DNA of 64,000 nt, taken from Pseudodesulfovibrio nedwellii (GTDB taxonomy: Bacteria > Desulfobacterota > Desulfovibrionia > Desulfovibrionales > Desulfovibrionaceae). Of the stretch, positions 1-64,000 are shown one piece after another (the stretch's first letter is position 1; every line of letters begins with the position of its first letter). A program made the translations under genes and the position numbers. The notes below the pieces were generated by a model. It did no database searches, was not told the origin of the DNA, and saw only the letters and a list, made by a program, of their open reading frames with translations. The stretch is taken from assembly GCF_027923765.1 (NCBI RefSeq), contig NZ_AP026709.1:124001-188000 (forward strand), written 5' to 3'.

Positions 1-720
1 ATAGCGGTGAGAGTGGGCGATGACAGCTTCCAAGGTGACGAGCATTGACCGATACAGGTCGTGCTTTTCCTTGTTTTCCAATGTTGTGGGGCAGTCTTCA
101 AAGCGCTTTTTTACATCATCAATGAGCCAGCGCAAACCCTTGTTCAGAGCCATGGGGTAGTCGGCGATACCGGAACCACTCGCGACACTGACATTTTCAT
201 AGTACATGCCAGCTTTGGCGTACGGCTTGGGGTTGATGCCGTACTTTTCTTTGAACAATTTGTTGTTCAGATCGATGCAGGTGCGGCCTTTCCACAGTTT
301 GTAGGTCTTTTCCAGCAGTTCCTGTGTCTCGGCGGGAATCTTCATTTCGCCAAGAGAAGCCATTTTGGCCATCTGCATTTCTTCTTTGATCCAGGAAACG
401 TTCCATTCGGGGTATGCATATACACCGGCTCGCACGCCAGTCAGTGTACCAACGATGGGGTTGCCGTCGAGGAAGATGTTCTTTTTGGTCAGAACGCGTT
501 CAAATAATTTTGCGCGGATATAGAAAGTGGATTCTCCCTGATATTCTTTATAAACTTCATTCAGGAATTGCAGACGTTCAGGGTCCATTACCTGCGGAGC
601 GTTCATCAGGAAGTTTTTGAGTTCTTTGACACGGTCTTCAGCGGTGTTCCAGTCGATGCCATATCCCATGGAGGGGGTAGCAGAGGATTCTGAATCTTTT
701 ATCATGGAAAGATTGGTCAT
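1..720 (-). CDS. Glycyl-radical enzyme (pyruvate formate-lyase family), C-terminus beyond left edge
   Basis: The 240 visible codons form the N-terminal part of a pyruvate formate-lyase-like glycyl-radical enzyme. The usual N-terminal pattern is present: an aligned DPERLQFLNEVYKEYQGES block, an RAKLFERVL helix, then a DGNPIVGTLTG strand where family members have the 'LIVG' segment. The catalytic Cys and the glycyl-radical loop lie outside the window, so the substrate cannot be read. The start ATG (718-720, complement) has an AGGAG ribosome site 7 bases upstream. A sigma54 promoter lies upstream, and a divergent sigma54 activator, a TSUP permease and an APC permease follow. A C-S or C-N lyase (isethionate sulfite-lyase, choline lyase and similar) fits better than true PFL, but this is inference. 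Confidence 0.8.
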   Translation of the reverse strand, partial: MTNLSMIKDSESSATPSMGYGIDWNTAEDRVKELKNFLMNAPQVMDPERLQFLNEVYKEYQGESTFYIRAKLFERVLTKKNIFLDGNPIVGTLTGVRAGVYAYPEWNVSWIKEEMQMAKMASLGEMKIPAETQELLEKTYKLWKGRTCIDLNNKLFKEKYGINPKPYAKAGMYYENVSVASGSGIADYPMALNKGLRWLIDDVKKRFEDCPTTLENKEKHDLYRSMLVTLEAVIAHSHRY

Positions 721-796
721 TGATATCTCCTGTTTGTGTAAGATTTTCCCTGAAGAAAATTGAAAGCGGTGTTCGTTCGCTTGTTCTTTTTGTCAC

Positions 797-813
797 TAGC
801 AGGAGGTGTGCCA
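797..813 (-). promoter_or_regulatory. Sigma54 (-24/-12) promoter of the glycyl-radical enzyme gene
   Basis: Read on the minus strand the bases are TGGCAC-ACCTC-CTGCT, against the consensus TGGCAC-N5-TTGCW. The invariant GG and GC are 10 bp apart. Transcription would start about 65 bases before the enzyme's start codon, and the adjacent gene on the other strand is a sigma54 activator. Confidence 0.8.
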
Positions 814-899
814 TGTGGTGATTTGTCTTTTAATTTGTATTTAAATATTTATTATAATAAAGTTTATTCTTATTTTAAGTCTTTTTTGAGATAGTGAAA

Positions 900-926
900 A
901 AAGTTTTTTTTTGTAAAAAAAACTTT
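900..926. promoter_or_regulatory. AT-rich perfect palindrome, candidate upstream activating site
   Basis: Two 12-base arms (AAAGTTTTTTTT / AAAAAAAACTTT) are separated by TGT. The centre lies about 130 bp upstream of the predicted sigma54 start site, the usual distance for enhancer-binding proteins. It is also only about 100 bp before the activator's own start codon, so autoregulation is possible. It could instead be a hairpin terminator, but no gene runs into it from either side. Confidence 0.45.
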
Positions 927-1022
927 CCTTTTTAATAAAAATTTTTCATTGGAGTCGCGGAAGCGCAGTTGTTAATATTTATATTTCCATTGCCCACACT
1001 AAATCTGAAGAGGTCGTGAGAT

Positions 1023-2519
1023 ATGTATTTTGACGAAAAAAAGTTCCTTAATGTCAGTCGTGAAAGCGTTTTGACACCTTCCATGAAAGCCATCTGGGAT
1101 GATATGGGACTTGGGGTCGCCGTTGTAGATGCCAATGGCATTTGCGAATACATGAATCCCATTCAGAGTCAGGTGGACGGTTTTGGACGGATACCTGTGG
1201 TTGGGCAACACATAACAAGTCTTTATGTGCCACACGAGTTGGAGTGTATTCCCACCATGGAATGTCTACAGAAGGGGCGACCGCTTCTCAAGAAGAGTTA
1301 TTTTTACAAGACGACAAATAATTATCTTGCCAGCACGGTTTCTGATTTCTTTCCGCTGTTTGATAACGGAAAAAAGGATGGCGTCATTGCCTTTACTATT
1401 TGGACCGGCACGACGTCACTGGTGAAGAGACAAAGGCGTCCTGCCAAGGCGATTGTTCCTGGGCGAAGCTCTTATGAATATTATACATTCGACAGTTTGG
1501 TCGGGAAAGATGATGCCCTGATTGAAGTGCTGAACGAAGCACGGACGGCAGCACTGGCGCCGTCTCCAGTGATGATTTGGGGAGAAAGTGGCACGGGTAA
1601 GGAATTGTTTGCCCAGGCTATTCATGCCGCGAGTGATCGGTGCGACCATTCTCTTGTCCCGGTGAACTGTGCTGCCATCCCTGAAAATTTGTTGGAGGGT
1701 ATTCTTTTTGGCACGGCCAAGGGCGCATATACTGATGCTGCTGACAAGCCGGGGCTTTTTGAAGAAGCCGATGGCGGAACATTGCTTCTTGATGAGTTGA
1801 ATTCCATGCCCATGGGATTGCAAGCCAAACTCCTTCGAGTGCTCCAGGAAAAACGTGTGCGTCGGCTTGGGTCGCGTACAGAAATACCAGTGGACGTGCG
1901 AGTTATTAGTATTTTGAACGTCGATCCTCTCTACGCCGTGGAGCAGAATATATTGCGGCGAGATTTGTTTTATCGCCTTGCTGTCGTGGGGCTTGCCGTG
2001 CCGTCCTTGAGTCAACGTAAGCAGGATATTCCGTTGTTGGCGCGAACCTTCATTGACCGTTCCGAACAGCGAAAGGGAATGAGAGCGATCAGCATTGATG
2101 AAGATGTTCTTCGTATGTTTAGCGATTATGAATGGCCGGGAAATATCCGCGAGTTGCTGCATGTTATTGAGGGAAGTCTCGCTTTGATTGGAGATCGTCT
2201 TTCAATCGATTGGGGGTGCCTCCCGCGTCATTTTCGAGATGCTTGCAGAAATGCAGCCGCACCGCGAATTACCGAGCCTTTGCTCTCTGAATCTGGGGTG
2301 AAGCAGTCGGTGGAGAAGGCTTTTTATGATTATCATGCCGTTAAAAGGAGTAGTGTGATTCCACTCAAGGGGTGTGTGCAAGAGTATGAGGCAGAATGTA
2401 TCCGTAATGTGTTGCGGGTAACAGGCGGTAATGTGGCCAAGGCCGCACGGATTATGGAGATCACAGGTGCTGGTTTACGGTACAAGATAAAGCAGCTCAA
2501 TATTGAAGAAGAGGATTAG
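1023..2519 (+). CDS. Sigma54-dependent transcriptional activator, PAS-AAA+-Fis type (RocR-like)
   Basis: This 498-residue protein has an N-terminal PAS domain (about 20-130), a sigma54-interaction AAA+ domain (about 160-400) and a C-terminal Fis-type helix-turn-helix (about 455-495, GGNVAKAARIMEITGAGL). Walker A is GESGTGKE and Walker B is GGTLLLDE; the arginine-finger region and an EWPGNIREL block are also present. The sigma54-contact loop reads GAYTDA instead of GAFTGA, as remembered for some RocR-like members. It is divergent from the glycyl-radical enzyme gene, and a second sigma54 promoter serves the APC permease 3 kb away, so it probably activates both. The PAS ligand is unknown. Confidence 0.9.
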   Translation: MYFDEKKFLNVSRESVLTPSMKAIWDDMGLGVAVVDANGICEYMNPIQSQVDGFGRIPVVGQHITSLYVPHELECIPTMECLQKGRPLLKKSYFYKTTNNYLASTVSDFFPLFDNGKKDGVIAFTIWTGTTSLVKRQRRPAKAIVPGRSSYEYYTFDSLVGKDDALIEVLNEARTAALAPSPVMIWGESGTGKELFAQAIHAASDRCDHSLVPVNCAAIPENLLEGILFGTAKGAYTDAADKPGLFEEADGGTLLLDELNSMPMGLQAKLLRVLQEKRVRRLGSRTEIPVDVRVISILNVDPLYAVEQNILRRDLFYRLAVVGLAVPSLSQRKQDIPLLARTFIDRSEQRKGMRAISIDEDVLRMFSDYEWPGNIRELLHVIEGSLALIGDRLSIDWGCLPRHFRDACRNAAAPRITEPLLSESGVKQSVEKAFYDYHAVKRSSVIPLKGCVQEYEAECIRNVLRVTGGNVAKAARIMEITGAGLRYKIKQLNIEEED

Positions 2520-2549
2520 GCGGAAAGTGGGACAACGGCATGCGAGCAG

Positions 2550-2567
2550 GGGAGGTATAAGCCTCCC
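2550..2567. terminator. Weak hairpin between convergent genes
   Basis: GGGAGG and CCTCCC flank a 6-base loop midway between the converging activator and TSUP genes. There is no clear T-run on either side, so this is only a possible terminator. Confidence 0.3.
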
Positions 2568-2586
2568 GCTACTCACGTATGTCTTT

Positions 2587-3321
2587 TTACAGCAATGAAC
2601 GTCCCAAACAGACAACGCCTGCCAGTACAATGACGGCCATGAGAACGCGCCTGAATGTCTCGACATTGATATGTTTCACAACAGGGAATGCGCAGAATGT
2701 TCCCAAGATGGTGGCTGGAACTCCATACATGACATAGTCGAGTAATGCCGGTGTATACAAGTCGGCTGAAGCTTGTAGAGCGCAGGTCATGGTGCCTCTG
2801 ATGACGAAGAATACGCCAAGGGTTCCCAGAAAGACCCGAGGTTTCCAGTTGACATATAGTCCATACGCTCCAATGGGCGGGCCATCGAATGAAATGGCTG
2901 TTCCCAATAAACCTGCTCCGAATCCAGCCGCTCCACCTCGTCCCCATGATTCCTTATGGATTTTTTTTACATGGAATGTTTGTTGCCAATAAACATAGTA
3001 GAGGAGCAAAGCGCCGACGGCTCCCTGTAAGATGGCACCTGAGACAAATTGAAGGATGAACAGCCCAATAATGGCTCCGGGAATGGACCCGACGAGCATG
3101 GGCCATAGAGCTGATACACGGCAATGGCGGAAATGCATGCATGCTATGCAGCCATCCATGATGACATTCAGGATACAACTGAGCGGGATGAGGTCATGCA
3201 TGGGTATGAACATGGCGGCCACAGGGACTGCGACCATGGCTCCACCGATGCCACTGACGCCGGAAACAAAGCCACCGACAAACCATGCACAGAAAACCAT
3301 GATGTATATTGGATCAGGCAT
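2587..3321 (-). CDS. TSUP (TauE/SafE) family permease, putative sulfite/organosulfur exporter
   Basis: A 244-residue polytopic membrane protein with about eight hydrophobic segments. It has the N-terminal FVGGFVSGVSGIGGAMVAVP pattern and a second GAGLLGTAISFDGPPIGAYG half, the duplicated signature of the TSUP family. Members export sulfite, sulfoacetate or related sulfur anions, or take up small organic acids. The start overlaps the end of the DUF4125 gene by 8 bases, so the two are probably translationally coupled. Being near a glycyl-radical enzyme makes disposal of an anion such as sulfite plausible, but a sulfate reducer would normally respire sulfite, so the substrate stays open. Confidence 0.8.
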   Translation of the reverse strand: MPDPIYIMVFCAWFVGGFVSGVSGIGGAMVAVPVAAMFIPMHDLIPLSCILNVIMDGCIACMHFRHCRVSALWPMLVGSIPGAIIGLFILQFVSGAILQGAVGALLLYYVYWQQTFHVKKIHKESWGRGGAAGFGAGLLGTAISFDGPPIGAYGLYVNWKPRVFLGTLGVFFVIRGTMTCALQASADLYTPALLDYVMYGVPATILGTFCAFPVVKHINVETFRRVLMAVIVLAGVVCLGRSLL

Positions 3322-3901
3322 CTGACGGTTTCCCTATCGCGTGTGAATGGTGTGCGGTCAGGTTCGATTCACAGTTTATTAGCGAGCCGTGTCCCAGTTT
3401 GACCATCAGGAGCTCATAGCGTTCCTGAACCAGATTTTGTTTTTCCTTTTGGGCGTTTTTCACGCAGATTTCATACGCATTCATGGTCGAAGTGGAGTAA
3501 GTCTCAAGCTCACAGCCGAGATAACGACAAAAGCTCTCATGGCCGTCGGGGTGGATTGTTTGGGGAAATTTTTGTGCGACTTCTTTGCGCCATGTGCTTT
3601 CTACAGCGACGATTTCCTTGATGCGTGGGTCTGTGCTGATGGACGGAATCAATTGGTCCATCAGCGCATATTTTTCGGTCATGAAGTTGCGTCCATATTC
3701 TTTCGCCCGTTGCAAGTCGTTGCGGTAGGAGCGGAGAAAGTCTTCCGAAAGAACTCCGTGAGTGATTTCACGCATGATGCGAAATGATTCAGGCCGCTCT
3801 TGGCACATAGAAGTGCCACCTTGATTTTTTACCGCAAGGAACATGTACAATTCGAGGTCTATGATTTCATTAATGAGGTTTTCGTGAGTATTTTCTGACA
3901 T
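3314..3901 (-). CDS. DUF4125 family protein
   Basis: A 195-residue soluble protein. Its N-terminus (LINEIIDLELYMFLAVKNQGG, then CQERPESFRIMR) matches what I know of the DUF4125 family, which is found mostly in anaerobes and has no established function. Mostly helical composition, no signal peptide, scattered Cys residues without a metal-binding spacing. It is the first gene of a two-gene leftward unit with the TSUP permease (8-base overlap), so it may help that transporter or sense its substrate. Confidence 0.65.
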   Translation of the reverse strand: MSENTHENLINEIIDLELYMFLAVKNQGGTSMCQERPESFRIMREITHGVLSEDFLRSYRNDLQRAKEYGRNFMTEKYALMDQLIPSISTDPRIKEIVAVESTWRKEVAQKFPQTIHPDGHESFCRYLGCELETYSTSTMNAYEICVKNAQKEKQNLVQERYELLMVKLGHGSLINCESNLTAHHSHAIGKPSDA

Positions 3902-4348
3902 CGTTTTTCCTTATTCCCCGAAGTTATATGAGCATGATTGTGTGCGGGGGCGTTGGTCTGTTTGCTGTCTGTGTGTTGTGTTTCGATTTAACGCAAGTGC
4001 GATGTGGCAAGGAGAGAAAATCTCTTTGCGGCTTTATGAAAAAAAGAACGAGCATCGTTGTGCAAAGCTGATGCCGTTTTTGTTTTTTGATCTTCCGTGT
4101 CGTTGGAGTTTTATTGAAAATCTTTAACATACTGAAATTAATGAAAGATACAATATTTTTTTTATTGTATGTGATCTTTTCAATTTCATTTTTTTGCTGG
4201 TAGGTGTGTGGAAAAATATTTCGGAAAAGAAAAGATTTTTTTTCAAAAAGATATTTTTTTTTATTTTCGATGAGGAGTACTTAGGCGTGTGCTGCGAAAT
4301 AGTTAATATTTTTAGGTGTCTAGATAGATGGTGAAGAATTTCACGTAG
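3902..4348. other. Non-coding AT-rich region upstream of the APC permease promoter
   Basis: No credible gene. It should contain the leftward promoter for the DUF4125-TSUP pair. An inverted repeat ATACAATA/TATTGTAT (4148-4155 and 4163-4170, 7-base T-rich spacer) lies about 200 bp upstream of the sigma54 promoter and is a possible activator site. Long A and T runs fill 4220-4270. Confidence 0.5.
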
Positions 4349-4364
4349 TGGCATTGTCTTTGCT
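4349..4364 (+). promoter_or_regulatory. Sigma54 (-24/-12) promoter of the APC permease
   Basis: TGGCAT-TGTCT-TTGCT matches the consensus TGGCAC-N5-TTGCW at all but one base, with GG and GC 10 bp apart. Transcription would start near 4376, leaving about 270 untranslated bases before the permease start. Confidence 0.8.
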
Positions 4365-4376
4365 TATACACAGCAA

Positions 4377-4648
4377 GCAATTTACAAATTTGCTTTTACC
4401 TGAAGATATTGAAAACGCGGAGGACCTGTTCGCCCCTCTGCAATGACACAAAGACCATGGGGTTCGCTCTGGATTTTCAGAGTTCATGGTCGCCAAGTGG
4501 CTGGACGTATTTGTCCTTACGTCTCATGGCAGAGGCGTTGCCAGCATCGAGAAGTGTGTTGGCAGTACCGCTCTGAATGCCTGTCTGTATTGATTTGATG
4601 ATTGATACAGGCATCCACAAAGAACTCCTTAAATTGAAGAGAGTTGAC
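4377..4648 (+). promoter_or_regulatory. Long structured 5' leader of the APC permease
   Basis: Successive inverted repeats are visible: GACCATG/CATGGTC (4453-4459/4485-4491) enclosing CTCTG/CAGAG (4467-4471/4478-4482); GACGTA/TACGTC (4504-4509/4518-4523); TGGCA/TGCCA (4527-4531/4539-4543); and TGCCTGT/ACAGGCA (4578-4584/4607-4613). I do not recognise a known riboswitch. It may be an RNA control element, or simply a folded leader. Confidence 0.4.
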
Positions 4649-6172
4649 ATGTCTCAAGATAAACATTTGAAATTGGAAAAATCGCTTTCCCCGGCTCAAG
4701 TCTGGGCGTTGGCGCTTGGATCGATAGTCGGCTGGGGTTGCTTTGTGTTACCCGGCGATATGTTTTTGCCTCAAGCCGGTCCAATGGGAACCTTGATTGG
4801 TTTTTTGGTAGGTGCCTGTTTACTGTGCTTTGTCGCGGTCTGCTATAGTTATATGATCAAGTATGCCCCGGTTGCGGGTGGCGCTTTTGCGTATGCCTAT
4901 GTCGGATTCGGTCCGACTGCGGCATTTATTTGTGGTTGGGCACTCGTGCTCGGATATATAGCCATTATTGGTATTGATATTGCCGCGCTCGCACTTATTT
5001 TTCGTTTTCTTTTCCCAGGCGTTTTTGAATTTGGCGCGTTATATTCCATTGCCGGATGGGAAGTTTATACGGGTGAGGCCCTCCTCATGTCTGGCGCGAC
5101 CTTGCTGTTTGGTTGGCTGAATTATCGAGGTATCAGTTTTGCTGGTAAGTTGCAGGTCGTTCTCGCTTTCCTGCTTACCGTTGGTATCATTAGTCTGTTT
5201 TCTGGTGCGGCTTCATTGGAAACCGCCAGCATGAGCAATCTTGTTCCCTTGTTTGCAGAACACCGCTCTGTCCTTTCTTGTGTGCTGGTTATTTTTGCTA
5301 TTTCTCCCTTTCTTTTTGTGGGGTTTGATACAGTACCGCAGGCGGCTGAGGAATTTTCTTTTGATCCTGCACGTGCCCGTAATATTATGATCATTGCCAT
5401 TTTGTGTGGTGTCGTTCTCTACAGCCTTGTGACGCTTTCCGTTGCAATCGTTTTGCCGTACCCGGAAATGCTCGCAAAGATGGATGCCCTTCGTGCAAGT
5501 GGTGGCACCGCATGGGCAACGGGTGAAGCGGCCACCATGGCCTTCGGAAAGTTCGGTGCCATCGTGTTGGCCTGTGCTGTCATGGGCGCTGTTTGCACCG
5601 GTATCAACGGTTTTTATATTGCTACCTCCCGGCTGTTGCTCAGCATGGCTCGTGGTGGAATCCTGCCTTCTTGGTTCGGTGAAATTCATCCCAAGTACCG
5701 TTCACCCTACAAGGCCATTCTGTTTACCATCGTCATTGTCTTGCTGACGCCCTTTGCCGGTCGTGCTGTCGTTGTTTGGATCGTTGACATGAGTTCTGTG
5801 GGGACGGGTATTGGTTACCTTTTCACTTGTCTTGCTGCTCGTCGTGTCTTGCTTGGTAGTCCTGAGGTGACAGACAGAGCCACCCGCATGTTCTGCTGCG
5901 TTGTGGGTACATTGACTGCTGTGATGTGCATTGTCCTGCTGCTTGTCCCCGGTTCTCCGGCCTCCATTGGTGTGGCTTCCCGCTGGTGCCTGGTGGCATG
6001 GGTTGGCATGGGCTTTTTCTTCTACTTCTCCAACAAGAGCGCATGGGCAAAGCTGCCTGAAGCGGATTTGCGGGCGCAGATTCTTGGTCGCCGAGATATC
6101 CCTGTGTTTTTCAAATCTCGTGAACCGCAGCCCGTGCTGCAGGAGCAAACACAGAGTTCCTCGGCTGAATAG
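4649..6172 (+). CDS. APC-superfamily amino acid permease
   Basis: A 507-residue transporter with about 12 membrane segments. The APC hallmark is at the N-terminus: SPAQVWALALGSIVGWGCFVLPGD, the unwound first helix with the GSIVGWG motif that binds the amino-acid backbone. An alternative ATG at 4577 would add 24 residues; the ATG at 4649 is chosen because conserved sequence begins just after it. The substrate cannot be read and could be an amino acid, amine or taurine-like compound. The sigma54 promoter and structured leader put it in one regulatory circuit with the left-edge glycyl-radical enzyme, so it may import that enzyme's substrate or a precursor. Confidence 0.85.
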   Translation: MSQDKHLKLEKSLSPAQVWALALGSIVGWGCFVLPGDMFLPQAGPMGTLIGFLVGACLLCFVAVCYSYMIKYAPVAGGAFAYAYVGFGPTAAFICGWALVLGYIAIIGIDIAALALIFRFLFPGVFEFGALYSIAGWEVYTGEALLMSGATLLFGWLNYRGISFAGKLQVVLAFLLTVGIISLFSGAASLETASMSNLVPLFAEHRSVLSCVLVIFAISPFLFVGFDTVPQAAEEFSFDPARARNIMIIAILCGVVLYSLVTLSVAIVLPYPEMLAKMDALRASGGTAWATGEAATMAFGKFGAIVLACAVMGAVCTGINGFYIATSRLLLSMARGGILPSWFGEIHPKYRSPYKAILFTIVIVLLTPFAGRAVVVWIVDMSSVGTGIGYLFTCLAARRVLLGSPEVTDRATRMFCCVVGTLTAVMCIVLLLVPGSPASIGVASRWCLVAWVGMGFFFYFSNKSAWAKLPEADLRAQILGRRDIPVFFKSREPQPVLQEQTQSSSAE

Positions 6173-6222
6173 CCAAGGTTTTTGTCCGACAGAGAATACT
6201 GTGAGTACGGATTCTCCTTTTG

Positions 6223-6254
6223 CCCCTGTCTGCAATATGCAGACAGGGGCTTTT
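6223..6254 (+). terminator. Rho-independent terminator after the APC permease
   Basis: An 11-bp perfect stem (CCCCTGTCTGC / GCAGACAGGGG) with loop AATAT, followed by CTTTT. It lies between converging genes. Confidence 0.85.
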
Positions 6255-6293
6255 CAATGGAGAAGACCGGTTATGGTATGGGGTTGAGAGGTG

Positions 6294-8117
6294 CTAACCG
6301 GTAATGGCCGCTTGAAAATGTTCAGCAATGCTAGGAGAGTTTTGGCCGATGATGACGAGAAAGCACTCATCCAGCGTTTGATCGGCGGGAGTCAGAGTGT
6401 GCGACCCCGGGACGTATTGGAATATTTCCGGTTCTTCTGCATCATGAAAACGAACGACGCCTTTGGCTCGGAGGACTTGATTGGAAAGTTTTGCCACGGA
6501 TTGTTCGAACACGGTGCGGTCAAGAGGATCGCTTAAGTGAATCAATGAACTTTGGATATTGTCATCTTCATGTGTGGCATTGTGGCCCATGGGTGCCAAT
6601 TGTGGTGTTGGACGGGTGAGCTTTTTTCTGAAATTTACCCCGTACAGCGTGGTGGACGGGATGTCTCCATGGGACATGAAGTACAGGTCGCCTGATGGAT
6701 TGAGTTCGCGAAGAGTTTGTTTCAGGGAAATCAAAGCCTCGTCATCCACAAGATCGGTTTTGTTGACCAAAAGGATATCAGCCAGCCGGACCTGACTACG
6801 TGCGACTTCGAATTCGGTCAGAGTGTGACTCGCACCGACTGCATCAATGACAGTTGTCACCGAGGCGAAGTCCAACATGTCGTCGAGGTCTGCCAGTTCA
6901 GAAAGCAGATTAGCTGGGTTGGCCAGTCCGGTTGTCTCCAGCACTACAAAATCCGGTTGGAATTCCGAAAGAATCCCAGAGAGAGCCGAGCGCAAACTGC
7001 CAGCGAGTGTGCAGCAGACACATCCCTCATCAACTTCGGTCACTGCATAACTCTGACCGAGAAGTTTTCCATCCAGTCCTTTCTGGCCGATTTCATTTTG
7101 AATGACCGCCACAAAGCCGTTTTTTGCCGCCTGATCTTCGATGAAACGGGTCAAGAAAGTTGTTTTGCCTGATCCGAGAAAACCGGTCAGAACGATCAGC
7201 CGAGGCCGATCCGTGATACCCATGGTGCGTTTGTCCAGACTGTTGGACGCTCCAGGTAGATCGGCGGACAGCCACGGGGCATCGGCGAATTCATCAGGTA
7301 TGGAAGTTGGTGGAGACCATGCCAGTTCAGGTGTCCCGAGTTCCGGGTTGTTCGGGACAAGTGCGTTCCAGCCAAGGCCGAGACGCAGGTCTTGTGTGTT
7401 TGGTGCTGGTTCGCTGTGAATACCGGTTTCTTTGCCGTATGTTCGCTGCATTCCGGGGCGAGTTTGGCGGGTCAGCGATTGAGGTGCTGTTTCTAGGCAG
7501 TATGATGCGGATGCAGCCAGTGCATCGAATAAGGGCATGGCTGTTTTCCATGCTGGAAAATTTTGATCTTTTTCGCCTGGATTGACTGCTTGTATCAGCC
7601 CTGCCGGAGTTTCGAGTATGACTCCGTCCAATGCGATCACTGTATCGTTTTCCGGTGCAGTCAAAGTCAGGGCTACACCTGATTCTTCGGATAGAAAGAA
7701 TGCTTCAAGGACACCAACGCCAAAAAGGGCGCAGAGGTCGGGGTATAGGGTGAATTCTCGAACACGATCAAGATAATCGTCCTGTTGTGCTGCGATTCCC
7801 GCTTGTACGCTGAAAGATTCGATCAGGTCTTCGTCCGGGGCGGGAAAGTAGACGATATGAAAAGTTGCCTGTCCCATGCTGTCGGTTTCACTGACATTCA
7901 GAAATTTTAGGCCGTAAACGCCTTGCATGCCTGTGACGCGTACGGTCAATCCGCCTTGCCCTTTGGCGCAGTCGCGGACACCACGCCAACCGAGACGGTG
8001 GCGAACGCCAGGAATGAAATTGGCTCGTGTCATCAGTGCGCGCGGAAGCTCCATTGCGGCTTGTGCCGGACTGGCCTGCAAGGCCGGAGGGAGCAGAGTG
8101 TTAAAGGGAGCAGACAT
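6294..8117 (-). CDS. CobW/COG0523-family metal GTPase with a long unrecognised N-terminal domain
   Basis: 607 residues. The C-terminal half is a complete COG0523 GTPase: Walker A FLGSGKTTF (about 315-325), the metal-binding CxCC motif in DEGCVCCTLAGS, ETTGLANP, NKTDL, and a CobW C-terminal domain ending near 600. These proteins deliver Zn, Co or other metals to client enzymes. The first 300 residues match nothing I recognise and have no membrane segment; family members are normally 300-400 residues. The start follows GGAGAACCC. It is the last gene of a leftward operon behind a Tat-exported metallo-hydrolase, which could be the client, although that enzyme would have to receive metal before export. 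Confidence 0.8.
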   Translation of the reverse strand: MSAPFNTLLPPALQASPAQAAMELPRALMTRANFIPGVRHRLGWRGVRDCAKGQGGLTVRVTGMQGVYGLKFLNVSETDSMGQATFHIVYFPAPDEDLIESFSVQAGIAAQQDDYLDRVREFTLYPDLCALFGVGVLEAFFLSEESGVALTLTAPENDTVIALDGVILETPAGLIQAVNPGEKDQNFPAWKTAMPLFDALAASASYCLETAPQSLTRQTRPGMQRTYGKETGIHSEPAPNTQDLRLGLGWNALVPNNPELGTPELAWSPPTSIPDEFADAPWLSADLPGASNSLDKRTMGITDRPRLIVLTGFLGSGKTTFLTRFIEDQAAKNGFVAVIQNEIGQKGLDGKLLGQSYAVTEVDEGCVCCTLAGSLRSALSGILSEFQPDFVVLETTGLANPANLLSELADLDDMLDFASVTTVIDAVGASHTLTEFEVARSQVRLADILLVNKTDLVDDEALISLKQTLRELNPSGDLYFMSHGDIPSTTLYGVNFRKKLTRPTPQLAPMGHNATHEDDNIQSSLIHLSDPLDRTVFEQSVAKLSNQVLRAKGVVRFHDAEEPEIFQYVPGSHTLTPADQTLDECFLVIIGQNSPSIAEHFQAAITG

Positions 8118-8134
8118 GGGTTCTCCGGTTGTTT

Positions 8135-8162
8135 GCGGCCGCCCCGGGGGTGGGGCGGCCGC
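8135..8162. terminator. Strong GC hairpin between the hydrolase and CobW genes
   Basis: Perfect 11-bp stem GCGGCCGCCCC / GGGGCGGCCGC with a 6-base loop and no T-run. It is more likely an attenuator or mRNA-stability element than a full stop, because the CobW gene follows in the same direction 18 bases later. Confidence 0.55.
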
Positions 8163-8177
8163 GAGTGATGGGTGGGG

Positions 8178-9335
8178 TTACCCGAAGGTAATGGTGTCCC
8201 CGTTGCCGAGGTATGCTTTATCTTTCGATCTGAACTTGGCGGTTCCTTCCACTACCGGATATCCGGCAGCGATGAACTTTTTGGCGCAGAGTACGCCGGT
8301 GCAATGATTGCAACCGATGCGCTCGAAGCCATAGTCGCCAAGTGAGATGACCAGATCGTCATACTTGGGATCCCAGTCATCAAAGGGCGAGATGTGCAAT
8401 CCGCCGTAGATGCCGTGGCAATTGTCGTTTTCGTATTTGATCTCATTGTACGCGGTCTCGGCGAAACGGATGATGCCCTGATGGCAGCAACCCGTGACGC
8501 TGACAAGTCCTTTGTCCGCTACGTTGAAGTACAGGGATTGCTCTCCGTACACGCGGCAGATGATGGGGATGGCGAAGACATAGCTTGCCATGCCGGGGAT
8601 GACCTTGTTCAGTCCATTTTTGACCGTGATGAGCTTGCCCGTGTGGCCGCAGTCCTTGATGTACTGCAATCCTTCCGGGTAGAAGCCCTCGGGGATATAA
8701 ATTGTTATATCCGGGTCGTATTTCAAAGCGACAGGGAGTCCCCAGAAGTGATCGAAGTGCTCGTGGGAGAAGAACAGAGCTTCGATTTCCTTGTTCTCCA
8801 GCATCTTGTCGATGCCTTCCCGTTTGAAGCATTCGTCACACCATTTATAGGACCAGCCCACGTCGAGGAGGAATTTCCGCTTGTTACCGCTCATTTCCTC
8901 AACTTCTACCAGTGCTGCATAACCACCCGCATTTTCGGGATGCACGGAGTTGGCTTCGATGATGTCCCAAGCTTCTTCCAAACGGTTGGGCAGCAGGTGT
9001 TTGATTTTGGCGATACCTTCATCATACGATCCTTTTCCAAGCCCCTTGCCGTTGCCGAACGGGGGCCAGTTGTAGTCGTACTGGTTCACAAGCAGTCCAC
9101 CTGCTCCCTTGATATCACCCATGAGAACACCGTTCTCGAACCAACTTGTTTCCGAGATGTTCGTCACCTTGACGCTTCTACACATCCCGATGTCTGTCAT
9201 TTTACGTTCTGTTTCAGGGAAGTATCCTTCACGCATGGGGGAGTATGAATACAAGCCCATGGCTCCAAGCAGGCCGACGCCCACACCGGTTGCGGCTCCC
9301 TTCAGGAAGTCGCGTCTTTTCATGTTGTCTGACAT
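8178..9335 (-). CDS. Tat-exported metallo-beta-lactamase-fold hydrolase (COG1237-like)
   Basis: 385 residues beginning with a twin-arginine signal (KRRDFLKGAATGVGVGLLGAMG), so it is probably exported folded with its metals. The metal-binding motif SHEHFDH is followed by VTGCCHQG, GGLHIS and GCNHCTG, the order I know from COG1237 metal-dependent hydrolases related to the pterin-linked RFA-P synthase-like group. The substrate is unknown. It follows a polytopic membrane protein by 18 bases and precedes the CobW GTPase, so the three probably act together at the periplasmic face. Confidence 0.8.
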   Translation of the reverse strand: MSDNMKRRDFLKGAATGVGVGLLGAMGLYSYSPMREGYFPETERKMTDIGMCRSVKVTNISETSWFENGVLMGDIKGAGGLLVNQYDYNWPPFGNGKGLGKGSYDEGIAKIKHLLPNRLEEAWDIIEANSVHPENAGGYAALVEVEEMSGNKRKFLLDVGWSYKWCDECFKREGIDKMLENKEIEALFFSHEHFDHFWGLPVALKYDPDITIYIPEGFYPEGLQYIKDCGHTGKLITVKNGLNKVIPGMASYVFAIPIICRVYGEQSLYFNVADKGLVSVTGCCHQGIIRFAETAYNEIKYENDNCHGIYGGLHISPFDDWDPKYDDLVISLGDYGFERIGCNHCTGVLCAKKFIAAGYPVVEGTAKFRSKDKAYLGNGDTITFG

Positions 9336-9353
9336 GCGATTCTTCTTTCCGGG

Positions 9354-10772
9354 CTATTTGCCGGGGATGATGTTGACGGCTGCATAGACAGAAGGCAATG
9401 CCCATACCGTGACGAAGTAGAAGATCACGCCCATGGCAACGCCTGCGCCGAGGCCTACACCGAATCTCGGAGTCCAGCGGACATCTTCAATGGCGGCTTT
9501 GTGCGCTTCATGATCAGCATCGATTTCTTCAGCGGTCTTGGGAACCATCTTCCAAGCCGGCCAGTTGTCCATGAACCAGTGGTGGACCAGCCAAATATTG
9601 ACCAGCCAGATCATCGGAATCATGGGGAATTGTTGCGGATGAGAGAATCCCTTTTGGGTACCGAGGAACATGTGGGACGTCTTGTAGTAGACAATGTACA
9701 GCGCTATGGCGCCGATCAGAGTGACCACGGTGCGCAGGAGCACGTTGACGGGCATGGAATACTTCTTGGGCCAGTTGTCGCAGTAGAATGTGACGAATAG
9801 AGCCGGGACCAGGAAGAAGATAGCCATTTCACCGACATGCAGCCAACGCCAGTCAGGTGCGAATGCACGGCGGGTTCCTCGAATAGCTTCGCCCCAGGTC
9901 AGTTCCTGCGCGAAGTAGAGGAAGAAGTGCATGGCAAGGGCAATGCCGATGATGCCGAAGAAGCATGCAAAGCGACGAGCCCAGTCGTTTTTGATCAGGT
10001 TGAAGGGATAGCGTTCCCAGATGGTTTCCACCAGCCAGACAACCACGGTGCAGCACATGATCCATGAGACATGGAAGTTGCCGGATACGGTGTCCGCAAA
10101 CTGTTCCCAATATGGCGGGGCGATGGAAGTGAAGTATTGCCATGGATGATACAGAATACCCATGTGCGGGTGCATGGTGACAAAGTAGACTATCATGGAC
10201 AAGAAGAAGGTCAGTATGAGGATGGAGAATCCCTTGGCCGGCTGCTTCATCTTTTGCCACGGAGCCTCTTCAAAGGCGACCACCCATGCGGGCGAAAGCC
10301 AACTGGCAATAGCCGCGAACATGAGTACGGCCAGAGCCGAGTATTCGATTGCAAAGAAACTGGTAACGCCGGGGAGCTTTTCGAGCTGTTCCGGGTTGAA
10401 GTATGCAAGGCCGTAGTTGCCAAGCAGGCCTTCGAAAAAGCCCTTGATGAGCGCGACCAGAATAACCACCGAGATCGTGGTCAGGATTGCCCCTTTGACC
10501 AGTGGATGTGTGGTTTCAAGCCATTTGCGCTTAAATGGCCAGAAGTTAAAGATGTAGACCATCCAAATCATCATGATCAGCCACCAACGGCAGTACATGT
10601 ACCCCACGTATGGGGTGTACATGCGCATGATGCCGCGCGGGTCTTGAAAAATCCACCATGTGAGATAGAAGATACCGAGCGTCAGTACCAAGCTGACCAG
10701 TGCAGGGACAGGCCCTGACCAGCGCTTGACTAGCTTGCGTTCTTCCAAGTAGCCTTCGCCAAACCGTTCCAT
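9354..10772 (-). CDS. His- and Trp-rich polytopic membrane protein of unknown function
   Basis: 472 residues with roughly ten to twelve hydrophobic segments; I do not recognise the family. An upstream in-frame start at 10880 is rejected because a clear AGGAGG lies 5 bases before the ATG at 10772 (MERFGEGYLEERK). Histidines sit in or beside membrane segments (MHPHMGILYHPW, GNFHVSW, AMHFFLYF, RWLHVGEM, VHHWFMDNWPAW), a pattern expected of haem or metal ligands but not proof. The operon also encodes an RR-motif protein, a Tat hydrolase and a metal GTPase. Confidence 0.75.
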   Translation of the reverse strand: MERFGEGYLEERKLVKRWSGPVPALVSLVLTLGIFYLTWWIFQDPRGIMRMYTPYVGYMYCRWWLIMMIWMVYIFNFWPFKRKWLETTHPLVKGAILTTISVVILVALIKGFFEGLLGNYGLAYFNPEQLEKLPGVTSFFAIEYSALAVLMFAAIASWLSPAWVVAFEEAPWQKMKQPAKGFSILILTFFLSMIVYFVTMHPHMGILYHPWQYFTSIAPPYWEQFADTVSGNFHVSWIMCCTVVVWLVETIWERYPFNLIKNDWARRFACFFGIIGIALAMHFFLYFAQELTWGEAIRGTRRAFAPDWRWLHVGEMAIFFLVPALFVTFYCDNWPKKYSMPVNVLLRTVVTLIGAIALYIVYYKTSHMFLGTQKGFSHPQQFPMIPMIWLVNIWLVHHWFMDNWPAWKMVPKTAEEIDADHEAHKAAIEDVRWTPRFGVGLGAGVAMGVIFYFVTVWALPSVYAAVNIIPGK

Positions 10773-10833
10773 TCTAGCCTCCTCTTGAGGGGTTCCGGGA
10801 TATGGGCCCCACCCCATTTCCCCGGTTGTTCGG

Positions 10834-11112
10834 TTACCTCCCGGATTTTCCCGGACCGTGTGTTCCTGCCATGGCCTCATATACGGCCGTGAGCAGGGCT
10901 TCGCGGTCCGGTGAATCCGGGTCCAATCCTAATCGTTCTGCTTCCATAGAAAGCAATTCCGGGGGAAAGTCGCTTGCGATGGAATCCAACTCCATTTTCG
11001 GACGTTTTATGTCCGTTGGCGTTGATTGTTCTTCGCCCGTAGCCACGGCAGCTACACGCTGCCCAGCCTTGAAACTTCCCCTGAAAAGTTGTCTGCGTGT
11101 CATGTCCGCCAT
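10834..11112 (-). CDS. Small protein with N-terminal twin-arginine motif
   Basis: 92 residues starting MADMTRRQLFRGSFKAGQ. The TRRQLF motif resembles a Tat signal, but no hydrophobic stretch follows, so export is doubtful. The rest is acidic and helical (PPELLSMEAERLGLDPDS). The start at 11112 has AGAAGG about 9 bases upstream and overlaps the end of the GntR gene by 13 bases, indicating coupled translation. No family recognised. It might be a chaperone or a leader-like partner of the hydrolase encoded downstream. Confidence 0.65.
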   Translation of the reverse strand: MADMTRRQLFRGSFKAGQRVAAVATGEEQSTPTDIKRPKMELDSIASDFPPELLSMEAERLGLDPDSPDREALLTAVYEAMAGTHGPGKSGR

Positions 11113-11855
11113 ACTGTATTCCCTTCTTCCTGTTCTGCTTTTTCCCTGAGGGAGCGGTACACCAGATCTGTCATGGGCACTTGTTCTCGTTCTTCGAGGA
11201 TGTCGCACATCCTGAGAAAATAGTTGGCCGTGATGGATCGCGCCCATTCCCCATCACGAGCTTGCAGTGCGTGCAGCAGTTTGATGTGGTCTGCGAATAT
11301 TGCTTCACGCTCTTCGCGGCGCAGAGTGAAAAAAATGTTGTAGGTCGCCATGTCGGTGGAGCAGACCTGTTCGACCGTGCGCACCAGAAAATCGTTGCCC
11401 GTACCGACGGCTACAAGTCGGAAAAACGTCAGGCTTTCGTTCCAAACTCGTTCAGCCGATTTTTGAAAGATGGAACGGGATATGTTGACGCTGCATTGCT
11501 TGAGTTCTTCAAGATGACGTGCCCCGATATGATGGGCTGCATGTTCCGCCACTACGGGCAAGAGCATGAATGCCGCTTCAAGTTGGTCGGCCATGGCCTT
11601 CTCCGGGCTGAGATTGAGATCGAGTGGATTGTCGTGGGCGGGAGAAATGCCGACGCGAAGATAGCAGCCGCTTCCGGGACGGATGGAAACCAACCCTCGT
11701 GCTTCCAGCGAATGCAGAATACCGCGAAGTGTGTTTCGACTGACGTCAAGCAAACTCACAAGCCTGCGTTCCGGGGGGAGCCGGTCGCCGGTCTTGAGTT
11801 CCATGTCTTGAATGATCTGACCGAGTTTTTTGAGAGCCAACTCTTTCTTTCTCAT
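11100..11855 (-). CDS. GntR/FadR-type transcriptional regulator with FCD ligand domain
   Basis: About 251 residues: a winged-helix GntR domain (about 1-70; LPPERRLVSLLDVSRNTLRGILHSLEARGLVSIRPGSGCYLRV) followed by an all-helical FCD domain that in the family binds carboxylate ligands, often through a metal. A GTG at 11921 would add 22 residues, but it would place candidate operator 11892-11906 inside the coding region; the ATG at 11855 is preferred. It is first in a leftward operon with the small RR protein, the membrane protein, the hydrolase and CobW, and probably controls all of them through the ATTGGT/ACCAAT boxes upstream. Confidence 0.85.
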   Translation of the reverse strand: MRKKELALKKLGQIIQDMELKTGDRLPPERRLVSLLDVSRNTLRGILHSLEARGLVSIRPGSGCYLRVGISPAHDNPLDLNLSPEKAMADQLEAAFMLLPVVAEHAAHHIGARHLEELKQCSVNISRSIFQKSAERVWNESLTFFRLVAVGTGNDFLVRTVEQVCSTDMATYNIFFTLRREEREAIFADHIKLLHALQARDGEWARSITANYFLRMCDILEEREQVPMTDLVYRSLREKAEQEEGNTVWRT

Positions 11856-11891
11856 GTGACACTTGCCGCCTTTGCGCGTTTTTGTGCGCCT

Positions 11892-12009
11892 ATTGGAGTT
11901 ACCAATTAGCTGCCTGTACACATTGCAGCCAACAAAAATGTGTAAATTAGAACAAAAAGAACCAATTTATACTAATTACTAAACCAATAGGTGAATTGGT
12001 AGAACCAAT
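11892..12009. promoter_or_regulatory. Cluster of ATTGG/CCAAT boxes, candidate GntR operators
   Basis: A perfect ATTGGT-AGA-ACCAAT palindrome lies at 11995-12009 and ATTGG-AGTTA-CCAAT at 11892-11906. Further ACCAAT half-sites are at 11961-11966 and 11983-11988. The cluster fills the space directly upstream of the GntR start, as expected for autoregulation by a FadR-family dimer. Confidence 0.6.
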
Positions 12010-12058
12010 CAAGTAAGAACGTGCTGCTTTTTGGTATGACCGATTTACAACGGTAGAG

Positions 12059-12088
12059 CCTCGCTCAATGATGATTTATTGAGCGAGG
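12059..12088. terminator. Hairpin after the PAS/GAF sensor gene
   Basis: 11-bp perfect stem CCTCGCTCAAT / ATTGAGCGAGG with an 8-base loop, 35 bases past the sensor's stop codon. There is no T-run on the minus strand, so termination would be weak or need other factors. Confidence 0.5.
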
Positions 12089-12123
12089 TCGTAAGGAGGC
12101 GTGAGAATTTGGAGGTGTTGGGT

Positions 12124-13389
12124 CTATTTTTTGCGCTTGGCTGCGATGGCATCATTCAACGGTGTGAGTATGGAGTCGAATGCCTTGGCATCAAAATCAA
12201 CAAAGCGGTTGGGCTCGGTTGAGCAAAGAATTAGTACGGTCCGTAGAATGTTTTTCTCATAGTATGGTTTGGCATAATAGGAGCGAATGCCTCTCGGGAT
12301 AAACAGTGCCCAGTCAATGGGCTTGATGCTGTCGAGGGTGTCGTCCACAACGAGATGGTCGATTTTGAAGCGTGCGATATCTTCGGCAATGGTTCCCTTG
12401 TAGGAGAATTTTTCGCCAGGGGTCATGTCCGCCAGAGGTGCACCAACACCGGTTACGACAACGGTCTTTCTGCGGGTTTGAATGTCGGAAAGCATGACGG
12501 CATTGCACCGCTTACCTATTTCGGACAGTTCAAGGACACGCCTGAGCATGTCGGAAATATTCGTGGCTTCATTGAATATTGCTTGTGTGTTTTCTGATTG
12601 TGTATTGGCCGTCTCTTTTTTCCCGATGTAAATAGGCAGTGCGGAAATACGGATCAGAGCGCTTTGTTTCCATGGTACCCATTGTAATTCCACGTTGGCT
12701 TTGAGGGGTTCTCCTTGTGTTGAACAGAGATCAAGCGTCCCGTTCCATGGGCGATTAGGCAAGTCCGGCAGAATTGATTCCATGATTTCGTCGTTTGTTT
12801 TGGGCGATATCTCTGTAAAATGGGGGAGCAGGCCATTCATGGCTCGCGGTAGAGCGAAAAGTTCACGTGCAGCCGCATTGGCCTGTTTGATTCTGAGTGA
12901 CTGATGGTTCATCAGGATGACGGGAGTCGGTACATTATCAATGCGGAGCCGTGATTCGGCGTCGGTTTTCTGGATGTCTCGGATAACATCCACGGTGTCA
13001 TCGACATCCAGAAGATACCCGTAATAATACCGTGGATCGGATGAGTTTACGGCGCCGGTTAGTTTGAGCCACATAATCCCGTCAGCCGGGGTGTGCACTC
13101 GAAAGACTGTCGCCATAGTTCGGCCTTCTCGCACGGCTTCAAAGAAAGCATCAAGGAGATGGACGTCTTCAGGTAGAAGCATTTGTTTTCGGAACGAGAT
13201 GTTTTTTAGAAATAGACGGGCACTGTCTCCAAGTGGGTGCAGGGAGTAGTCGTTGAGGAATTCGATACGCGATCTGGCTATTTCTATTCGCCAGAGGAGA
13301 GCAGGGAAATCATCCACAAAACTTCGGAGGTCCTGCATGGGGATTGCGTGGTTGCTGGGGGCGGTTCCTGTGTTTGTATCGCGTGTCAT
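12124..13389 (-). CDS. Cytoplasmic PAS-PAS-GAF-like sensor protein without output domain
   Basis: 421 residues and no membrane segment. Residues about 20-135 look like a PAS_3-type fold ending in YYYGYLLDVDDTVDVIRDI; a second PAS covers about 140-265 (VPTPVILMNHQSLRIKQANAAARELF). The C-terminal 140 residues resemble a GAF domain (AIFNEATNISDMLRRVLELSEIGKRCNAVMLSD). No kinase, cyclase or DNA-binding domain follows, so it must signal through a partner. It lies upstream of the GntR operon on the same strand but is separated by a hairpin and about 270 bases. Confidence 0.65.
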   Translation of the reverse strand: MTRDTNTGTAPSNHAIPMQDLRSFVDDFPALLWRIEIARSRIEFLNDYSLHPLGDSARLFLKNISFRKQMLLPEDVHLLDAFFEAVREGRTMATVFRVHTPADGIMWLKLTGAVNSSDPRYYYGYLLDVDDTVDVIRDIQKTDAESRLRIDNVPTPVILMNHQSLRIKQANAAARELFALPRAMNGLLPHFTEISPKTNDEIMESILPDLPNRPWNGTLDLCSTQGEPLKANVELQWVPWKQSALIRISALPIYIGKKETANTQSENTQAIFNEATNISDMLRRVLELSEIGKRCNAVMLSDIQTRRKTVVVTGVGAPLADMTPGEKFSYKGTIAEDIARFKIDHLVVDDTLDSIKPIDWALFIPRGIRSYYAKPYYEKNILRTVLILCSTEPNRFVDFDAKAFDSILTPLNDAIAAKRKK

Positions 13390-13548
13390 AGTGCCTCCTG
13401 TTGACCTAGTAGCAATTACTGTATTTCATGTGCTTGGTCAACGGGGGGAGGTGGTGATTAACAATTGATGTATGCCTTTCAAAATGAATTTCAGCTGTTT
13501 GCATTGAGCAATATGCATTGTTTATTCTGTACTCAAGGCCTTAATTCT

Positions 13549-14217
13549 TTATAGAAAGAGGGTTGTTTGTAGGCTTTTGACAGTCAATCCTTTCAAGCTG
13601 CAGAGGCAAATATCGGCTTTAGTAAGTACCTGTCCCGGCGAGTTCGGATTATCGAAACCAACACAGCGCATACCTGCATTTTTAGCGGCCAATACGCCAT
13701 GGGTTGAGTCTTCGATGACAATGCAGTCCGCAGGAGAAGCTCCGATTTTTTTAGCCGCCAACAGGAATATGTCCGGGGCGGGTTTGGCCTCCTTGACATC
13801 GTTGCCGCCCACGATCGTTGTGATGGTTGTGTTCAGACCTATGGCCGTCAATGTGGCTTCGATAACATCCGTTGTATTGGAAGAGGCCAAGGCAAAGGGG
13901 ATGCTCTGTGCTTTTAGATCATTAAGCAGGGAGACTATGCCGGGAATGGGGAGCAATCCTTTGGTCGCACCGAGGAAAGTCTTGTAATGTTCCATCTTGG
14001 CATCAGACATTTCTTGTGGTGTTGCTTTGAGTTGATACTTTTCCTTCATGAATTGCCATTGGCTGACACTGGAAGTGCCAATGAGATGGCGGTATTCTTC
14101 TGGTGGACAGACGACGCCAAGTTCTGCGGCATACTCGATGAATATTTTTTCGTGGATAGGTTCGGAGTCGAAGAGAACACCGTCCATGTCAAAAAGGACT
14201 GCTCCAGGTTGTTTCAT
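13549..14217 (-). CDS. HAD-superfamily hydrolase, beta-phosphoglucomutase-like
   Basis: 222 residues with all HAD motifs: FDMDGVLFDSEP (nucleophile and acid Asp), SSNTT, KPAPD and EDSTHGV. The helical cap after motif I is typical of the phosphoglucomutase / 2-deoxyglucose-6-phosphatase / phosphoglycolate phosphatase branch. The substrate is probably a sugar or small organic phosphate. It stands alone, with about 160 bases before the next leftward gene and a divergent PilZ gene on the other side. Confidence 0.85.
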   Translation of the reverse strand: MKQPGAVLFDMDGVLFDSEPIHEKIFIEYAAELGVVCPPEEYRHLIGTSSVSQWQFMKEKYQLKATPQEMSDAKMEHYKTFLGATKGLLPIPGIVSLLNDLKAQSIPFALASSNTTDVIEATLTAIGLNTTITTIVGGNDVKEAKPAPDIFLLAAKKIGASPADCIVIEDSTHGVLAAKNAGMRCVGFDNPNSPGQVLTKADICLCSLKGLTVKSLQTTLFL

Positions 14218-14589
14218 TGTATATTCTTTGACGTTTTGCGTCCGTTAGAAAAATTATCGGGCATGGTCACTCATCAAGGCTCATGCGTCAATGATCGATT
14301 GTTCGATGGAAGTATTGATGAGTTCCCGGTTCATATGGTTTTTTTTTGCTCAATCGTTTGTCATGAAAAGGTTTTATCTATCGTATTCGTATAGGATAAA
14401 AAATAATGACAATTGTATGGATCTTCGTTGAGAAGGGAGAGTTTTACTCATTACGGAACAAGGGGGCGGTGGTTATACATATGTCGTGATTATTTCCTAT
14501 GGAGATATACGCTGACGTTTGGTACGAATATCGGGTGGAGTACCCAAAGGGTGTCTTTGGGGTGGGGAGAACCGTTGTGATGGGGGATC
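14218..14589. other. Intergenic region between divergent HAD and PilZ genes
   Basis: No gene seen. It must hold promoters in both directions. The only visible patterns are A/T runs near 14340 and 14395, and I see no clear terminator or operator. Confidence 0.4.
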
Positions 14590-15267
14590 ATGTCAAATTC
14601 AAAGACAGACGGCGCTAAAAAAGACGAGGAATTCAAGGTAAACCGCGAGCACTGGGCAGACCACTCCATTTATTATGGTGCCAGTGTGCATGTGAGCAAG
14701 ATCTTTGAAGAGGAGAAGCTCAGTGGTCGTATCGTCGGTTTGAGCGAATATAACTATTTGATTCTCGAAATTCCGTTGGTTATCGGGCATCGGGCGCGTT
14801 ATACTCCTGGGTCTACAGTCATCGTGAAGTTCGTGAATGAAGGGACTGTTTACGGATTTTATTCTGAAATACTTCAGGTTCATTACGATCCTGCCCCGAT
14901 CATGTATCTCAAATATCCCAGTGAAGTTGAGTCCTTTGAATTCCGTGCATACAAGCGTTTCGCCGGTAGAACGCCTGCTCGCATGTTCAATGATGAAGCC
15001 CATTATTATTGTCTTATTGATGACATTAGTTCCGGAGGATGCAGCCTTTCCGTGCATCAGGCCAGTCTCAAGGATAAAGAACATATTTCCCTGGATGAAA
15101 AGGCCCAACTTGTTTTCAGCCTGTCTGGTCTCGGAGAGATTGAGCTTACGTGTGTAGTTAAAAGCATGTCGCAAGAAGACGATACACTTTGCTATGGCGT
15201 AGAATTTGATACCACCGGAGAATCTTTTGAGCAGATAAGGCAATACCTTGAAATGTTGTCACGTTGA
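14590..15267 (+). CDS. PilZ-domain cyclic-di-GMP receptor (YcgR-like)
   Basis: 225 residues in two domains. The N-terminal half (about 25-115) has the beta-rich YcgR/PilZN pattern. The C-terminal half begins with an RxxxR-like segment (FRAYKRFAGR, about 116-125), followed by DDISSGG, the D/NxSxxG motif that binds cyclic-di-GMP. YcgR-type proteins slow flagellar motors or control surface behaviour. A second PilZ gene follows 150 bases later, and a chemoreceptor lies 7 kb away. Confidence 0.85.
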   Translation: MSNSKTDGAKKDEEFKVNREHWADHSIYYGASVHVSKIFEEEKLSGRIVGLSEYNYLILEIPLVIGHRARYTPGSTVIVKFVNEGTVYGFYSEILQVHYDPAPIMYLKYPSEVESFEFRAYKRFAGRTPARMFNDEAHYYCLIDDISSGGCSLSVHQASLKDKEHISLDEKAQLVFSLSGLGEIELTCVVKSMSQEDDTLCYGVEFDTTGESFEQIRQYLEMLSR

Positions 15268-15414
15268 ATTGATATAAATTGTGCGGATAGAATGAGCTTG
15301 CGGCCATAGATTGGTTTCAGGCTTTTTTTTGTCAGGCACTGTGGAGGTATTGAATTTGCAATAACTTATGCTTACGGTATATTCACGTCAATTTGTTGAA
15401 AAGCTTTCGGTAGG

Positions 15415-16404
15415 ATGATGATTAATTATATGGTCCGATCTAATTATCTGCATGAGGTGCAGCGCACCTTTGGCGGAACCGGTAACCTGGATGTCATGGG
15501 GTTCTTTACTCAGGCATTGTCGGTACTTGTGCCGATGATTTTGGTTATTATTTTATGGCGGTGCCGTAGGAAAATTATTTTTTTGGCTGCTCGATTGGTC
15601 ACGCGGACTTTGTTTTCGCGACATCGCAAGATTATTGAGAATTATTTTGTCTCACGAGGTGTTGTTCTTGAAATTTGTCTGTATTCCGGTGGTGGCGTCG
15701 GCCGTCGGTTGTGTAGTGCCCGTGTTACACGTGTGGTTGGTGGTAAGATGGAATTGCAGTTGCTCGATACCAATCCTGTGGTTGCCAAGCTAAAGAGTGC
15801 CCGTGTCATTTGCTTGATGAAGCCTTTTGCGTATTCAGGCAAACGGATCAATGCTTTTGTCTCATTTATCAGCCACATGGAACGTCGTGGGATTGTGATC
15901 AAGGAATTGTCGGTGATGACACCTATTCGCTATAAGCGCATCATCCGTCGACAACATGCCCGGCAGCGCGTAGCTCGTGAAGGAACTGTTCGCGTCAAGG
16001 TGTGGAGTGGACGCAAGGCGAGTACATTTTGGATGATGCGCCCGGATTTGCAAACGGTGAACAACCCTGCGCGTTATGGAGAGTATACACGTTTGGCCGT
16101 AGAGAATATCTCGGCTGGGGGTATGCGTATGTACGTGGTGAATCCTAAAGGGCCTCTGCCGCCGTTACAAAAGGGAAGTCAATTGGTGCTTCGGGTCAGT
16201 ATTTGGAATCCGAAAACCAAGAAGTATACGTATTTTACAGCATTAGGAACTATTCGTAGCCGTTTTTCAGGCAGGGGTGGGGCTATCGGTCTGGGGATAC
16301 AGTTCACCTCAGAAGGCGAACCTGTCGGTAGCCGCTATAGTTGGCACACTGTTAATGGCGGTATCCAGTCGCTTGGGAAATTCCTTTCTCAGCTTCAAGA
16401 TTAA
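15415..16404 (+). CDS. Membrane-anchored PilZ-domain protein
   Basis: 329 residues. One membrane segment (about 27-46, ALSVLVPMILVIILW) is followed by a basic region, a YcgR-like N-terminal domain and a PilZ domain with RRQHARQRVAR and VENISAGG. Both cyclic-di-GMP contact motifs are intact. The motif separation is longer than usual because of an insert containing WMMRPDLQTV. It is probably a membrane partner of the preceding PilZ protein. Two adjacent ATGs (15415, 15418) could start it. Confidence 0.8.
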   Translation: MMINYMVRSNYLHEVQRTFGGTGNLDVMGFFTQALSVLVPMILVIILWRCRRKIIFLAARLVTRTLFSRHRKIIENYFVSRGVVLEICLYSGGGVGRRLCSARVTRVVGGKMELQLLDTNPVVAKLKSARVICLMKPFAYSGKRINAFVSFISHMERRGIVIKELSVMTPIRYKRIIRRQHARQRVAREGTVRVKVWSGRKASTFWMMRPDLQTVNNPARYGEYTRLAVENISAGGMRMYVVNPKGPLPPLQKGSQLVLRVSIWNPKTKKYTYFTALGTIRSRFSGRGGAIGLGIQFTSEGEPVGSRYSWHTVNGGIQSLGKFLSQLQD

Positions 16405-16425
16405 TAATACGAATCTGGCACGTTT

Positions 16426-16854
16426 CTATTTCTTGCAATCAGAACATAGACCATACAAGTACATCTTGTGGCGAAGCAAGGTAAAGCCATGTTTTTTGGC
16501 AAGCTGTTCCTGACGCTGTTCAATGACATTGTCCAGAATTTCAATATTTTTTCCACATTTTTCACAGATGAGATGGTCGTGATGGTCTTTGCCGTAGCTC
16601 GCTTCATATCTGGTGACACCATCCGCAAAGTCCAGCGGTTCGACCAGGCCCGAGTCACTCAAAAGTTTGAGTGTTCGATAGACCGTGGCTTGACCGACGG
16701 AATTGTCTCTTTTTTTGACTTTGGCGTAGAGTTCTTCTGACGACAAATGATTGTCATGTTTCAGAAGGGTGTCCAGAATGAGCCTGCGTTGCGGCGTCAT
16801 CTTGAGATTTTCATTGGTCAGATATTCTGCAAAAACATCTTGCGGGGCTTTCAT
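16426..16854 (-). CDS. Fur-family metalloregulator (Fur/PerR type)
   Basis: 142 residues from the ATG at 16854; an upstream in-frame start at 16935 would add 27 residues that do not resemble the family. The winged helix is LKMTPQRRLILDTLL...GQATVYRTLKLLSDSGLV, followed by the metal-binding HDHLICEKCG and a C-terminal CSDC: two CxxC pairs for structural zinc and His residues for a regulatory metal. The family controls iron, zinc or peroxide genes. The gene is alone, and its 3' end lies 21 bases from the converging PilZ gene. Confidence 0.9.
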   Translation of the reverse strand: MKAPQDVFAEYLTNENLKMTPQRRLILDTLLKHDNHLSSEELYAKVKKRDNSVGQATVYRTLKLLSDSGLVEPLDFADGVTRYEASYGKDHHDHLICEKCGKNIEILDNVIEQRQEQLAKKHGFTLLRHKMYLYGLCSDCKK

Positions 16855-17062
16855 TGTATATCCCGTCGGTTTGTTTGAATTTCGATACAATCTCTCAATA
16901 CGGGAAGCAATAAAGGGTGTCAAACAGTCCGTCATACTTTTTTTTGTAGTTATTAAATCGTCATCTTTTGATCAATTTTCTTTTCAGCCTTGACATTCAA
17001 GGGCGTGGTTTCTACAACCTGTTTCCTGCAAAGCGATGTTGCCAGACAATATCGCCCCATGC

Positions 17063-17154
17063 GGAGAGGTGGCAGAGCTCGGTTTAATGCGCTGGTCTTG
17101 AAAACCAGAGACGGGGCAACTCGTCCGGAGGTTCGAATCCTCTCCTCTCCGCCA
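17063..17154 (+). tRNA. tRNA-Ser (anticodon UGA)
   Basis: Acceptor stem GGAGAGG pairs with CCTCTCC, followed by discriminator G and an encoded CCA. The anticodon stem CTGGT/ACCAG encloses CTTGAAA, giving anticodon TGA. The T-arm GGAGGTTCGAATCCTC is canonical, and the long variable arm fits a class II serine tRNA of 92 bases. Confidence 0.97.
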
Positions 17155-17189
17155 TATAACAATATTACTTCGTATCAAGAAGTGTCATA

Positions 17190-17214
17190 AGTCCTCGTCA
17201 TGAGGGCTTTTTTT
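17190..17214 (+). terminator. Rho-independent terminator after tRNA-Ser
   Basis: 7-bp stem AGTCCTC/GAGGGCT with one G-T pair and a 5-base loop, followed by a T-run. Confidence 0.8.
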
Positions 17215-17268
17215 GTTCCTTGTCGCATCTGAAAGACTGAGGAGTGGAGATGCTGGATATGTCAGGAG

Positions 17269-17547
17269 TTATTTTTGGGTGTAGATAAATAAAATTGTTG
17301 GTTCGGTTCCGTATTCATCATCCGCCATAAGCCCCATGCCGAGTAGCCAGGACATTGTGAGTTTGGCTTCGTCTTCGGAGGGGACTTCGTAACGGACAGG
17401 GTGAAGGTTGTTGTCATCATTTCGATCTGAACCTTCGTCTTCGATGCCTACGTACCAATCTTCGTGTATGCCACCGTGATGTGTAATGTAGCGAAGTACT
17501 TTTTCTACCACGGCTTCGTTGACTTTGGGGGGAGTTGTGTTGGGCAT
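17269..17547 (-). CDS. Small acidic protein of unknown function
   Basis: 92 residues from ATG 17547; a GTG at 17568 would add 7. No family recognised. It is acidic (GIEDEGSDRNDDNN, YEVPSEDEAK), with no membrane segment or Cys cluster. It ends near a tRNA and follows a small DUF1653-like gene on the same strand, from which a hairpin separates it. Confidence 0.5.
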   Translation of the reverse strand: MPNTTPPKVNEAVVEKVLRYITHHGGIHEDWYVGIEDEGSDRNDDNNLHPVRYEVPSEDEAKLTMSWLLGMGLMADDEYGTEPTILFIYTQK

Positions 17548-17570
17548 GTTTTTGTCTCTAAGTATCACTG

Positions 17571-17596
17571 CCTCAACCTGTTTTATTTGGTTGAGG
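17571..17596. terminator. Hairpin between two small leftward genes
   Basis: 8-bp perfect stem CCTCAACC/GGTTGAGG with a 10-base loop. There is no T-run, so it is an attenuator or stability element at best. Confidence 0.4.
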
Positions 17597-17608
17597 GCCT
17601 GTGAAAGT

Positions 17609-17830
17609 TTATATTTCTTGTCCTACCGGACCGAGTAGTTTCACAATGTCGTCAGCCTTTACGCTCTCGAATTTTTGATGGAATTCATCGCGTTCGCGAC
17701 AGAAGAGCCTTTCACTTTTTACTGGCCGGTACAGAATCATTTCTTGGTCGTCTTGCGCATTGGTGGCGTTGGTTACATTGTCCAAGGCAAAGTAGATATT
17801 GCCATTTTTTTTATTTCGGAAAAGAGCCAT
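17609..17830 (-). CDS. Small DUF1653-like protein
   Basis: 73 residues from ATG 17830, which follows GGAG by 7 bases. The sequence FRNKKNGNIYFALDNVTNAT...MILYRPV resembles the DUF1653 pattern (short beta-rich proteins with 'hyKgG.Y.vl' and 'vvYr' strands), but the match is from memory and loose. A longer reading from 17935 has no ribosome site and is rejected. Confidence 0.5.
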   Translation of the reverse strand: MALFRNKKNGNIYFALDNVTNATNAQDDQEMILYRPVKSERLFCRERDEFHQKFESVKADDIVKLLGPVGQEI

Positions 17831-18173
17831 ATTTGATCTCCATGTGATGGGTGCGAAGTTGCTTTTTGGGGAAGTAGAAGCTGTGTTGCGTGGACACTTG
17901 TAGCGTATTGATTGAAGTTTGGGCAAGTTGCTCAACGATGCTCAATATGGCTCTACACAATCGGTTTTTTTGGGTGTGTCATAAGGGAATATAATCTTAA
18001 ATGATTGTATTATTGGGGTTTGTATTGTTTTTTGGCTTGAAGTTAAGAAGGCTTCTTTGCTTTTTATGAAGTGAAGCAGAGGCTATGAGATTCGTCTGGT
18101 TTTGTCATTGGACAGAACCATTAAAAAATTTATCTTTGTTGCGGCCGAATATTACAAGAAAGGTATTGTTCTT

Positions 18174-21100
18174 TTATTTGCTCTTTTTTTCTAGTGATTC
18201 ATATTCTTGCATGAATTTTTTAACTTTCTCATGCCCATTTTTAAAGTCGAACCTGTCAAGCAGGGCACCAAGTTCTTTTGCGAAGAGTGGGGCCGAGTGT
18301 GTTAATTCGAGTTCGATGGATTGGTAAACCCCTCGGGCTTCAACGTCGTGTTTCTTTAAGAGTGAAGAAAGTTTTGTGAGGTATGGTGTTATTGATTTGA
18401 TTTCTTTAAGAAGTTTTTTGTCTGTTTTATACCCATTTATATTCTGCTCCTTTTGGGGGAATGTTTTAAAGATGCCTCTTTCAACCCGTTTTCTTTCCAT
18501 TTCAAATGTGCGCAGTTGGCTTTGAATTGTTTCAGAATTATTCAGTAGCGCTATTTCCATTTCCAAAGCGGATTGGTGCAGAACATTTGCTCCAACGTTG
18601 CCCGCGACACCCTTTATGCTGTGGACCAAGTGTTGTGCTTCATCAAGTTTATTCATGGAAATCAAAGTCGGAAGTTGTGAGTACGATTCTTTGCAATCAT
18701 ACGCGAAATTAATGAGGAGCCTTTTGAGAAGCACTGTGTTGCCTCGGACCCTTGCGAGAGCCTGTGCCGCGTCTATGCCGGGGATGCCCTCAAAAGCATG
18801 AAGAGGAGTTTCTTCGGTTGAGGGAGGACTGGGTGTGCTTTTTTTTACCTTTGAACAGTTGCGGAGCCATTTTGAAAGGACTTCCATGAGTATATCTGGA
18901 TCAATCGGCTTAGTAACATGGTCGTCCATGCCAGCAAGGAGACTCTTTTCCCTATCGCCGACGAGAGCATGTGCCGTCATTGCAATAATCGGGATCGATT
19001 GGAATTTTTCGTCGGCTCGGATATTTTTTACGGCCTTGAAGCCATCCATAATCGGCATTTGAATGTCCATGAGTACAGCATCGTACGTGTTGACCTTGAC
19101 CATTTCGACCGCTTCCTGTCCATTGTTGGCAATGGATACAATGATATCTGCACCTTCAAGAATTTCCCGTGCAACTTGTTGATTGATTTCATTGTCTTCA
19201 GCCAACAAAATATGGGCTCCGGCCACATTGGGTGGTATTCCTATTCGTGTTTTTTCAGCGGTGATTTTGTTCATTCGGAATTTGTCGTTGGTGATGGTTT
19301 CCATGATGGTGTCAAATAGAATTGATCGATTGAATGGTTTGAGCATGAAGCCGTCCAGATCAACTTGTTCAGCACGATGTCGAATTTCATCTTGGCCATA
19401 TGCCGTGAGCATAATGACTTTAGGAATATTTTTAAGTCGTGTGGTCCTTTTGATTTTTTGTACCAATTCGATACCATCAATATCCGGCATCCTCCAATCC
19501 GTTATAACGAGTTTGAATGGGGACGATTCATCGTTTTTATACAGTAATTCAAGAGCCTGCCCTCCGTTCTTCGCGGTTTCCACATCGAAGGTGAAAGAGC
19601 GCAAAACCTTGTCGAGAACCATTCTTGACATTTTACTGTCGTCCACGGCCAAAACTCGCATCCCTTTGACTTCATTTGGATATATGTGATGTGCACCTGT
19701 ATGTTTGGCTTGTAGTCCGAACGGGAGGGTAAAAATGAATTCACTTCCTTCTCCTATGTCACTTTTTAGTTCCATGGCGCCGCCCATCAATTCCACGAGT
19801 CTTTTACTGATGGTCAGACCGAGTCCCGTTCCTCCGAATTGGCGAGAAATGGAACCATCAGCCTGACTGAAGGGTTGAAATAGTTTGGCGGCCTGTTCAG
19901 GAGAAATCCCTATGCCTGTATCTTTGACGGAAAATTGAATCAAAGCAGTGTCATTCGTTTCCTCAATGAGTCTTGCTGCAATGATGATCTCACCGGATTC
20001 CGTGAATTTTATGGCATTTCCGGTCAGATTGAGAAGCACCTGCCCCAGTCTAAGCCGATCACCGATAAGGAGATTGGGAACAGTACTTTTTACCATCAGC
20101 AGGAATTCGATCCCTTTTTGTTCTGCCTGAAGGCCGAGCATGTTGACTATGTCGTTGAGCACATCGTCCAGAATGAAATCAACTTCTCCAACTTCCAGTT
20201 TACCAGCTTCGATTTTGGAGAAATCAAGTATATCGTTGATGATTCCAAGTAATGATTTTGCTGATATATCGACCTTGGTGAGATAGTCGGACTGTTTGGA
20301 GGTCAATTCCGTTTTGAGAGCAAGGTGTGTTAAACCAATAACTGCATTCATCGGGGTGCGTATTTCATGGCTCATTCGAGCTAGGAAATCACTTTTGGCC
20401 CGGTTGGCGTCTTCAGCTTCCAGTTTGGCTTTTTCAAGTCTTCTTCGGCCTTGTGCCCGTACGCCGATGAATCTGGCTCTGGTGAGGCCTCCAAAAAGAA
20501 TAATAAGAAATACATATGTGTAAATGATTGTGTAATTATTGAATATTTGCGCATAAGATGTCGCAATGGTTGATGCCCGAGTAAGGCATACGACTTTCCA
20601 TCGGCGTGTATCTTCGTTGAGTTCGTTGCTCCTAGCATTTGGGGCAACAACGATGGTTGAATAAGTATATAATCCTTCCGTCGCGGAAAATTGTCCTTCT
20701 TTGGATGAGGTCATTTGTTTCCATGCATGAGGGTTTATCGTGCCGAAACCAACGGGTTTTCGATCTTTATACATGAATGACCATTCTTGACTTTTGTCTG
20801 GAGATAAAAGCCAATATCCCTCGTCGTTCAGGAGCATGGAGAGTTCTCGATCACTACTTTTGTTCGCAGCAATACTATCCAGTATTTTTTGGCCAAGATA
20901 GTTGAGGATTACAATGCCGAGTTGTTGCCTTGAATCGTCATAAATGGGCATGGATACCCTAATCATGGGCTTGAGCGGTTGTTCGATTTTTCCATTTTCT
21001 ATATTGAGATCAAATGGTGATACATAAACTTCACCCTGTTTGAGATTCTGTGATTCCTTAAAGTAATAGCGGTCACTTTTGTCTTGGAGCTTTTGCGAAG

Positions 21101-21548
21101 GGACTGCCTTTGGGTGTCCATTGTTGTAATTGACCCGGACGAGTTCCATTCCGTTATTGTCGAGGATCCTCACTTGATCATATGATTTGTTGATCCGGCA
21201 CAATGCTATGAATTCCGATTCCAAATTTGATTGAGTCGTGGGATTTCTGTCCTTCAGAAAGCGTTTTACTTCGACGTGGTTGCCTGCCAGTTCAAGATCG
21301 TTAAACAGACTTTTCAAATCAAGACTGATCGTACGAGACAGCAGATTGTTGTGCATTCTTTCGTTGATTTTAATGACATTTTCTATGGATTCAGTTTCCA
21401 TGAGATACATATAATAGCAACCAGTGGCAGCCAAAGCCCCAAGGATGATGGTTGTAATAAGGAAACTTCGAATGATAATAAAGGATTCAGCGTGTTTCTT
21501 CTTCACATTTGCCTTCTTCTTAATCTGTTGAGGTAAAGAAAATTGCAT
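18174..21548 (-). CDS. Hybrid histidine kinase: Cache-HisKA-HATPase-receiver-receiver-Hpt
   Basis: 1124 residues. Membrane segments at about 23-50 and 338-357 bracket a 290-residue periplasmic double-Cache sensor (DNNGMELVRVNYNNG, DKSDRYYFKESQNLKQGEVYVSPF). The phospho-acceptor is in MSHEIRTPMN (about 392), followed by an ATPase domain with DTGIGI and GGTGLGL. Two receivers come next (about 640-755 with ITDWRMPDIDG, about 785-905 with LMDIQMPIMDG), then an Hpt domain with HSIKG (about 980). This is a complete phosphorelay in one chain, as in BarA-type proteins; its response regulator is not adjacent. The periplasmic ligand is unknown, probably a small carboxylate or amino acid. Confidence 0.92.
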   Translation of the reverse strand: MQFSLPQQIKKKANVKKKHAESFIIIRSFLITTIILGALAATGCYYMYLMETESIENVIKINERMHNNLLSRTISLDLKSLFNDLELAGNHVEVKRFLKDRNPTTQSNLESEFIALCRINKSYDQVRILDNNGMELVRVNYNNGHPKAVPSQKLQDKSDRYYFKESQNLKQGEVYVSPFDLNIENGKIEQPLKPMIRVSMPIYDDSRQQLGIVILNYLGQKILDSIAANKSSDRELSMLLNDEGYWLLSPDKSQEWSFMYKDRKPVGFGTINPHAWKQMTSSKEGQFSATEGLYTYSTIVVAPNARSNELNEDTRRWKVVCLTRASTIATSYAQIFNNYTIIYTYVFLIILFGGLTRARFIGVRAQGRRRLEKAKLEAEDANRAKSDFLARMSHEIRTPMNAVIGLTHLALKTELTSKQSDYLTKVDISAKSLLGIINDILDFSKIEAGKLEVGEVDFILDDVLNDIVNMLGLQAEQKGIEFLLMVKSTVPNLLIGDRLRLGQVLLNLTGNAIKFTESGEIIIAARLIEETNDTALIQFSVKDTGIGISPEQAAKLFQPFSQADGSISRQFGGTGLGLTISKRLVELMGGAMELKSDIGEGSEFIFTLPFGLQAKHTGAHHIYPNEVKGMRVLAVDDSKMSRMVLDKVLRSFTFDVETAKNGGQALELLYKNDESSPFKLVITDWRMPDIDGIELVQKIKRTTRLKNIPKVIMLTAYGQDEIRHRAEQVDLDGFMLKPFNRSILFDTIMETITNDKFRMNKITAEKTRIGIPPNVAGAHILLAEDNEINQQVAREILEGADIIVSIANNGQEAVEMVKVNTYDAVLMDIQMPIMDGFKAVKNIRADEKFQSIPIIAMTAHALVGDREKSLLAGMDDHVTKPIDPDILMEVLSKWLRNCSKVKKSTPSPPSTEETPLHAFEGIPGIDAAQALARVRGNTVLLKRLLINFAYDCKESYSQLPTLISMNKLDEAQHLVHSIKGVAGNVGANVLHQSALEMEIALLNNSETIQSQLRTFEMERKRVERGIFKTFPQKEQNINGYKTDKKLLKEIKSITPYLTKLSSLLKKHDVEARGVYQSIELELTHSAPLFAKELGALLDRFDFKNGHEKVKKFMQEYESLEKKSK

Positions 21549-22068
21549 ATGTAATTTGTTATCAGATCATAGAGCCTTGGCGCATTATTATTTTGTTCTA
21601 TGCGATTTCTTTTGAGCCTCTTGAAAGGGTGATTTTATTATTAGCATGTTGTGTAATGGTGAGAATGTTTGGAATATTGTGAGTCCTGATGGTTTTTTTT
21701 GAAAGGGCAAATTCTTGCTATAGGGTCATTCGTTCTTCGATGGGAAAGAAAAATGGGTTCAGCTGATGAAACAGTTGAACCCATTTTATTGCGTTGTGAG
21801 TTTCTTTGAAAATGGAGTGAGCGGGGATTCTGTCAACGTTTTGTTTGAACCGTCTGGAGTGAGTTGTGGCCGCTGTCAGGGTTGTTTCTGATACTTAGGG
21901 CGTCCCTGATACTGTGTAAATGGAACAGTTCTTTTGATGGTACAAATTATGAGGCAAAATATTCATATCAGATTATAATACTCAATTAGATATTGAGGCG
22001 TAGATTGTACTATCTGGGTAGGATGAATTGAGGGGAACTGTATTGTGAATGGATAGGAGGTGTTAAGG
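21549..22068. other. Long intergenic region between divergent kinase and chemoreceptor genes
   Basis: No coding signal in 520 bases. It contains a strong terminator-like hairpin at 21750-21786 that belongs to neither neighbour, because both genes read outward. A small untranslated transcript is one explanation. The chemoreceptor's promoter must lie between 21790 and 22055. Confidence 0.5.
21750..21786. terminator. Orphan bidirectional terminator hairpin
   Basis: AAAATGGGTTCA pairs perfectly with TGAACCCATTTT, with CTG/CAG extending the stem inside. The flanking A- and T-runs would stop transcription in either direction. Confidence 0.7.
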
Positions 22069-23649
22069 ATGAATATATCCCTTAACAATAAGGTGAGAAT
22101 TAATTTGGCGGTGTGCATTGGGGTCATTCTGATTTCTTTGCCGCTTATGTTCAGGGCTTTGGATGAGGTTAATCGTGATTGGAATGCGTACACATCCAAC
22201 GCGGTTGCAAGACAGAAGTTGCTCACTCAGATCAAGGAGCAATTTGGTTACGGTGGGATTATTCATAATTTTAAAAATTATGTTCTTCGTGGTCAGCCCA
22301 AATTTAAAGAACGGATTACGAAGAACCAAACACAGATTCTCGGATATCTCGATGAATATAGGAAGCTAGGGGTGACCCCAGCCGAAGAACAGGCTTTGGA
22401 TAAGATCAAGGGGGTCATGCAGAATTATTTTTCGAATGTCGTTCTTGTCGAAAAGTTGTGGGCCGAAGGGAAAACGCCCAAAGAGGTGGATGGAGTTGTC
22501 AAGATTAGTGACAAACCGGCTTTTGAAGGATTTTTGGTTCTCAATGAACGCTTCAACGTGATGGAAGCCGGATTAATCTCGGGCATGGAGAGTTGTATTT
22601 CCCAAGTGACGTGGGTCAGTGCAATTTCAATGTTGTTATTGATTTGTCTCGTTTTGATGGCAAATTTTCTTCTTCGTAGTGTGGTCAGGGATACCGGTTT
22701 GATTTCCAATTGGGCATCGGCGGTTGATAAGGACATCTACCATTCAGGCGAACTTGAGTTTAAGCGTTCTGACGAGTTGGGGCTTTTGGCTGATTCCGTG
22801 CGGGCTATGACGACCAAATTGACGAGTGTGATTCGTGAGATCGTATCCGTATCAGAAAAGGTCAGTTCCTGTAGTGACACTTTGTCCATCTCAACGGATG
22901 AAATTTCAAGAGGAGCCTCCCAACAAGCCGCCAGCGTAGAGGAAATTTCAGCTTCCATGGAGCAGATGGCGAGCAATATCGGGCAGAATGCGGAAAATGC
23001 CCGGAGTACAGATACGATTGCCAGAGATTCGGGCGCGCGGGCCACTGAATGCGGCAAGGCTGTAGCGCATACTGTCGATGCTATGAAAGAAATTGCTGAA
23101 AAAATATCCATTATTGAAGAAATCGCCCGACAGACCAATTTGTTGGCACTCAATGCAGCTATTGAAGCAGCAAGGGCGGGTGAACATGGTAAAGGGTTTG
23201 CCGTGGTCGCAGCCGAGGTCCGTCGATTGGCAGAACGAAGCGGCATCGCAGCCACTGAGATTAGCGAACTTTCAACCACCAGTGTGGATGTGGCTGACAA
23301 AGCAGGAATTATGCTGTCGGAGCTTGTTCCTGATATTGAAAAGACTGCGGAGTTGGTTCAGGAAATCAACGTGTCCAGCAACGAGCAAAATACCGGCGCT
23401 TCACAGGTTAACACGTCTATTCAGATACTTGATGAAGTTATACAGCGTAATGCTACGGTTTCGGAACAGACTGCCGGAACAGCTCAGGAGCTTTCATCTC
23501 AGGCGGAATATCTTACTGGGATTCTGAATAGGTTCGGGGGGAACGATGGTGTGAGTTTTTCTCCGCCCACCGTGGTCACGACTGTACGGAAGTCTCCGGG
23601 AACCTTGAGCGAGGGGGGTGTCTCAAGAGGGTTCGAGTTGGATATGTAG
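22069..23649 (+). CDS. Methyl-accepting chemotaxis protein
   Basis: 526 residues from ATG 22069, which has AGGAGG 8 bases upstream. Membrane segments at about 7-27 and 182-202 bracket a helical periplasmic domain with the striking [17 protein letters not shown] motif. HAMP and the cytoplasmic signalling domain follow; the conserved hairpin tip is [41 protein letters not shown]. It relays a periplasmic signal to CheA/CheW, which are not in the window. The ligand is unknown. No C-terminal CheR-tethering pentapeptide is evident. Confidence 0.95.
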
Positions 23650-23721
23650 GCGACGAGTAGAAGTTGTGCCGGAAAAGAAATTGTGTCGATTTTTGTAATG
23701 TTTCTTGTTTTTATTAAGCCT

Positions 23722-23759
23722 ACGGTCCTTACAGATGCATTGTGAGGACCGTGGGTTTT
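23722..23759 (+). terminator. Terminator between chemoreceptor and ogt
   Basis: Stem ACGGTCCT/AGGACCGT with an inner TTACA/TGTGA pairing, followed by GGGTTTT. It lies between converging genes. Confidence 0.75.
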
Positions 23760-23797
23760 GAATGTTTCGGATTCCATTGTTGTCTTTGTTGATTTTT

Positions 23798-24277
23798 TCA
23801 TATCGCTTTTTCGAGATTCAGGAGCTTCATCTTTGCATCCAATCCATGAGCGAAGCCAATGAGTTTCCCGTTGGAACCAATGACCCTGTGACATGGCACG
23901 ATGATTGGGATGGGGTTTTTCGAATTTGCCATACCGATGGCACGTGAAGCGTTTGGATTGCCTACGGCTATGGCTATTTCTTTGTAGCTTCGTACTTCGC
24001 CGTAGGGGATGTCGCTGAGTGCATTCCATACGTCTTTTTGGAATTCTGTTCCGTGTGGAGTTAGGTTCACAGTGAAGTCTTTTCTTTTTCCTGCACAATA
24101 TTCGAGTATTTGTGTTTTGGCTTTATCAAAGATTACGTCGTTTTTTGTCCACGCTGGGTCGATGATGAATTCGCGCTTTCCTGTGCCGGTGACCATGTGC
24201 AGGTTGGTGATTCCCTGGTCTGTGCCAACGAGGATAATTTTCCACAGAGGGGTGTCGAATGTCGTATACTGAAGCAT
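23798..24277 (-). CDS. ogt: Methylated-DNA--protein-cysteine methyltransferase
   Basis: 159 residues from ATG 24277, with AAGGAG 8 bases upstream. The active-site motif IVPCHRVIG contains the Cys that accepts O6-alkyl groups from guanine in a suicide reaction. The DNA-binding helix precedes it (IPYGEVRSYKEIAIAVGNPNASRAIG). The start lies one base after the stop of the Ada-AlkA gene, so the two are one adaptive-response unit. Length and domain order are typical of Ogt. Confidence 0.95.
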   Translation of the reverse strand: MLQYTTFDTPLWKIILVGTDQGITNLHMVTGTGKREFIIDPAWTKNDVIFDKAKTQILEYCAGKRKDFTVNLTPHGTEFQKDVWNALSDIPYGEVRSYKEIAIAVGNPNASRAIGMANSKNPIPIIVPCHRVIGSNGKLIGFAHGLDAKMKLLNLEKAI

Positions 24278-24278
24278 A

Positions 24279-25724
24279 TTATTTCTCCTTCGAAGAGTTC
24301 CATAGGCAGAGCGCTGCATATGCCCTGTATGGACGCCATTTTTCGCTCTGTTTCAAAATATTATGTACGGTTGGTTTTTTGTCGTCGAGCATCATTGCCT
24401 TGATGATTCCGAGGTCGCTGGCCGGGAAGCTGTCGATTATGCCCAGTCCTCGCATTCCTACATAGTTGACCGTCCACGGCCCTATGCCTTTGAGTGCAGA
24501 AAATTGTTGGTTGAACGTTTCAAGGCTTTGGTTTGGTGACAAGGAAATTTTTTTATCGATGACCGCCTGTATGGCTGTTTGAAGGGTTTGTTGTCGGGTT
24601 TTGGTAATTCCCAATTTATCGAGGTTCATAGTCATGAATTCTTTTGGCTGTGGGAAAAAAAAGTGAAGTCCATGTGGGAAAGAGTCGTCTGTTTGAAGAT
24701 TACTTCTCTTTGCAATACGCCCGGCAAGGGTGGTGGCTGCTTTGACCGTGATCTGTTGACCGAGGATCGCTCGAATGATGAATTCGAATGGGTCAAAAGC
24801 GACGGGAAGTCTCGGCACGTGGCTATTGTCCATGCCTTTTGAAAGCAGAGGGTCATTGATGAAGCGTTTATTGATGTCGGAAAAATCCGTATCCAGATCA
24901 AACATTCGTCGCACTTGATTGTGTATTTGCATGAAGCATTTGATGTCGTCACAGACAATGGACAATGCAAGAGCCGATTGGGCCGGGTGGTCACATACTG
25001 TGAAATATCCGCGTGTGTTTCGAGTGCGGAAAGTCCGGCTGTAGCTTGTATGTGTAACCAGCTCTACGCCTTCTATGGCGCGAATCCTGAGGAATGTGAG
25101 GATTTGCTTGAAGTCGAAGGGTGGAGAATAGCGTAAGAGCAGTGTGGTGTTGTCCTGAATATGTGCTTGCTGCGAAAGGTTTCTTGCTTCGGTTGGCGTT
25201 TTCCCGAAGGTCGCTTTGAATGCCTCATTGAATTGTTTGATGGAGTTGAATCCAGAAGCAAAGGCAATGTCTGTCACGGGTTTGTTGGAGGAGATCAGGA
25301 GCTTTTTTGCAAACAGAGTTTTGTGATAGCGGGCGATTTTGATCGGCGGCACACCGAGGTTGTCTACAAAGAGTTTGCGCAAATGGCGTTCGGAGATCAT
25401 GAGGTCTGCGGCTAGCTCGGCGAGAGTATGGTCGTTGAGATAGCCGTCAAAGATGTTTTTAAGAGCCGTGTCGACGACTGATGTACCATTTGCATTGCCG
25501 TTGTAATAATCGATTTCAATATCTGGACGACATCGAAGACATGGGCGGAATCCTTTTTCCAGGGCGGCGAATATGGTGTCGAAATATTCGACGTTCTCTT
25601 CTTTGGCTGTGGGGGCTGGACAGGAAGGGCGACAGAATATCCCTGTTGTTTTGACGCCGAAAAAAAAATTCCCATCAAAATTCTTGTCTTTTCTTTGCCG
25701 TGCCCTGCTGAATTTCGTATCCAT
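24279..25724 (-). CDS. Ada-type regulator fused to AlkA 3-methyladenine DNA glycosylase
   Basis: 481 residues in four parts: an Ada zinc domain (about 10-80) with FCRPSCPA and PCLRCRP as the four Cys; an AraC-type helix-turn-helix (about 85-180); an AlkA N-terminal domain (about 195-300); and an HhH-GPD glycosylase (about 310-475) with LKGIGPWTVNYVGMRGLG and the catalytic Asp in SFPASDLGI. Methyl transfer from methylphosphotriesters to the Ada Cys should turn on transcription of its own operon, while the AlkA part removes alkylated bases. The O6-methylguanine activity of classical Ada is encoded separately by the next gene. Confidence 0.92.
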   Translation of the reverse strand: MDTKFSRARQRKDKNFDGNFFFGVKTTGIFCRPSCPAPTAKEENVEYFDTIFAALEKGFRPCLRCRPDIEIDYYNGNANGTSVVDTALKNIFDGYLNDHTLAELAADLMISERHLRKLFVDNLGVPPIKIARYHKTLFAKKLLISSNKPVTDIAFASGFNSIKQFNEAFKATFGKTPTEARNLSQQAHIQDNTTLLLRYSPPFDFKQILTFLRIRAIEGVELVTHTSYSRTFRTRNTRGYFTVCDHPAQSALALSIVCDDIKCFMQIHNQVRRMFDLDTDFSDINKRFINDPLLSKGMDNSHVPRLPVAFDPFEFIIRAILGQQITVKAATTLAGRIAKRSNLQTDDSFPHGLHFFFPQPKEFMTMNLDKLGITKTRQQTLQTAIQAVIDKKISLSPNQSLETFNQQFSALKGIGPWTVNYVGMRGLGIIDSFPASDLGIIKAMMLDDKKPTVHNILKQSEKWRPYRAYAALCLWNSSKEK

Positions 25725-25822
25725 GATGCTATCCTGCGCTTGAAGTCATTCAATATCATGTTTTTGGCCGAATTTTTCGCCAGTGACTAGCGGTTTTCGG
25801 TCCGGGCATCATTTTATTATGG

Positions 25823-27040
25823 CTACAGTGCGCAGTTTTGATGCAATTTTTGTAGAACCAATGCCCCGGCTCCCCGTGCGTAGTTTTCTTCGCGCCAAGG
25901 GCGGATGACAAGGCGTGGCATGGGGCCAAATACTTTGGAATTGCATGCGTCCATGGCTTGGGACAGCGGGGCGAAAAGCATGTCTTCAGCTAGATTGTTT
26001 TTGCCTGTGATAATGATAGTTTCCGGATTCAGGATGCGGGTCAGATCTGTAATACGCTTGCCGAGAATAGTACCCGCACGGGTGAAAATATCAAGCAGAG
26101 CCTGTTCGCCATTTTTCGCAGCATCAATGACGATTTCTAACGTGATGTTTTTTGATTCAGGGTGCCACAATCCCTTTTGAGCTGCTTTGTGTGCTTCTTT
26201 GAGAATGGCGTGAGGCGACGCGACCGCCTCAAGACAGCCAGTCATACCGCAACGACATATTGAATCATGGCAGTTGCCTCTGACGTGACCGAATTCTCCG
26301 GCCATTCCTTGCCAGCCACGCACCAGAGCACCGTTGGCGTAAAGTCCCAGGCCGACGCCGTGTTCTAGAGTGGTGACGACAAAATTATCGATTCCTTGTG
26401 CTGCGCCGAACCAATGTTCGAATATGGCCAATGTGTTGGAGCTGTTTTCGATAAAAGTTTGGAAGCCGGTCCGTTTTTCCACCAGATCCTTGAATGGGAC
26501 ATCTGACCAGTCAAATCCCTTGTTAAAACCGGGATGGAAATGGATCATGCCGTTATCGGAATTGACCAATCCTGGTATGCCGAGACCTAGGCCAGAGATA
26601 TCCTCCGGTATGAAACCGTTTCGCTGACAGCACGTTCTGACGGTTTCAGCAACGAGGTCAGCAATTTTTTCGGGAGTTGTGGCATTTTTATCCAGAAGTC
26701 GTGCATGAGATCCAATGATCTGCGCTTCCAGATTGATGACCACCACGCTGATTTGTCGTGATGTGATATATGCTCCGGCGACGAAGGTTCCGTCTGGATT
26801 CAGGGAAAGCAGGATGGGCGGACGTCCTGTGTGGTTACCCGGAGTCGATTTTTCCAACAGCAGGTTTTCTTGAAGCAGAGCCGCAGTGATGTCTGTAACT
26901 GTTGATTGTCCCAGTCCGGTCTGGGCGGCTATGTGTGTGCGCGAGATTTCGCCCTGCAACCGGATTGTTTTGAGCACGCTGTCACGGTTAATGGCGCGCA
27001 TGAGTTCCCTGTTGGCCGTTTGCACTCGATCTCTTTGCAC
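25823..27040 (-). CDS. ROK-family transcriptional repressor (NagC/XylR-like)
   Basis: 405 residues. An N-terminal winged helix (about 15-80; LKTIRLQGEISRTHIAAQTGLGQSTVTDITAALLQENLL) is followed by a ROK sugar-binding domain with GLGIPG, the EHGVGLGLYANG loop and the zinc cluster CHDSICRCGMTGC. Lying next to an amino-sugar ABC importer and nag genes, it is very probably the repressor of this island, released by N-acetylglucosamine or its 6-phosphate. It is transcribed separately from the importer, since a strong terminator lies upstream. Confidence 0.9.
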   Translation of the reverse strand: MQRDRVQTANRELMRAINRDSVLKTIRLQGEISRTHIAAQTGLGQSTVTDITAALLQENLLLEKSTPGNHTGRPPILLSLNPDGTFVAGAYITSRQISVVVINLEAQIIGSHARLLDKNATTPEKIADLVAETVRTCCQRNGFIPEDISGLGLGIPGLVNSDNGMIHFHPGFNKGFDWSDVPFKDLVEKRTGFQTFIENSSNTLAIFEHWFGAAQGIDNFVVTTLEHGVGLGLYANGALVRGWQGMAGEFGHVRGNCHDSICRCGMTGCLEAVASPHAILKEAHKAAQKGLWHPESKNITLEIVIDAAKNGEQALLDIFTRAGTILGKRITDLTRILNPETIIITGKNNLAEDMLFAPLSQAMDACNSKVFGPMPRLVIRPWREENYARGAGALVLQKLHQNCAL

Positions 27041-27117
27041 TCGATCCCTCCCCTCTGAATTCGTTCGATGTATAGTCGTCAGCGAGAATTTTTACAATAA
27101 GGGAGATGAGATCATGC

Positions 27118-27151
27118 AAAAAGGGTCGCCGAAAACTCGGCGACCCTTTTT
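27118..27151 (-). terminator. Strong terminator at the end of the ABC importer operon
   Basis: 15-bp perfect stem (AAAAAGGGTCGCCGA / TCGGCGACCCTTTTT) with a 4-base loop and T-runs on both strands. It separates the importer from the ROK gene. Confidence 0.92.
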
Positions 27152-27173
27152 GATTTTTGTTTGTGAGTAGGGG

Positions 27174-28253
27174 CTATTTCCAAGCCGTCCCGTTCGGTCC
27201 AAATACGTGAACCTTTTCAGTACGGGCTGTCAGGTGGATGACATCGCCGGTAGTTGCTTCGCTGGTGCCGGGTGTGCTGGCAATGATCGCAGTGCCGTCG
27301 GACAGTGTACAGTAGAGATAACTGACATCGCCCAACCGTTCGACTACATCCACTTCTGCCTTGAGCAGACCGTTTTTCGGCTCAGATAAGAGCAGGTGTT
27401 CCGGCCTGATTCCCACGGTGGCCTGTGTGTTTTTATTTCCGGGTGTATCATGCTGGATGGTGATGGTCTTACTGTCCGGCAAGGCTATTTCAACCGTCGA
27501 ACCTTTGACCGAGGCTACATTACCTTTGAGGAAATTCATTTTGGGCGATCCTATGAAACCGGCGACGAATAAATTGGCCGGGGTGTTGTACAATTCGAGC
27601 GGTGCTCCGACTTGTTCTACACGACCATCGTGAAGCACGACTATTTTGTCGGCGAGGGTCATGGCTTCAACCTGATCATGAGTGACATAAATGATGGTCG
27701 TGTCGAGTTTTTTGTGCAATTTGGCAATTTCTATGCGGGTTTGCACTCTGAGCGCCGCGTCCAGATTGGACAGAGGCTCGTCGAAAAGAAAGACTTTTGG
27801 ATTGCGGACAATGGCTCGGCCGATTGCCACACGCTGTCTTTGACCACCAGATAGTTCCGCCGGACGGCGGTTCAGATACTTGGTTAGTTGCAGGGTCTCG
27901 GCTGCATGGCGGACACGCTGGTCGATTTCCTGCTTGTTGTGCTTTTTAAGTCTTAGGCCAAAGGACATATTTTTATAGACCGTCATGTGCGGATACAGTG
28001 CGTAGGACTGGAAGACCATGGCGATACCGCGTTCACGGGGCTGGACCTCGTTAACCAGTTTGTTGTCAATGTGAATTTCACCTGCCGTGACTTTTTCCAG
28101 TCCGGCAATGACACGCAACAGTGTGGATTTTCCGCAACCGGACGGGCCGACAAACACGACGAACTCACCGTCTTTGACGTCCATATTTACGTCATGGAGG
28201 ACTTCGGTTTTGCCGAAGGCTTTATCGATATTTTTCAGTTTGATATCAGACAT
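27174..28253 (-). CDS. Sugar ABC transporter ATP-binding protein (UgpC/MsmK/MalK type)
   Basis: 359 residues. Walker [10 protein letters not shown], signature [14 protein letters not shown], Walker [13 protein letters not shown] and the switch His in YVTHDQ are all intact. The C-terminal 120 residues form the OB-fold regulatory domain of the MalK subfamily. It powers the two permeases encoded upstream (gaps of 9 bases) and may be shared with other sugar importers, as MsmK is. Confidence 0.95.
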
Positions 28254-28262
28254 GTCTTTCCT

Positions 28263-29099
28263 CTATTTGACAGCACCGGCGGTAATGCCGCGGATCAGGT
28301 GTCTGGACAACAGAATGTAAATGATCAGGATCGGGACGATAGCCAGCGTCAATGATGCTAAAACAGCATTCCAGTCGGTGACATATTGGCCGATGAACTG
28401 CTGGACGCCTAAGGTGATGGTCTGTGTCTGTTCGCTTGGAGCCAGAATCAGCGGGAACCAGAGATCATTCCAAACCGGGACCAGCGTGAAAACGCCGACA
28501 GTGGCGATGGCCGGGCGGGTTAACGGCAGAATGACCTTGAAGAAAATAGTGTATTCACTCACACCGTCACAGCGTGCGGCCTCTTTCAGGTCCTTTGGTA
28601 TTTGCTGCATGAATTCCGATAGAATGAATATGGCCAGTGGAATACTCTGGGCTACGTAGACCAGCACCAGTGCGGTCAATGTGTTCGTGAGGTTCATGTC
28701 CACGATGAGTTGAAGCAGGCTGACCGAGCCGAGGCGGATGGGAATCATGATTCCGATTGCCAGATAGAGGCCGAGCCATTTGTTGCCCTTGAATTCGTAT
28801 TCGGACAAGGCCCATGCTGCCATGGCTCCAAGGATAAGGACCAACGTCAGTGTTGCCACCGTGATGATGATGGAGTTCATGAAATAGATTTCGAAATCCG
28901 AACGGACCAACACCTTGATGAATCCCTTGAGGCTGAATGTATCGATTCCTGGCAGACTCATGGGGCTGTTGAAGATGGCTCTACGTGATTTGAACGAGTT
29001 GATGATCGTCAGAAAAATGGGCCACAGGGCGATGAGCGTGTATGTGAGCAGAATTATATGAATGCCCAGCGTGCTGACGGTTTTCTTGGTTTTGTGCAT
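28263..29099 (-). CDS. Sugar ABC transporter permease (MalG/UgpE type)
   Basis: 278 residues with six membrane segments. The coupling motif EAARCDGVSEYTIFFKVILP contacts the ATPase. The short cytoplasmic N-terminus and the first segment (LGIHIILLTYTLIALWPIF) are typical of MalG-like subunits. It forms a heterodimer with the permease encoded 9 bases upstream. Confidence 0.93.
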   Translation of the reverse strand: MHKTKKTVSTLGIHIILLTYTLIALWPIFLTIINSFKSRRAIFNSPMSLPGIDTFSLKGFIKVLVRSDFEIYFMNSIIITVATLTLVLILGAMAAWALSEYEFKGNKWLGLYLAIGIMIPIRLGSVSLLQLIVDMNLTNTLTALVLVYVAQSIPLAIFILSEFMQQIPKDLKEAARCDGVSEYTIFFKVILPLTRPAIATVGVFTLVPVWNDLWFPLILAPSEQTQTITLGVQQFIGQYVTDWNAVLASLTLAIVPILIIYILLSRHLIRGITAGAVK

Positions 29100-29108
29100 G
29101 ACAGTTTC

Positions 29109-30041
29109 CTACAGTGCGTACCGGCGCAGTTTGCGTTGCAGGATGAAGAGATACAGCAGGACGCCGAGCAGGATGACCATGAACATCATGGTCGCGATGG
29201 TGGCACCCATTGTCGGGTTGCCCAATTGGAGTTGGAATCCGAAGAAGGTACGGTAAAAAAGAGTGCCCATGATGTCACTGGAGAAGTTTGGTCCGGCCAA
29301 AGCCCCTTTGACCGCGTAAATAAGGTCGAAGGCGTTGAAGTTCGCCACAAAGGTCAGAATGGAGACCATGGCAATGGTGGGCAGGATGAGTGGCAGTTTG
29401 ATGTGCCAGAAAATTTCCCAGTGTGTGGCGCCGTCAATGATGGCTCCTTCCACCAGATCATGCGGGATGTTTAGCATGGCCGCGTAGATCAGCATCATGG
29501 GAATGCCTACGAACTGCCAGACCGAGATGAGTGACAGGGTGACAAGAGTCGTGCCCTCTTGTCCCAGCCATGGCTGGAACCAGTCTGTTAGGCCGATGAA
29601 GCTAAGAAGGGTTTCACTGACGCCCCAGAGTGGACTGAGGATGAGTTGCCAGATGAAGCCGATGATAACCACTGACAACATGGTGGGTATGAAAATCAGT
29701 GTGCGGTACGTGGTGCGTCCCGTGAGTTTCGGCAGGCTGAGCAGGGCTGCCAGCATTATACCGATTGGATTTTGTACAAACATGTGGACGCAGAAAAATT
29801 TAAAGTTGTTCAGAAGTGCGTTCCAGAACGGTTTGGACCATTGGGGGTCGGTGATCAGTGCGATGTAGTTGGCCAACCCTGAGAAAGATAAAGCGTCATT
29901 GCCGTCAGTTGCATAGAGGCTTAATCGGATGGAATCGAGCAAAGGGTAGATCATGAACAATGTGTAGATGATCGTTGCCGGAGCTAGGAATAGCACGATG
30001 TGGTGTGGGAAACGGGCGAACCTACCGCCTGATGCGCTCAT
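29109..30041 (-). CDS. Sugar ABC transporter permease (MalF/UgpA type)
   Basis: 310 residues, six membrane segments, coupling motif EGAIIDGATHWEIFWHIKLP. The N-terminal segment (FLAPATIIYTLFMIYPLLDSI) is typical of the MalF-like partner. It follows the binding-protein gene, from which an attenuating hairpin separates it. Confidence 0.93.
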   Translation of the reverse strand: MSASGGRFARFPHHIVLFLAPATIIYTLFMIYPLLDSIRLSLYATDGNDALSFSGLANYIALITDPQWSKPFWNALLNNFKFFCVHMFVQNPIGIMLAALLSLPKLTGRTTYRTLIFIPTMLSVVIIGFIWQLILSPLWGVSETLLSFIGLTDWFQPWLGQEGTTLVTLSLISVWQFVGIPMMLIYAAMLNIPHDLVEGAIIDGATHWEIFWHIKLPLILPTIAMVSILTFVANFNAFDLIYAVKGALAGPNFSSDIMGTLFYRTFFGFQLQLGNPTMGATIATMMFMVILLGVLLYLFILQRKLRRYAL

Positions 30042-30065
30042 TCTGATACCTTCGGAAAAACGTGA

Positions 30066-30093
30066 AAAGGGACCCCCGTATGGGAGTCCCTTT
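30066..30093 (-). terminator. Partial terminator/attenuator after the binding-protein gene
   Basis: AAAGGGAC and GTCCCTTT form a stem with an inner CCC/GGG pairing and one mismatch; TTTT follows on the minus strand. Such hairpins usually give more binding protein than permease. Confidence 0.65.
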
Positions 30094-30105
30094 GTTGTTG
30101 GATTG

Positions 30106-31365
30106 CTATTGTTGGGGCTTGTACCATTTTTCGAGACCGGCCTGCGTTTCCTTGGCAGCGTCCTCGGGAGTCATGGTGCCGTTGATGACCTGAGAGCTGA
30201 CATTCCACAGCTGGTTCTCAAGGTTCGGGTTGCCACGTGAGAGGATCTGGTAGGAGTTACGGATGGTGGACTCATGCGTGTTGCGCCAGTTGATGAATTC
30301 CTGGGCAACCGGGTCTTTCAGAGAAACCTTGTGGTTGGACAGGGGGAAGAAACCGGGCAGGGAATTTGCGTACAGTTCAGCAAATTCGGGAGTGGATAAC
30401 CATTCCAGGAACAGGCGAGCGGCTTCCTTGTTCGGAGAGGCGGCATTCAGGCCTAGTGCTATGTCGGTATGATCGGATATGTACCCTTTGGTAGCGCCTT
30501 CTGGCAGCGGCGGGGGAAATGCACCGAATTTGAAATCGGCTTGAGTGTTGAATGTGGTGATGTCCCAGGAACCGGCGGGATAGATAACGGCACGGCCAAG
30601 GGTGAACAGGTTCTGGCTGTCAGGATACTTCTGCGCCTTGAACCCTTTACCCATGTATGGTGCCCACTTAGCGAGCTGTTTCCATGTATTGACATAGGGG
30701 GCATCGGTCAGCTTGGCGGTTCCGGCGATCAGCGCTTTGCGGCCTTCTTCGCCTTTCCAGTAGTTGGGACCGATGTTTTGGAAACCCATGGTGGCAGCTT
30801 CCCACTGGTCGGCTGTGCCCAGTGACAGGGGCGTATAGTTACCGTCGGCTTTGATCTTTTCGAGAACCGTGAAGAATTCTGTTTCGGTTGTAGGAATGGA
30901 CAGACCAAGTTCTTCGAAGATTTCCTTGTTGTATATGAAGCCGTGGATGACGGACGCCATTGGAACCGCAAAGGTGGAATTACCGTCATCGGTTTGCCAT
31001 GCGGATTTGGCGACGTCGGAAAATTCTTTCATGCCTGCAAGATCGTTCAGATCAACAATATAGCCTTTGTTGAACATTTCGAGGGAGGCGTCGAAGGGAC
31101 GGCAGGTGATCAAGTCGCCTGCTGTTCCGCCAGCCAGTTTGGCATTGAGGCCTGCATTGTACTCTGCTGGAGGCATGGGAGTGAAGATGATTTTGATATC
31201 CGGGTGTTTCTTGCTAAATGCCGGAATGATGGTGTCGGTCCAGATGTCGCTGTCGTCATTGCGCCAGCTTTCGATTTTCAACGTAGTTGCGGCAAAGGCA
31301 CCGGTCGCGAGCATGCTGACGATCAGCAGCGCAGCCAGCGTGAATTCTGTAAGTCTTTTCAGCAT
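30106..31365 (-). CDS. Sugar-binding lipo-/periplasmic protein of ABC transporter (family 1)
   Basis: 419 residues from ATG 31365, which has GGAGG 6 bases upstream; a longer reading to 31425 is rejected. A cleavable signal (LTEFTLAALLIVSMLATGAFAA) is followed by the family-1 solute-binding fold (TIIPAFSKKHPDIKIIFTPMP, AGSWDITTFN, ALGLNAASPNKEAARLFLEWL). No lipobox Cys is visible, so it is soluble in the periplasm. Linked genes suggest N-acetylglucosamine, chitobiose or muropeptide-derived amino sugars as ligand. Confidence 0.9.
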   Translation of the reverse strand: MLKRLTEFTLAALLIVSMLATGAFAATTLKIESWRNDDSDIWTDTIIPAFSKKHPDIKIIFTPMPPAEYNAGLNAKLAGGTAGDLITCRPFDASLEMFNKGYIVDLNDLAGMKEFSDVAKSAWQTDDGNSTFAVPMASVIHGFIYNKEIFEELGLSIPTTETEFFTVLEKIKADGNYTPLSLGTADQWEAATMGFQNIGPNYWKGEEGRKALIAGTAKLTDAPYVNTWKQLAKWAPYMGKGFKAQKYPDSQNLFTLGRAVIYPAGSWDITTFNTQADFKFGAFPPPLPEGATKGYISDHTDIALGLNAASPNKEAARLFLEWLSTPEFAELYANSLPGFFPLSNHKVSLKDPVAQEFINWRNTHESTIRNSYQILSRGNPNLENQLWNVSSQVINGTMTPEDAAKETQAGLEKWYKPQQ

Positions 31366-31411
31366 CGGTTCCTCCCTGTTTAGGATTTTGATGAACAATA
31401 TACATCTCCAT

Positions 31412-32329
31412 TCAGACTTGAGCAATGTGAATCAGGGCTTCTCTCAGATTCTGTCCTGATTTATTCAATGCTTCCTGCGCCTGAGTCGGAGTCATTCCCT
31501 TGGCGACAAGCACGGCGGGCTTGACGGTGTAATGGGTTTGTTCGAGTGCATTTTCAGCAATTTCAAGAGATACATCGGCTATGGAGGCGACCACTCGGGC
31601 CGCTCTTTTTCGCAGTTTGGCATTATCCGGTTCAACATCAATCAACAGACCGTCATGAACATGTCCCAATCGGGTCATGACCAGTGTTGAAAACATGCCG
31701 AGAGCTGTTTTTTGTGAGGTCCCGGCCTTGAGACGGGTTGATCCGGCAATGACTTCCGGCCCTGTATCGAGCAGGATTGGGTGATCGGCAATGCTGAGCA
31801 GACGGGATTCGGGGTTGTTCGCGAATCCGATGACCAGTGCGCCGTTATGTCTGGCTTGTTCAGCGAACAGGCAGGTGTAGGGAGTGTTGCCGCTGGCAGA
31901 GACCGTGACTACGACATCTTTGTCGAAAATTTTACTTTTTTTGAAGTCATTTAGCGCAGCGTTTTCGTCGTCATCGCCCGGAGTTGTGATGGTCAGGATG
32001 TTGTCGGAATCGTCAGCACGGTAAACGGCCAGACGATTTTTCGGCCATCCGAAAGTGCATGGCAGTTCAATACCATCCAGCCCGGCCAGAACGCCGGAAG
32101 ACCCTGCTCCCACATATATGAGTCGGCTTTTTTGGTTTTTCAGGCGAGCAACTGCACCAAGCGCAGCGGATTCGAGTTGTCCCATGGCGGCTCTGACCGC
32201 AGATACTCCATTGATCTGGTCTTGCCACAGGTGGGTGAGGACGTCACGGGATGGCCATGTGTCGATACCGATGGAACGGGGTGAAGTGCGCTCTGTGGTG
32301 GCGCGTGGAGAATCCTTTTTTGTTGGCAT
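31412..32329 (-). CDS. murQ: N-acetylmuramic acid 6-phosphate etherase
   Basis: 305 residues with the SIS fold of MurQ: IYVGAGSSGVLAGLDG, ELPCTFGWP, VTVSASGNTPYTC, the substrate loop EVIAGSTRLKAGTSQKTALGMFST, and VEPDNAKLRKRA. It splits the lactyl ether of MurNAc-6-phosphate to give GlcNAc-6-phosphate and lactate. It is the first gene of the leftward importer operon, so imported MurNAc (after phosphorylation) can be fed to NagA. Lactate is also a good electron donor for sulfate reducers. Confidence 0.92.
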   Translation of the reverse strand: MPTKKDSPRATTERTSPRSIGIDTWPSRDVLTHLWQDQINGVSAVRAAMGQLESAALGAVARLKNQKSRLIYVGAGSSGVLAGLDGIELPCTFGWPKNRLAVYRADDSDNILTITTPGDDDENAALNDFKKSKIFDKDVVVTVSASGNTPYTCLFAEQARHNGALVIGFANNPESRLLSIADHPILLDTGPEVIAGSTRLKAGTSQKTALGMFSTLVMTRLGHVHDGLLIDVEPDNAKLRKRAARVVASIADVSLEIAENALEQTHYTVKPAVLVAKGMTPTQAQEALNKSGQNLREALIHIAQV

Positions 32330-32454
32330 AGATAAGTGGGTAGCACAGAGACCTGTGTCGGGAAAGAAATTCGATTTACTTCGGTCACCGATTTTAAAGT
32401 ATATGTTTGCCGTTGTCGCGTTAATTGAGTAGGCCCTCTAAAGGAGCGTAAACC

Positions 32455-33339
32455 ATGCAAGATGCCAAGTTTTTGGTTGGAGTAGACGGTGGCGGCACCA
32501 GATGCCGCGCTCGTATTTCCGATATGGATGGGAATATCCTGGGTGAAGGGCGAGGCGGACCAGCCAATACTCGTTTGGGTTTGGATGTTGCGTTTGGGAG
32601 CATTATCGCTGCCACGGACATTGCCTTGGCCTCGGCAGGACTGAGTCTGGACAGGAAAAAAGACCTGCATGCCGGGCTTGGACTGGCTGGGGTTTCGCTA
32701 CAGAGAGAGCGAACTTTGCTGGCCTCATACGATCATCCCTTTAAATCCATGACGATTGAATCCGATGCGTATATCGCGTGTCTTGGCGCACATAACGGTC
32801 AGGATGGCGGGATATTGATTCTCGGCACGGGTAGTTGCGGCTGTGCCATCCTCGGCGGAAGAGAACACACCGTCGGGGGTTGGGGGTTCGAAATTTCCGA
32901 TCATGGGAGTGGTGCATTTATCGGGCATCAGGCGGTGCGTGGTTCCTTGCTCGCTTTTGAGGGGGTTATTCCCATGGGAGGGCTGGCGATTGAAGTCATG
33001 GATCGCCTTGGTAATTCTCCGGAAAGGGCCGTTCCATGGGCCGAACAAGCTACTCCCGCCAAATATGGTGCGTTTGCGCCTTTGGTTTCCCAATGGGCAG
33101 ATGATGGCGATGAAATGGCCGAAGATATCATGCGTCAGGCTGGCCGGGATACAGCGTTGTTACTTCGTGCGTTGGCGGCAAAAGGGACTGACCGTGTCGT
33201 CATGATTGGTGGCGTGGCAAAGCCTATCAACAAATGGTTGCCAGAGGATGTCAGGCAGAGTCTCGTTTCTCCTCAGGGAGATTCTTTGGCTGGCGGGTTG
33301 CTTTTGGCACGAAAACACTGTGAAAAGACAGCTGTTTGA
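32455..33339 (+). CDS. BadF/BcrA-type sugar kinase, probable N-acetylglucosamine kinase
   Basis: 294 residues with the ASKHA fold: phosphate-1 loop VGVDGGGTRCRARI, NTRLG, phosphate-2 ILILGTGSCGCAI, GGWGFEISDHGSGAFIG, and the adenosine loop MIGGVAKPI. These features match GlcNAc kinases of the NAGK/MurK branch. It would phosphorylate GlcNAc (and perhaps MurNAc) after ABC import, which leaves the sugar unphosphorylated. The start follows AAAGGAG. It heads the rightward operon, with the next gene 3 bases away. Confidence 0.85.
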   Translation: MQDAKFLVGVDGGGTRCRARISDMDGNILGEGRGGPANTRLGLDVAFGSIIAATDIALASAGLSLDRKKDLHAGLGLAGVSLQRERTLLASYDHPFKSMTIESDAYIACLGAHNGQDGGILILGTGSCGCAILGGREHTVGGWGFEISDHGSGAFIGHQAVRGSLLAFEGVIPMGGLAIEVMDRLGNSPERAVPWAEQATPAKYGAFAPLVSQWADDGDEMAEDIMRQAGRDTALLLRALAAKGTDRVVMIGGVAKPINKWLPEDVRQSLVSPQGDSLAGGLLLARKHCEKTAV

Positions 33340-33342
33340 GGA

Positions 33343-34386
33343 ATGGACGTTGTGATCGAACGGACTTCGACGTTGATGTACCGCGAAACTTGTGAAGCTC
33401 CTGCGGTGGTTGCTCTTCAGAAAGAGAAAAATGACTCTATCTGCGCTGAATTGGCATCTCGATACATGAAGACTCCTCCGCGTTTTGTGGCAACTTGTGC
33501 GCGTGGTAGTTCCGATCATGCCGCCAGTTATGCCAAATATCTCATGGAAGTTTATCTTGGTTTACCGGTCATGTCCGCCGCGCCGTCGGTGGGGTCCATT
33601 TATGGCAACCCGATGAACCTGCAAGGCTGTTTGTTTATTCTTATTTCTCAGTCCGGCAAAAGTCCCGACCTGCTTGCCAGTGCTCAGTGGGCGCGGGAGA
33701 ACGGGGCATTCATTCTTGCTTTGGTCAATCAGGAAGAGTCCCCTGCTGCCGATATGGCTGATGCTGTTATCCCGTTGTTGGCTGGGCCGGAAAAGAGTGT
33801 GGCCGCTACCAAGTCATATATCGCTTCTTTGAGCACATTACTTCATTTTACTGCCGCCATGTCTGGAGATATGGCCTTGGGTAATGCTTTCAATCGGTTG
33901 CCGGACAATCTGGACAAGGCTCTTTCGCTGTCTTGGGACGAAGCCGTGGAGCCGTTGGCCGATGCTGATAATCTTTTCGTGGTTGGACGTGGTTTGAGTT
34001 ATGGCGTTGCCCTAGAGGCGGCGCTTAAGCTTAAGGAGACCTCTTCACTGCACGGAGAAGGTATCAGTGGTGCTGAAATTATGCACGGCCCATTGGCCTT
34101 GATCCGTCGTCGTTCCCGGATTTTGATGTTTAGTCAGGAAGATGCGACCCGCCCGGGTTTGTTGGAGTTGGCCGAGGTCCTGCGTGGCAAGGGAGCTAAA
34201 CTGTTCATGGCAGAGGAGGGCGCTCCTGCGTCCGGTCGTTTGCCCGTGGTTCCCGGCATGCATCCGGCAGCCGCACCCATTGCCATGATTCAATCTTTTT
34301 ACACTATGGCCAACCAACTTTCATTGGCGCGTGGCATGAACCCGGATAATCCACCTTCTCTTAAAAAGGTGACGGAGACGCTGTAA
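33343..34386 (+). CDS. SIS-domain glucosamine-6-phosphate deaminase (NagB-II type)
   Basis: 347 residues with two SIS domains as in GlmS but without the glutaminase part. Signatures are ATCARGSSDHAASYAKYLME, LISQSGKSPDLLAS, GPEKSVAATKSY, VVGRGLSYGVALEAALKLKETSSLHGEGISGAEIMHGP, and the C-terminal LARGMNPDNPPSLKKVTETL. It converts GlcN-6-phosphate to fructose-6-phosphate plus ammonia. The stop shares one base with the nagA start (TAATG), so translation is coupled. Confidence 0.9.
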   Translation: MDVVIERTSTLMYRETCEAPAVVALQKEKNDSICAELASRYMKTPPRFVATCARGSSDHAASYAKYLMEVYLGLPVMSAAPSVGSIYGNPMNLQGCLFILISQSGKSPDLLASAQWARENGAFILALVNQEESPAADMADAVIPLLAGPEKSVAATKSYIASLSTLLHFTAAMSGDMALGNAFNRLPDNLDKALSLSWDEAVEPLADADNLFVVGRGLSYGVALEAALKLKETSSLHGEGISGAEIMHGPLALIRRRSRILMFSQEDATRPGLLELAEVLRGKGAKLFMAEEGAPASGRLPVVPGMHPAAAPIAMIQSFYTMANQLSLARGMNPDNPPSLKKVTETL

Positions 34387-35525
34387 TGCGCAGATATTTT
34401 ACCAACGGCAGAATCTTTACGGGCGATGCCATCTATGACGGCTTGAGCGTTGAAGTAGAGGATGGAAAGGTCGTTGCTCTAATTACTGAGGGAGGTATGG
34501 CCTGTGGCGTCGAGGTCGTTGACCTTGGTGGTAATCTACTCACTCCCGGTTTCATCGACGTACAGGTCAATGGTGGTGGCGGCGTTTTGTTCAATGATAG
34601 CCTCACCCCGGACGGTCTCAGGATTATTATCAACGCACACCGTCAATTCGGGACTACCGGATTGATGCCCACGCTTATTTCTGACGGATGGGAAACCATG
34701 CTCAACGCTGCCGATGCTGTTCGGCAAGGATTGCAGCAAGGGATATCCGGTCTGTTGGGAATCCATTTTGAAGGGCCGTATATCAACCCCGAGCGCAAGG
34801 GAATTCATCAGGAGAATTTTGTTCGTGATGTGGACACAGGCGCATTGGAATTATTGTCTGCCGATGATCTGGGTGTCGTCATGACTACGGTGGCCCCGGA
34901 GCGTGTGCCTAATGAGTATATTCGCTCTTTGGCTGATGTCGGGGTCAAGGTGTGCATCGGACATACCGCGGCAACCTATGATCAGGCTCGTGCAGGGCTG
35001 AGCGTCGGTGCGACCGGAGTTACCCATCTGTTCAATGCAATGTCGCCGTTGACCAGCCGTGAACCAGGCGTAGTAGGTGCTGCGCTGGAAGATCTTGAGA
35101 GCTGGGTAGGTGTCATCGCGGACGGACATCATATCCATTTTGCATCGTTGCGGGTGGCGGTTGCCGCCAAGAAACGGGGCAAGGTTATGCTGGTGACGGA
35201 CGCTATGCCGAGTGTCGGGGCTAAGGATAAAAATTTTGTTTTGCAAGGGCAGCCTATTTTGGGGGACGATGGTCGTTGTCAGTCAGCAGAGGGTACCCTT
35301 GCAGGGTCCGATCTCAATATGGCTGCCGCTGTTCGGAATGCTGTTGAGCAATTGCATCTGCCTGTGGAAGAGGCGTTACGTATGGCGTCTTTGTACCCGG
35401 CGACCTTCCTTGGTTTGGAAGATCGTATGGGACGCATCGCTCTTGGTTGTCAGGCTGATTTTGTTTTGTTGGATGACGATTTTCGTGTGCTTGATACTTG
35501 GATTGCCGGAGATAATTCTTTATAA
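34386..35525 (+). CDS. nagA: N-acetylglucosamine-6-phosphate deacetylase
   Basis: 379 residues, amidohydrolase superfamily. Key motifs: LTPGFIDVQVNGGGG, GIHFEGPYINPERKGIH (metal-binding Glu), IGHTAATYDQ, THLFNAMSPLTSREPG, DGHHIHF, LVTDAMPSVG (catalytic Asp) and LAGSDLNMAAAVRN. The first site carries a Gln in place of His, as in single-metal NagA enzymes. It removes acetate from GlcNAc-6-phosphate and feeds the NagB-II enzyme encoded one codon upstream. Confidence 0.95.
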   Translation: MRRYFTNGRIFTGDAIYDGLSVEVEDGKVVALITEGGMACGVEVVDLGGNLLTPGFIDVQVNGGGGVLFNDSLTPDGLRIIINAHRQFGTTGLMPTLISDGWETMLNAADAVRQGLQQGISGLLGIHFEGPYINPERKGIHQENFVRDVDTGALELLSADDLGVVMTTVAPERVPNEYIRSLADVGVKVCIGHTAATYDQARAGLSVGATGVTHLFNAMSPLTSREPGVVGAALEDLESWVGVIADGHHIHFASLRVAVAAKKRGKVMLVTDAMPSVGAKDKNFVLQGQPILGDDGRCQSAEGTLAGSDLNMAAAVRNAVEQLHLPVEEALRMASLYPATFLGLEDRMGRIALGCQADFVLLDDDFRVLDTWIAGDNSL

Positions 35526-35542
35526 ATGGGCAAGGTTGAATA

Positions 35543-36625
35543 ATGCAGGAACGAGTCAGAATATTGGTTGTCGGTCTGGGCAATATGGGACGTTCTCATG
35601 CCAAGGCGTATCATGCGTTAGATGGTTTCGAAATTGTGGGGTTGTGCAGTCGTCACGCCACGACCCTGAATGATCTTCCGCCTGAATTGATCGATTATCC
35701 ACGGTTTGATGAGTATAACGAAGCGCTGGAATCGGTGAAGCCCGACGCGGTAAGTATCAACACCTATTCCGATACCCATGCAGAATTTGCGTGCAGTGCT
35801 TTTGAGGCAGGCGCGCATGTCTTTTTGGAAAAGCCGATGGCTCCCACGGTTGAAGATTCCCAGCGGGTTGTTGATGCAGCCAACAAGGCAAATCGCAAAT
35901 TGGTTGTCGGATATATTCTACGTCATCATCCGTCATGGGAGAAATTTGTTGAGCTGGCACAAGGATTGGGCAAGCCGTTGGTTATGCGCATGAACCTGAA
36001 TCAGCAGTCCAGCGGCAGCGAGTGGGGTGTGCATAAGCAACTCATGCAGTCCATGTCTCCCATTGTTGATTGCGGTGTGCACTATGTGGACATCATGTGC
36101 CTCATGAGCGGCGCAAAACCTGTGAAGGTCAATGCCATGGGAGTGCGACTGACAGATGAAATCGCGCCAGACATGTACAATTATGGTCAGTTGCAGGTCT
36201 ATTTTGATGATGGTTCCGTGGGTTGGTATGAAGCCGGATGGGGCCCTATGATGAGCGAAACTGCTTTTTTCGTGAAGGATGTTGTCGGTCCGGAAGGGTG
36301 TGTCAGTATTGTTGCCGCAGAACAAGCGGGGCAGGGGCCCGGGTCGTCGACTGTAGAAGGGCATACGCAGGCGAGTCGTTTGCGGTTGCATCACTCCCAA
36401 ACCACTGCAGATGGGGCTTTTGTCAAAGAGGATGAATTGATTCAAGTGGAAGACGAACCCGATCACGATGGTTTGTGTTTTCGTGAGCAGGTTTATTTTC
36501 TTAAGGCAATTCAGGAAGATATAAATTTGACAGAACACATGCGAGATGCAGTCAATAGTTTGCGTATTGTTTTGGCCGCGGATAAATCAGTTCGTGAAGG
36601 CCAGCCTGTTTCTCTTGTAGAATAG
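35543..36625 (+). CDS. Gfo/Idh/MocA-family NAD(P)-dependent oxidoreductase
   Basis: 360 residues. Rossmann motif VVGLGNMGRSHAKAYH is followed by EKPMAPTVEDS, with the Lys of the family's catalytic EKP, and a C-terminal beta-sheet domain with GVHYVDIMCLMSG. The substrate is unknown. In an amino-sugar operon it could oxidise or epimerise a sugar, or act as a GH109-like NAD-dependent glycosidase, but nothing in the sequence decides this. It is last in the rightward operon, before a clear terminator. Confidence 0.85.
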   Translation: MQERVRILVVGLGNMGRSHAKAYHALDGFEIVGLCSRHATTLNDLPPELIDYPRFDEYNEALESVKPDAVSINTYSDTHAEFACSAFEAGAHVFLEKPMAPTVEDSQRVVDAANKANRKLVVGYILRHHPSWEKFVELAQGLGKPLVMRMNLNQQSSGSEWGVHKQLMQSMSPIVDCGVHYVDIMCLMSGAKPVKVNAMGVRLTDEIAPDMYNYGQLQVYFDDGSVGWYEAGWGPMMSETAFFVKDVVGPEGCVSIVAAEQAGQGPGSSTVEGHTQASRLRLHHSQTTADGAFVKEDELIQVEDEPDHDGLCFREQVYFLKAIQEDINLTEHMRDAVNSLRIVLAADKSVREGQPVSLVE

Positions 36626-36655
36626 TTTAAAAATACAATTGTTTTTTGATGAATT

Positions 36656-36689
36656 AAAAAGGGCTCACTCAATCGAGTGCGCCCTTTTT
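36656..36689 (+). terminator. Terminator of the nag operon
   Basis: 15-base arms (AAAAAGGGC.CACTC / GAGTG.GCCCTTTTT) with a single mismatch, a 4-base loop and a T-run. Confidence 0.92.
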
Positions 36690-36802
36690 GTGTTTGTGAA
36701 GAGTCTTGTTTGGTCATCTTCTAAGTTTAAAAAACAGGGGCTGAAGTCTTGCCATAAAAATTATAAAAATGTGGTGAAAATGTGTTCGGACGAATAAATT
36801 AT

Positions 36803-36843
36803 ATACTTTTTTGACGGGAAATAATTCTCTATCAAAAAAGTAT
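36803..36843. repeat. 12-bp perfect inverted repeat, AT-rich
   Basis: ATACTTTTTTGA and TCAAAAAAGTAT flank 17 bases. It may be a terminator reading leftward or a protein-binding site; no adjacent gene needs a terminator here. Confidence 0.55.
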
Positions 36844-36996
36844 GAAATCCTTGTGCCAGTTGGGTCAATGTGGTGAGTTGAGAACGAATTTCAAAATACC
36901 TCCTAAAAAGGTTCCTCAATGTTTTTAGTGTTTTAATCTGTTTATAATAATAATTACTAACAATTGAAAACAGCTTGACGATTGTGATGGAATTAA

Positions 36997-37013
36997 CATA
37001 CCGGCTCGGTATG
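36997..37013. promoter_or_regulatory. Candidate operator of the hmc operon (CATACCG-GCT-CGGTATG)
   Basis: A perfect 7-3-7 palindrome located 18 bases after a TTGACG -35 box, where the -10 would fall. The ATACCG/CGGTAT arms resemble the ends of IscR-type Rrf2-family sites. The operon contains an Rrf2 gene, so autoregulation is a natural proposal. Confidence 0.5.
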
Positions 37014-37198
37014 GATAAAAACCTCGCGAATAGGTGGGTTATTAAATCTACCCATCCAGGAGGAGTTTTTTGACAAGTTTTAGGGCGCTGCCGGATGGCT
37101 GCGTCAGGGGGCCGGAAGAGGACCCGGAAACGGGACCTGAAGAACGGGCTGAAAGGTCGGTTCGTTGCCATCAACGCTTTTGAGGAAAGGGATCACAC

Positions 37199-38806
37199 AT
37201 GGCAAACGGTAAAAGGATGTTGCGATTTGCTGCAATCATGATCGCGCTGGTCGGCGTGCTTGGTTTCCAGATGGAAGCTATGGGCATGCTCGACACAGTG
37301 GAGAAGGCCACGGGTACGCCTGACGTGATCATGATCGACACCATCGCCAAACTAGAGTCACTTGAACAGTCTGCGGCAGTGTTTGAACATGACGCACACA
37401 CAAAAGCCCTGAAAGAACAGGGCATGAGCTGCAATTCCTGTCATAAGAAGGATGCGGAAGGGAACATGACCCTGACCTTCAATCGACTGGAAGGCGAAGG
37501 ACAGCCCGAATTGTCCGCGTCAGAGCTCAAAGACATTTATCATGACGGCTGTATTTCCTGTCACGTCGAAAGCGGCGACAAGGGATTCAAGACCGGCCCC
37601 ATGGTGGGCGAGTGTCGTAGCTGTCACCAGGCCAAGCCTGAAATCGTCGCAGAACGCGTCGAGGCTGGCATGGACAACACGCTTCACTTCATTCACTGGG
37701 ATTCCAAGATTATTCCGGCTGACGCGGGTGAGCAAACCAACTGTGGTGCTTGCCACACCGTCTACGACGAGACCGCCAAGAAAGAAGTCTACAAGAAGGG
37801 CGAGGAAGACAGCTGGCGTTATGCGACTGTGTACTCTCCTGAAGAAATGGCGAATCTTTCCACCAGGGAAGTCTTCCACAATCAATGTGTGACCTGTCAT
37901 CAGACGCTCATTGAGAAGAAGGCCGAACGTAGTGGCCCCGTTGATTGCGCAAGTTGTCATGAAGCCAAGAAAGTCGATGCCCGCGAAGCAGAGAACGCCA
38001 AGACCGTGAAGGCCATGGGCGAACTGCCGCGTTTGCCGCGCAAACAGCCTGACGCCGTTCTGATGATGGCCAAGGTTGAAGGCCCGGCACCTGAAAAGGC
38101 TACCGGTATGGCTCCTGTCGCGTTCAATCACAAACTTCACGAATCCGAAGTCGACACATGTAACGTGTGTCACGTTCAGGGTGTCAATGCTCCTGTCGAC
38201 ACGAGTTTCAAGGCCATGCACGACGTGACCTTGGATAGCTCCTGTGTTGGGTGTCATGCCAAGGAACAGAAAAAGCCCGAATGTGCTGGTTGTCATGCAG
38301 CTCGTCCCGTTTCCAAGGCCAACTCCGAAGCCACATGCAAGAGCTGCCATAATGCAGCCCAGCCCGCGCCCGGAGCAACCAAGGAAGTCATGCAGACCGA
38401 AGCTGTGAATTTGATTGCTTCCCGTCCTGCAAGTCAGGCCATGGTCGCAATCGAGGACATTCCGGAAACTGTGACCATCGGTGTCATCTCCGACAAGTTC
38501 GAGCCGAGCAAAATGCCTCACCGCAAGATTGTGCTCTCCATGGCGAAAGGCATGAAGGATAGCCCACTGGCTAATACCTTCCACGCTACGCCTGAGGCCA
38601 TGTGTGCTGGTTGTCACCACAACGCTCCGGCATCTGTCACTCCGCCCAAGTGCGCGAGCTGTCACGCCAAGCCGTTTGAGACTGATGGCAAGCCCGGTTT
38701 GAAGGCTGCGTATCATGCCCAGTGCATGAGCTGCCATACCGAAATGAAGCTCGAGAAGCCCGCTGCCACGAATTGTGTCGCGTGCCACGAGAAAAAAGCC
38801 AACTAA
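37199..38806 (+). CDS. hmcA: High-molecular-weight cytochrome c, HmcA
   Basis: 535 residues with a signal peptide (LRFAAIMIALVGVLGF). I count 14 CxxCH haem motifs: six in the first half, then two groups of four that resemble cytochrome c3 modules. Distal His candidates occur in FEHDAHT, HFIHWDS, FNHKLHE and TFHATPE. D. vulgaris HmcA has 16 haems, so two appear to be missing; no Cx4CH motif makes up the number. The protein accepts periplasmic electrons from hydrogenase-reduced cytochrome c3 and passes them to HmcB-F. It is first in the operon, 17 bases before hmcB. Confidence 0.92.
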   Translation: MANGKRMLRFAAIMIALVGVLGFQMEAMGMLDTVEKATGTPDVIMIDTIAKLESLEQSAAVFEHDAHTKALKEQGMSCNSCHKKDAEGNMTLTFNRLEGEGQPELSASELKDIYHDGCISCHVESGDKGFKTGPMVGECRSCHQAKPEIVAERVEAGMDNTLHFIHWDSKIIPADAGEQTNCGACHTVYDETAKKEVYKKGEEDSWRYATVYSPEEMANLSTREVFHNQCVTCHQTLIEKKAERSGPVDCASCHEAKKVDAREAENAKTVKAMGELPRLPRKQPDAVLMMAKVEGPAPEKATGMAPVAFNHKLHESEVDTCNVCHVQGVNAPVDTSFKAMHDVTLDSSCVGCHAKEQKKPECAGCHAARPVSKANSEATCKSCHNAAQPAPGATKEVMQTEAVNLIASRPASQAMVAIEDIPETVTIGVISDKFEPSKMPHRKIVLSMAKGMKDSPLANTFHATPEAMCAGCHHNAPASVTPPKCASCHAKPFETDGKPGLKAAYHAQCMSCHTEMKLEKPAATNCVACHEKKAN

Positions 38807-38823
38807 CCGAAGGAGAACGTTAG

Positions 38824-39879
38824 ATGTTACGTAGAACATTCCTCGGACTGTTGGGCGCCGCTGGCGCGAGTGTCGCGCTTCCCACGTCGGCAAAGGCCGG
38901 AGGTAAATCCTTTGGTCCGCATCCCGACACGCAGGCCGTGCTCTTTGATGCCACTCGTTGCATTGGTTGCCGCAAATGCGAGCTGGCCTGCAACGAGGTG
39001 AACCAACTGCCCGCACCCGACAAGAAGTTCGACGACCTGACGGTCCTCGACACCAAACGTCGGACCGATGAAAAAACTTATACTGTCGTCAACAAGTTCC
39101 AGGGAAAGACCGGACCGGTCTTTGTTAAGAAGCAGTGTAATCACTGTCTGGAACCTGCCTGTGCCTCCGCCTGTTTTGTCAAGGCGTTCAAGAAGGAACC
39201 AAACGGAGCGGTCAGTTATGACGCTTCGGTCTGTGTCGGCTGCCGCTATTGCATGGTCGCCTGTCCCTTCGAAATCCCGGCATACGAATATGATGAGCCT
39301 CTGACTCCCAGAGTCATGAAGTGCACCTTGTGCGCACCCCGTCTGGCCGAAGGCAAGTTGCCCGGTTGTGTGGAGCGTTGCCCCAAGGAGGCACTGACCT
39401 TTGGCCCTCGCGATGAGATTATCAAGATCGCCCGTGCGCGCATCGCCGCTTACCCTGATCGTTACGTGGACCATGTCTACGGCGAAAGAGAAATGGGCGG
39501 CACCAGCTGGATGTATATCTCTGGCGAGCCGTTCACCGAGATTGGCATGCGTGAAGATTTGGGTACTGCCTCCGCACCTGAGCTGACTGCTGGTGCATTG
39601 GCTGCGGTTCCCATTGTGGTTGGTCTGTGGCCTGTGCTGCTGGGCGGTATTTATGCCGTGAGCAAGCGCAAGGATAAGATTGCCAACGACGAGCGCGTCG
39701 CGGCTGTCAAGGATGCCCTGACCCGAGCCGGTGAAGAAGCCGAGAAGAAGTTGCATGAGCAGCTGTCCAAGGCTGAAGTCGCCAACCAGCGTCGCATCGA
39801 GGTCGAGGTCAAGAAAGCCGTTGAAGAGGCTCTTGCTCCTAAGGAAGAAGAAGCCGAAACCGGTGAGGAGGAATCCTAA
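38824..39879 (+). CDS. hmcB: Hmc complex periplasmic iron-sulfur protein HmcB
   Basis: 351 residues with a Tat-like N-terminus ([18 protein letters not shown]). Four ferredoxin-type Cys groups follow: [35 protein letters not shown] and CTLC...CVERC, enough for four [4Fe-4S] clusters as in DmsB/NrfC relatives. A C-terminal membrane helix (about 255-280) anchors it, followed by a long charged coiled-coil tail of about 70 residues rich in Glu and Lys. It carries electrons between HmcA and the NrfD-like HmcC. Confidence 0.93.
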
Positions 39880-41055
39880 ATGTCTGTCGACACCATTGCG
39901 GCTGAAAAGAAATCCTTATTCACGCCGTTCAATATTATTGCTGGAGTCATTCTCATTGCCGGACTCATCGTCACGGTGATGCGTTTTACCGGCGGCCTCG
40001 GAGCCGTTACCAACCTTGACCAGAACAATCCGTGGGGCATCTGGATCGGTTTCGATCTGATGTGCGGCGTTGCCTTGGCAGCCGGTGGATACACCACCTC
40101 TGCAGCCTGCTACGTGTTCGGTCTCAAGAAATTCCATGCCGGTGTCCGTCCGGCCATCCTGACCGCATTCCTCGGCTATGCCCTCGTGGTTTTTGCTTTG
40201 GGATACGACGTCGGTCGTCCTTGGCGTTTGCCGTACCCCCTCTTTGTTCAGCAGGGAACAACGTCTCTGCTTTTTGAAGTGGGTTTGTGCGTCATGCTGT
40301 ACCTGACCGTGCTGTTCATCGAATTCACACCGGCCCTGTTCGAATGGCTCGGTATGAAGAAGATCCGCAACACCGTGGTTAAATTGACTCTGGTCCTGAC
40401 CATCTTCGGTGTGGTCCTGTCCACCTTGCATCAGTCCTCTCTGGGCGCGTTGTTCACCATCGTGCCATCGAAGCTGCATCCGCTCTGGTATTCGCAATAC
40501 CTGCCGGTATTCTTCTTCGTGTCGAGCATTTGTGCCGGGTTGTCCATGGTCATCTTCGAAGGAACTCTCTCTCATAAGCCCATGCACCACTTGATGGACA
40601 AGGAGTACCTGAATAACCACGATGGTCTTATCCTTGGATTCGGAAAGACCGCTTCCCTCGTGCTGTTCGGGTACTTCTCCATCAAGGTTATTGGCTTGGC
40701 ATACGACAACAACTGGCACTACCTGACCACCGGCTACGGCGCGTGGTATCTGGTTGAGATGCTCGGTTGCGTAGCCCTGCCATCTTTCCTGTATGCCATC
40801 GGCGTTCGGGACAGGAATATCACTGTCATCAAATGGGCCGCTGGACTGACTGTCCTCGGCATTATCGTCAACCGATTCAATATCTCCATGGTTGCCTTCA
40901 ACTACCACCTGCCTTCCGCAGAGCGGTATTTCCCGAGCTGGGGCGAGATCACCATCTCCCTGTTCGTAGTCACCATCGGTGTGGTTGTTTTCCGGTTCAT
41001 CAGCACCAGGATGCCCATTTTCTACGAGCACCCTGATTACAAGGGCGAACACTAG
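39880..41055 (+). CDS. hmcC: Hmc complex NrfD/PsrC-type membrane subunit HmcC
   Basis: 391 residues with about ten membrane helices. The NrfD signature is present (NPWGIWIGFDLMCGVALAAGGYTTSAACYVFG; QSSLGALFTIVP). It starts immediately after the hmcB stop (TAA-ATG). Family members interact with menaquinone and the iron-sulfur subunit on the periplasmic face. Confidence 0.93.
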   Translation: MSVDTIAAEKKSLFTPFNIIAGVILIAGLIVTVMRFTGGLGAVTNLDQNNPWGIWIGFDLMCGVALAAGGYTTSAACYVFGLKKFHAGVRPAILTAFLGYALVVFALGYDVGRPWRLPYPLFVQQGTTSLLFEVGLCVMLYLTVLFIEFTPALFEWLGMKKIRNTVVKLTLVLTIFGVVLSTLHQSSLGALFTIVPSKLHPLWYSQYLPVFFFVSSICAGLSMVIFEGTLSHKPMHHLMDKEYLNNHDGLILGFGKTASLVLFGYFSIKVIGLAYDNNWHYLTTGYGAWYLVEMLGCVALPSFLYAIGVRDRNITVIKWAAGLTVLGIIVNRFNISMVAFNYHLPSAERYFPSWGEITISLFVVTIGVVVFRFISTRMPIFYEHPDYKGEH

Positions 41056-41072
41056 CCTCGGGAGGTATTGAG

Positions 41073-41204
41073 ATGGAATTCTTTAATTTACAGGATTACT
41101 ACACCTTCACCAAAGGCACAGTGTATCTGATCATGGGAGCAATTCTGGTAGGGGTCACCCTCTATTGGCAGTTCCTCATGGGCGGAAATAAAAAGGACGA
41201 CTAG
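41073..41204 (+). CDS. hmcD: Hmc complex small membrane subunit HmcD
   Basis: 43 residues, one membrane helix (about 15-37, GTVYLIMGAILVGVTLYWQFLM) and a charged end NKKDD. The GGAGG ribosome site lies 10 bases upstream. Position and size match HmcD, whose role is presumably structural. Confidence 0.88.
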   Translation: MEFFNLQDYYTFTKGTVYLIMGAILVGVTLYWQFLMGGNKKDD

Positions 41205-41258
41205 GCGCTTAGGCCATCGTTTTATAACTAACGATATGACAATCAAGGAGAAGCGGAA

Positions 41259-41936
41259 ATGTACGATTTCCTGACAGGGCCCATGCTCTGGGTGACGTTT
41301 CTCGTCAGCTTTGGCGGCCTGATCGTTCGCGCCGTCATGTATGTCAGGGGCCTGAGTTGGCAGCTTGACAGAGTGGCCTATCGCCCCAACATGAGTTACG
41401 GACTGCGCGGTGGATTCCGTTCCATTCTGGCCTTTATCATTCCGTTTAAGGCCCGTTTGTGGAGAGTTCGCCCCGGTTTTACCATCATCTTCTTTGCCTT
41501 CCATATCGGATTGCTCGTCACTCCGATCTTTTTGGAAGCACATAATGTGATGCTGCAAGATGCATTCGGATTCAGCCTGCCTGCGCTGCCCACCTTTGTG
41601 GCAGACACGCTGGCCTGGATATGCCTGGTCGGCGGCCTGTTCATGGTTCTGCGCCGTATTGCATTCCCTGAAGTGCGCATCATCACCACCTTCTACGATT
41701 ACCTGCTGCTGGTCATTACGGTGATGCCTTTTGTCACCGGTTTGATCGCACGCTACGAGATGGGCGATTACAACTTCTGGTTGATGGCACATATCATCAG
41801 CGCGGAAATCTGGTTGCTTTGTCTGCCTTTCACCAAGCTGAGTCACGCCATTCTGTTCTTCATGTCCCGCATGCAGCTGGGAATGGATTACGGCATCAAG
41901 CGTGGTGGCATGAAAGGCTCGGACATGTCCTGGTAA
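41259..41936 (+). CDS. hmcE: Hmc complex membrane subunit HmcE (NarI-like)
   Basis: 225 residues with five hydrophobic segments. Histidines within helices (FAFHIGLLVTPIFLEAHN, LMAHIISAEIWLL, TKLSHAILFF) suit the haem b ligation known for NarI/DsrM-type subunits. It lies between hmcD and hmcF. It likely passes electrons from the membrane to the CCG-domain protein HmcF on the cytoplasmic side. Confidence 0.9.
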   Translation: MYDFLTGPMLWVTFLVSFGGLIVRAVMYVRGLSWQLDRVAYRPNMSYGLRGGFRSILAFIIPFKARLWRVRPGFTIIFFAFHIGLLVTPIFLEAHNVMLQDAFGFSLPALPTFVADTLAWICLVGGLFMVLRRIAFPEVRIITTFYDYLLLVITVMPFVTGLIARYEMGDYNFWLMAHIISAEIWLLCLPFTKLSHAILFFMSRMQLGMDYGIKRGGMKGSDMSW

Positions 41937-41975
41937 TCGGGATTGAGACACAGCCCAAGATAATGGAGAATCACA

Positions 41976-43367
41976 ATGCCTGAAGGAAAACTTTGCAACA
42001 GGACGCCCATCAAGACCGATGAACAGCTCAAGCTGACTCTCGGCGATAAGGGCGGAAAGCAATATTACGAAGAAATGAACCACCTGGATGTGGATTCGGA
42101 AAAGCTGTGGGCAACCATACAGAAGACCATGAAGTCTAGGCTCAAGACCTGGCTGGAAATCTGTGCTCACTGCGGCCTGTGCGCCGAATCCTGCTTTTTG
42201 TACCAGGTTAACGGACGTGTGCCGGAACAAGTTCCGTCCTATAAGATCCAGTCCACACTTGGCCAGATCGTCAAGAAGAAGGGCAAGGTCGACAACGAAT
42301 TCATGCAGATGTGCATGGAGACCGCTTGGTCCAAATGCACCTGCTGTAACCGTTGCGGCATGTACTGTCCGCACGGCATCGACATGGGTATCATGTTCGG
42401 CTACCTGCGCGGTCTGCTGTACTCTCAGGGGTTCGTGCCGTGGGAACTCAAAATTGGTTCCGGTATGCACCGTGTGTATCGTGCTCAGATGGATGTTACC
42501 ACTGAAGACTGGGTCGAGACATGCGAATGGATGGCCGAAGAGACCGAAGAGGAATGGCCGGGCCTTGAAATTCCAGTCGACAAGGTCGGCGCGGATATCA
42601 TGTACACCTGCAACGCTCGTGAACCCAAGCACTACCCGGAAGACATTGCCGAAGCGGCTATTCTTTTCCATGTGGCTGGTGAAAACTGGACCGTCCCTTC
42701 GGAAGGGTGGGAGCAGACCTCTCTGTCCATGTTTGCCGGTGACTGGGAATGCTGCAAGGACAACGTTCAGAATGTCTACGACGCCATTGAGCGTTTGAAG
42801 CCCAAACGTGCAACCGGCACCGAGTGTGGTCACGCACATCGAGCCACTGTCATCGAAGGCCCTTACTGGGTTGGTCGTGAAGATGGTCAGCCGCCTGTTC
42901 CTTACGTTCATTACGTGGAATGGTTGGCAGAAGCGCTGCGCACCGGCAAGCTCAAGATTGATCCTTCAAAGAGGATCAAGGAGCCGGTTACCTTGCAGGA
43001 TTCCTGCAACTATGTGCGTAACCAGGGCCTCAAGGATGTCACCCGTGAGATCATCAGCTACATAGTGGAGCCCGGTTATTTCGTCGAAATGGCCCCCACT
43101 AAGGAGCACAACTACTGCTGCGGCGGCGGTGGTGGTTTTAACGGCATCGGCAAGTATCGTGAACAGCGCAACATGGCTCTTCGCAAGAAGATGGATCAGA
43201 TTCTCGATACGGGTTGCAAGCTCGTCATCGCTCCGTGTCATAACTGCTGGGACGCCATTCGTGACCTTGAGGAAGAGTATGAAATCGGCATCCGCTGGTC
43301 CTTCCTCAAACCGTTGGTAATCAAGATGCTGGATGTTCCCGAACATCTGCTGCCCAAGGACGAGTAA
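41976..43367 (+). CDS. hmcF: Hmc complex cytoplasmic iron-sulfur protein HmcF (HdrD-like)
   Basis: 463 residues, no signal peptide. Two ferredoxin clusters are at the N-terminus ([25 protein letters not shown]). Two CCG-type segments follow (CGHAH...[17 protein letters not shown]...APCHNCWD), as in heterodisulfide reductase HdrD and DsrK. HmcF is the cytoplasmic end of the transmembrane pathway. Its electron acceptor is not established. Confidence 0.92.
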
Positions 43368-43386
43368 CCAAAGGACGAGGTGAAAT

Positions 43387-44280
43387 ATGTTCAAAAAGAT
43401 TCTACTGGCTACCAGCGGTGCTCCGTCCACCTTCGGCGCCGCCCGTGTCGCTTTCGACATGGCCAAGCGTTACAACGCAGAGGTCATAGTCTTTAACGTC
43501 ATGGGTGTACCCACCAAGGCCTTCTCCCAGGAAGTCAACGACGTCCGTACCGGTGAGAAGATTGAGGTTGACGACGAATACCGTTCCTGGGTTGAGGAGG
43601 AGTTGAAAAACACCTTCGCAAAGCAGATTGAGAGCGTGGAATTCTCCAAGATGATCCTGACCACCGGCGTGCCGCATCGCGAGATTCTTCGTGCTGCTCG
43701 CGACGAAGATGTGGATTTGATCGTCATGGGTGCAAGTTCCGGTGAATCTTCTGCCTACCGCAAAGGTTACCCTGGTTCCACCTTGCAACGTGTTGCTAAA
43801 GCAGCCCGTTGTCCGGTGATGACCGTGCACCGCGAGACCGCGTCCTACTGGGGCGGTTTCGGTAATATTGTCTTTGCTACTGACTTCTCCAAGCAGGCGG
43901 AGAACGCGTTTAAGTTCGCTTTGGCTTCTGCCAAGGAGTTGGACTGCGACCTGACGCTTCTGCATGCGCTGGATATCAGCGGTAAGGTGCTGGATCAGAA
44001 CTCCATTGAAGACGATCTCATCGCAACGCGTAAGCGTATCCGCGATACGTATGTTTCGCAGATGGGCGATTTCAAGAACTTCGACGTCGAGGTTTGGGAA
44101 GGTGTCCCTTATGTGGAGATCGTCAAGATGGCTCGTGAGCGGTCTGCCGACCTTATTGTTATGGCACACCACAGCCGAGAACTGGACCCTGAAAAGGCTC
44201 GTATCGGTTCCACCATGGAGCAGGTTATCCTGCGCGCTGGTTGCCCTGTGGTCAGCGTCAGCAAACCTGACAAAGTATAA
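43387..44280 (+). CDS. Tandem universal stress protein (two UspA domains)
   Basis: 297 residues with two Usp domains (about 1-145 and 155-297). The first ends with the ATP-binding pattern VMGASSGESSAYRKGYPGSTLQRVAKAARCPVMTV, the second with VMAHHSRELDPEKARIGSTMEQVILRAGCPVVSV. It lies 19 bases after hmcF, so it is cotranscribed. The hmc operon I know from D. vulgaris goes directly from hmcF to rrf1; this insertion is a local feature. A role in sensing ATP state during hmc expression is conceivable. Confidence 0.9.
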   Translation: MFKKILLATSGAPSTFGAARVAFDMAKRYNAEVIVFNVMGVPTKAFSQEVNDVRTGEKIEVDDEYRSWVEEELKNTFAKQIESVEFSKMILTTGVPHREILRAARDEDVDLIVMGASSGESSAYRKGYPGSTLQRVAKAARCPVMTVHRETASYWGGFGNIVFATDFSKQAENAFKFALASAKELDCDLTLLHALDISGKVLDQNSIEDDLIATRKRIRDTYVSQMGDFKNFDVEVWEGVPYVEIVKMARERSADLIVMAHHSRELDPEKARIGSTMEQVILRAGCPVVSVSKPDKV

Positions 44281-44291
44281 GAGTGTGAAAT

Positions 44292-44364
44292 GCGTCCGGC
44301 TCTTGCTGGGCCGGACGCTCAAATATTAATGCCGCAGTCGGCCTTGGCGGGAGCGACTGCGGCA
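44292..44364. other. Two consecutive intergenic hairpins before rrf1
   Basis: GCGTCCGGC/GCCGGACGC (44292-44300/44310-44318) and TGCCGCAGTCG/CGACTGCGGCA (44330-44340/44354-44364). Both are perfect and lack T-runs, suggesting mRNA processing, partial termination or stability control between the structural and regulatory genes. Confidence 0.7.
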
Positions 44365-44410
44365 AAGTCAAGAATCAAAATAATGATTCATGCGTACCAG
44401 GAGGGTTGTT

Positions 44411-44764
44411 ATGTCCAAGAAGATTCTCATCGTTGATGACGACAAGGAAATCCGTTCTTATTTGTCCGAACTTCTCAGCGACAACGGTTATGAAACCGTG
44501 ACTGCCGTTGATGGTTCCGAGGCTGTTGAGATTGCTCAGCAGGAAAAGCCTGATCTCATCACTCTTGATTTGGAAATGCCCAACGAGTGGGGTCCCAGAT
44601 TTTACCGCAAGATTAGCCAGGACGAGGCACTCAAGCGTACTCCCGTTGTCGTAATCAGCGGGCTCAACTCAATTAAATACGCTATTCCCAAGGCGATCGC
44701 AAGCCTTACAAAACCTTTTGAACCTGCTCAGTTGCTGAAAATCGTCAAGGACGCAATCGGCTAA
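44411..44764 (+). CDS. rrf1: Single-domain response regulator, Rrf1-like
   Basis: 117 residues from ATG 44411, with AGGAGG 8 bases upstream. A lone receiver domain: acidic pocket VDDD (8-11), phospho-acceptor Asp53 in TLDLEMP, Thr/Ser switch VVISG, and Lys in SLTKPF. The turn after the Asp reads NEWGPRFYRK where most receivers have MDG. There is no output domain, as in Rrf1 of the D. vulgaris hmc operon. A close paralogue lies 140 bases downstream. Confidence 0.85.
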   Translation: MSKKILIVDDDKEIRSYLSELLSDNGYETVTAVDGSEAVEIAQQEKPDLITLDLEMPNEWGPRFYRKISQDEALKRTPVVVISGLNSIKYAIPKAIASLTKPFEPAQLLKIVKDAIG

Positions 44765-44784
44765 ATTGTAGGCATGGGGGCATG

Positions 44785-44817
44785 CCGACCCACGGATTTC
44801 CATAGTCCGTGGGTCGG
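44785..44817. other. Hairpin between the two receiver genes
   Basis: 12-bp perfect stem CCGACCCACGGA/TCCGTGGGTCGG, 9-base loop, no T-run. Third strong hairpin within 530 bases. Confidence 0.7.
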
Positions 44818-44903
44818 ATATTCATGCTTGAACAAGTGTGCGGGTTGAGTGTACGTTCAAAGGGTTGCGGGAAACTCAATACCTTGAACAATGGGTAGAA
44901 TGA

Positions 44904-45266
44904 ATGCCAAAGAAAATTATGGTGGTGGATGATGATCCAGATATCGTCGATTACCTCATCAACGTGTTCGAAGATCACGGATACGACACCTGCCGCGCCT
45001 CCGACGGGATATCTGCATATGACGTAGCGAAGGCTGAAAAGCCGGACCTCATAACGCTTGATATCGAAATGCCTCACGAGTGGGGGCCAAGGTTTTATCG
45101 TCGGTTGACAAGCGAAGAGGAGTTTTCGGATATTCCGGTGATAGTTATCAGCGGATTGTCCGGGATACATCTGGCCATTCGGCGGGCTGTGGCGACCATC
45201 AAGAAGCCTTTTGATCCAGCCGATGTGATTCAGATTGTGCACGAGGCGTTGGGTGACGATTTCTGA
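44904..45266 (+). CDS. Second single-domain response regulator, Rrf1 paralogue
   Basis: 120 residues, very similar to the preceding receiver: both share EKPDLITLD-EMP-EWGPRFYR and V-VISGL with Asp53. It probably arose by tandem duplication. No output domain. It is followed 82 bases later by a kinase with its own receiver, so phosphate may pass between these proteins. Confidence 0.85.
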   Translation: MPKKIMVVDDDPDIVDYLINVFEDHGYDTCRASDGISAYDVAKAEKPDLITLDIEMPHEWGPRFYRRLTSEEEFSDIPVIVISGLSGIHLAIRRAVATIKKPFDPADVIQIVHEALGDDF

Positions 45267-45348
45267 CAATGATAGCTGACGGTTCAAGGGTGCCGTAATG
45301 ATTGCATACAGCCGGGGGTGGCTGGATTGTGATCGGCATACCGGGGGT

Positions 45349-47271
45349 ATGATGGACTTCAGGAAATTGATGCTCGTGGATGATGAAGAGGGAGTTCGAC
45401 GCTTCCTTGGCCTTTCTTTCGAGGAGCTTGGATACGAGGTTAAAACGGCCGCCAATGGTCGAGAGGCTCTGGATCTTTTTGAAGAATTCAGGCCTGATAT
45501 CGTTTTTACAGATATAAAAATGCCTGTCATGGATGGCATTCAGTTGCTTAAGAGCATTAAGATGCAGTCCCCGGATACCGAGGTGATTATGATCACCGGT
45601 CATGGCGATCTGGATTTGGCGATTGAATCGCTTAAATTTGATGCTTCGGATTTTATAACCAAGCCCATTAATAACGGTGTTCTTGAAGTTTCGCTTGAAC
45701 GTGCTCGTGCTCGTTTCAACATGAAGTTGCAGTTGCGGGAACACACGGAAAATCTGGAAAAATTGGTCGAAGAAAAGACTCGTCGTATCATTGAGCTGGA
45801 ACGGCAGAATGCTGCTTCGCAGGTGGTGGAGGGGTTGTCCTCGGCCTTGTCCAATGCGGCCCAGGAAGTGGAAACCGGTTCCGGTTTGTTCAATGAACTT
45901 CCCTGTCTTGTTTCCATCCATAATAGATATCTCGAAATTGTGGCCCACAATACCTTGTTTGAGGAACGGCTGGGCAATCAGGTTGGCAACAACAGCTTCG
46001 ATATCTATTCTGATCGGGATTCTCCGGGGAACGCCTGTCCCGTGCAGAAGACTTTCGATACCGGGAAGGGCCAGCGGAGTAAGGAGAATTTTCTTGGCAA
46101 GGACGGGGAGGAAATTCCTGTCACGGTCTATACCGCTCCTTTGCCCAACAATGACGGTGATATTGAATTGGTGCTGGATATCTCGGTAGACATGACTGAA
46201 TTGAAGCGCCTCAAGGATGAGTTGCTCACCACTCAATACAAATATCAGCGCGTGTTCAATGACGCTCCTTGTTACATTACTGTGCAGAATTCTGATCTTT
46301 CTATTGCCGAGGCGAATCATCTTTTCAAGAGGGACTTCGGGCAGTCTGTCGGCAGGCATTGCTTTGACAGCTATAAGCATCGTAGTGAACCATGTTCTGA
46401 TTGTTTGGTTCGTAAAACGTTCGCCGACGGCAAGACTCGTCAGCGAGAGACCGTTGTCACTACGTTGTCCGGTGAGCAAAAGAACATGCTTGTTCAGTCC
46501 GCGCCTATTTATGATGCAGCCGGAGAGATTGTGCAGGCCATGGAAATGTCCACTGATATTACAGAGATCCGTCGGTTACAGGATCATTTGACCTCGCTTG
46601 GTATCATGCTTGGTTCCATGTCGCATGGTGTCAAGGGGATGCTGACGTCACTTGATGGTGGCATTTATAGATTGGAATCCGGTCTGATAAGAAATGATGA
46701 AGTGCGCGTCAAAGATGCAACTCGCGTACTCAAGTCCATGATCGGCAGGGTTAAGAAAATGGTTCTCGATATTCTGTACTATGCCAAGTCTCGAGAGTTG
46801 GAGACGGAAGTGCTGGATGCTTCTGATTTTCTGAAGGAAACGGCAGATATTGCCGAGGCTAAGTCCTTGGCTGCCGGAGTAGAGTTTGTCTGTAATGTGC
46901 CGGACGGTTTGGGCGAACTCAAACTTGATAGTGCAGCCATGTCTGCGGCACTCGTTAATTTTCTCGAAAACGGCGTTGATGCCTGTGAAGGGCGAAATGT
47001 TGACGGAGGCGGGCGACTTGAGTTTTTCGCTGTTCGCAATGGTGACAATCTGATTATTTCCGTGGCCGATAACGGTATGGGGATGGATCAGGAGACCCGG
47101 GAAAAGATATTTACCCTGTTCTTTTCGTCCAAAGGCAAGCGCGGGACCGGCATCGGGCTGTTTATTTCAAACCAGACTATCGAGCAGCATGGCGGTTCCA
47201 TTGAAGTGGATTCTTCTCCTGATAAGGGATCGAAATTTATTGTCACACTGCCGTTGAAAACAGAGGGCTGA
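45349..47271 (+). CDS. Receiver-PAS-PAS-histidine kinase, cytoplasmic
   Basis: 640 residues from ATG 45349, chosen over an ATG at 45298 because the receiver starts at MDFRKLMLVDDEEG. An N-terminal receiver (Asp55 in FTDIKMP) is followed by a coiled coil (about 120-155), PAS 1 (about 180-285), PAS 2 (about 290-410, with a Cys pattern RHCF...CSDCLVRKTF), a histidine acceptor region (GSMSHGVKGMLTSL) and an ATPase domain (NGMGMDQ, GKRGTGIGLF). No membrane segment. The Cys in the PAS may bind a metal or sense redox. It sits between the Rrf1-like receivers and Rrf2, so it likely acts in hmc control. Confidence 0.9.
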   Translation: MMDFRKLMLVDDEEGVRRFLGLSFEELGYEVKTAANGREALDLFEEFRPDIVFTDIKMPVMDGIQLLKSIKMQSPDTEVIMITGHGDLDLAIESLKFDASDFITKPINNGVLEVSLERARARFNMKLQLREHTENLEKLVEEKTRRIIELERQNAASQVVEGLSSALSNAAQEVETGSGLFNELPCLVSIHNRYLEIVAHNTLFEERLGNQVGNNSFDIYSDRDSPGNACPVQKTFDTGKGQRSKENFLGKDGEEIPVTVYTAPLPNNDGDIELVLDISVDMTELKRLKDELLTTQYKYQRVFNDAPCYITVQNSDLSIAEANHLFKRDFGQSVGRHCFDSYKHRSEPCSDCLVRKTFADGKTRQRETVVTTLSGEQKNMLVQSAPIYDAAGEIVQAMEMSTDITEIRRLQDHLTSLGIMLGSMSHGVKGMLTSLDGGIYRLESGLIRNDEVRVKDATRVLKSMIGRVKKMVLDILYYAKSRELETEVLDASDFLKETADIAEAKSLAAGVEFVCNVPDGLGELKLDSAAMSAALVNFLENGVDACEGRNVDGGGRLEFFAVRNGDNLIISVADNGMGMDQETREKIFTLFFSSKGKRGTGIGLFISNQTIEQHGGSIEVDSSPDKGSKFIVTLPLKTEG

Positions 47272-47377
47272 TTCACCGGGGTCCCCCATATCTGGGGCGT
47301 TTAATTGTCTGATGGATTCTGCTATGTTTTTTAGGCGTTCCAGCGCACAACACGCATTCGCCATGAGATAAATATTT

Positions 47378-47818
47378 ATGAAATTGACCACACGCAGCAG
47401 ATACGGCACACGATTGCTACTGGATATTGCTTTGCATTCCAGAGAAGGAAGACCTGTGCCGAGTAAGGACACCGCAGCACGCGAAGGATTATCCCTCAAA
47501 TATCTAGAAAAGCTTATCAAGATGCTGAAGCAAGAGGGATATGTTGTGGGGAAACGTGGGCCGAACGGTGGTAATGTTCTGGTTCGGAAGCCCGAAGATA
47601 TTTCCATTGGTGAAGTCGCACGTATCCTCGATGGCGAAGAGCAGGTTCTCGGATGTGATGGAGATGTCTCCACCTGTCCGCGTGCGGCGGTTTGTTTGAA
47701 GCGGTCTATATGGGACGATGCCAGCATGGCCATGTACAAGATGCTCGACTCTTTTTCTCTGGCTGATCTCATGAAGGACGCATATTTGTGTCCGCAAAAT
47801 CCCCCCCCGAAAGAATAG
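47378..47818 (+). CDS. rrf2: Rrf2-family transcriptional regulator
   Basis: 146 residues. The winged helix is KLTTRSRYGTRLLLDIA...LSLKYLEKLIKMLKQEGYVVGKRGPNGG. Three Cys (CDGDVSTCPRAAVC, about 93-106) have the spacing of [Fe-S]-binding family members such as IscR and NsrR. In D. vulgaris, rrf2 is the last gene of the hmc operon and represses it. Here two receivers and a kinase intervene, but its role is probably the same. Confidence 0.92.
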   Translation: MKLTTRSRYGTRLLLDIALHSREGRPVPSKDTAAREGLSLKYLEKLIKMLKQEGYVVGKRGPNGGNVLVRKPEDISIGEVARILDGEEQVLGCDGDVSTCPRAAVCLKRSIWDDASMAMYKMLDSFSLADLMKDAYLCPQNPPPKE

Positions 47819-47859
47819 CCGTTAAGGCGACAAAAACGGCATGCCATGAGGGAGGCGTA

Positions 47860-50133
47860 GTGCTGTTCAAGAGATTTCGCGAAAGTCTGATTGCCAAGCT
47901 GATACTTTTTGGAGGTGTCACGCTGCTTTTGTGCGTTATTCTCTGGTCGTGCTTCAATATCTATCATTTTAAACGGCATGTTGTGTCCAACGCCATGTCC
48001 GATATCGAGTTGGTGTCCGATACCATCATGCTTGCCCTTCACTATGCCATGATGCTGGATTCCGAAGAAGATATCGAAGAAAATATTAAGAATATCAGCC
48101 GTCAGGAAGATATTCGCAGCATCCGTGTATACAATAAGGCTGGCAAGATAGTTTTTTCCAATATCCCGGAAGAAATTGGGACTGTCATTGAGGTCGAGTC
48201 GCCTTCATGCTGGACGTGCCATCAATATACACCGACACCGCCGACCATGCCTTTGAAGCAGCGGACGCGGATGATTGATGGCGAGGGCGAGCAGCTCATG
48301 TCCATTATGACGCCTATTCCTAATTCAGAAGGGTGTTCTCCTGGACCGTGTCATGTCCACAAAGCTGAGGAGCAGGTGCTTGGTCTGCTGGACGTGACTG
48401 TGACCATGGACAAGAAGAACTCCACCATCGCTATGTTTGAGCGGGCTAATATTATTATTTCCGTGGTCGTATTTATTGCCACATTCATTGCCCTGTTCTT
48501 CTTTACTTATCGATTTATTTTCAGACCCATTAAGCGGTTTATCGTTGCCACACGTGGTTATAAGTCCTATGAGACTTTTACCGCCATCGAGATTGAGCAA
48601 GTAGACGAAATCGGTACTTTGGGCGAGGCATTCAATCTGATGGGGAAACGCGTTTCCGACAAGCACCGGGAACTCATGGAACAGCGTGAGGAATTCCGCA
48701 ATCTGTTCGATAATGTTCCCTGTTTGGTCAGTGTTGTTGATCTTGATTATCGGGTTGTTCGTCATAACAACGAATACGAGCGGCACTTTGGATTGCCTAT
48801 GGGCAAACGGTGTTGGCAGATCAACAAGGGCCGGCTTGAAAAGTGCGAAGAGTGTCCCGTTGATCGAACTTTTATCGACGGATTTTCTCACATGAGCGAG
48901 GAAGAGGGATTGTCCAAGGAAGGCAAGCCCATTCATTGGATTGTGTATACTTCGCCAGTGCGGGATAAGCAGGGAAAAGTGGTGGCTGCCATGGAAATGA
49001 TGATCGACATCACTCGGCGCAAGGAGCTGGAGCACAAGCTGGCTGCATCCGAACATCGTTATCATGCCATTTTCGATTCTATTCCCAATGCCGTATTCGT
49101 GTTGGATCGTGACAACCTTGAAATTCTCAATTGCAATGAGGCGGCAGAGGCCGTGTACGGTTGGAGTCGAGAGGAGATGACCGGGCGATCATTCATGCAG
49201 TTTTTCCGAGAGGAAGAGGCAACGGATTGGGAACCCGCGCTGCGGACGTGGTCGGAGATTGAGTTGTGTACGCATGTGACCAAGTCAGATCAGCCTATTT
49301 TTGCATCTTTGCGTATTTCTCCGGCTCGGTTTGAGGAGATTGATACGCTTATCATTACTTGTACTGACGTGACCAAGAAGATGGAGGCTGAACAACAGCT
49401 TATTCAGGCGAGCAAAATGACAACGTTGGGTGAGATGTCCACCGGCGTGGCTCATGAATTGAATCAGCCGCTTACTATTTTGAAGGCCATTAGCAACTTG
49501 TTGTCTCGGAAGGCGACCAATGGATCGACATTTGATTCTGAAATAATGGAAGAAATGGCTGAAGGAATCTCTACTCATGTAGATCGTGCCAGCAAGATAA
49601 TTGAGCATATGCGGGAGTTTGGTCGCAAGTCTGATCTGAAAACCATGCCGGTCCAGATCAATGAGGTTTTGGAACGAGGTTTTGAATTTTTCAGTCAACA
49701 ACTTAGCATCCACAACATTCAGGTTATTTGGGAGTTGGAAGACGATTTGCCGATGATTATGGCAGATTCCAACAGATTGGAGCAAGTGGTTATTAACCTG
49801 CTCCTTAACTCACGGGACGCCATCGAGGATCGCTGGAATAGCCAGGGGTTGGACGCAGATAAACGTATTCATATTCGATCTTTCAGCACTGATGAGACAG
49901 TACATTTTAAGGTGTGTGATACCGGTTCCGGTATTCCGACATCTATTCGCGAACGATTGTTCGAGCCATTTTTTACAACTAAGAATGTGGGCAAGGGGAC
50001 TGGGCTTGGGTTGTCCATCTCATACGGCATCGTGAGTGATTATGGTGGGGATATCTCAGCCAAGTCGTGGGAGTCTACAGGTGCCTGTTTCGAAATCTTC
50101 TTTCCGAGAGCTGAGTGTGAACTCTGCATTTAA
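47860..50133 (+). CDS. Histidine kinase with c-type haem motifs in its periplasmic sensor
   Basis: 757 residues from GTG 47860, with GGAGG 5 bases upstream; a longer GTG reading would overlap rrf2. Membrane helices at about 12-32 and 197-217 bracket a periplasmic domain carrying CWTCH (117-121) and CSPGPCH (159-165), haem c attachment motifs. HAMP (about 218-275), PAS 1 with [16 protein letters not shown] (about 290-410), PAS 2 (about 415-530), acceptor His in [10 protein letters not shown] and an ATPase domain ([15 protein letters not shown]) follow. It could sense periplasmic redox state or a haem ligand and adjust hmc expression. It ends at a strong terminator. Confidence 0.9.
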
Positions 50134-50154
50134 TTGAAGTGTCAGAAAAAGTAG

Positions 50155-50190
50155 CCCCGCTCTTCCCTATGGGAAGAGCGGGGTTCCTTT
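50155..50190 (+). terminator. Terminator closing the hmc regulatory region
   Basis: 13-bp perfect stem CCCCGCTCTTCCC/GGGAAGAGCGGGG with loop TAT, then TTCCTTT. Confidence 0.9.
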
Positions 50191-50211
50191 CGTGGCGTTA
50201 TCTCCATTGAG

Positions 50212-50502
50212 TCAGATAATGGCGTCGACGACCACGCCTTTGGCGTGAGCGCCGAGGACGCTGGTTTGGAAGTCGTAACTTTGGGCCATGCCGGTTTTGT
50301 CTGCCGACGAGGACCCGGAATTCATGTAATCCAAGGTTTTGGAAACAAGTGACGCTTCGGCGGACATCTTGTCCACTGGAGCGAAGCTTGAGCCGCTGCT
50401 GGTATCATTCATGTAGTCCAGGGTCTCGGAAACCACGGCTGCGCCGAATGTCTGCTGATCATAAGGCGAGGAGCCTCCAAGACCGCCGATTGCCATGGTC
50501 AT
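50212..50502 (-). CDS. Small protein with a duplicated segment, unknown function
   Basis: 96 residues from ATG 50502, with GGAGGG 7 bases upstream. Two internal copies are clear: AAVVSETLDYMND and ASLVSKTLDYMNS, joined by Ser/Gly-rich linkers; the end is SYDFQTSVLGAHAKGVVVDAII. I have seen similar short Gly/Ser-rich proteins ending in 'YdFQ-SVL' in Desulfovibrio, sometimes labelled motility-like, but the function is unknown. No signal peptide. It stands alone. Confidence 0.65.
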   Translation of the reverse strand: MTMAIGGLGGSSPYDQQTFGAAVVSETLDYMNDTSSGSSFAPVDKMSAEASLVSKTLDYMNSGSSSADKTGMAQSYDFQTSVLGAHAKGVVVDAII

Positions 50503-50645
50503 AAGCGTACCCTCCATAGTCGTTAGGTCGGAAATAACGCCTATCTGTCGTATCGGTGCTTTGCTTCATGTCTTTAGGTCTGAGAGAAAATAAACTTGTT
50601 GCCCATAGAAAGAACGCAGGGGTATAGTGATTATGTGGAGGGATT

Positions 50646-50834
50646 ATGCAAATCGAAATCGGATGGCTTGTTCTCGCCGCAGTGATTACGGCATGCATCG
50701 GCTTTGTATTGTATCGTTGGCAAAGGCCTAGACTTTCAAAGCCGTACCTTGTGGTGGCCGCTGTTGCGATGCTCTTTGCAGTGTATTACATATTAAATGT
50801 GGTGTTTGGAAGCGGTAGAACCGGGTGGCCTTGA
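50646..50834 (+). CDS. Small two-helix membrane protein
   Basis: 62 residues with GGAGGG just upstream. Two hydrophobic helices (about 6-22 and 35-54) are joined by the basic turn YRWQRPRLSK. No family recognised. It is the first of three tiny membrane-type genes in a row. Confidence 0.65.
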   Translation: MQIEIGWLVLAAVITACIGFVLYRWQRPRLSKPYLVVAAVAMLFAVYYILNVVFGSGRTGWP

Positions 50835-50855
50835 GCCGCGAAGGAAGTTGAATCT

Positions 50856-50951
50856 ATGAATGAAACTGTCAGAATTATTATTGCACTTGTGGCCGCAGGC
50901 GGAGCGGGAGGTCTGTTGGTTTGGAAGTTCAAGAAGAACTGCCTTCCGTGA
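50856..50951 (+). CDS. Tiny single-helix membrane peptide
   Basis: 31 residues with AAGGA about 8 bases upstream. One helix (about 6-23, VRIIIALVAAGGAGGLLVW) then KFKKNCLP. It lies 21 bases after the preceding small gene. Unknown role. Confidence 0.5.
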   Translation: MNETVRIIIALVAAGGAGGLLVWKFKKNCLP

Positions 50952-51020
50952 ATGCTTACATATGCATCCATCGGCGTAGGTGTCGCCGTATTTTATCTTT
51001 TGAAGATTTTTTTGGGTTAG
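50952..51020 (+). CDS. Possible 22-residue hydrophobic peptide
   Basis: The ATG follows the previous stop directly (TGA-ATG), so re-initiation is plausible. The peptide is a single hydrophobic helix (MLTYASIGVGVAVFYLLKIF). It is too short to judge by composition. Confidence 0.35.
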   Translation: MLTYASIGVGVAVFYLLKIFLG

Positions 51021-51032
51021 ATTGAGTGGACA

Positions 51033-51839
51033 TTATTTTTCTTCCCAGTCTTTTACTTCGTCCCAGAGGGCATTCATTTCATCCAAATTTAATTCAGAGA
51101 AAGTGAGATTACGCATTTCAGCTAATTCTTCCATTTTGCCAAATCGTCCCAGGAATTTTTGGTTGGCAAAATCTAGTGCACTGTTGGCTTTGATGCCTTT
51201 TCGTCTTCCCAATTCAACCAACGTGAAAAGGTAGTCGCCGAATTCTTGTTCCGAGGCCTCTTGATCGTCCTTGGCCAAGGCATCCTGCCATTCCTGCCAT
51301 TCTTCTTTGAGTTGGATTTCTACGGCTTCGTCGGAGTCCCAAGTAAAATTGTTGCGGGCGGACTTGGAATTGATACGGTATGCCTTGAGTAACGGCGGGA
51401 GGCCTTTGGGCAGGGAGTCGAAAACCCGTTTTCTGCCGGTTTTTTTGTTTTCTTCCCGTTTGACGTTTTCCCAGTTGTCCCAGAGTTCTTTGATGTCTTT
51501 GAAATTCTTGTCGCCGAAAACGTGCGGGTGACGACGAATCATCTTGGCTGCACCGTAATTGATCGAGTCGGCCAGAGTGTGGGCACCTTCTCTTTCATAG
51601 AGTGTGGCTATGAACAGGAGAATGAACATGACGTCACCCAACTCTTCCATGGCTTCGGCTTTATCTTTGTTGCGAATGCCTTCGATGAGTTCGAACGCTT
51701 CTTCCGCCAAATAGTCGCACATGGAGCGTGGGGTCTGTTCTTTATCCCAAGGACAGCCGTCCGGGGCGATCAGGGCATCTATGATACCAAGCAGTTCTTT
51801 CATGGCCTGTGCTGAGGCTTCATGATTCTTTTCGCTCAT
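51033..51839 (-). CDS. mazG: Nucleoside triphosphate pyrophosphohydrolase MazG
   Basis: 268 residues with two MazG repeats. The first is classical: CPWDKEQTPRSMCDYLAEEAFELIEGI, then EAMEELGDVMFILLF, with the Mg-binding ExxE...ELGD residues. The second (about 150-260) includes EEWQEW and EQEFGDYLFTLVELGRR. It hydrolyses (d)NTPs to monophosphate and pyrophosphate, cleaning damaged nucleotides. The CvpA gene lies 40 bases upstream on the same strand. Confidence 0.95.
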   Translation of the reverse strand: MSEKNHEASAQAMKELLGIIDALIAPDGCPWDKEQTPRSMCDYLAEEAFELIEGIRNKDKAEAMEELGDVMFILLFIATLYEREGAHTLADSINYGAAKMIRRHPHVFGDKNFKDIKELWDNWENVKREENKKTGRKRVFDSLPKGLPPLLKAYRINSKSARNNFTWDSDEAVEIQLKEEWQEWQDALAKDDQEASEQEFGDYLFTLVELGRRKGIKANSALDFANQKFLGRFGKMEELAEMRNLTFSELNLDEMNALWDEVKDWEEK

Positions 51840-51879
51840 GGCGAATGCTCCTTCGAAATGGTTTGGGAAAACCGGTTGA

Positions 51880-52407
51880 CTATTGTACGGTTTCGTTTGC
51901 TATGCCCAATGCGTTTTTGGCATTGTCCAGCGCTTCTTGGGGTGAAGGCATATCGATGTGTTCGCTCAGAGCGTTGACCAAGTGTTGCGCGTGTGGCGCC
52001 AGATATGATTCTTTCAGAATCTCGGCATCAGGAGCGAAGGTTTGCAGGAACATCAGGCCGACAAGGCAGATGAGAATGCCCTCGATGAGCCCAAAGATGC
52101 CGCCAGCCGTACGGTCGATCCAGCCGAGTAGAGAAAGTTCCAGTACAGAGCGAATGAGTTTCGTCAGTAACCAGAACACGATCAGCGTACCTATGAAAAT
52201 CAGGGCGTATGAGAGCGCACTGACCGTGATGCTGTTTTCGATGTACAGTTCCAGGTGAGGTGCGATCAGATGATCGAAGTGTGAGGCCAGAAAAAGGGCC
52301 AAGACGATGGCGATAAGTGAGAGGACCTCTTGAACCAGTCCTCGGAAGAAACCGCGCAAGAGAAAAAGGGCAATAATGCAGATGAGAATGATGTCCAGAA
52401 AATTCAT
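51880..52407 (-). CDS. CvpA family membrane protein
   Basis: 175 residues with four membrane helices. The N-terminus (NFLDIILICIIALFLLRGFFRGLVQEVLSLIAIVLALFLA) has the CvpA pattern, including GFFRGLVQE. The C-terminal 40 residues are soluble. CvpA proteins are linked to colicin V export and envelope maintenance. It precedes mazG on the minus strand. Confidence 0.85.
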   Translation of the reverse strand: MNFLDIILICIIALFLLRGFFRGLVQEVLSLIAIVLALFLASHFDHLIAPHLELYIENSITVSALSYALIFIGTLIVFWLLTKLIRSVLELSLLGWIDRTAGGIFGLIEGILICLVGLMFLQTFAPDAEILKESYLAPHAQHLVNALSEHIDMPSPQEALDNAKNALGIANETVQ

Positions 52408-52602
52408 GCAACCATATCCTTGATCCGCTAAAGTTGTGTCCTGAAAAAAGGCCTAGCAAACTGAGCAGCAAATGTGAACCGAGGAGTTCCTTTTTTTTCT
52501 TTTATGTCAATTGAAAAGAGGGTTGGACTTGTGTCTGCATGCGATCTCAGCTACATGAACACGAATAAGGCCTTACGGAGTAAAGAGAACAAGGAGAGGT
52601 GG

Positions 52603-53172
52603 ATGCAGGTCCATGAAACAGGATTTCCCGGCCTTCTCGTTTTGACACCGAAAGTGTTTCAGGACGAGCGGGGTTTTTTTTTGGAAAGCTACAATTACGA
52701 TGCGTTCAAACGTATCGGTATTTCATGTGATTTTGTTCAGGATAATCACGCCTATTCCAAAGATGTTGGAGTGTTGCGTGGTTTACATTTTCAAACACCT
52801 CCAAGAGCTCAAGCCAAATTGGTCTGGGTTACCCGTGGTGCAGTGATGGATGTGGTTGTTGATTTGCGCAAAGGCTCTCCCACTTTTGGGAAGTGGCAAC
52901 ATGTTATTCTCAGTAGTGTGAATTTCAAGCGTATGTTCATTCCTGCGGGTTTTGCTCATGGGTATGTCACCATTATGCCTGACACTGAATTTCAATATAA
53001 GGTTGATGCTCCCTACTCTGCTGAACACGACGGCGGTATCGTCTGGGATGATCCAGACACTGGTGTGGATTGGGCTTCGGCCTTGGATGGACGAACGCCA
53101 GTCCTTTCTGAAAGAGACAAACGGTTGCCCCGTTTGGTGAATTTTAATTCTCCCTTCAACTTTGAGGGTTAA
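52603..53172 (+). CDS. rfbC: dTDP-4-dehydrorhamnose 3,5-epimerase
   Basis: 189 residues from ATG 52603, preceded by AAGGAGAGGTGG; an in-frame start 129 bases upstream is rejected. RmlC cupin motifs are complete: DERGFFLESYN, FVQDNHAYSKDVGVLRGLHFQ (catalytic His), LVWVTRGAVMDVVVDLRKGS and PAGFAHGYVT. It makes dTDP-4-keto-L-rhamnose for surface polysaccharide. rmlA, B and D are not here. manC follows by 4 bases. Confidence 0.95.
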   Translation: MQVHETGFPGLLVLTPKVFQDERGFFLESYNYDAFKRIGISCDFVQDNHAYSKDVGVLRGLHFQTPPRAQAKLVWVTRGAVMDVVVDLRKGSPTFGKWQHVILSSVNFKRMFIPAGFAHGYVTIMPDTEFQYKVDAPYSAEHDGGIVWDDPDTGVDWASALDGRTPVLSERDKRLPRLVNFNSPFNFEG

Positions 53173-53176
53173 TAAT

Positions 53177-54607
53177 ATGTCAAATATCGAACGATCCCAA
53201 GTCAACTTTGCCCACCCCTGTCACGCTATTATTCTTGCGGGTGGTTCCGGGACTCGATTGTGGCCTCTCAGCAGGAATTTACTTCCTAAGCAGTTGTTGG
53301 TGCTGGGCGGCAAGAGCACACTTTTGCAGCAGACTGTTTCTAGAGTGCTTGAAGCGTTTGATCCGGCTAACATCTGGATTGTGACCAACGAAGAACATGT
53401 TTTTGAAGTGCGCAAACAGGTGGGAGCCATCGATACTGACCTGAAAGGGCAGGTGTTGGCCGAACCGTTGGGCAGGAATACGCTGCCAGCGATCATGTTG
53501 GGGCTGGATAAGGTCGTTGACGCTGATCCGACAGCTTTGGCTGCGGTTTTTCCGTCTGATCATCTTGTTAGTGACGACGAGGCATGGGTGCGCGATCTGG
53601 TTAAGGCTTCGTTTCTGGCGGTGGACAATCGTTTTGTCACTTTCGGGGTCAAGCCGCGCAAGCCTGAGACCGGGTATGGATATATCGCGCTTGGTGATAA
53701 ACTGGACACCGGCGTTCATACCGTGGACGGGTTTGTGGAAAAGCCTGAATACAGTATGGCCGAGAAATTTGTGCAGGAAAACAGTCATTACTGGAATAGT
53801 GGTATGTTCCTGTTTTCTGCCAAGCATTTTTTGACACAGGTTGCGAAATGCGAACCTGTTCTCTGGGATTGGTGGATGGAACGAGATACGGCTCCGCTTG
53901 TACAGGGATATAGGGAGATTCCCAATATTTCAGTCGATTATGGTGTTGTCGAAAAGATTGACAATATTGCTGTGATCCGTGCCAATTTTGATTGGGACGA
54001 CCTCGGTAGTTGGGAAGCCATGTATCGCCTTGGCGACAAGGATGAAGATGGGAATGTTATTCAGGGTGATGTTTTGGCCATGGATTGCAAAAAATCCTTG
54101 CTGATCAGTGAGGGGGGCAAGCTCGCGGTTGTCGGTGTTTCTGATATGATTATGATCCAGACTCGAGATGCCACTTTGACTTGTACAATGGAGCGGGTCC
54201 AAGCCGTGCGCGATGTCGTGGATACTCTCAAGGCCGAAGGGAGCCAGCTTGTTGAGAGCCATCCCACAGTGTATCGACCATGGGGTAATTATATCGTGCT
54301 GGAAGAAGGGTCCCATTACAAGATCAAACGCATTCAGGTGAATCCGGGGGCAAGGTTGAGTTCTCAGATGCATCATCACCGCAGTGAACATTGGGTTGTG
54401 GTGGATGGGACTGCGGAGGTTGAAGTGAACAATGAACCGCGTGTTCTGGTGGAAAATCAATCGGTTGACATCCCTAAAGCTTCTCAGCATCGCTTGGCCA
54501 ATCCCGGCAAAGTGCCACTTAATATTATAGAAATTCAAAGCGGACCGTATCTGGAAGAGGATGATATAGTTCGGTTTGACGACGTTTACGGTAGGGTTAA
54601 GAAATAA
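53177..54607 (+). CDS. manC: Mannose-1-phosphate guanylyltransferase / mannose-6-phosphate isomerase
   Basis: 476 residues from ATG 53177, with GAGGG 7 bases upstream. The N-terminal nucleotidyltransferase has AIILAGGSGTRLWPLSR, LPKQLL, FPSDHLV and FVEKP. The C-terminal cupin (about 365-470) has VYRPWGNY, GARLSSQMHHHRSEHWVVVDGTA and the PMI metal-binding residues. The product, GDP-mannose, feeds lipopolysaccharide or exopolysaccharide synthesis with the neighbouring rfbC. Confidence 0.95.
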   Translation: MSNIERSQVNFAHPCHAIILAGGSGTRLWPLSRNLLPKQLLVLGGKSTLLQQTVSRVLEAFDPANIWIVTNEEHVFEVRKQVGAIDTDLKGQVLAEPLGRNTLPAIMLGLDKVVDADPTALAAVFPSDHLVSDDEAWVRDLVKASFLAVDNRFVTFGVKPRKPETGYGYIALGDKLDTGVHTVDGFVEKPEYSMAEKFVQENSHYWNSGMFLFSAKHFLTQVAKCEPVLWDWWMERDTAPLVQGYREIPNISVDYGVVEKIDNIAVIRANFDWDDLGSWEAMYRLGDKDEDGNVIQGDVLAMDCKKSLLISEGGKLAVVGVSDMIMIQTRDATLTCTMERVQAVRDVVDTLKAEGSQLVESHPTVYRPWGNYIVLEEGSHYKIKRIQVNPGARLSSQMHHHRSEHWVVVDGTAEVEVNNEPRVLVENQSVDIPKASQHRLANPGKVPLNIIEIQSGPYLEEDDIVRFDDVYGRVKK

Positions 54608-54693
54608 ATATATACAGAGGGCGTTGTTGTTTAGCCATTTGAATTATTTGTTTTTTTTAGTGCAAGGGAGATCGTGAAAATTTTCATATTCTC

Positions 54694-54723
54694 TTGACAC
54701 GAAATCGATCCGTGCCGTATGGG
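54694..54723 (+). promoter_or_regulatory. Likely sigma70 promoter of the qrc operon
   Basis: TTGACA at 54694-54699 and TATGGG at 54718-54723 with an 18-base spacer. A perfect palindrome TGAAAATTTTCA lies just upstream (54675-54686) and may bind a regulator. Confidence 0.55.
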
Positions 54724-54779
54724 AATATAGTTCAATTGGTGTGATTTTCACATTAACTTTAGAGTGATGGGGCGAGGTT

Positions 54780-55529
54780 ATGGAGGAGAGAAAAGCATCG
54801 AAACGGTGTGGAGGGGCACTTCCCTTTATCATCGGCTTCCTGGCCACCTGTGTGTTGGGCTGGGCTGTAATCCCTGGTATGTTCTACGAAAAAGAAGAAC
54901 AACCGATTTGGTTCAGCCATGCTATACACGTGGATGGTGAGGGAATGGATTGCGAAAGCTGCCACTATTTCCGGGATGATGGCTCTTATGCCGGTTTCCC
55001 GACCAACGAAGTATGTGCTGAATGTCATGCGGTTGATCCTGAAGAAGCAATGGAAGCCATTGCTGAAGAAGGCATCGACCCGACCGACTATGAAGCCATC
55101 ATGAAAGCAGAATTGGATGCCATTGAGGACAATCTGGCTGCTTCGGATGATGACAAAAGACAAGCTGAACGTGAGTACGTGGTGAAGTATTTGATTCAGG
55201 GGAAAGAAGTTCCCTGGTTGAATTACCAAGACCAGCCGGACAACGTTTACTTCTCTCACAAGGCTCACGCTGAGCTGAGTGTTGCCGATTTGGCAGAGAT
55301 GAAGAAAGAATTGTCTGATGTCGTTGACCCCGCAGTGTTTGAGGGCGAAGCCCCCGAACAGAACTGCAACCTGTGTCATGTAAAGGATATCAGCACTAAC
55401 GATGTGCCTCCGGCTTTCGAGCGGAACATCCTTTCTGGCTACAGCAAGATGACCATGAAGATGTGGAAGTGCGAACGGTGTCACGCCCTTAAGGGTCAGC
55501 CGAACGCCTGCTACACCTGCCATAAGTAA
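54780..55529 (+). CDS. qrcA: Menaquinone reductase multihaem cytochrome subunit QrcA
   Basis: 249 residues with an N-terminal membrane anchor (about 13-33, ALPFIIGFLATCVLGWAVIPG). Five CxxCH motifs are visible: CESCH, CAECH, CNLCH, CERCH and CYTCH at the very end. D. vulgaris QrcA is described as hexahaem; I find no sixth motif. Distal His candidates are FSHAIH and FSHKAH. It receives electrons from type I cytochrome c3 and passes them to QrcB/C. It begins the four-gene operon, 13 bases before qrcB. Confidence 0.92.
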   Translation: MEERKASKRCGGALPFIIGFLATCVLGWAVIPGMFYEKEEQPIWFSHAIHVDGEGMDCESCHYFRDDGSYAGFPTNEVCAECHAVDPEEAMEAIAEEGIDPTDYEAIMKAELDAIEDNLAASDDDKRQAEREYVVKYLIQGKEVPWLNYQDQPDNVYFSHKAHAELSVADLAEMKKELSDVVDPAVFEGEAPEQNCNLCHVKDISTNDVPPAFERNILSGYSKMTMKMWKCERCHALKGQPNACYTCHK

Positions 55530-55542
55530 AGGGGTACTGAGA

Positions 55543-57489
55543 ATGAGCGTAGCACGCAGAGCTTTTATTCAGATGAGTGTGGGCGCCACCGTCGGTATCC
55601 TTTTTACACCGACGGTATGGAAAGCTCTTGATGATGTCTCCATCTGGACGCAGAACTGGCCCTGGATTCCCACGTTGAAATACGGGGAAGTCAAAGGGAC
55701 GCCAACCGTGTCCAAGATGTGTGAATCCGGATGTGCCGTGAAGGTTCGCACCGTTGCCGGTGAAGCCTTCGGTGTTGAAGGAAACATGGAAAACCCGCTT
55801 TCCGGCGGTGGTGTCTGTCCTCTGTGCGCAAATGGCGTACAGGTTATGAACAGCCCGTCCCGGATCAAGGCTCCCATGTTGGATGGCGAAGAAATCTCCT
55901 GGGAAAAAGCCCAGGAAGTCGTGGCCGAGAAGTTGGAAGCCGCCGGCAGCAACGTTGCTGTCATTTCCGGCGACCAGACCGGCACCGTCAATGAGGTCTT
56001 CTCCGCGTTGCTGACTGACAAGGGCAGCGACGCATTTTATACCATGCCATGTGACATGCAGGCCGCCGATAAGGCTTGGTCCAGTCTCATGGGTGGGTCC
56101 GGTCAGGTCGGTTACGACCTGGAAAATGCGGATGTAGTCCTGCTGGCTGGTGCCGATGCCCTAGAATCCTGGGGTCCGACTGTCGCCAACCTTAAGGCTT
56201 TTGCTGCCAATGAGTCCGGTAAGTTCTATTTCGCCGGTCCTATGCAGACTAAAACCGCTTCCGTGACCGATAAATGGGTACCTGTCCCGGCTGAAGGCAT
56301 GGCTGCTTTCACCCTGGGTATTGCATATTATGTATTGCAGTCTGGCAAGACCACGTCTGTCGCTGACTTTGGTCAGTTCAAGGCCATGGTCATGAACGAC
56401 TACAGCCCTGCCAAGGTTGAAGCAGCCACCGGTGTTAAAGCCGATATAATGGCCGCTATCGCCAAGGACCTGTTGGCTGCCAGCAACCCCGTGGTTGTTC
56501 CCGGTGGTTCTGTTGCCGCACACGGTGCAGCGTTTGCATTGAACCTGCTGCTTGGCGGCGGTATGAAGGCATTGCCTGAATTTGGCAAGGCCGTCGGTAC
56601 TGCCATGAGCCGTAGCGAAATGCTGAAAGCGGACATTTTGGAAGGTGTTTCCACCGACCTACTGTTCGTTTACGAAGCCAATCCCGCTTACGCTCTGCCT
56701 GAGCAGGTCAAGGCTGGATTCACCGTTGCATTCGACTCGGTTAACACTGAGACCACGTCTGCCGCGAATCTGGTTTTGCCGACCCCGCACTGCTATGAGC
56801 GGTTCGAGGATCTGGCATCTCCGTATGGTGTCGCAGCTGGTACGTATTCCTTGGGTGCTCCGGTTTCCAAGGCAACTCTGAATGTCAAGAATGCCGCCGA
56901 CTTTATCCTCGGTTTGGCTGATCTCGGATTTGAGACCTACGAAGAAGTTCTCGAAGCCAAGGTTGAAGCCATTGGCGCAGATATGGATGAGTTGGTCGAA
57001 GGCGGCGCATTTGTCGCTGAAGGCGAGGCTCCGGTGGCCGTCAGCATGGCTGCAAGCGAATTGAGCAAGGCTGCCGTACCCGTCAAGGGTTCCGGTGCTG
57101 TGGGACTTGCTCCCTATACTTTGCTCAATGTTGGTACCGCCAATCAGGCGACTACCCCCAACGCTCCTTGCACCATCAGCAACAATCAGTTGGTCGGCGA
57201 CTATTTGGTTGTCATGATGGCATCTGCCACTGCCAAACAGCTTGGCGTGGACGTTGGTACCAAGGTGAAGCTTTCCGGTGGTACCGGTGAGTGTGAAGCT
57301 TTGGTCCAGATCTTCGAAGGCGTCCTGCCCGGCGTTGTGGCCGCTCCTTTGGGAATGGGTCATACTGTCGGCGACGAGTTCTCGAAGGGTAAGGGCGATA
57401 ACGTTTACAAGATCCTCACGGTGAGCTCCGAGGCCGCCGCTGGCGCCTCTACATGGGCCGGTTCCACTGTGAATGTCGCCAAAATCTAG
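55543..57489 (+). CDS. qrcB: Menaquinone reductase molybdopterin-like subunit QrcB
   Basis: 648 residues with a Tat-like N-terminus (ARRAFIQMSVGATVGILF). A CESGC...CPLC iron-sulfur site lies near residues 60-95, followed by a molybdopterin-oxidoreductase fold with GDQTGTVNE and a C-terminal domain (about 540-640). QrcB of D. vulgaris carries no molybdenum cofactor and serves structurally and for electron transfer. The shortened sequence, against about 750-1000 in active enzymes, fits that. Confidence 0.92.
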   Translation: MSVARRAFIQMSVGATVGILFTPTVWKALDDVSIWTQNWPWIPTLKYGEVKGTPTVSKMCESGCAVKVRTVAGEAFGVEGNMENPLSGGGVCPLCANGVQVMNSPSRIKAPMLDGEEISWEKAQEVVAEKLEAAGSNVAVISGDQTGTVNEVFSALLTDKGSDAFYTMPCDMQAADKAWSSLMGGSGQVGYDLENADVVLLAGADALESWGPTVANLKAFAANESGKFYFAGPMQTKTASVTDKWVPVPAEGMAAFTLGIAYYVLQSGKTTSVADFGQFKAMVMNDYSPAKVEAATGVKADIMAAIAKDLLAASNPVVVPGGSVAAHGAAFALNLLLGGGMKALPEFGKAVGTAMSRSEMLKADILEGVSTDLLFVYEANPAYALPEQVKAGFTVAFDSVNTETTSAANLVLPTPHCYERFEDLASPYGVAAGTYSLGAPVSKATLNVKNAADFILGLADLGFETYEEVLEAKVEAIGADMDELVEGGAFVAEGEAPVAVSMAASELSKAAVPVKGSGAVGLAPYTLLNVGTANQATTPNAPCTISNNQLVGDYLVVMMASATAKQLGVDVGTKVKLSGGTGECEALVQIFEGVLPGVVAAPLGMGHTVGDEFSKGKGDNVYKILTVSSEAAAGASTWAGSTVNVAKI

Positions 57490-57500
57490 GGGGAACCGAC

Positions 57501-58310
57501 ATGCAAACAAAAGAATTCAAAATCAAATGGGGCATGGTCATTGATATTGACAAATGCACCGGCTGCGGCGCCTGTATGGTCGGCTGCCAGGTGGAGAACA
57601 ATATCGCTCCCATGACTAAGAAAGACCCCTATAATTATGTTCAGGCTTTGACCAAGGATCGCGACGACGCATCCAATAAGCTCAAGACCCTGACTTGGCT
57701 GAATGTTTACGAACTGTCCAATGGCAAAGCCTTCCCGGAACATGAGACGGCTTATTTGCCCAGGCCTTGTATGCAGTGCGGCAATCCCGCTTGTGTGCCT
57801 GTTTGCCCGGTTGTTGCCACAGAAAAGAACGAAGAGGGCGGCATTGTCTCCCAGATCTACCCCCGTTGTATCGGATGTAGGTACTGCATGGCTGCATGCC
57901 CATACCATGCCCGCTATTTTAACTGGTGGGATCCGCTTTGGCCTGAAGGCATGGACAAGGGCTTGAGCCCGGCCGTGTCTCCTCGTCCTCGTGGCGTGGT
58001 TGAGAAGTGTAACTTCTGCCACACCCGTTATATGGACGCCAAGGATAAAGCTCGCCAGAATGGCGAGGACCCGATGAATCTGCCGGATGGCGCATATGTG
58101 ACCGCTTGCGCAGAAATCTGCCCGACCAAGGCTATCACCTTCGGCGATTTGAATAATCCCGAACATAAGGTGCATGAGCTCGCCAAGAGCCCCAGCGCAT
58201 TCCGTTTGCTTGAGAAACTTGGCCTGGCTCCCCAGGTCTATTACATGAGCAATCGTGAATGGGTCCGTAAGCAGGGTGATAACTACAACGCCGATGGCGG
58301 CGGTCACTAG
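57501..58310 (+). CDS. qrcC: Menaquinone reductase iron-sulfur subunit QrcC
   Basis: 269 residues from ATG 57501, which follows AGGGGGAACCGAC. Four Cys groups: CTGCGACMVGC, CMQCGNPACVPVC, CIGCRYCMAAC and CNFC...CAEIC, suited to three or four iron-sulfur clusters as in NrfC/DmsB. There is no signal peptide; it is probably exported together with Tat-signal-bearing QrcB. It links QrcA haems to the quinone site in QrcD. Confidence 0.94.
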   Translation: MQTKEFKIKWGMVIDIDKCTGCGACMVGCQVENNIAPMTKKDPYNYVQALTKDRDDASNKLKTLTWLNVYELSNGKAFPEHETAYLPRPCMQCGNPACVPVCPVVATEKNEEGGIVSQIYPRCIGCRYCMAACPYHARYFNWWDPLWPEGMDKGLSPAVSPRPRGVVEKCNFCHTRYMDAKDKARQNGEDPMNLPDGAYVTACAEICPTKAITFGDLNNPEHKVHELAKSPSAFRLLEKLGLAPQVYYMSNREWVRKQGDNYNADGGGH

Positions 58311-58321
58311 GAGGCTGAACA

Positions 58322-59548
58322 ATGGATAGCAAACTCTTCCCGGAAGGGGTGCAGCGGTGCTCGTTTGGCAAGTTCCTTATCTGGATAGCTGTCATAATGG
58401 GCGTTTTCCTCTGGGGGCTCTATGCCGCAGTACTCGTACTGTATAATGGCATTGGCACCACCGGCCTCGATAACTACTTCGGGTTCGGTGCCTGGATTAC
58501 CTTTGACCTTGCTGTGATCGCTCTTGGCGCTGGTGCTTTTTTCACCGGTCTGCTCAAGTATATCCTTAAGATCAAACAGCTTGAAAAAATCATTAACCTG
58601 ACGGTCGTCGTCGGTTTCTGCTGTTATGCAGGTGCGATGCTGGTTCTGGTCCTTGATGTTGGTCAGCCGACCCGTGCATGGTTCGGTTACTGGCATCCTA
58701 ACGTCCACTCCATGCTGACAGAAGTTATCTTCTGTATCACCTGTTACCTTACTGTTTTGATCATCGAGTTCGTCCCGTTGGTCTTGGAACAGAAGCAGCT
58801 GAACAAGATTCCCTTCATTCATGCACTGGCTCACAACATGCACGTTAACATGGCGTTGTTTGCCGGTATTGGTGCATTCTTGTCCACATTCCACCAAGGA
58901 TCTTTGGGTGGTATGTATGGTGTCCTGATCGGTCGTCCTTACGCTTTCCGCGAAGGGTTCTTCATCTGGCCGTGGACTTTCTTCCTGTTCGTACTTTCCG
59001 CAGTTGGTTCTGGTCCGGTTTTTACCGTTCTGATTGCCACGCTCATGGAGAAGCTTACAGGTAAGAAATTGGTCGACTTTAAGACCAAGGCTTTGATGGG
59101 TAAGATTGCTGGTACGATGCTGTGTGTTTACATGTTCTTCAAGATTCTCGACACTTGGGCATGGGCTTATGGCTATCTGCCTACCGTCGGTTTGACCTTT
59201 GACGACATGTTCTACGGCGTTATCTACGGTAAGTGGTTGATGTTCTCTGAAATTGTGTTGTGTGGTGTTGTTCCGGCTATTATGTTGATTGTTCCGGCCA
59301 TCCGTAATAATCCGACATTGCTGTACACCGCAGCCATTTTGGACTGCATTGGCGTGTCCCTGAACCGTTATCTCTTTACGGTCCAGACAATCGCTTTCCC
59401 GGTTATGCCATTTGACGAATGGCAAGTGTACTACCCGAACTGGGTTGAGTACGCCACGTCCATCATGATCATAGCTTTTGGCTTCTTGGTCCTGTCGTTC
59501 GTGTACCGCTACCTCCCTCTGTTTCCGCAAGAGCGTAAATTGAATTAG
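58322..59548 (+). CDS. qrcD: Menaquinone reductase membrane subunit QrcD (NrfD-type)
   Basis: 408 residues with about ten membrane helices. NrfD features: GLDNYFGFGAWITFDLAVIALGAGAF, STFHQGSLGGMYGVLIGRPY and the conserved LDVGQPTRAWFG. It binds menaquinone and contributes to energy conservation by the complex. It is last in the operon; a strong terminator lies 25 bases beyond. Confidence 0.94.
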   Translation: MDSKLFPEGVQRCSFGKFLIWIAVIMGVFLWGLYAAVLVLYNGIGTTGLDNYFGFGAWITFDLAVIALGAGAFFTGLLKYILKIKQLEKIINLTVVVGFCCYAGAMLVLVLDVGQPTRAWFGYWHPNVHSMLTEVIFCITCYLTVLIIEFVPLVLEQKQLNKIPFIHALAHNMHVNMALFAGIGAFLSTFHQGSLGGMYGVLIGRPYAFREGFFIWPWTFFLFVLSAVGSGPVFTVLIATLMEKLTGKKLVDFKTKALMGKIAGTMLCVYMFFKILDTWAWAYGYLPTVGLTFDDMFYGVIYGKWLMFSEIVLCGVVPAIMLIVPAIRNNPTLLYTAAILDCIGVSLNRYLFTVQTIAFPVMPFDEWQVYYPNWVEYATSIMIIAFGFLVLSFVYRYLPLFPQERKLN

Positions 59549-59573
59549 GGCGTAGCACCCATTACAAAAAATA

Positions 59574-59604
59574 GACCCGCTCTTCGTGAGCGGGTCTTTT
59601 TTTT
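59574..59604 (+). terminator. Terminator of the qrc operon
   Basis: 9-bp perfect stem GACCCGCTC/GAGCGGGTC with loop TTCGT and eight following T bases. Confidence 0.95.
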
Positions 59605-59615
59605 GTGGTAGCCCC

Positions 59616-59734
59616 GGCTTTCGATAGCGGCGCGTCTCCGTCGTTTGGAAGGTTGAGTCTGGCCTCACTGTACTAAGGTACAGTTGCGGGAATTCAAATT
59701 TTTCCGCCTAGAACCTACACTACTCTCGAAAGCC
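59616..59734. ncRNA. Nested-stem element, candidate structured RNA (unassigned)
   Basis: Four mutually compatible helices: outer GGCTTTCGA/TCGAAAGCC (59616-59624/59726-59734); middle AGGTT/AACCT (59650-59654/59712-59716); and two inner hairpins, ACTGTAC-TAAG-GTACAGT (59667-59684) and GCGGGAA/TTTCCGC (59686-59692/59701-59707). Together they give a multibranch fold of about 120 bases. Strand and function are unknown; I do not recognise an RNA family. It lies just after the qrc terminator. It may be a genome-wide intergenic repeat instead of an RNA gene. Confidence 0.45.
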
Positions 59735-60012
59735 TCACGGCATGGTGAGATCGGATAAGTTTTTTGTGTGAAGGAGTCAGGACGCTACGCTGCTGATTTT
59801 AGGGGAAGGGCTGGATGACGTCAGAAAGAAAGATAAGAAATTGTATTTTGTTCAGAAATGGAGTGGTTTGTTTGAGAAAATAGAGCGAGCTAGTGGGAAT
59901 ATAAACCGTTTCGAGCGGAGCGAGCTATTAAAGTTTGGGAGAGTCCAGAGAACCCTTTTCAAAGGATTCTCTGGTCCCGCCGAAGGCGCCCACCGGGAGG
60001 GTCACCCGAGGC
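59735..60012. other. Non-coding stretch downstream of the M20 peptidase gene
   Basis: No gene seen. It has a small CTCAC/GTGAG hairpin at 59734-59749 and a larger one at 59945-59974, followed by short GCC/GGC and CCC/GGG stems. It is probably the 3' region of the leftward operon. Confidence 0.5.
59945..59974 (-). terminator. Terminator-like hairpin after the M20 peptidase operon
   Basis: CCAGAGAA/TTCTCTGG outer stem and CCTTT/AAAGG inner stem with one mismatch. On the minus strand it is followed by a pyrimidine-rich ACTCTCCCAAACTTT segment, a layout I associate with Desulfovibrio gene ends. Confidence 0.6.
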
Positions 60013-61167
60013 TTATGTCAATTTTTCGAATGCCCTACGCATGGAGACCGCAGCCAAAATGGTACGCTCTGTCAGCGAGGCGGTGACCATGTACTCATTG
60101 TGCGAGTGGTCCTTGCCGCCAGTGGGGCCGAGACCGTCGATAACCGGAGTTCCTGCATTGGCGATGAAGTTGGCGTCTGAAACACCACCTCGTGCGCTTT
60201 CCTGAACCGGGATATCTAAATCGGTACCGGCGGAAGCCACTATTTCGTAGAGGCTGGCTATAGCCGGACTGTTCTCCATGGTCGGCCTTCCCGGTATCAC
60301 TTCCAGTTGGCAGTTTGTGCCGGGAATGGTCGGGGATGCCGCTGATTTTTCAATGGCCTCACGGAGGATTACGCCTTCTAGCTCATTCCAGTACCTACAT
60401 TCGATCTTGGCTTTGGCCGAGGGAGCGATAGTGTTCGGCCCTACCCCGCCTTCAACTAAACCGACGTTGACCGACACGCCTTTGGCGGCATTATTAAGCG
60501 TTTCAAGGGCAATGGTTTGATGCGCCATTTCAAGAATGGCACTGGGTTTCGGGCCGGTCAGATTACCGGAATGACCTGCTTGACCAAGGATTTTCAAGGA
60601 AAATGATACTTTCCCTTTTCGTGCCGTGACGATTTTTCCGCCAGGGCTGGAGCATTCGAAGACAAAGGCCATGGCCGCTTTTTTTGCTTCTTCGATGATG
60701 AGGTCCTGCGAATGTGGTGAACCTATTTCTTCGTCTGAGTTAAAGACAAAAGTGATCGGCATATCACCAAGAAGGCCTGCTGCATCAAGAGCTTTGAGCG
60801 CATAAATACCGACGACCAGCCCTCCTTTCATATCCACCACGCCGGGGCCGATGATGGTATCGCCATCCGGGCGGAAACAATCGAATCCATCTTCGGGTGG
60901 AAAGACTGTGTCCATGTGACCACAGAGTAGAAGGCCGCGCTTTTCAGATTGGGCTGCGTTTTGCGTGACTAGATTGTCGCCAACAACGTCTCGTTTTTCG
61001 CGGTGCACAATGAATCCCATGTCGGTCATCACGCTTTCAAGGACCGTGGCTACGGCATCAGTCCCCAGTTTATTGGGCGTGTAGCTGTTTATGCATACGA
61101 TCTTTTTGAGCAGGTCCATCATTTCCTGCTCGTGATTCGTGATGTATGTGCGAATGGTATTGAGCAT
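60013..61167 (-). CDS. M20-family metallopeptidase / amidohydrolase (carboxypeptidase G2-like)
   Basis: 384 residues with the dinuclear zinc ligands in CGHMDTVFP, VVDMKGGL, SDEEIGS, VFECSSPG and DHSHNEYM, and a dimerisation domain (about 180-295). There is no signal peptide, so it is cytoplasmic. Family members cleave C-terminal Glu or acyl-amino-acid amide bonds. The start shares one base with the stop of the KamA-like gene (TAATG), so translation is coupled. It probably hydrolyses or recycles the product of the two upstream enzymes. Confidence 0.9.
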   Translation of the reverse strand: MLNTIRTYITNHEQEMMDLLKKIVCINSYTPNKLGTDAVATVLESVMTDMGFIVHREKRDVVGDNLVTQNAAQSEKRGLLLCGHMDTVFPPEDGFDCFRPDGDTIIGPGVVDMKGGLVVGIYALKALDAAGLLGDMPITFVFNSDEEIGSPHSQDLIIEEAKKAAMAFVFECSSPGGKIVTARKGKVSFSLKILGQAGHSGNLTGPKPSAILEMAHQTIALETLNNAAKGVSVNVGLVEGGVGPNTIAPSAKAKIECRYWNELEGVILREAIEKSAASPTIPGTNCQLEVIPGRPTMENSPAIASLYEIVASAGTDLDIPVQESARGGVSDANFIANAGTPVIDGLGPTGGKDHSHNEYMVTASLTERTILAAVSMRRAFEKLT

Positions 61168-62717
61168 TATTTCTTGCCGTACTGGTTGAAGGCAAAATTG
61201 GTATCATTGCCATAACCTTCTGGATCGGCGTCAGGATAACGGACTTCGCCTCCCCACGGCTTTTGGAGAATGACAGCTCCGTCTTCGCGTCCTTGAACAT
61301 TGTCGCGGTGGAGTGGAATTTTTCCGCCAGCCGCTGCGATATAACGAGGGATGGCATCGCCAGAAATATTGCCGTACATGCCTTCCACAATATCCCGACC
61401 TTTTTGGATGGGGACGCGCATATGGTAGTACTGAGGGTTTCGGTAGGAGCAGTTAAAGATGTAGTATGGGCGTATGTATGCTTCCTGAATAGTCTCGCAC
61501 AGGTGCCACATTTTGACTTTGGAATCATTGATGCCGCGCAGTAGGACTGCCTGATTGAGCACGGCGGAGACTCGTTTGGAAATGTCTTTGAACGCTTGTC
61601 GGGAAACGGGGGTGATTTCTTGAGCCGTGTTGATTTGTGTAACCACGCGCACGGGCTTCTTGTCATTGCTTTCTTCCAGAATGTCGAGAAGCTCGGCATC
61701 AATGCGCTGCGGGGTGGTGACTGGTACACGGGTACCGAGGCGTTTCATCTTGATGTGGTCGATGTCATCCAGTTTGCCGAGCAGCCAACGCAGGGAACTG
61801 TTGGACAACATGAAGGCGTCACCACCGGTAATCAACACGTCACGAATGGCCGGTTTTGAAGCGATGTAGTCTAAGGCTTCCTGATAGGCGGCCTTGGAGA
61901 ATGTACGGTCAGATCCGCCGATGTGGGCAATGCGTAAACAGTGTGTGCAGTACATGGCGCAAATGTTGGTAGATTTGAGGGCCACCACACGCGGGTAAAA
62001 TTGGTCAACAAGGCGGACTGGAGAGTGGTCTGATGCTACGGGTGGAATTTCTTCACCTACAGTGTCGACCATTTCTGCGGTGGGAACCGCCTGAAGGATG
62101 ACGGGGTCATTGGGTACAGGCTGAATCAGACTGGCATAATACGGCGTCATGCGCATCCGATATTTCTCGGTGATGCGGGCAACATCTTGAATACAGTCGT
62201 CAGGAAGGTCGAGGCATTTTTGCAAGGTTTCGGTATTGTCGATGCAGTTGCCAAGTTGTCCAGAAAAGGAATTCCAGTCGTCGTTTGTCATGCCCAAAAC
62301 TGATTTGATACGGGTCTGGTTTTCGAGAATTTTGTCCCAGAGTTGAATACCGCTTGGGGCTTCAGTGTCCTTGCGTGCCAAGTAGTCTTTCACACGCAGG
62401 CCTGCGTCAGTGATGATCTCAAGGGCGCGGCCTACGCGGCCACCGATGGTCACGGAGTGCTCATCGATCTCGACATGCTTGGCACACAGTTCGACAAGGT
62501 TTTCACGGGTCAGGCCGTAGGCTTCGTAGCCGGGACCGCCTGCTGTTTTGGCATTTTTGAGAGCGTGGAACAGGGCCACGATAGGCGCTGTGCCATCACT
62601 CGCTGTGGCGTCGGCGTAAAGCTGTTGCATGTTGGTGGAATCGACATCGGTTGCAGTACCGTTGCCGGAAATCTGTTCAAGCAAGTCCGTAGTAAAACCA
62701 TCCAATTGAAAAGCCAT
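61167..62717 (-). CDS. KamA-family radical SAM aminomutase of unassigned substrate
   Basis: 516 residues. The radical SAM cluster is CAMYCTHC (Cys253, 257, 260), followed by Arg262 at the position that binds the substrate carboxylate in lysine 2,3-aminomutase. The N-terminal part of the core (MTPYYASLIQPVPNDPV) clearly matches that enzyme. The PLP lysine sits in AAAGGKIPL (about 467) where lysine aminomutase has PGGGGK, in a loop three residues shorter. The two Asp that hold the lysine side chain are gone: YIFNCS has Ser where YxxCD is expected, and no Asp precedes the PLP lysine. About 125 extra residues at the N-terminus are unexplained. It likely makes a beta-amino acid other than beta-lysine. 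Confidence 0.88.
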   Translation of the reverse strand: MAFQLDGFTTDLLEQISGNGTATDVDSTNMQQLYADATASDGTAPIVALFHALKNAKTAGGPGYEAYGLTRENLVELCAKHVEIDEHSVTIGGRVGRALEIITDAGLRVKDYLARKDTEAPSGIQLWDKILENQTRIKSVLGMTNDDWNSFSGQLGNCIDNTETLQKCLDLPDDCIQDVARITEKYRMRMTPYYASLIQPVPNDPVILQAVPTAEMVDTVGEEIPPVASDHSPVRLVDQFYPRVVALKSTNICAMYCTHCLRIAHIGGSDRTFSKAAYQEALDYIASKPAIRDVLITGGDAFMLSNSSLRWLLGKLDDIDHIKMKRLGTRVPVTTPQRIDAELLDILEESNDKKPVRVVTQINTAQEITPVSRQAFKDISKRVSAVLNQAVLLRGINDSKVKMWHLCETIQEAYIRPYYIFNCSYRNPQYYHMRVPIQKGRDIVEGMYGNISGDAIPRYIAAAGGKIPLHRDNVQGREDGAVILQKPWGGEVRYPDADPEGYGNDTNFAFNQYGKK

Positions 62718-62718
62718 G

Positions 62719-64000
62719 TCAGTACCTATTTGTTTCCCGGTTGACGATGGATTCCGCCAACCTGTTTGTTCCTTTTTTCAGCTCTTGAAGCATATCCTTG
62801 CGTGTGGCTGCAACAGCGGCCACGCGTCCTAGAAATGTTCCGGCTTTGACCAGAACATTTTCTCCTGTGTGTTCAAGGACGATGTGCCCGTGTAGCCCGT
62901 CAACGGCCGTTTGAGCGAAAAGAGTGCGCTCCGGCAGGCTTTGTTTGATTTCGCTGGTGGTAACAACATCCGTTTCTACCTTGTGATTGAAAGTCCCCCA
63001 GTGAAGATTGCCGTTGATAATGGCGTCAAAGTCCGGTTCTTTTTTGTCTGTGGGGAGTTTGTCATGGAGGACAGCGTGTGCTTCCATGTCGAACAGGCTG
63101 GGTGCTCCTTTAGGGAGCAATTGCTCCAAAGCGCTGCAAAACTCCATGGTTGTTCCCTGTTTGCGCGCGTTGACTTCGATGAAAAATATATCTTCGTTTT
63201 GGGTAACGATATAATCGCATCCATAGATGCCCCGGAATCCAAGTTTGCCGAGTTCTCGGCCAATTGCTGCGGTGTAATCGCGCAGGTCTGTTTGTACGCT
63301 TGCAGGTAGTACGGATGGAAACGTGGAGCCACGGAATTTGTTGCCATCCACTATGTTCATGTCCGCGACACCGGCTACGTATACTTCGCTGTCATTGCCG
63401 ACAACGGCCAAGACTGTCGGGTCGTGTGTGTGCGGCGTGTATCCACTTATAAGGTAATGTGTCTCTGGGCAGGTGAAGCGGCCGAGTGCATCGTCAGCAC
63501 ATTGGCAAACCATGCTTTGGGCGCCACCGGCACTGTGGCTGGCCGAAACGAACATACCGTGAGGAGAGCGTTCTCCAAGTTCTTTGAGCCCTTGCTCCAA
63601 TGCCTCGGAGCCGCAGCAGATCATGAAGTCGACCACTGGGGCCACCTTGGAAAAAGTTTCGTACTGCCATGTTTTGTCATTAAGGTGTTCGATCAGATCA
63701 GCTTTTGGGCCGAGTAGGGTGACCATGTCCTTGTGTCCAAGGTTCAACTCTGGACGGCTTTCAAACATCCATACAAAAACGTGATCCTGTTGTTCAAGCA
63801 GGGTTTTTAGCAGGGAGTTGATATATGCCGATTTTGATAGTTTGTCAGAAAAAATAGACATGGGAGTTCGGTAGGCGACTTTTCGCCCGGCAGCTTCTAT
63901 TTCGGCTTTTGCGGTTGGATTGAATACCGCGAGATTGTTGAATGCCGTGGTGTCGATAAGGTCGGGGGCGATTGATATGGCTTTGAAGGGGGTGTTGAAC
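62719..64000 (-). CDS. ATP-grasp ligase-like protein, N-terminus beyond right edge
   Basis: 427 codons are visible and the frame stays open to the window edge, so the ATG at 63861 is internal: residues before it (AVFNPTAKAEIEAAGRKVAYRTPM) continue a plausible domain. A central ATP-grasp fold ends with GFRGIYGCDYIVTQNEDIFFIEVNARKQGTT, containing the Mg-binding Glu and Asn. Such enzymes join a carboxylate to an amine through an acyl phosphate. One base separates its stop from the KamA-like start. It could ligate the beta-amino acid made by that enzyme. Confidence 0.8.
   Translation of the reverse strand, partial: FNTPFKAISIAPDLIDTTAFNNLAVFNPTAKAEIEAAGRKVAYRTPMSIFSDKLSKSAYINSLLKTLLEQQDHVFVWMFESRPELNLGHKDMVTLLGPKADLIEHLNDKTWQYETFSKVAPVVDFMICCGSEALEQGLKELGERSPHGMFVSASHSAGGAQSMVCQCADDALGRFTCPETHYLISGYTPHTHDPTVLAVVGNDSEVYVAGVADMNIVDGNKFRGSTFPSVLPASVQTDLRDYTAAIGRELGKLGFRGIYGCDYIVTQNEDIFFIEVNARKQGTTMEFCSALEQLLPKGAPSLFDMEAHAVLHDKLPTDKKEPDFDAIINGNLHWGTFNHKVETDVVTTSEIKQSLPERTLFAQTAVDGLHGHIVLEHTGENVLVKAGTFLGRVAAVAATRKDMLQELKKGTNRLAESIVNRETNRY

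Follow-up and report, generated by a model that had tools for sequence, protein, structure and literature searches.

A conserved ligase–aminomutase–hydrolase operon of sulfate-reducing bacteria that looks like an undescribed route to a small amide on rearranged glutamate

What would a relative of lysine 2,3-aminomutase do between an enzyme that forms amides and one that hydrolyses them? The question is raised by three genes at the end of the window, the 64,000-nucleotide stretch of Pseudodesulfovibrio nedwellii DNA that was analysed. The first-pass annotation described them as packed with 1-base spacings or overlaps, and reading of the junctions bears this out: one base separates the ligase and mutase genes (TGA-C-ATG), and the mutase and M20 genes share one base (TAATG). 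The features are:

60013-61167, minus strand: M20 metallo-hydrolase, 384 aa, third gene
61167-62717, minus strand: long-type KamA radical SAM aminomutase, 516 aa, second gene
62719-(64000), to the equivalent of 64119, minus strand: ATP-grasp amide ligase, 466 aa in full, first gene

Extension of the contig past position 64000 completed the ATP-grasp gene, whose reading frame starts at window-equivalent position 64119 (L003:5719-7119), 119 bases beyond the window end. The next gene belongs to a divergent TAXI-TRAP transporter that starts about 305 bases from the ATP-grasp start, and there is therefore no further operon gene upstream of the ligase. By eye, the open reading frame lists show transporters and genes that we take to be Qrc-like as the operon's neighbours.

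Homologues of the three genes co-occur in many sulfate-reducing bacteria, as the neighbourhood comparison proposed in the first-pass annotation makes clear. Of the 68 related loci that offer 1.7 kb or more upstream of the mutase, 59 have an ATP-grasp gene as its immediate upstream neighbour; an M20 gene comes immediately after it in 49 of the 64 that offer 1.5 kb or more downstream. All six long-type loci of the organism's own family carry the three genes together with TAXI-TRAP genes. Across the 39 loci where all three genes are complete, the proteins co-diverge (Mantel r 0.77-0.80; 0 of 999 permutations). Mutase, amide ligase and amide hydrolase are thus one co-inherited unit, in an arrangement beyond chance. 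The M20 gene is not beside the mutase in 15 of the 64 loci; a search of nine of these 15 genomes, plus one positive control, found no M20 at 1e-40 in five and a close M20 elsewhere in only one. No ligase was found elsewhere in six ligase-less genomes. Loci L023 and L050 share a contig, as probably do L132/L077, L133/L102, L134/L088 and L135/L074, and no same-contig pair contributes both members to the 68- and 64-locus counts. The taxon labels Spirochaetaceae, Micrarchaeota and Brocadiaceae (L068, L104, L111) may be binning errors.

Residue comparisons used alignments of complete proteins only (A4, A5 and A6), with length limits passed by 61 of 68 ATP-grasp, 72 of 75 mutase and 48 of 51 M20 sequences. 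The window's near-copy, L049, was left out of all three alignments, and A6 also excludes L084 and L121; own-family rows were added to A4 and A5. Trees were built on samples of 33 mutases and 26 ligases, leaving out the L139 ligase, which is cut by a contig end.

The ligase is an ATP-grasp enzyme by predicted fold, with Foldseek E-values down to 1.4e-20 against ATP-grasp enzymes (model pLDDT 92.7). Pfam ATP-grasp_3 matches all 65 ligase homologues at E<=0.01; the window ligase scores 19.0, below the curated cut-off of 23.2, and its window part matches no Pfam family at 0.001. Its best solved profile match, over only about 100 C-terminal residues, is BesA (8yi6, E 3.4e-8), the L-propargylglycine--L-glutamate ligase and likewise an ATP-grasp amino acid ligase, but it fails the BesA gamma-glutamyl ligase model NF042917 (24.6 of 750 bits). 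The third gene is a member of peptidase family M20 and a predicted dipeptidase/amidase, with PF01546 (97.1 bits) and PF07687 (54.3 bits) both above cut-off. Its H84, D86, D112, E146, E147, E171 and H354, which we take to be metal and catalytic residues, are intact and invariant in 46 aligned sequences. The closest solved structure is 1cg2, carboxypeptidase G2 (CPG2), and the protein falls below the cut-off of the glutamate carboxypeptidase model NF004788 (PRK06133; 202.4 of 349 bits). A second M20 in the same genome is 52% identical and, by eye, lies beside a dipeptide-type ABC transporter. None of the three has an established activity known to us.

The mutase scores as a KamA-family radical SAM aminomutase (TIGR00238, 238.4 bits; cut-off 199.2), and its predicted catalytic apparatus is intact. 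C253, C257 and C260 (CxxxCxxC), R262 (Arg134-type) and K466, presumably the cluster-binding motif, the carboxylate-binding Arg and the PLP lysine, align with their counterparts in lysine 2,3-aminomutase (2a5h), the one close relative with a solved structure. In 75 long-type rows all the Cys of the motif are invariant, as is R262, and K466 is present in at least 90%. Lysine was considered first as the substrate because the mutase is in the KamA family, and was then set low by the residue comparison and by the glutamate-type mutases described below. Asp293 and Asp330 of the lysine enzyme, which we assume hold the epsilon-ammonium of lysine, are Ser424 and Ala462 in the window mutase (Thr for Ala462 in the 75-row consensus), which also fails the lysine 2,3-aminomutase (AblA) model TIGR03820 (273 of 525.4 bits). 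The best-scoring specific family is glutamate 2,3-aminomutase (TIGR04368), again below cut-off (321.6 of 650 bits), and no equivalog cut-off is passed. The position of Asp293, where Ruzicka and Frey reportedly placed a Lys in glutamate 2,3-aminomutase in 2007, is Ser in the window mutase and all 75 long-type rows. Lacking this Lys and falling below equivalog cut-offs, the window mutase may have a substrate of its own.

Other features set the long-type mutases apart. An N-terminal helical extension of about 140 aa is present relative to lysine 2,3-aminomutase, so that the 2a5h alignment begins at residue 143; an insert carries invariant Arg426 and Asn427; Arg458 is invariant; and the loop before the PLP lysine is three residues shorter. 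In the tree of 33 mutases the window mutase belongs to a clade of its own, which marks the long-type enzymes as a distinct subfamily. Nine other KamA proteins scanned from the organism's own taxonomic family are AblA, and the tree sets the five it includes in a clade apart; in the organism's own genome the operon mutase is the one KamA match at 1e-20. The AlphaFold model has low confidence around the cluster (residues 223-229 and 236-260), so the pocket argument is drawn from sequence alone.

Additional evidence on the substrate came from loci where the ligase occurs with another mutase. Nine ligase loci without the long mutase were read in own-phylum genomes, and six of these (L129, L130, L136-L139) have a glutamate-2,3-aminomutase-like enzyme and an M20 beside the ligase; in L129 and L136 mutase and ligase are fused. 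The other three, from genus g41, have neither a glutamate-type mutase nor an M20. In a search of 55 genomes the ligase was found in eight: five with a glutamate-type mutase, two with a long-type mutase (L134, L135), and G503, where it is in two pieces. The three exchanged mutases scanned (from L129, L130 and L138) score, in ascending order, 604.7, 605 and 632.5 bits against TIGR04368, just below its cut-off of 650; all six have Lys at the Asp293 position and fall in one clade. Accessory genes point the same way. A gamma-glutamyltransferase (GGT) is present in five ligase-less loci, and, counting full loci, in 4/5 without the ligase versus 0/32 with it (Fisher p 7.6e-5). The TAXI protein next to the operon keeps most contact residues (Y45, S75, Q93, H123, E125 and Y200) of the glutamate-binding VcGluP, with Gln and Thr in place of Asp157 and Met201. 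Because of the exchanged mutases, the GGT at ligase-less loci, the BesA, CPG2 and glutamate carboxypeptidase matches and the TAXI contacts, the substrate family is probably glutamate rather than lysine.

Since mutase, ligase and hydrolase are co-inherited, the simplest reading is that they concern a beta-amino-acid amide with the M20 as its hydrolase, and on balance we favour the view that the operon both builds and breaks down an amide whose beta-amino acid derives from glutamate. Glutamate, brought in through the adjoining TAXI-TRAP transporter or synthesised by the cell itself, would be the starting compound. The radical SAM/PLP mutase would shift the amino group by one carbon, C2 to C3, to yield beta-glutamate. 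The ATP-grasp ligase would spend one ATP to couple a carboxylate of glutamyl type with the amine of another small molecule, X. Were the mutase to act after the ligase, the product would be a beta-glutamyl amide. Hydrolysis by the M20 would provide turnover or recovery. Weighing against this reading are the loci without an M20, the short BesA match, the scores of the exchanged mutases below the glutamate cut-off, the TAXI genes not found in 13/37 full loci nor in 5/6 glutamate-type clusters, the acetyltransferase after the operon in half of the own-family loci, and the GGT loci, which may be catabolic through and through.

An unlikely, though not far-fetched, alternative is that the ATP-grasp enzyme works first and forms a gamma-glutamyl amide. 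That amide, instead of free glutamate, would be the substrate of the long-type mutase, and the M20 would release the beta-amino acid at the end; the amide would serve as a protecting or handle group. The breakdown of gamma-glutamylated polyamines provides a precedent for an amide as handle, and an analogue is the alanyl protection mentioned in excerpts from a study of macrolactam biosynthesis (PMC11284099). The missing glutamate-type Lys, the Arg426/Asn427 insert, Arg458 and the shorter loop might fit a longer substrate, and GGT, which can move gamma-glutamyl groups, sits where the ligase is missing. The loci and genomes lacking the M20 argue against it as a required last step, unless another hydrolase serves, and the glutamate-type mutase fused to the ligase retains the Lys that an unblocked side-chain carboxylate would call for. 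As a rather improbable extension, the long-type mutase may be a new aminomutase whose substrate is a gamma-glutamyl amide or dipeptide. The operon may then make a beta-glutamyl dipeptide that serves sulfate reducers as a metabolically inert solute or as a nitrogen store released by the M20; to our knowledge this class of small molecule is not known from any cell.

A breakdown route, in which external glutamyl peptides or beta-glutamate are taken up and the mutase runs in reverse to alpha-glutamate, seems distinctly unlikely. TAXI-TRAP genes in 24/37 full loci, a GntR-type regulator in 11/37, dipeptide ABC transporters at 3/5 GGT loci and one ligase-bearing locus (L062), and the transporter beside the second M20 are consistent with it. 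However, the mutase's most constant partner is an ATP-spending ligase, fused to a glutamate-type mutase in two genomes, and such an outlay for breakdown would be costly to a sulfate reducer. A lysine-based product, such as N-acyl beta-lysine or another lysine-derived solute with the ATP-grasp enzyme adding the acyl group, is highly improbable. The KamA kinship and the single close structure fit it, and loss of the two epsilon-ammonium Asp would also suit an acylated lysine. Three of the six own-family loci (L022, L023, L024) also have a GNAT acetyltransferase gene behind the M20. Against this, the exchanged mutases are glutamate-type (three by scan, all six by clade), and the other own-family KamA proteins are AblA. 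In the rest of the 80 loci no GNAT follows the M20 except at L050, on the L023 contig, and none was seen by eye at the own locus, where nothing matches the L022 enzyme; because of these absences our preference for glutamate was kept. The first-pass remark that no acetyltransferase is in view thus stands for the own locus and was dropped as a general feature.

The first-pass annotation had suggested that the product is a dipeptide or amide degraded by the M20 and used as a compatible solute or metabolite. The co-inherited unit agrees with the amide and its hydrolase, but the data do not support a compatible-solute role. An Rfam search of eight loci (136,469 bases) gave no matches, and no salt- or metabolite-sensing RNA was found in them; according to excerpts from PMC9337991, Na+ riboswitches are on occasion associated with eam genes. 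The GntR-type regulator fits catabolism as well. Trehalose synthase is present in 10/11 genomes, including the organism's own, and the idea that the operon fills an osmolyte-route gap there was rejected for this reason. No ectoine synthase matched above cut-off in the 11 genomes, in a weak search in which none of its 14 controls matched.

Known systems offer partial parallels. The exchanged mutases lie near the cut-off of glutamate 2,3-aminomutase, a family to which the Clostridioides enzyme and IdnL4 belong, while the window mutase is far below it, lacks the Lys, is N-terminally extended and forms its own clade. In excerpts of the literature examined, no ligase or M20 partner is described for glutamate 2,3-aminomutase, and IdnL4 of incednine biosynthesis is given as a likely beta-glutamate-making enzyme with no in vitro activity seen (PMC11284099). 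The carnosine cycle, as excerpted, pairs an ATP-grasp synthase with an M20 dipeptidase on a beta-amino-acid dipeptide (PMC3407494, PMC6271292). In its logic the operon resembles this cycle, except that an aminomutase would provide the beta-amino acid and that the operon M20 is closest to CPG2. We know of no aminomutase in the carnosine cycle, nor in the set for N-acetylglutaminylglutamine amide (NAGGN). The latter is a glutamate-derived solute route with an amidotransferase, a GNAT/ATP-grasp fusion and an M42 peptidase; the pairing of ATP-grasp with a peptidase-type partner is alike, but none of these three genes was seen by eye at the own locus. In the N-epsilon-acetyl-beta-lysine pathway (ablA/ablB), a KamA-family mutase makes a beta-amino acid and the amine of this product is acylated, with salt-dependent expression in a methanogen, according to excerpts from PMC1224877. 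The operon differs in its mutase, which is not AblA and lacks Asp293/Asp330, in having a ligase as constant partner, and in the absence of an acetyltransferase from the window. Nor is it part of a known lysine-degradation or lysine fermentation cluster, a possibility raised in the first-pass annotation: by eye, no further lysine-degradation genes lie beside the mutase. In Methanohalophilus, the same excerpts state, glutamine synthetase makes the compatible solute beta-glutamine, an amide of beta-glutamate (PMC1224877); a glutamine synthetase-like gene follows the mutase at one locus, L065.

A literature search found no description of this operon and none joining aminomutase, ATP-grasp and gamma-glutamyl; the only paper with both aminomutase and ATP-grasp among the matches listed, PMC6150868, concerns beta-phenylalanine breakdown by its title. 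The operon looks like an undescribed route to a small amide on rearranged glutamate. If so, many sulfate reducers would share an unrecognised beta-glutamate-based metabolite whose ligase, hydrolase and often transporter are identified, and sediment metabolomes could be searched for a concrete compound class. The mutase would represent an aminomutase subfamily that is new and has a remodelled pocket for its substrate, and there would be a named gene set with which to ask how sulfate reducers cope with salt or store nitrogen.

The operon lies on the minus strand and is transcribed in the order ATP-grasp ligase, long-type KamA aminomutase, M20 hydrolase. The first-pass annotation described these genes as tightly packed, and this was borne out: a single base separates the ATP-grasp stop from the start of the mutase, whose stop codon shares 1 base with the M20 start. 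The source genome is a single contig of 3.76 Mb, of which the window covers bases 124001-188000. Extending the contig past base 64000 of the window, as that annotation had proposed, placed the ATP-grasp start 119 bases outside it and gave a full length of 466 aa. A divergent TAXI-TRAP transporter lies ~305 bases past the ATP-grasp start; below M20, a respiratory gene set that we take to resemble Qrc ends on the opposite strand. The window mutase shares 99% identity with the one encoded by a Pseudodesulfovibrio MAG (L049).

At 238 bits, the window mutase exceeds the cut-off of the KamA family (199), and it falls below the cut-offs for the specific aminomutases, scoring 322 bits against 650 for glutamate 2,3-aminomutase, 273 against 525 for lysine and 230 against 600 for arginine. 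Its only close solved structure is 2a5h, a lysine 2,3-aminomutase; since that alignment begins at residue 143, the window mutase has ~140 extra N-terminal residues. The ligase has an ATP-grasp fold (model pLDDT 92.7), which Pfam detected weakly because the sequence is strongly divergent. With a profile of 65 ligase relatives, the first solved match was BesA, a glutamate ligase (E 3.4e-8 over ~100 residues). The operon M20 is closest to carboxypeptidase G2 and passes none of the NCBIfam cut-offs among the 25 matches listed; the metal and catalytic residues are kept in all 46 aligned sequences. The same genome encodes a second M20 protein (L004:4864-6012, at ~3.30 Mb of G000:C1), 52% identical to the first, which by eye adjoins a dipeptide-type ABC transporter operon on the opposite strand.

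When the mutase extension was used as a pattern to search the GTDB genome collection, 81 loci were confirmed; 80 of them were kept, and 63 of these have Desulfo-type names according to their titles. The genes and their order are inherited together, in agreement with the expectation that homologues would co-occur. An ATP-grasp gene directly precedes the mutase on the same strand in 59 of the 68 loci with at least 1.7 kb of upstream DNA, and M20 directly follows it in 49 of the 64 with at least 1.5 kb downstream. The nine upstream exceptions are L062, where the ATP-grasp gene lies just past M20 on the opposite strand, five loci with a gamma-glutamyltransferase (GGT) gene, and L103, L104 and L123, which have neither ligase nor GGT. 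Across the 39 loci with all three proteins complete, pairwise distances correlate (r 0.77-0.80), with none of 999 permutations as high. Beyond the three core genes, some loci carry other KamA-type genes. In L065 (4176-6629), ATP-grasp and mutase are followed on one strand by a glutamine-synthetase-like gene (GlnA, 364/429 bits) and a second KamA-type protein, whose closest model is that of arginine 2,3-aminomutase (364/600 bits). In Desulfonatronovibrio/Desulfonatronospira, an extra KamA-type gene, of which the L079 copy was scanned, lies upstream of ATP-grasp:

L079:186-1304, other strand from ATP-grasp, extra KamA-type gene
L116:4959-6077, other strand from ATP-grasp, extra KamA-type gene
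L109:121-1413, other strand from ATP-grasp, extra KamA-type gene

Within the Desulfovibrionaceae, the long-type mutase occurs in 6 of 119 genomes, including P. nedwellii, and the neighbourhood comparison recommended earlier found it adjoined by ATP-grasp, M20 and both TAXI-TRAP genes in all six. The remaining KamA matches in the family are 26-37% identical, and all nine of those scanned are AblA. In G045, the mutase (L022:6508-8111) is split into two ORFs, by a frameshift or a sequencing error, while the ATP-grasp, M20 and transporter genes are open. A phylum sample of 395 genomes, P. nedwellii included, contained the mutase in four and the ATP-grasp gene in eight. One of the four mutases, from G386, is divergent (L131:67-3460, 603 bits with the long-type mutase profile, on a 4.9-kb contig) and lies near a gene that by eye resembles a carbon-nitrogen hydrolase; no ATP-grasp gene was found in G386 at 1e-30.

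The statement that no acetyltransferase accompanies the operon holds for the window and fails for three of the six loci of the family, where a GNAT gene follows M20:

L022:4753-5211, GNAT acetyltransferase after M20
L023:12526-12972, GNAT acetyltransferase after M20
L024:12878-13330, GNAT acetyltransferase after M20

Compared with the L022 copy, those of L023 and L024 show 72% and 49% identity. No GNAT match was found in the other loci of the family or in the 80 loci, except in L050, which is on the same contig as L023. An acetylated product is therefore possible in part of the family.

Evidence bearing on the substrate came from loci in which one of the enzymes is exchanged. The long mutase is absent from five of the eight phylum-sample genomes with ATP-grasp. 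The genus g41 (L026, L027, L028) has ATP-grasp relatives 33-35% identical, with neither mutase nor M20 in the 18 kb read around the ligase, suggesting a further use of the ligase family. Two other loci from the phylum sample (L129, L130), and four added from the class of one of these (L136-L139), have ATP-grasp, an ordinary-length KamA-type mutase and M20 in a row, with ATP-grasp and mutase fused into one protein in L129 (922 aa) and L136 (918 aa). Against the glutamate 2,3-aminomutase model, whose cut-off of 650 bits none of them reached, the three mutases scanned scored 632.5, 604.7 and 605; against the lysine model (cut-off 525) they scored 439-455. In every one of the six mutases, Lys stands in place of Asp293, as in glutamate 2,3-aminomutase, and Thr in place of Asp330. 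One of the two mutase kinds is very probably glutamate-specific. The two kinds form separate clades in the mutase tree (100/100 and 98/96), and the five ligases used from the glutamate-type clusters form one clade (100/100) in a ligase-family tree that has no outgroup; whichever mutase came first, a single ligase lineage is paired with the two kinds. Close to two of the clusters (L137:259-6438 and L129:6366-12798), glutamine synthetase and class I amidotransferase genes were recognised by eye, in L137 together with an ammonium transporter; none of these was noticed by eye in L138 or L139.

The ligase is also exchanged. A GGT-family gene is present in five ligase-less loci (L054, L068, L070, L081, L101); the four scanned score 282-355 bits, under a cut-off of 358. 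In the set of 37 loci that have 6 kb or more of flanking DNA on each side, 4 of 5 without a ligase carry GGT, versus 0 of 32 with one (Fisher p 7.6e-5). No ligase was found elsewhere in the five GGT-locus genomes or in that of L123, with completeness not given and no positive control; the profile used matched eight genomes in the phylum sample. In the mutase tree, L101 groups as the sister of L067, a locus with the ligase (98/100), which looks like replacement of the ligase by GGT. As GGT forms or cleaves gamma-glutamyl amides, a glutamyl amide is again indicated. A dipeptide ABC transporter is found in three of the five GGT loci and in ligase-bearing L062. L054, which has both GGT and this transporter, also encodes, directly after mutase and M20, two proteins in which a D-Ala-D-Ala-ligase-like ATP-grasp part and an M20 part are apparently joined (10754-12898, the one scanned, and 12956-15148).

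The TAXI binding protein next to the operon aligns with 8s4j, a structure that we regard as VcGluP, since its residues agree with the numbering used in PMC11574862. By that numbering, the glutamate contacts Y45, S75, Q93, H123, E125 and Y200 are kept, and Gln replaces Asp157 and Thr replaces Met201. The Gln and Thr motifs occur in 22 and 20 of the 29 TAXI ORFs of these loci, the only setting in which their frequency was assessed, and perhaps reflect a related ligand. TAXI was found in 24 of the 37 loci with full flanks and in one of the six glutamate-type clusters.

The sequences themselves establish the gene set and its order, the co-inheritance, the enzyme families and the conserved catalytic residues. 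For the substrate, the second mutase kind and its fusion to the ligase, GGT, the likeness to BesA and carboxypeptidase G2, and the transporter together point to glutamate. In the likeliest course, the mutase would convert glutamate to beta-glutamate, the ATP-grasp enzyme would join this to an amine X, and M20 would hydrolyse the beta-glutamate-X amide. The long mutase may instead act on a glutamyl amide, a reading favoured by its pocket, which has invariant Ser424, Arg426, Asn427 and Arg458 and a loop before the PLP lysine that is 3 residues shorter. A protecting-group route, with M20 as a required step, is argued against by the 15 of 64 loci that lack M20 beside the mutase: among nine of these genomes searched, five had no M20 at 1e-40, three had a distant one (163-281 bits) and one a close one (563 bits), with the operon M20 as positive control at 587 bits. 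The closest known analogue in its logic is the carnosine system, where a synthase of the ATP-grasp type and a dipeptidase of the M20 family act on a beta-amino-acid dipeptide.

A compatible-solute role, raised in the first-pass annotation, is tentative, and we lean against it. Methanogen solutes include beta-glutamate and beta-glutamine (PMC1224877), ablA and eam are occasionally linked to Na+ riboswitches (PMC9337991), and some carrier genomes come, to judge from their titles, from marine or saline samples. An Rfam search of eight loci gave no matches, the P. nedwellii genome carries trehalose synthase, and a GntR-type regulator is present in 11 of the 37 loci with full flanks. In the literature, nothing was found combining aminomutase, ATP-grasp and gamma-glutamyl, and the gene set is not described among the matches listed for aminomutase/ATP-grasp/M20 and aminomutase/osmolyte/beta-glutamate, subscription papers being mostly outside the scope of these searches. 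All three enzymes fall into known superfamilies; new, to our knowledge, are their combination, the mutase subfamily and both types of exchange, of one mutase for another and of GGT for the ligase.
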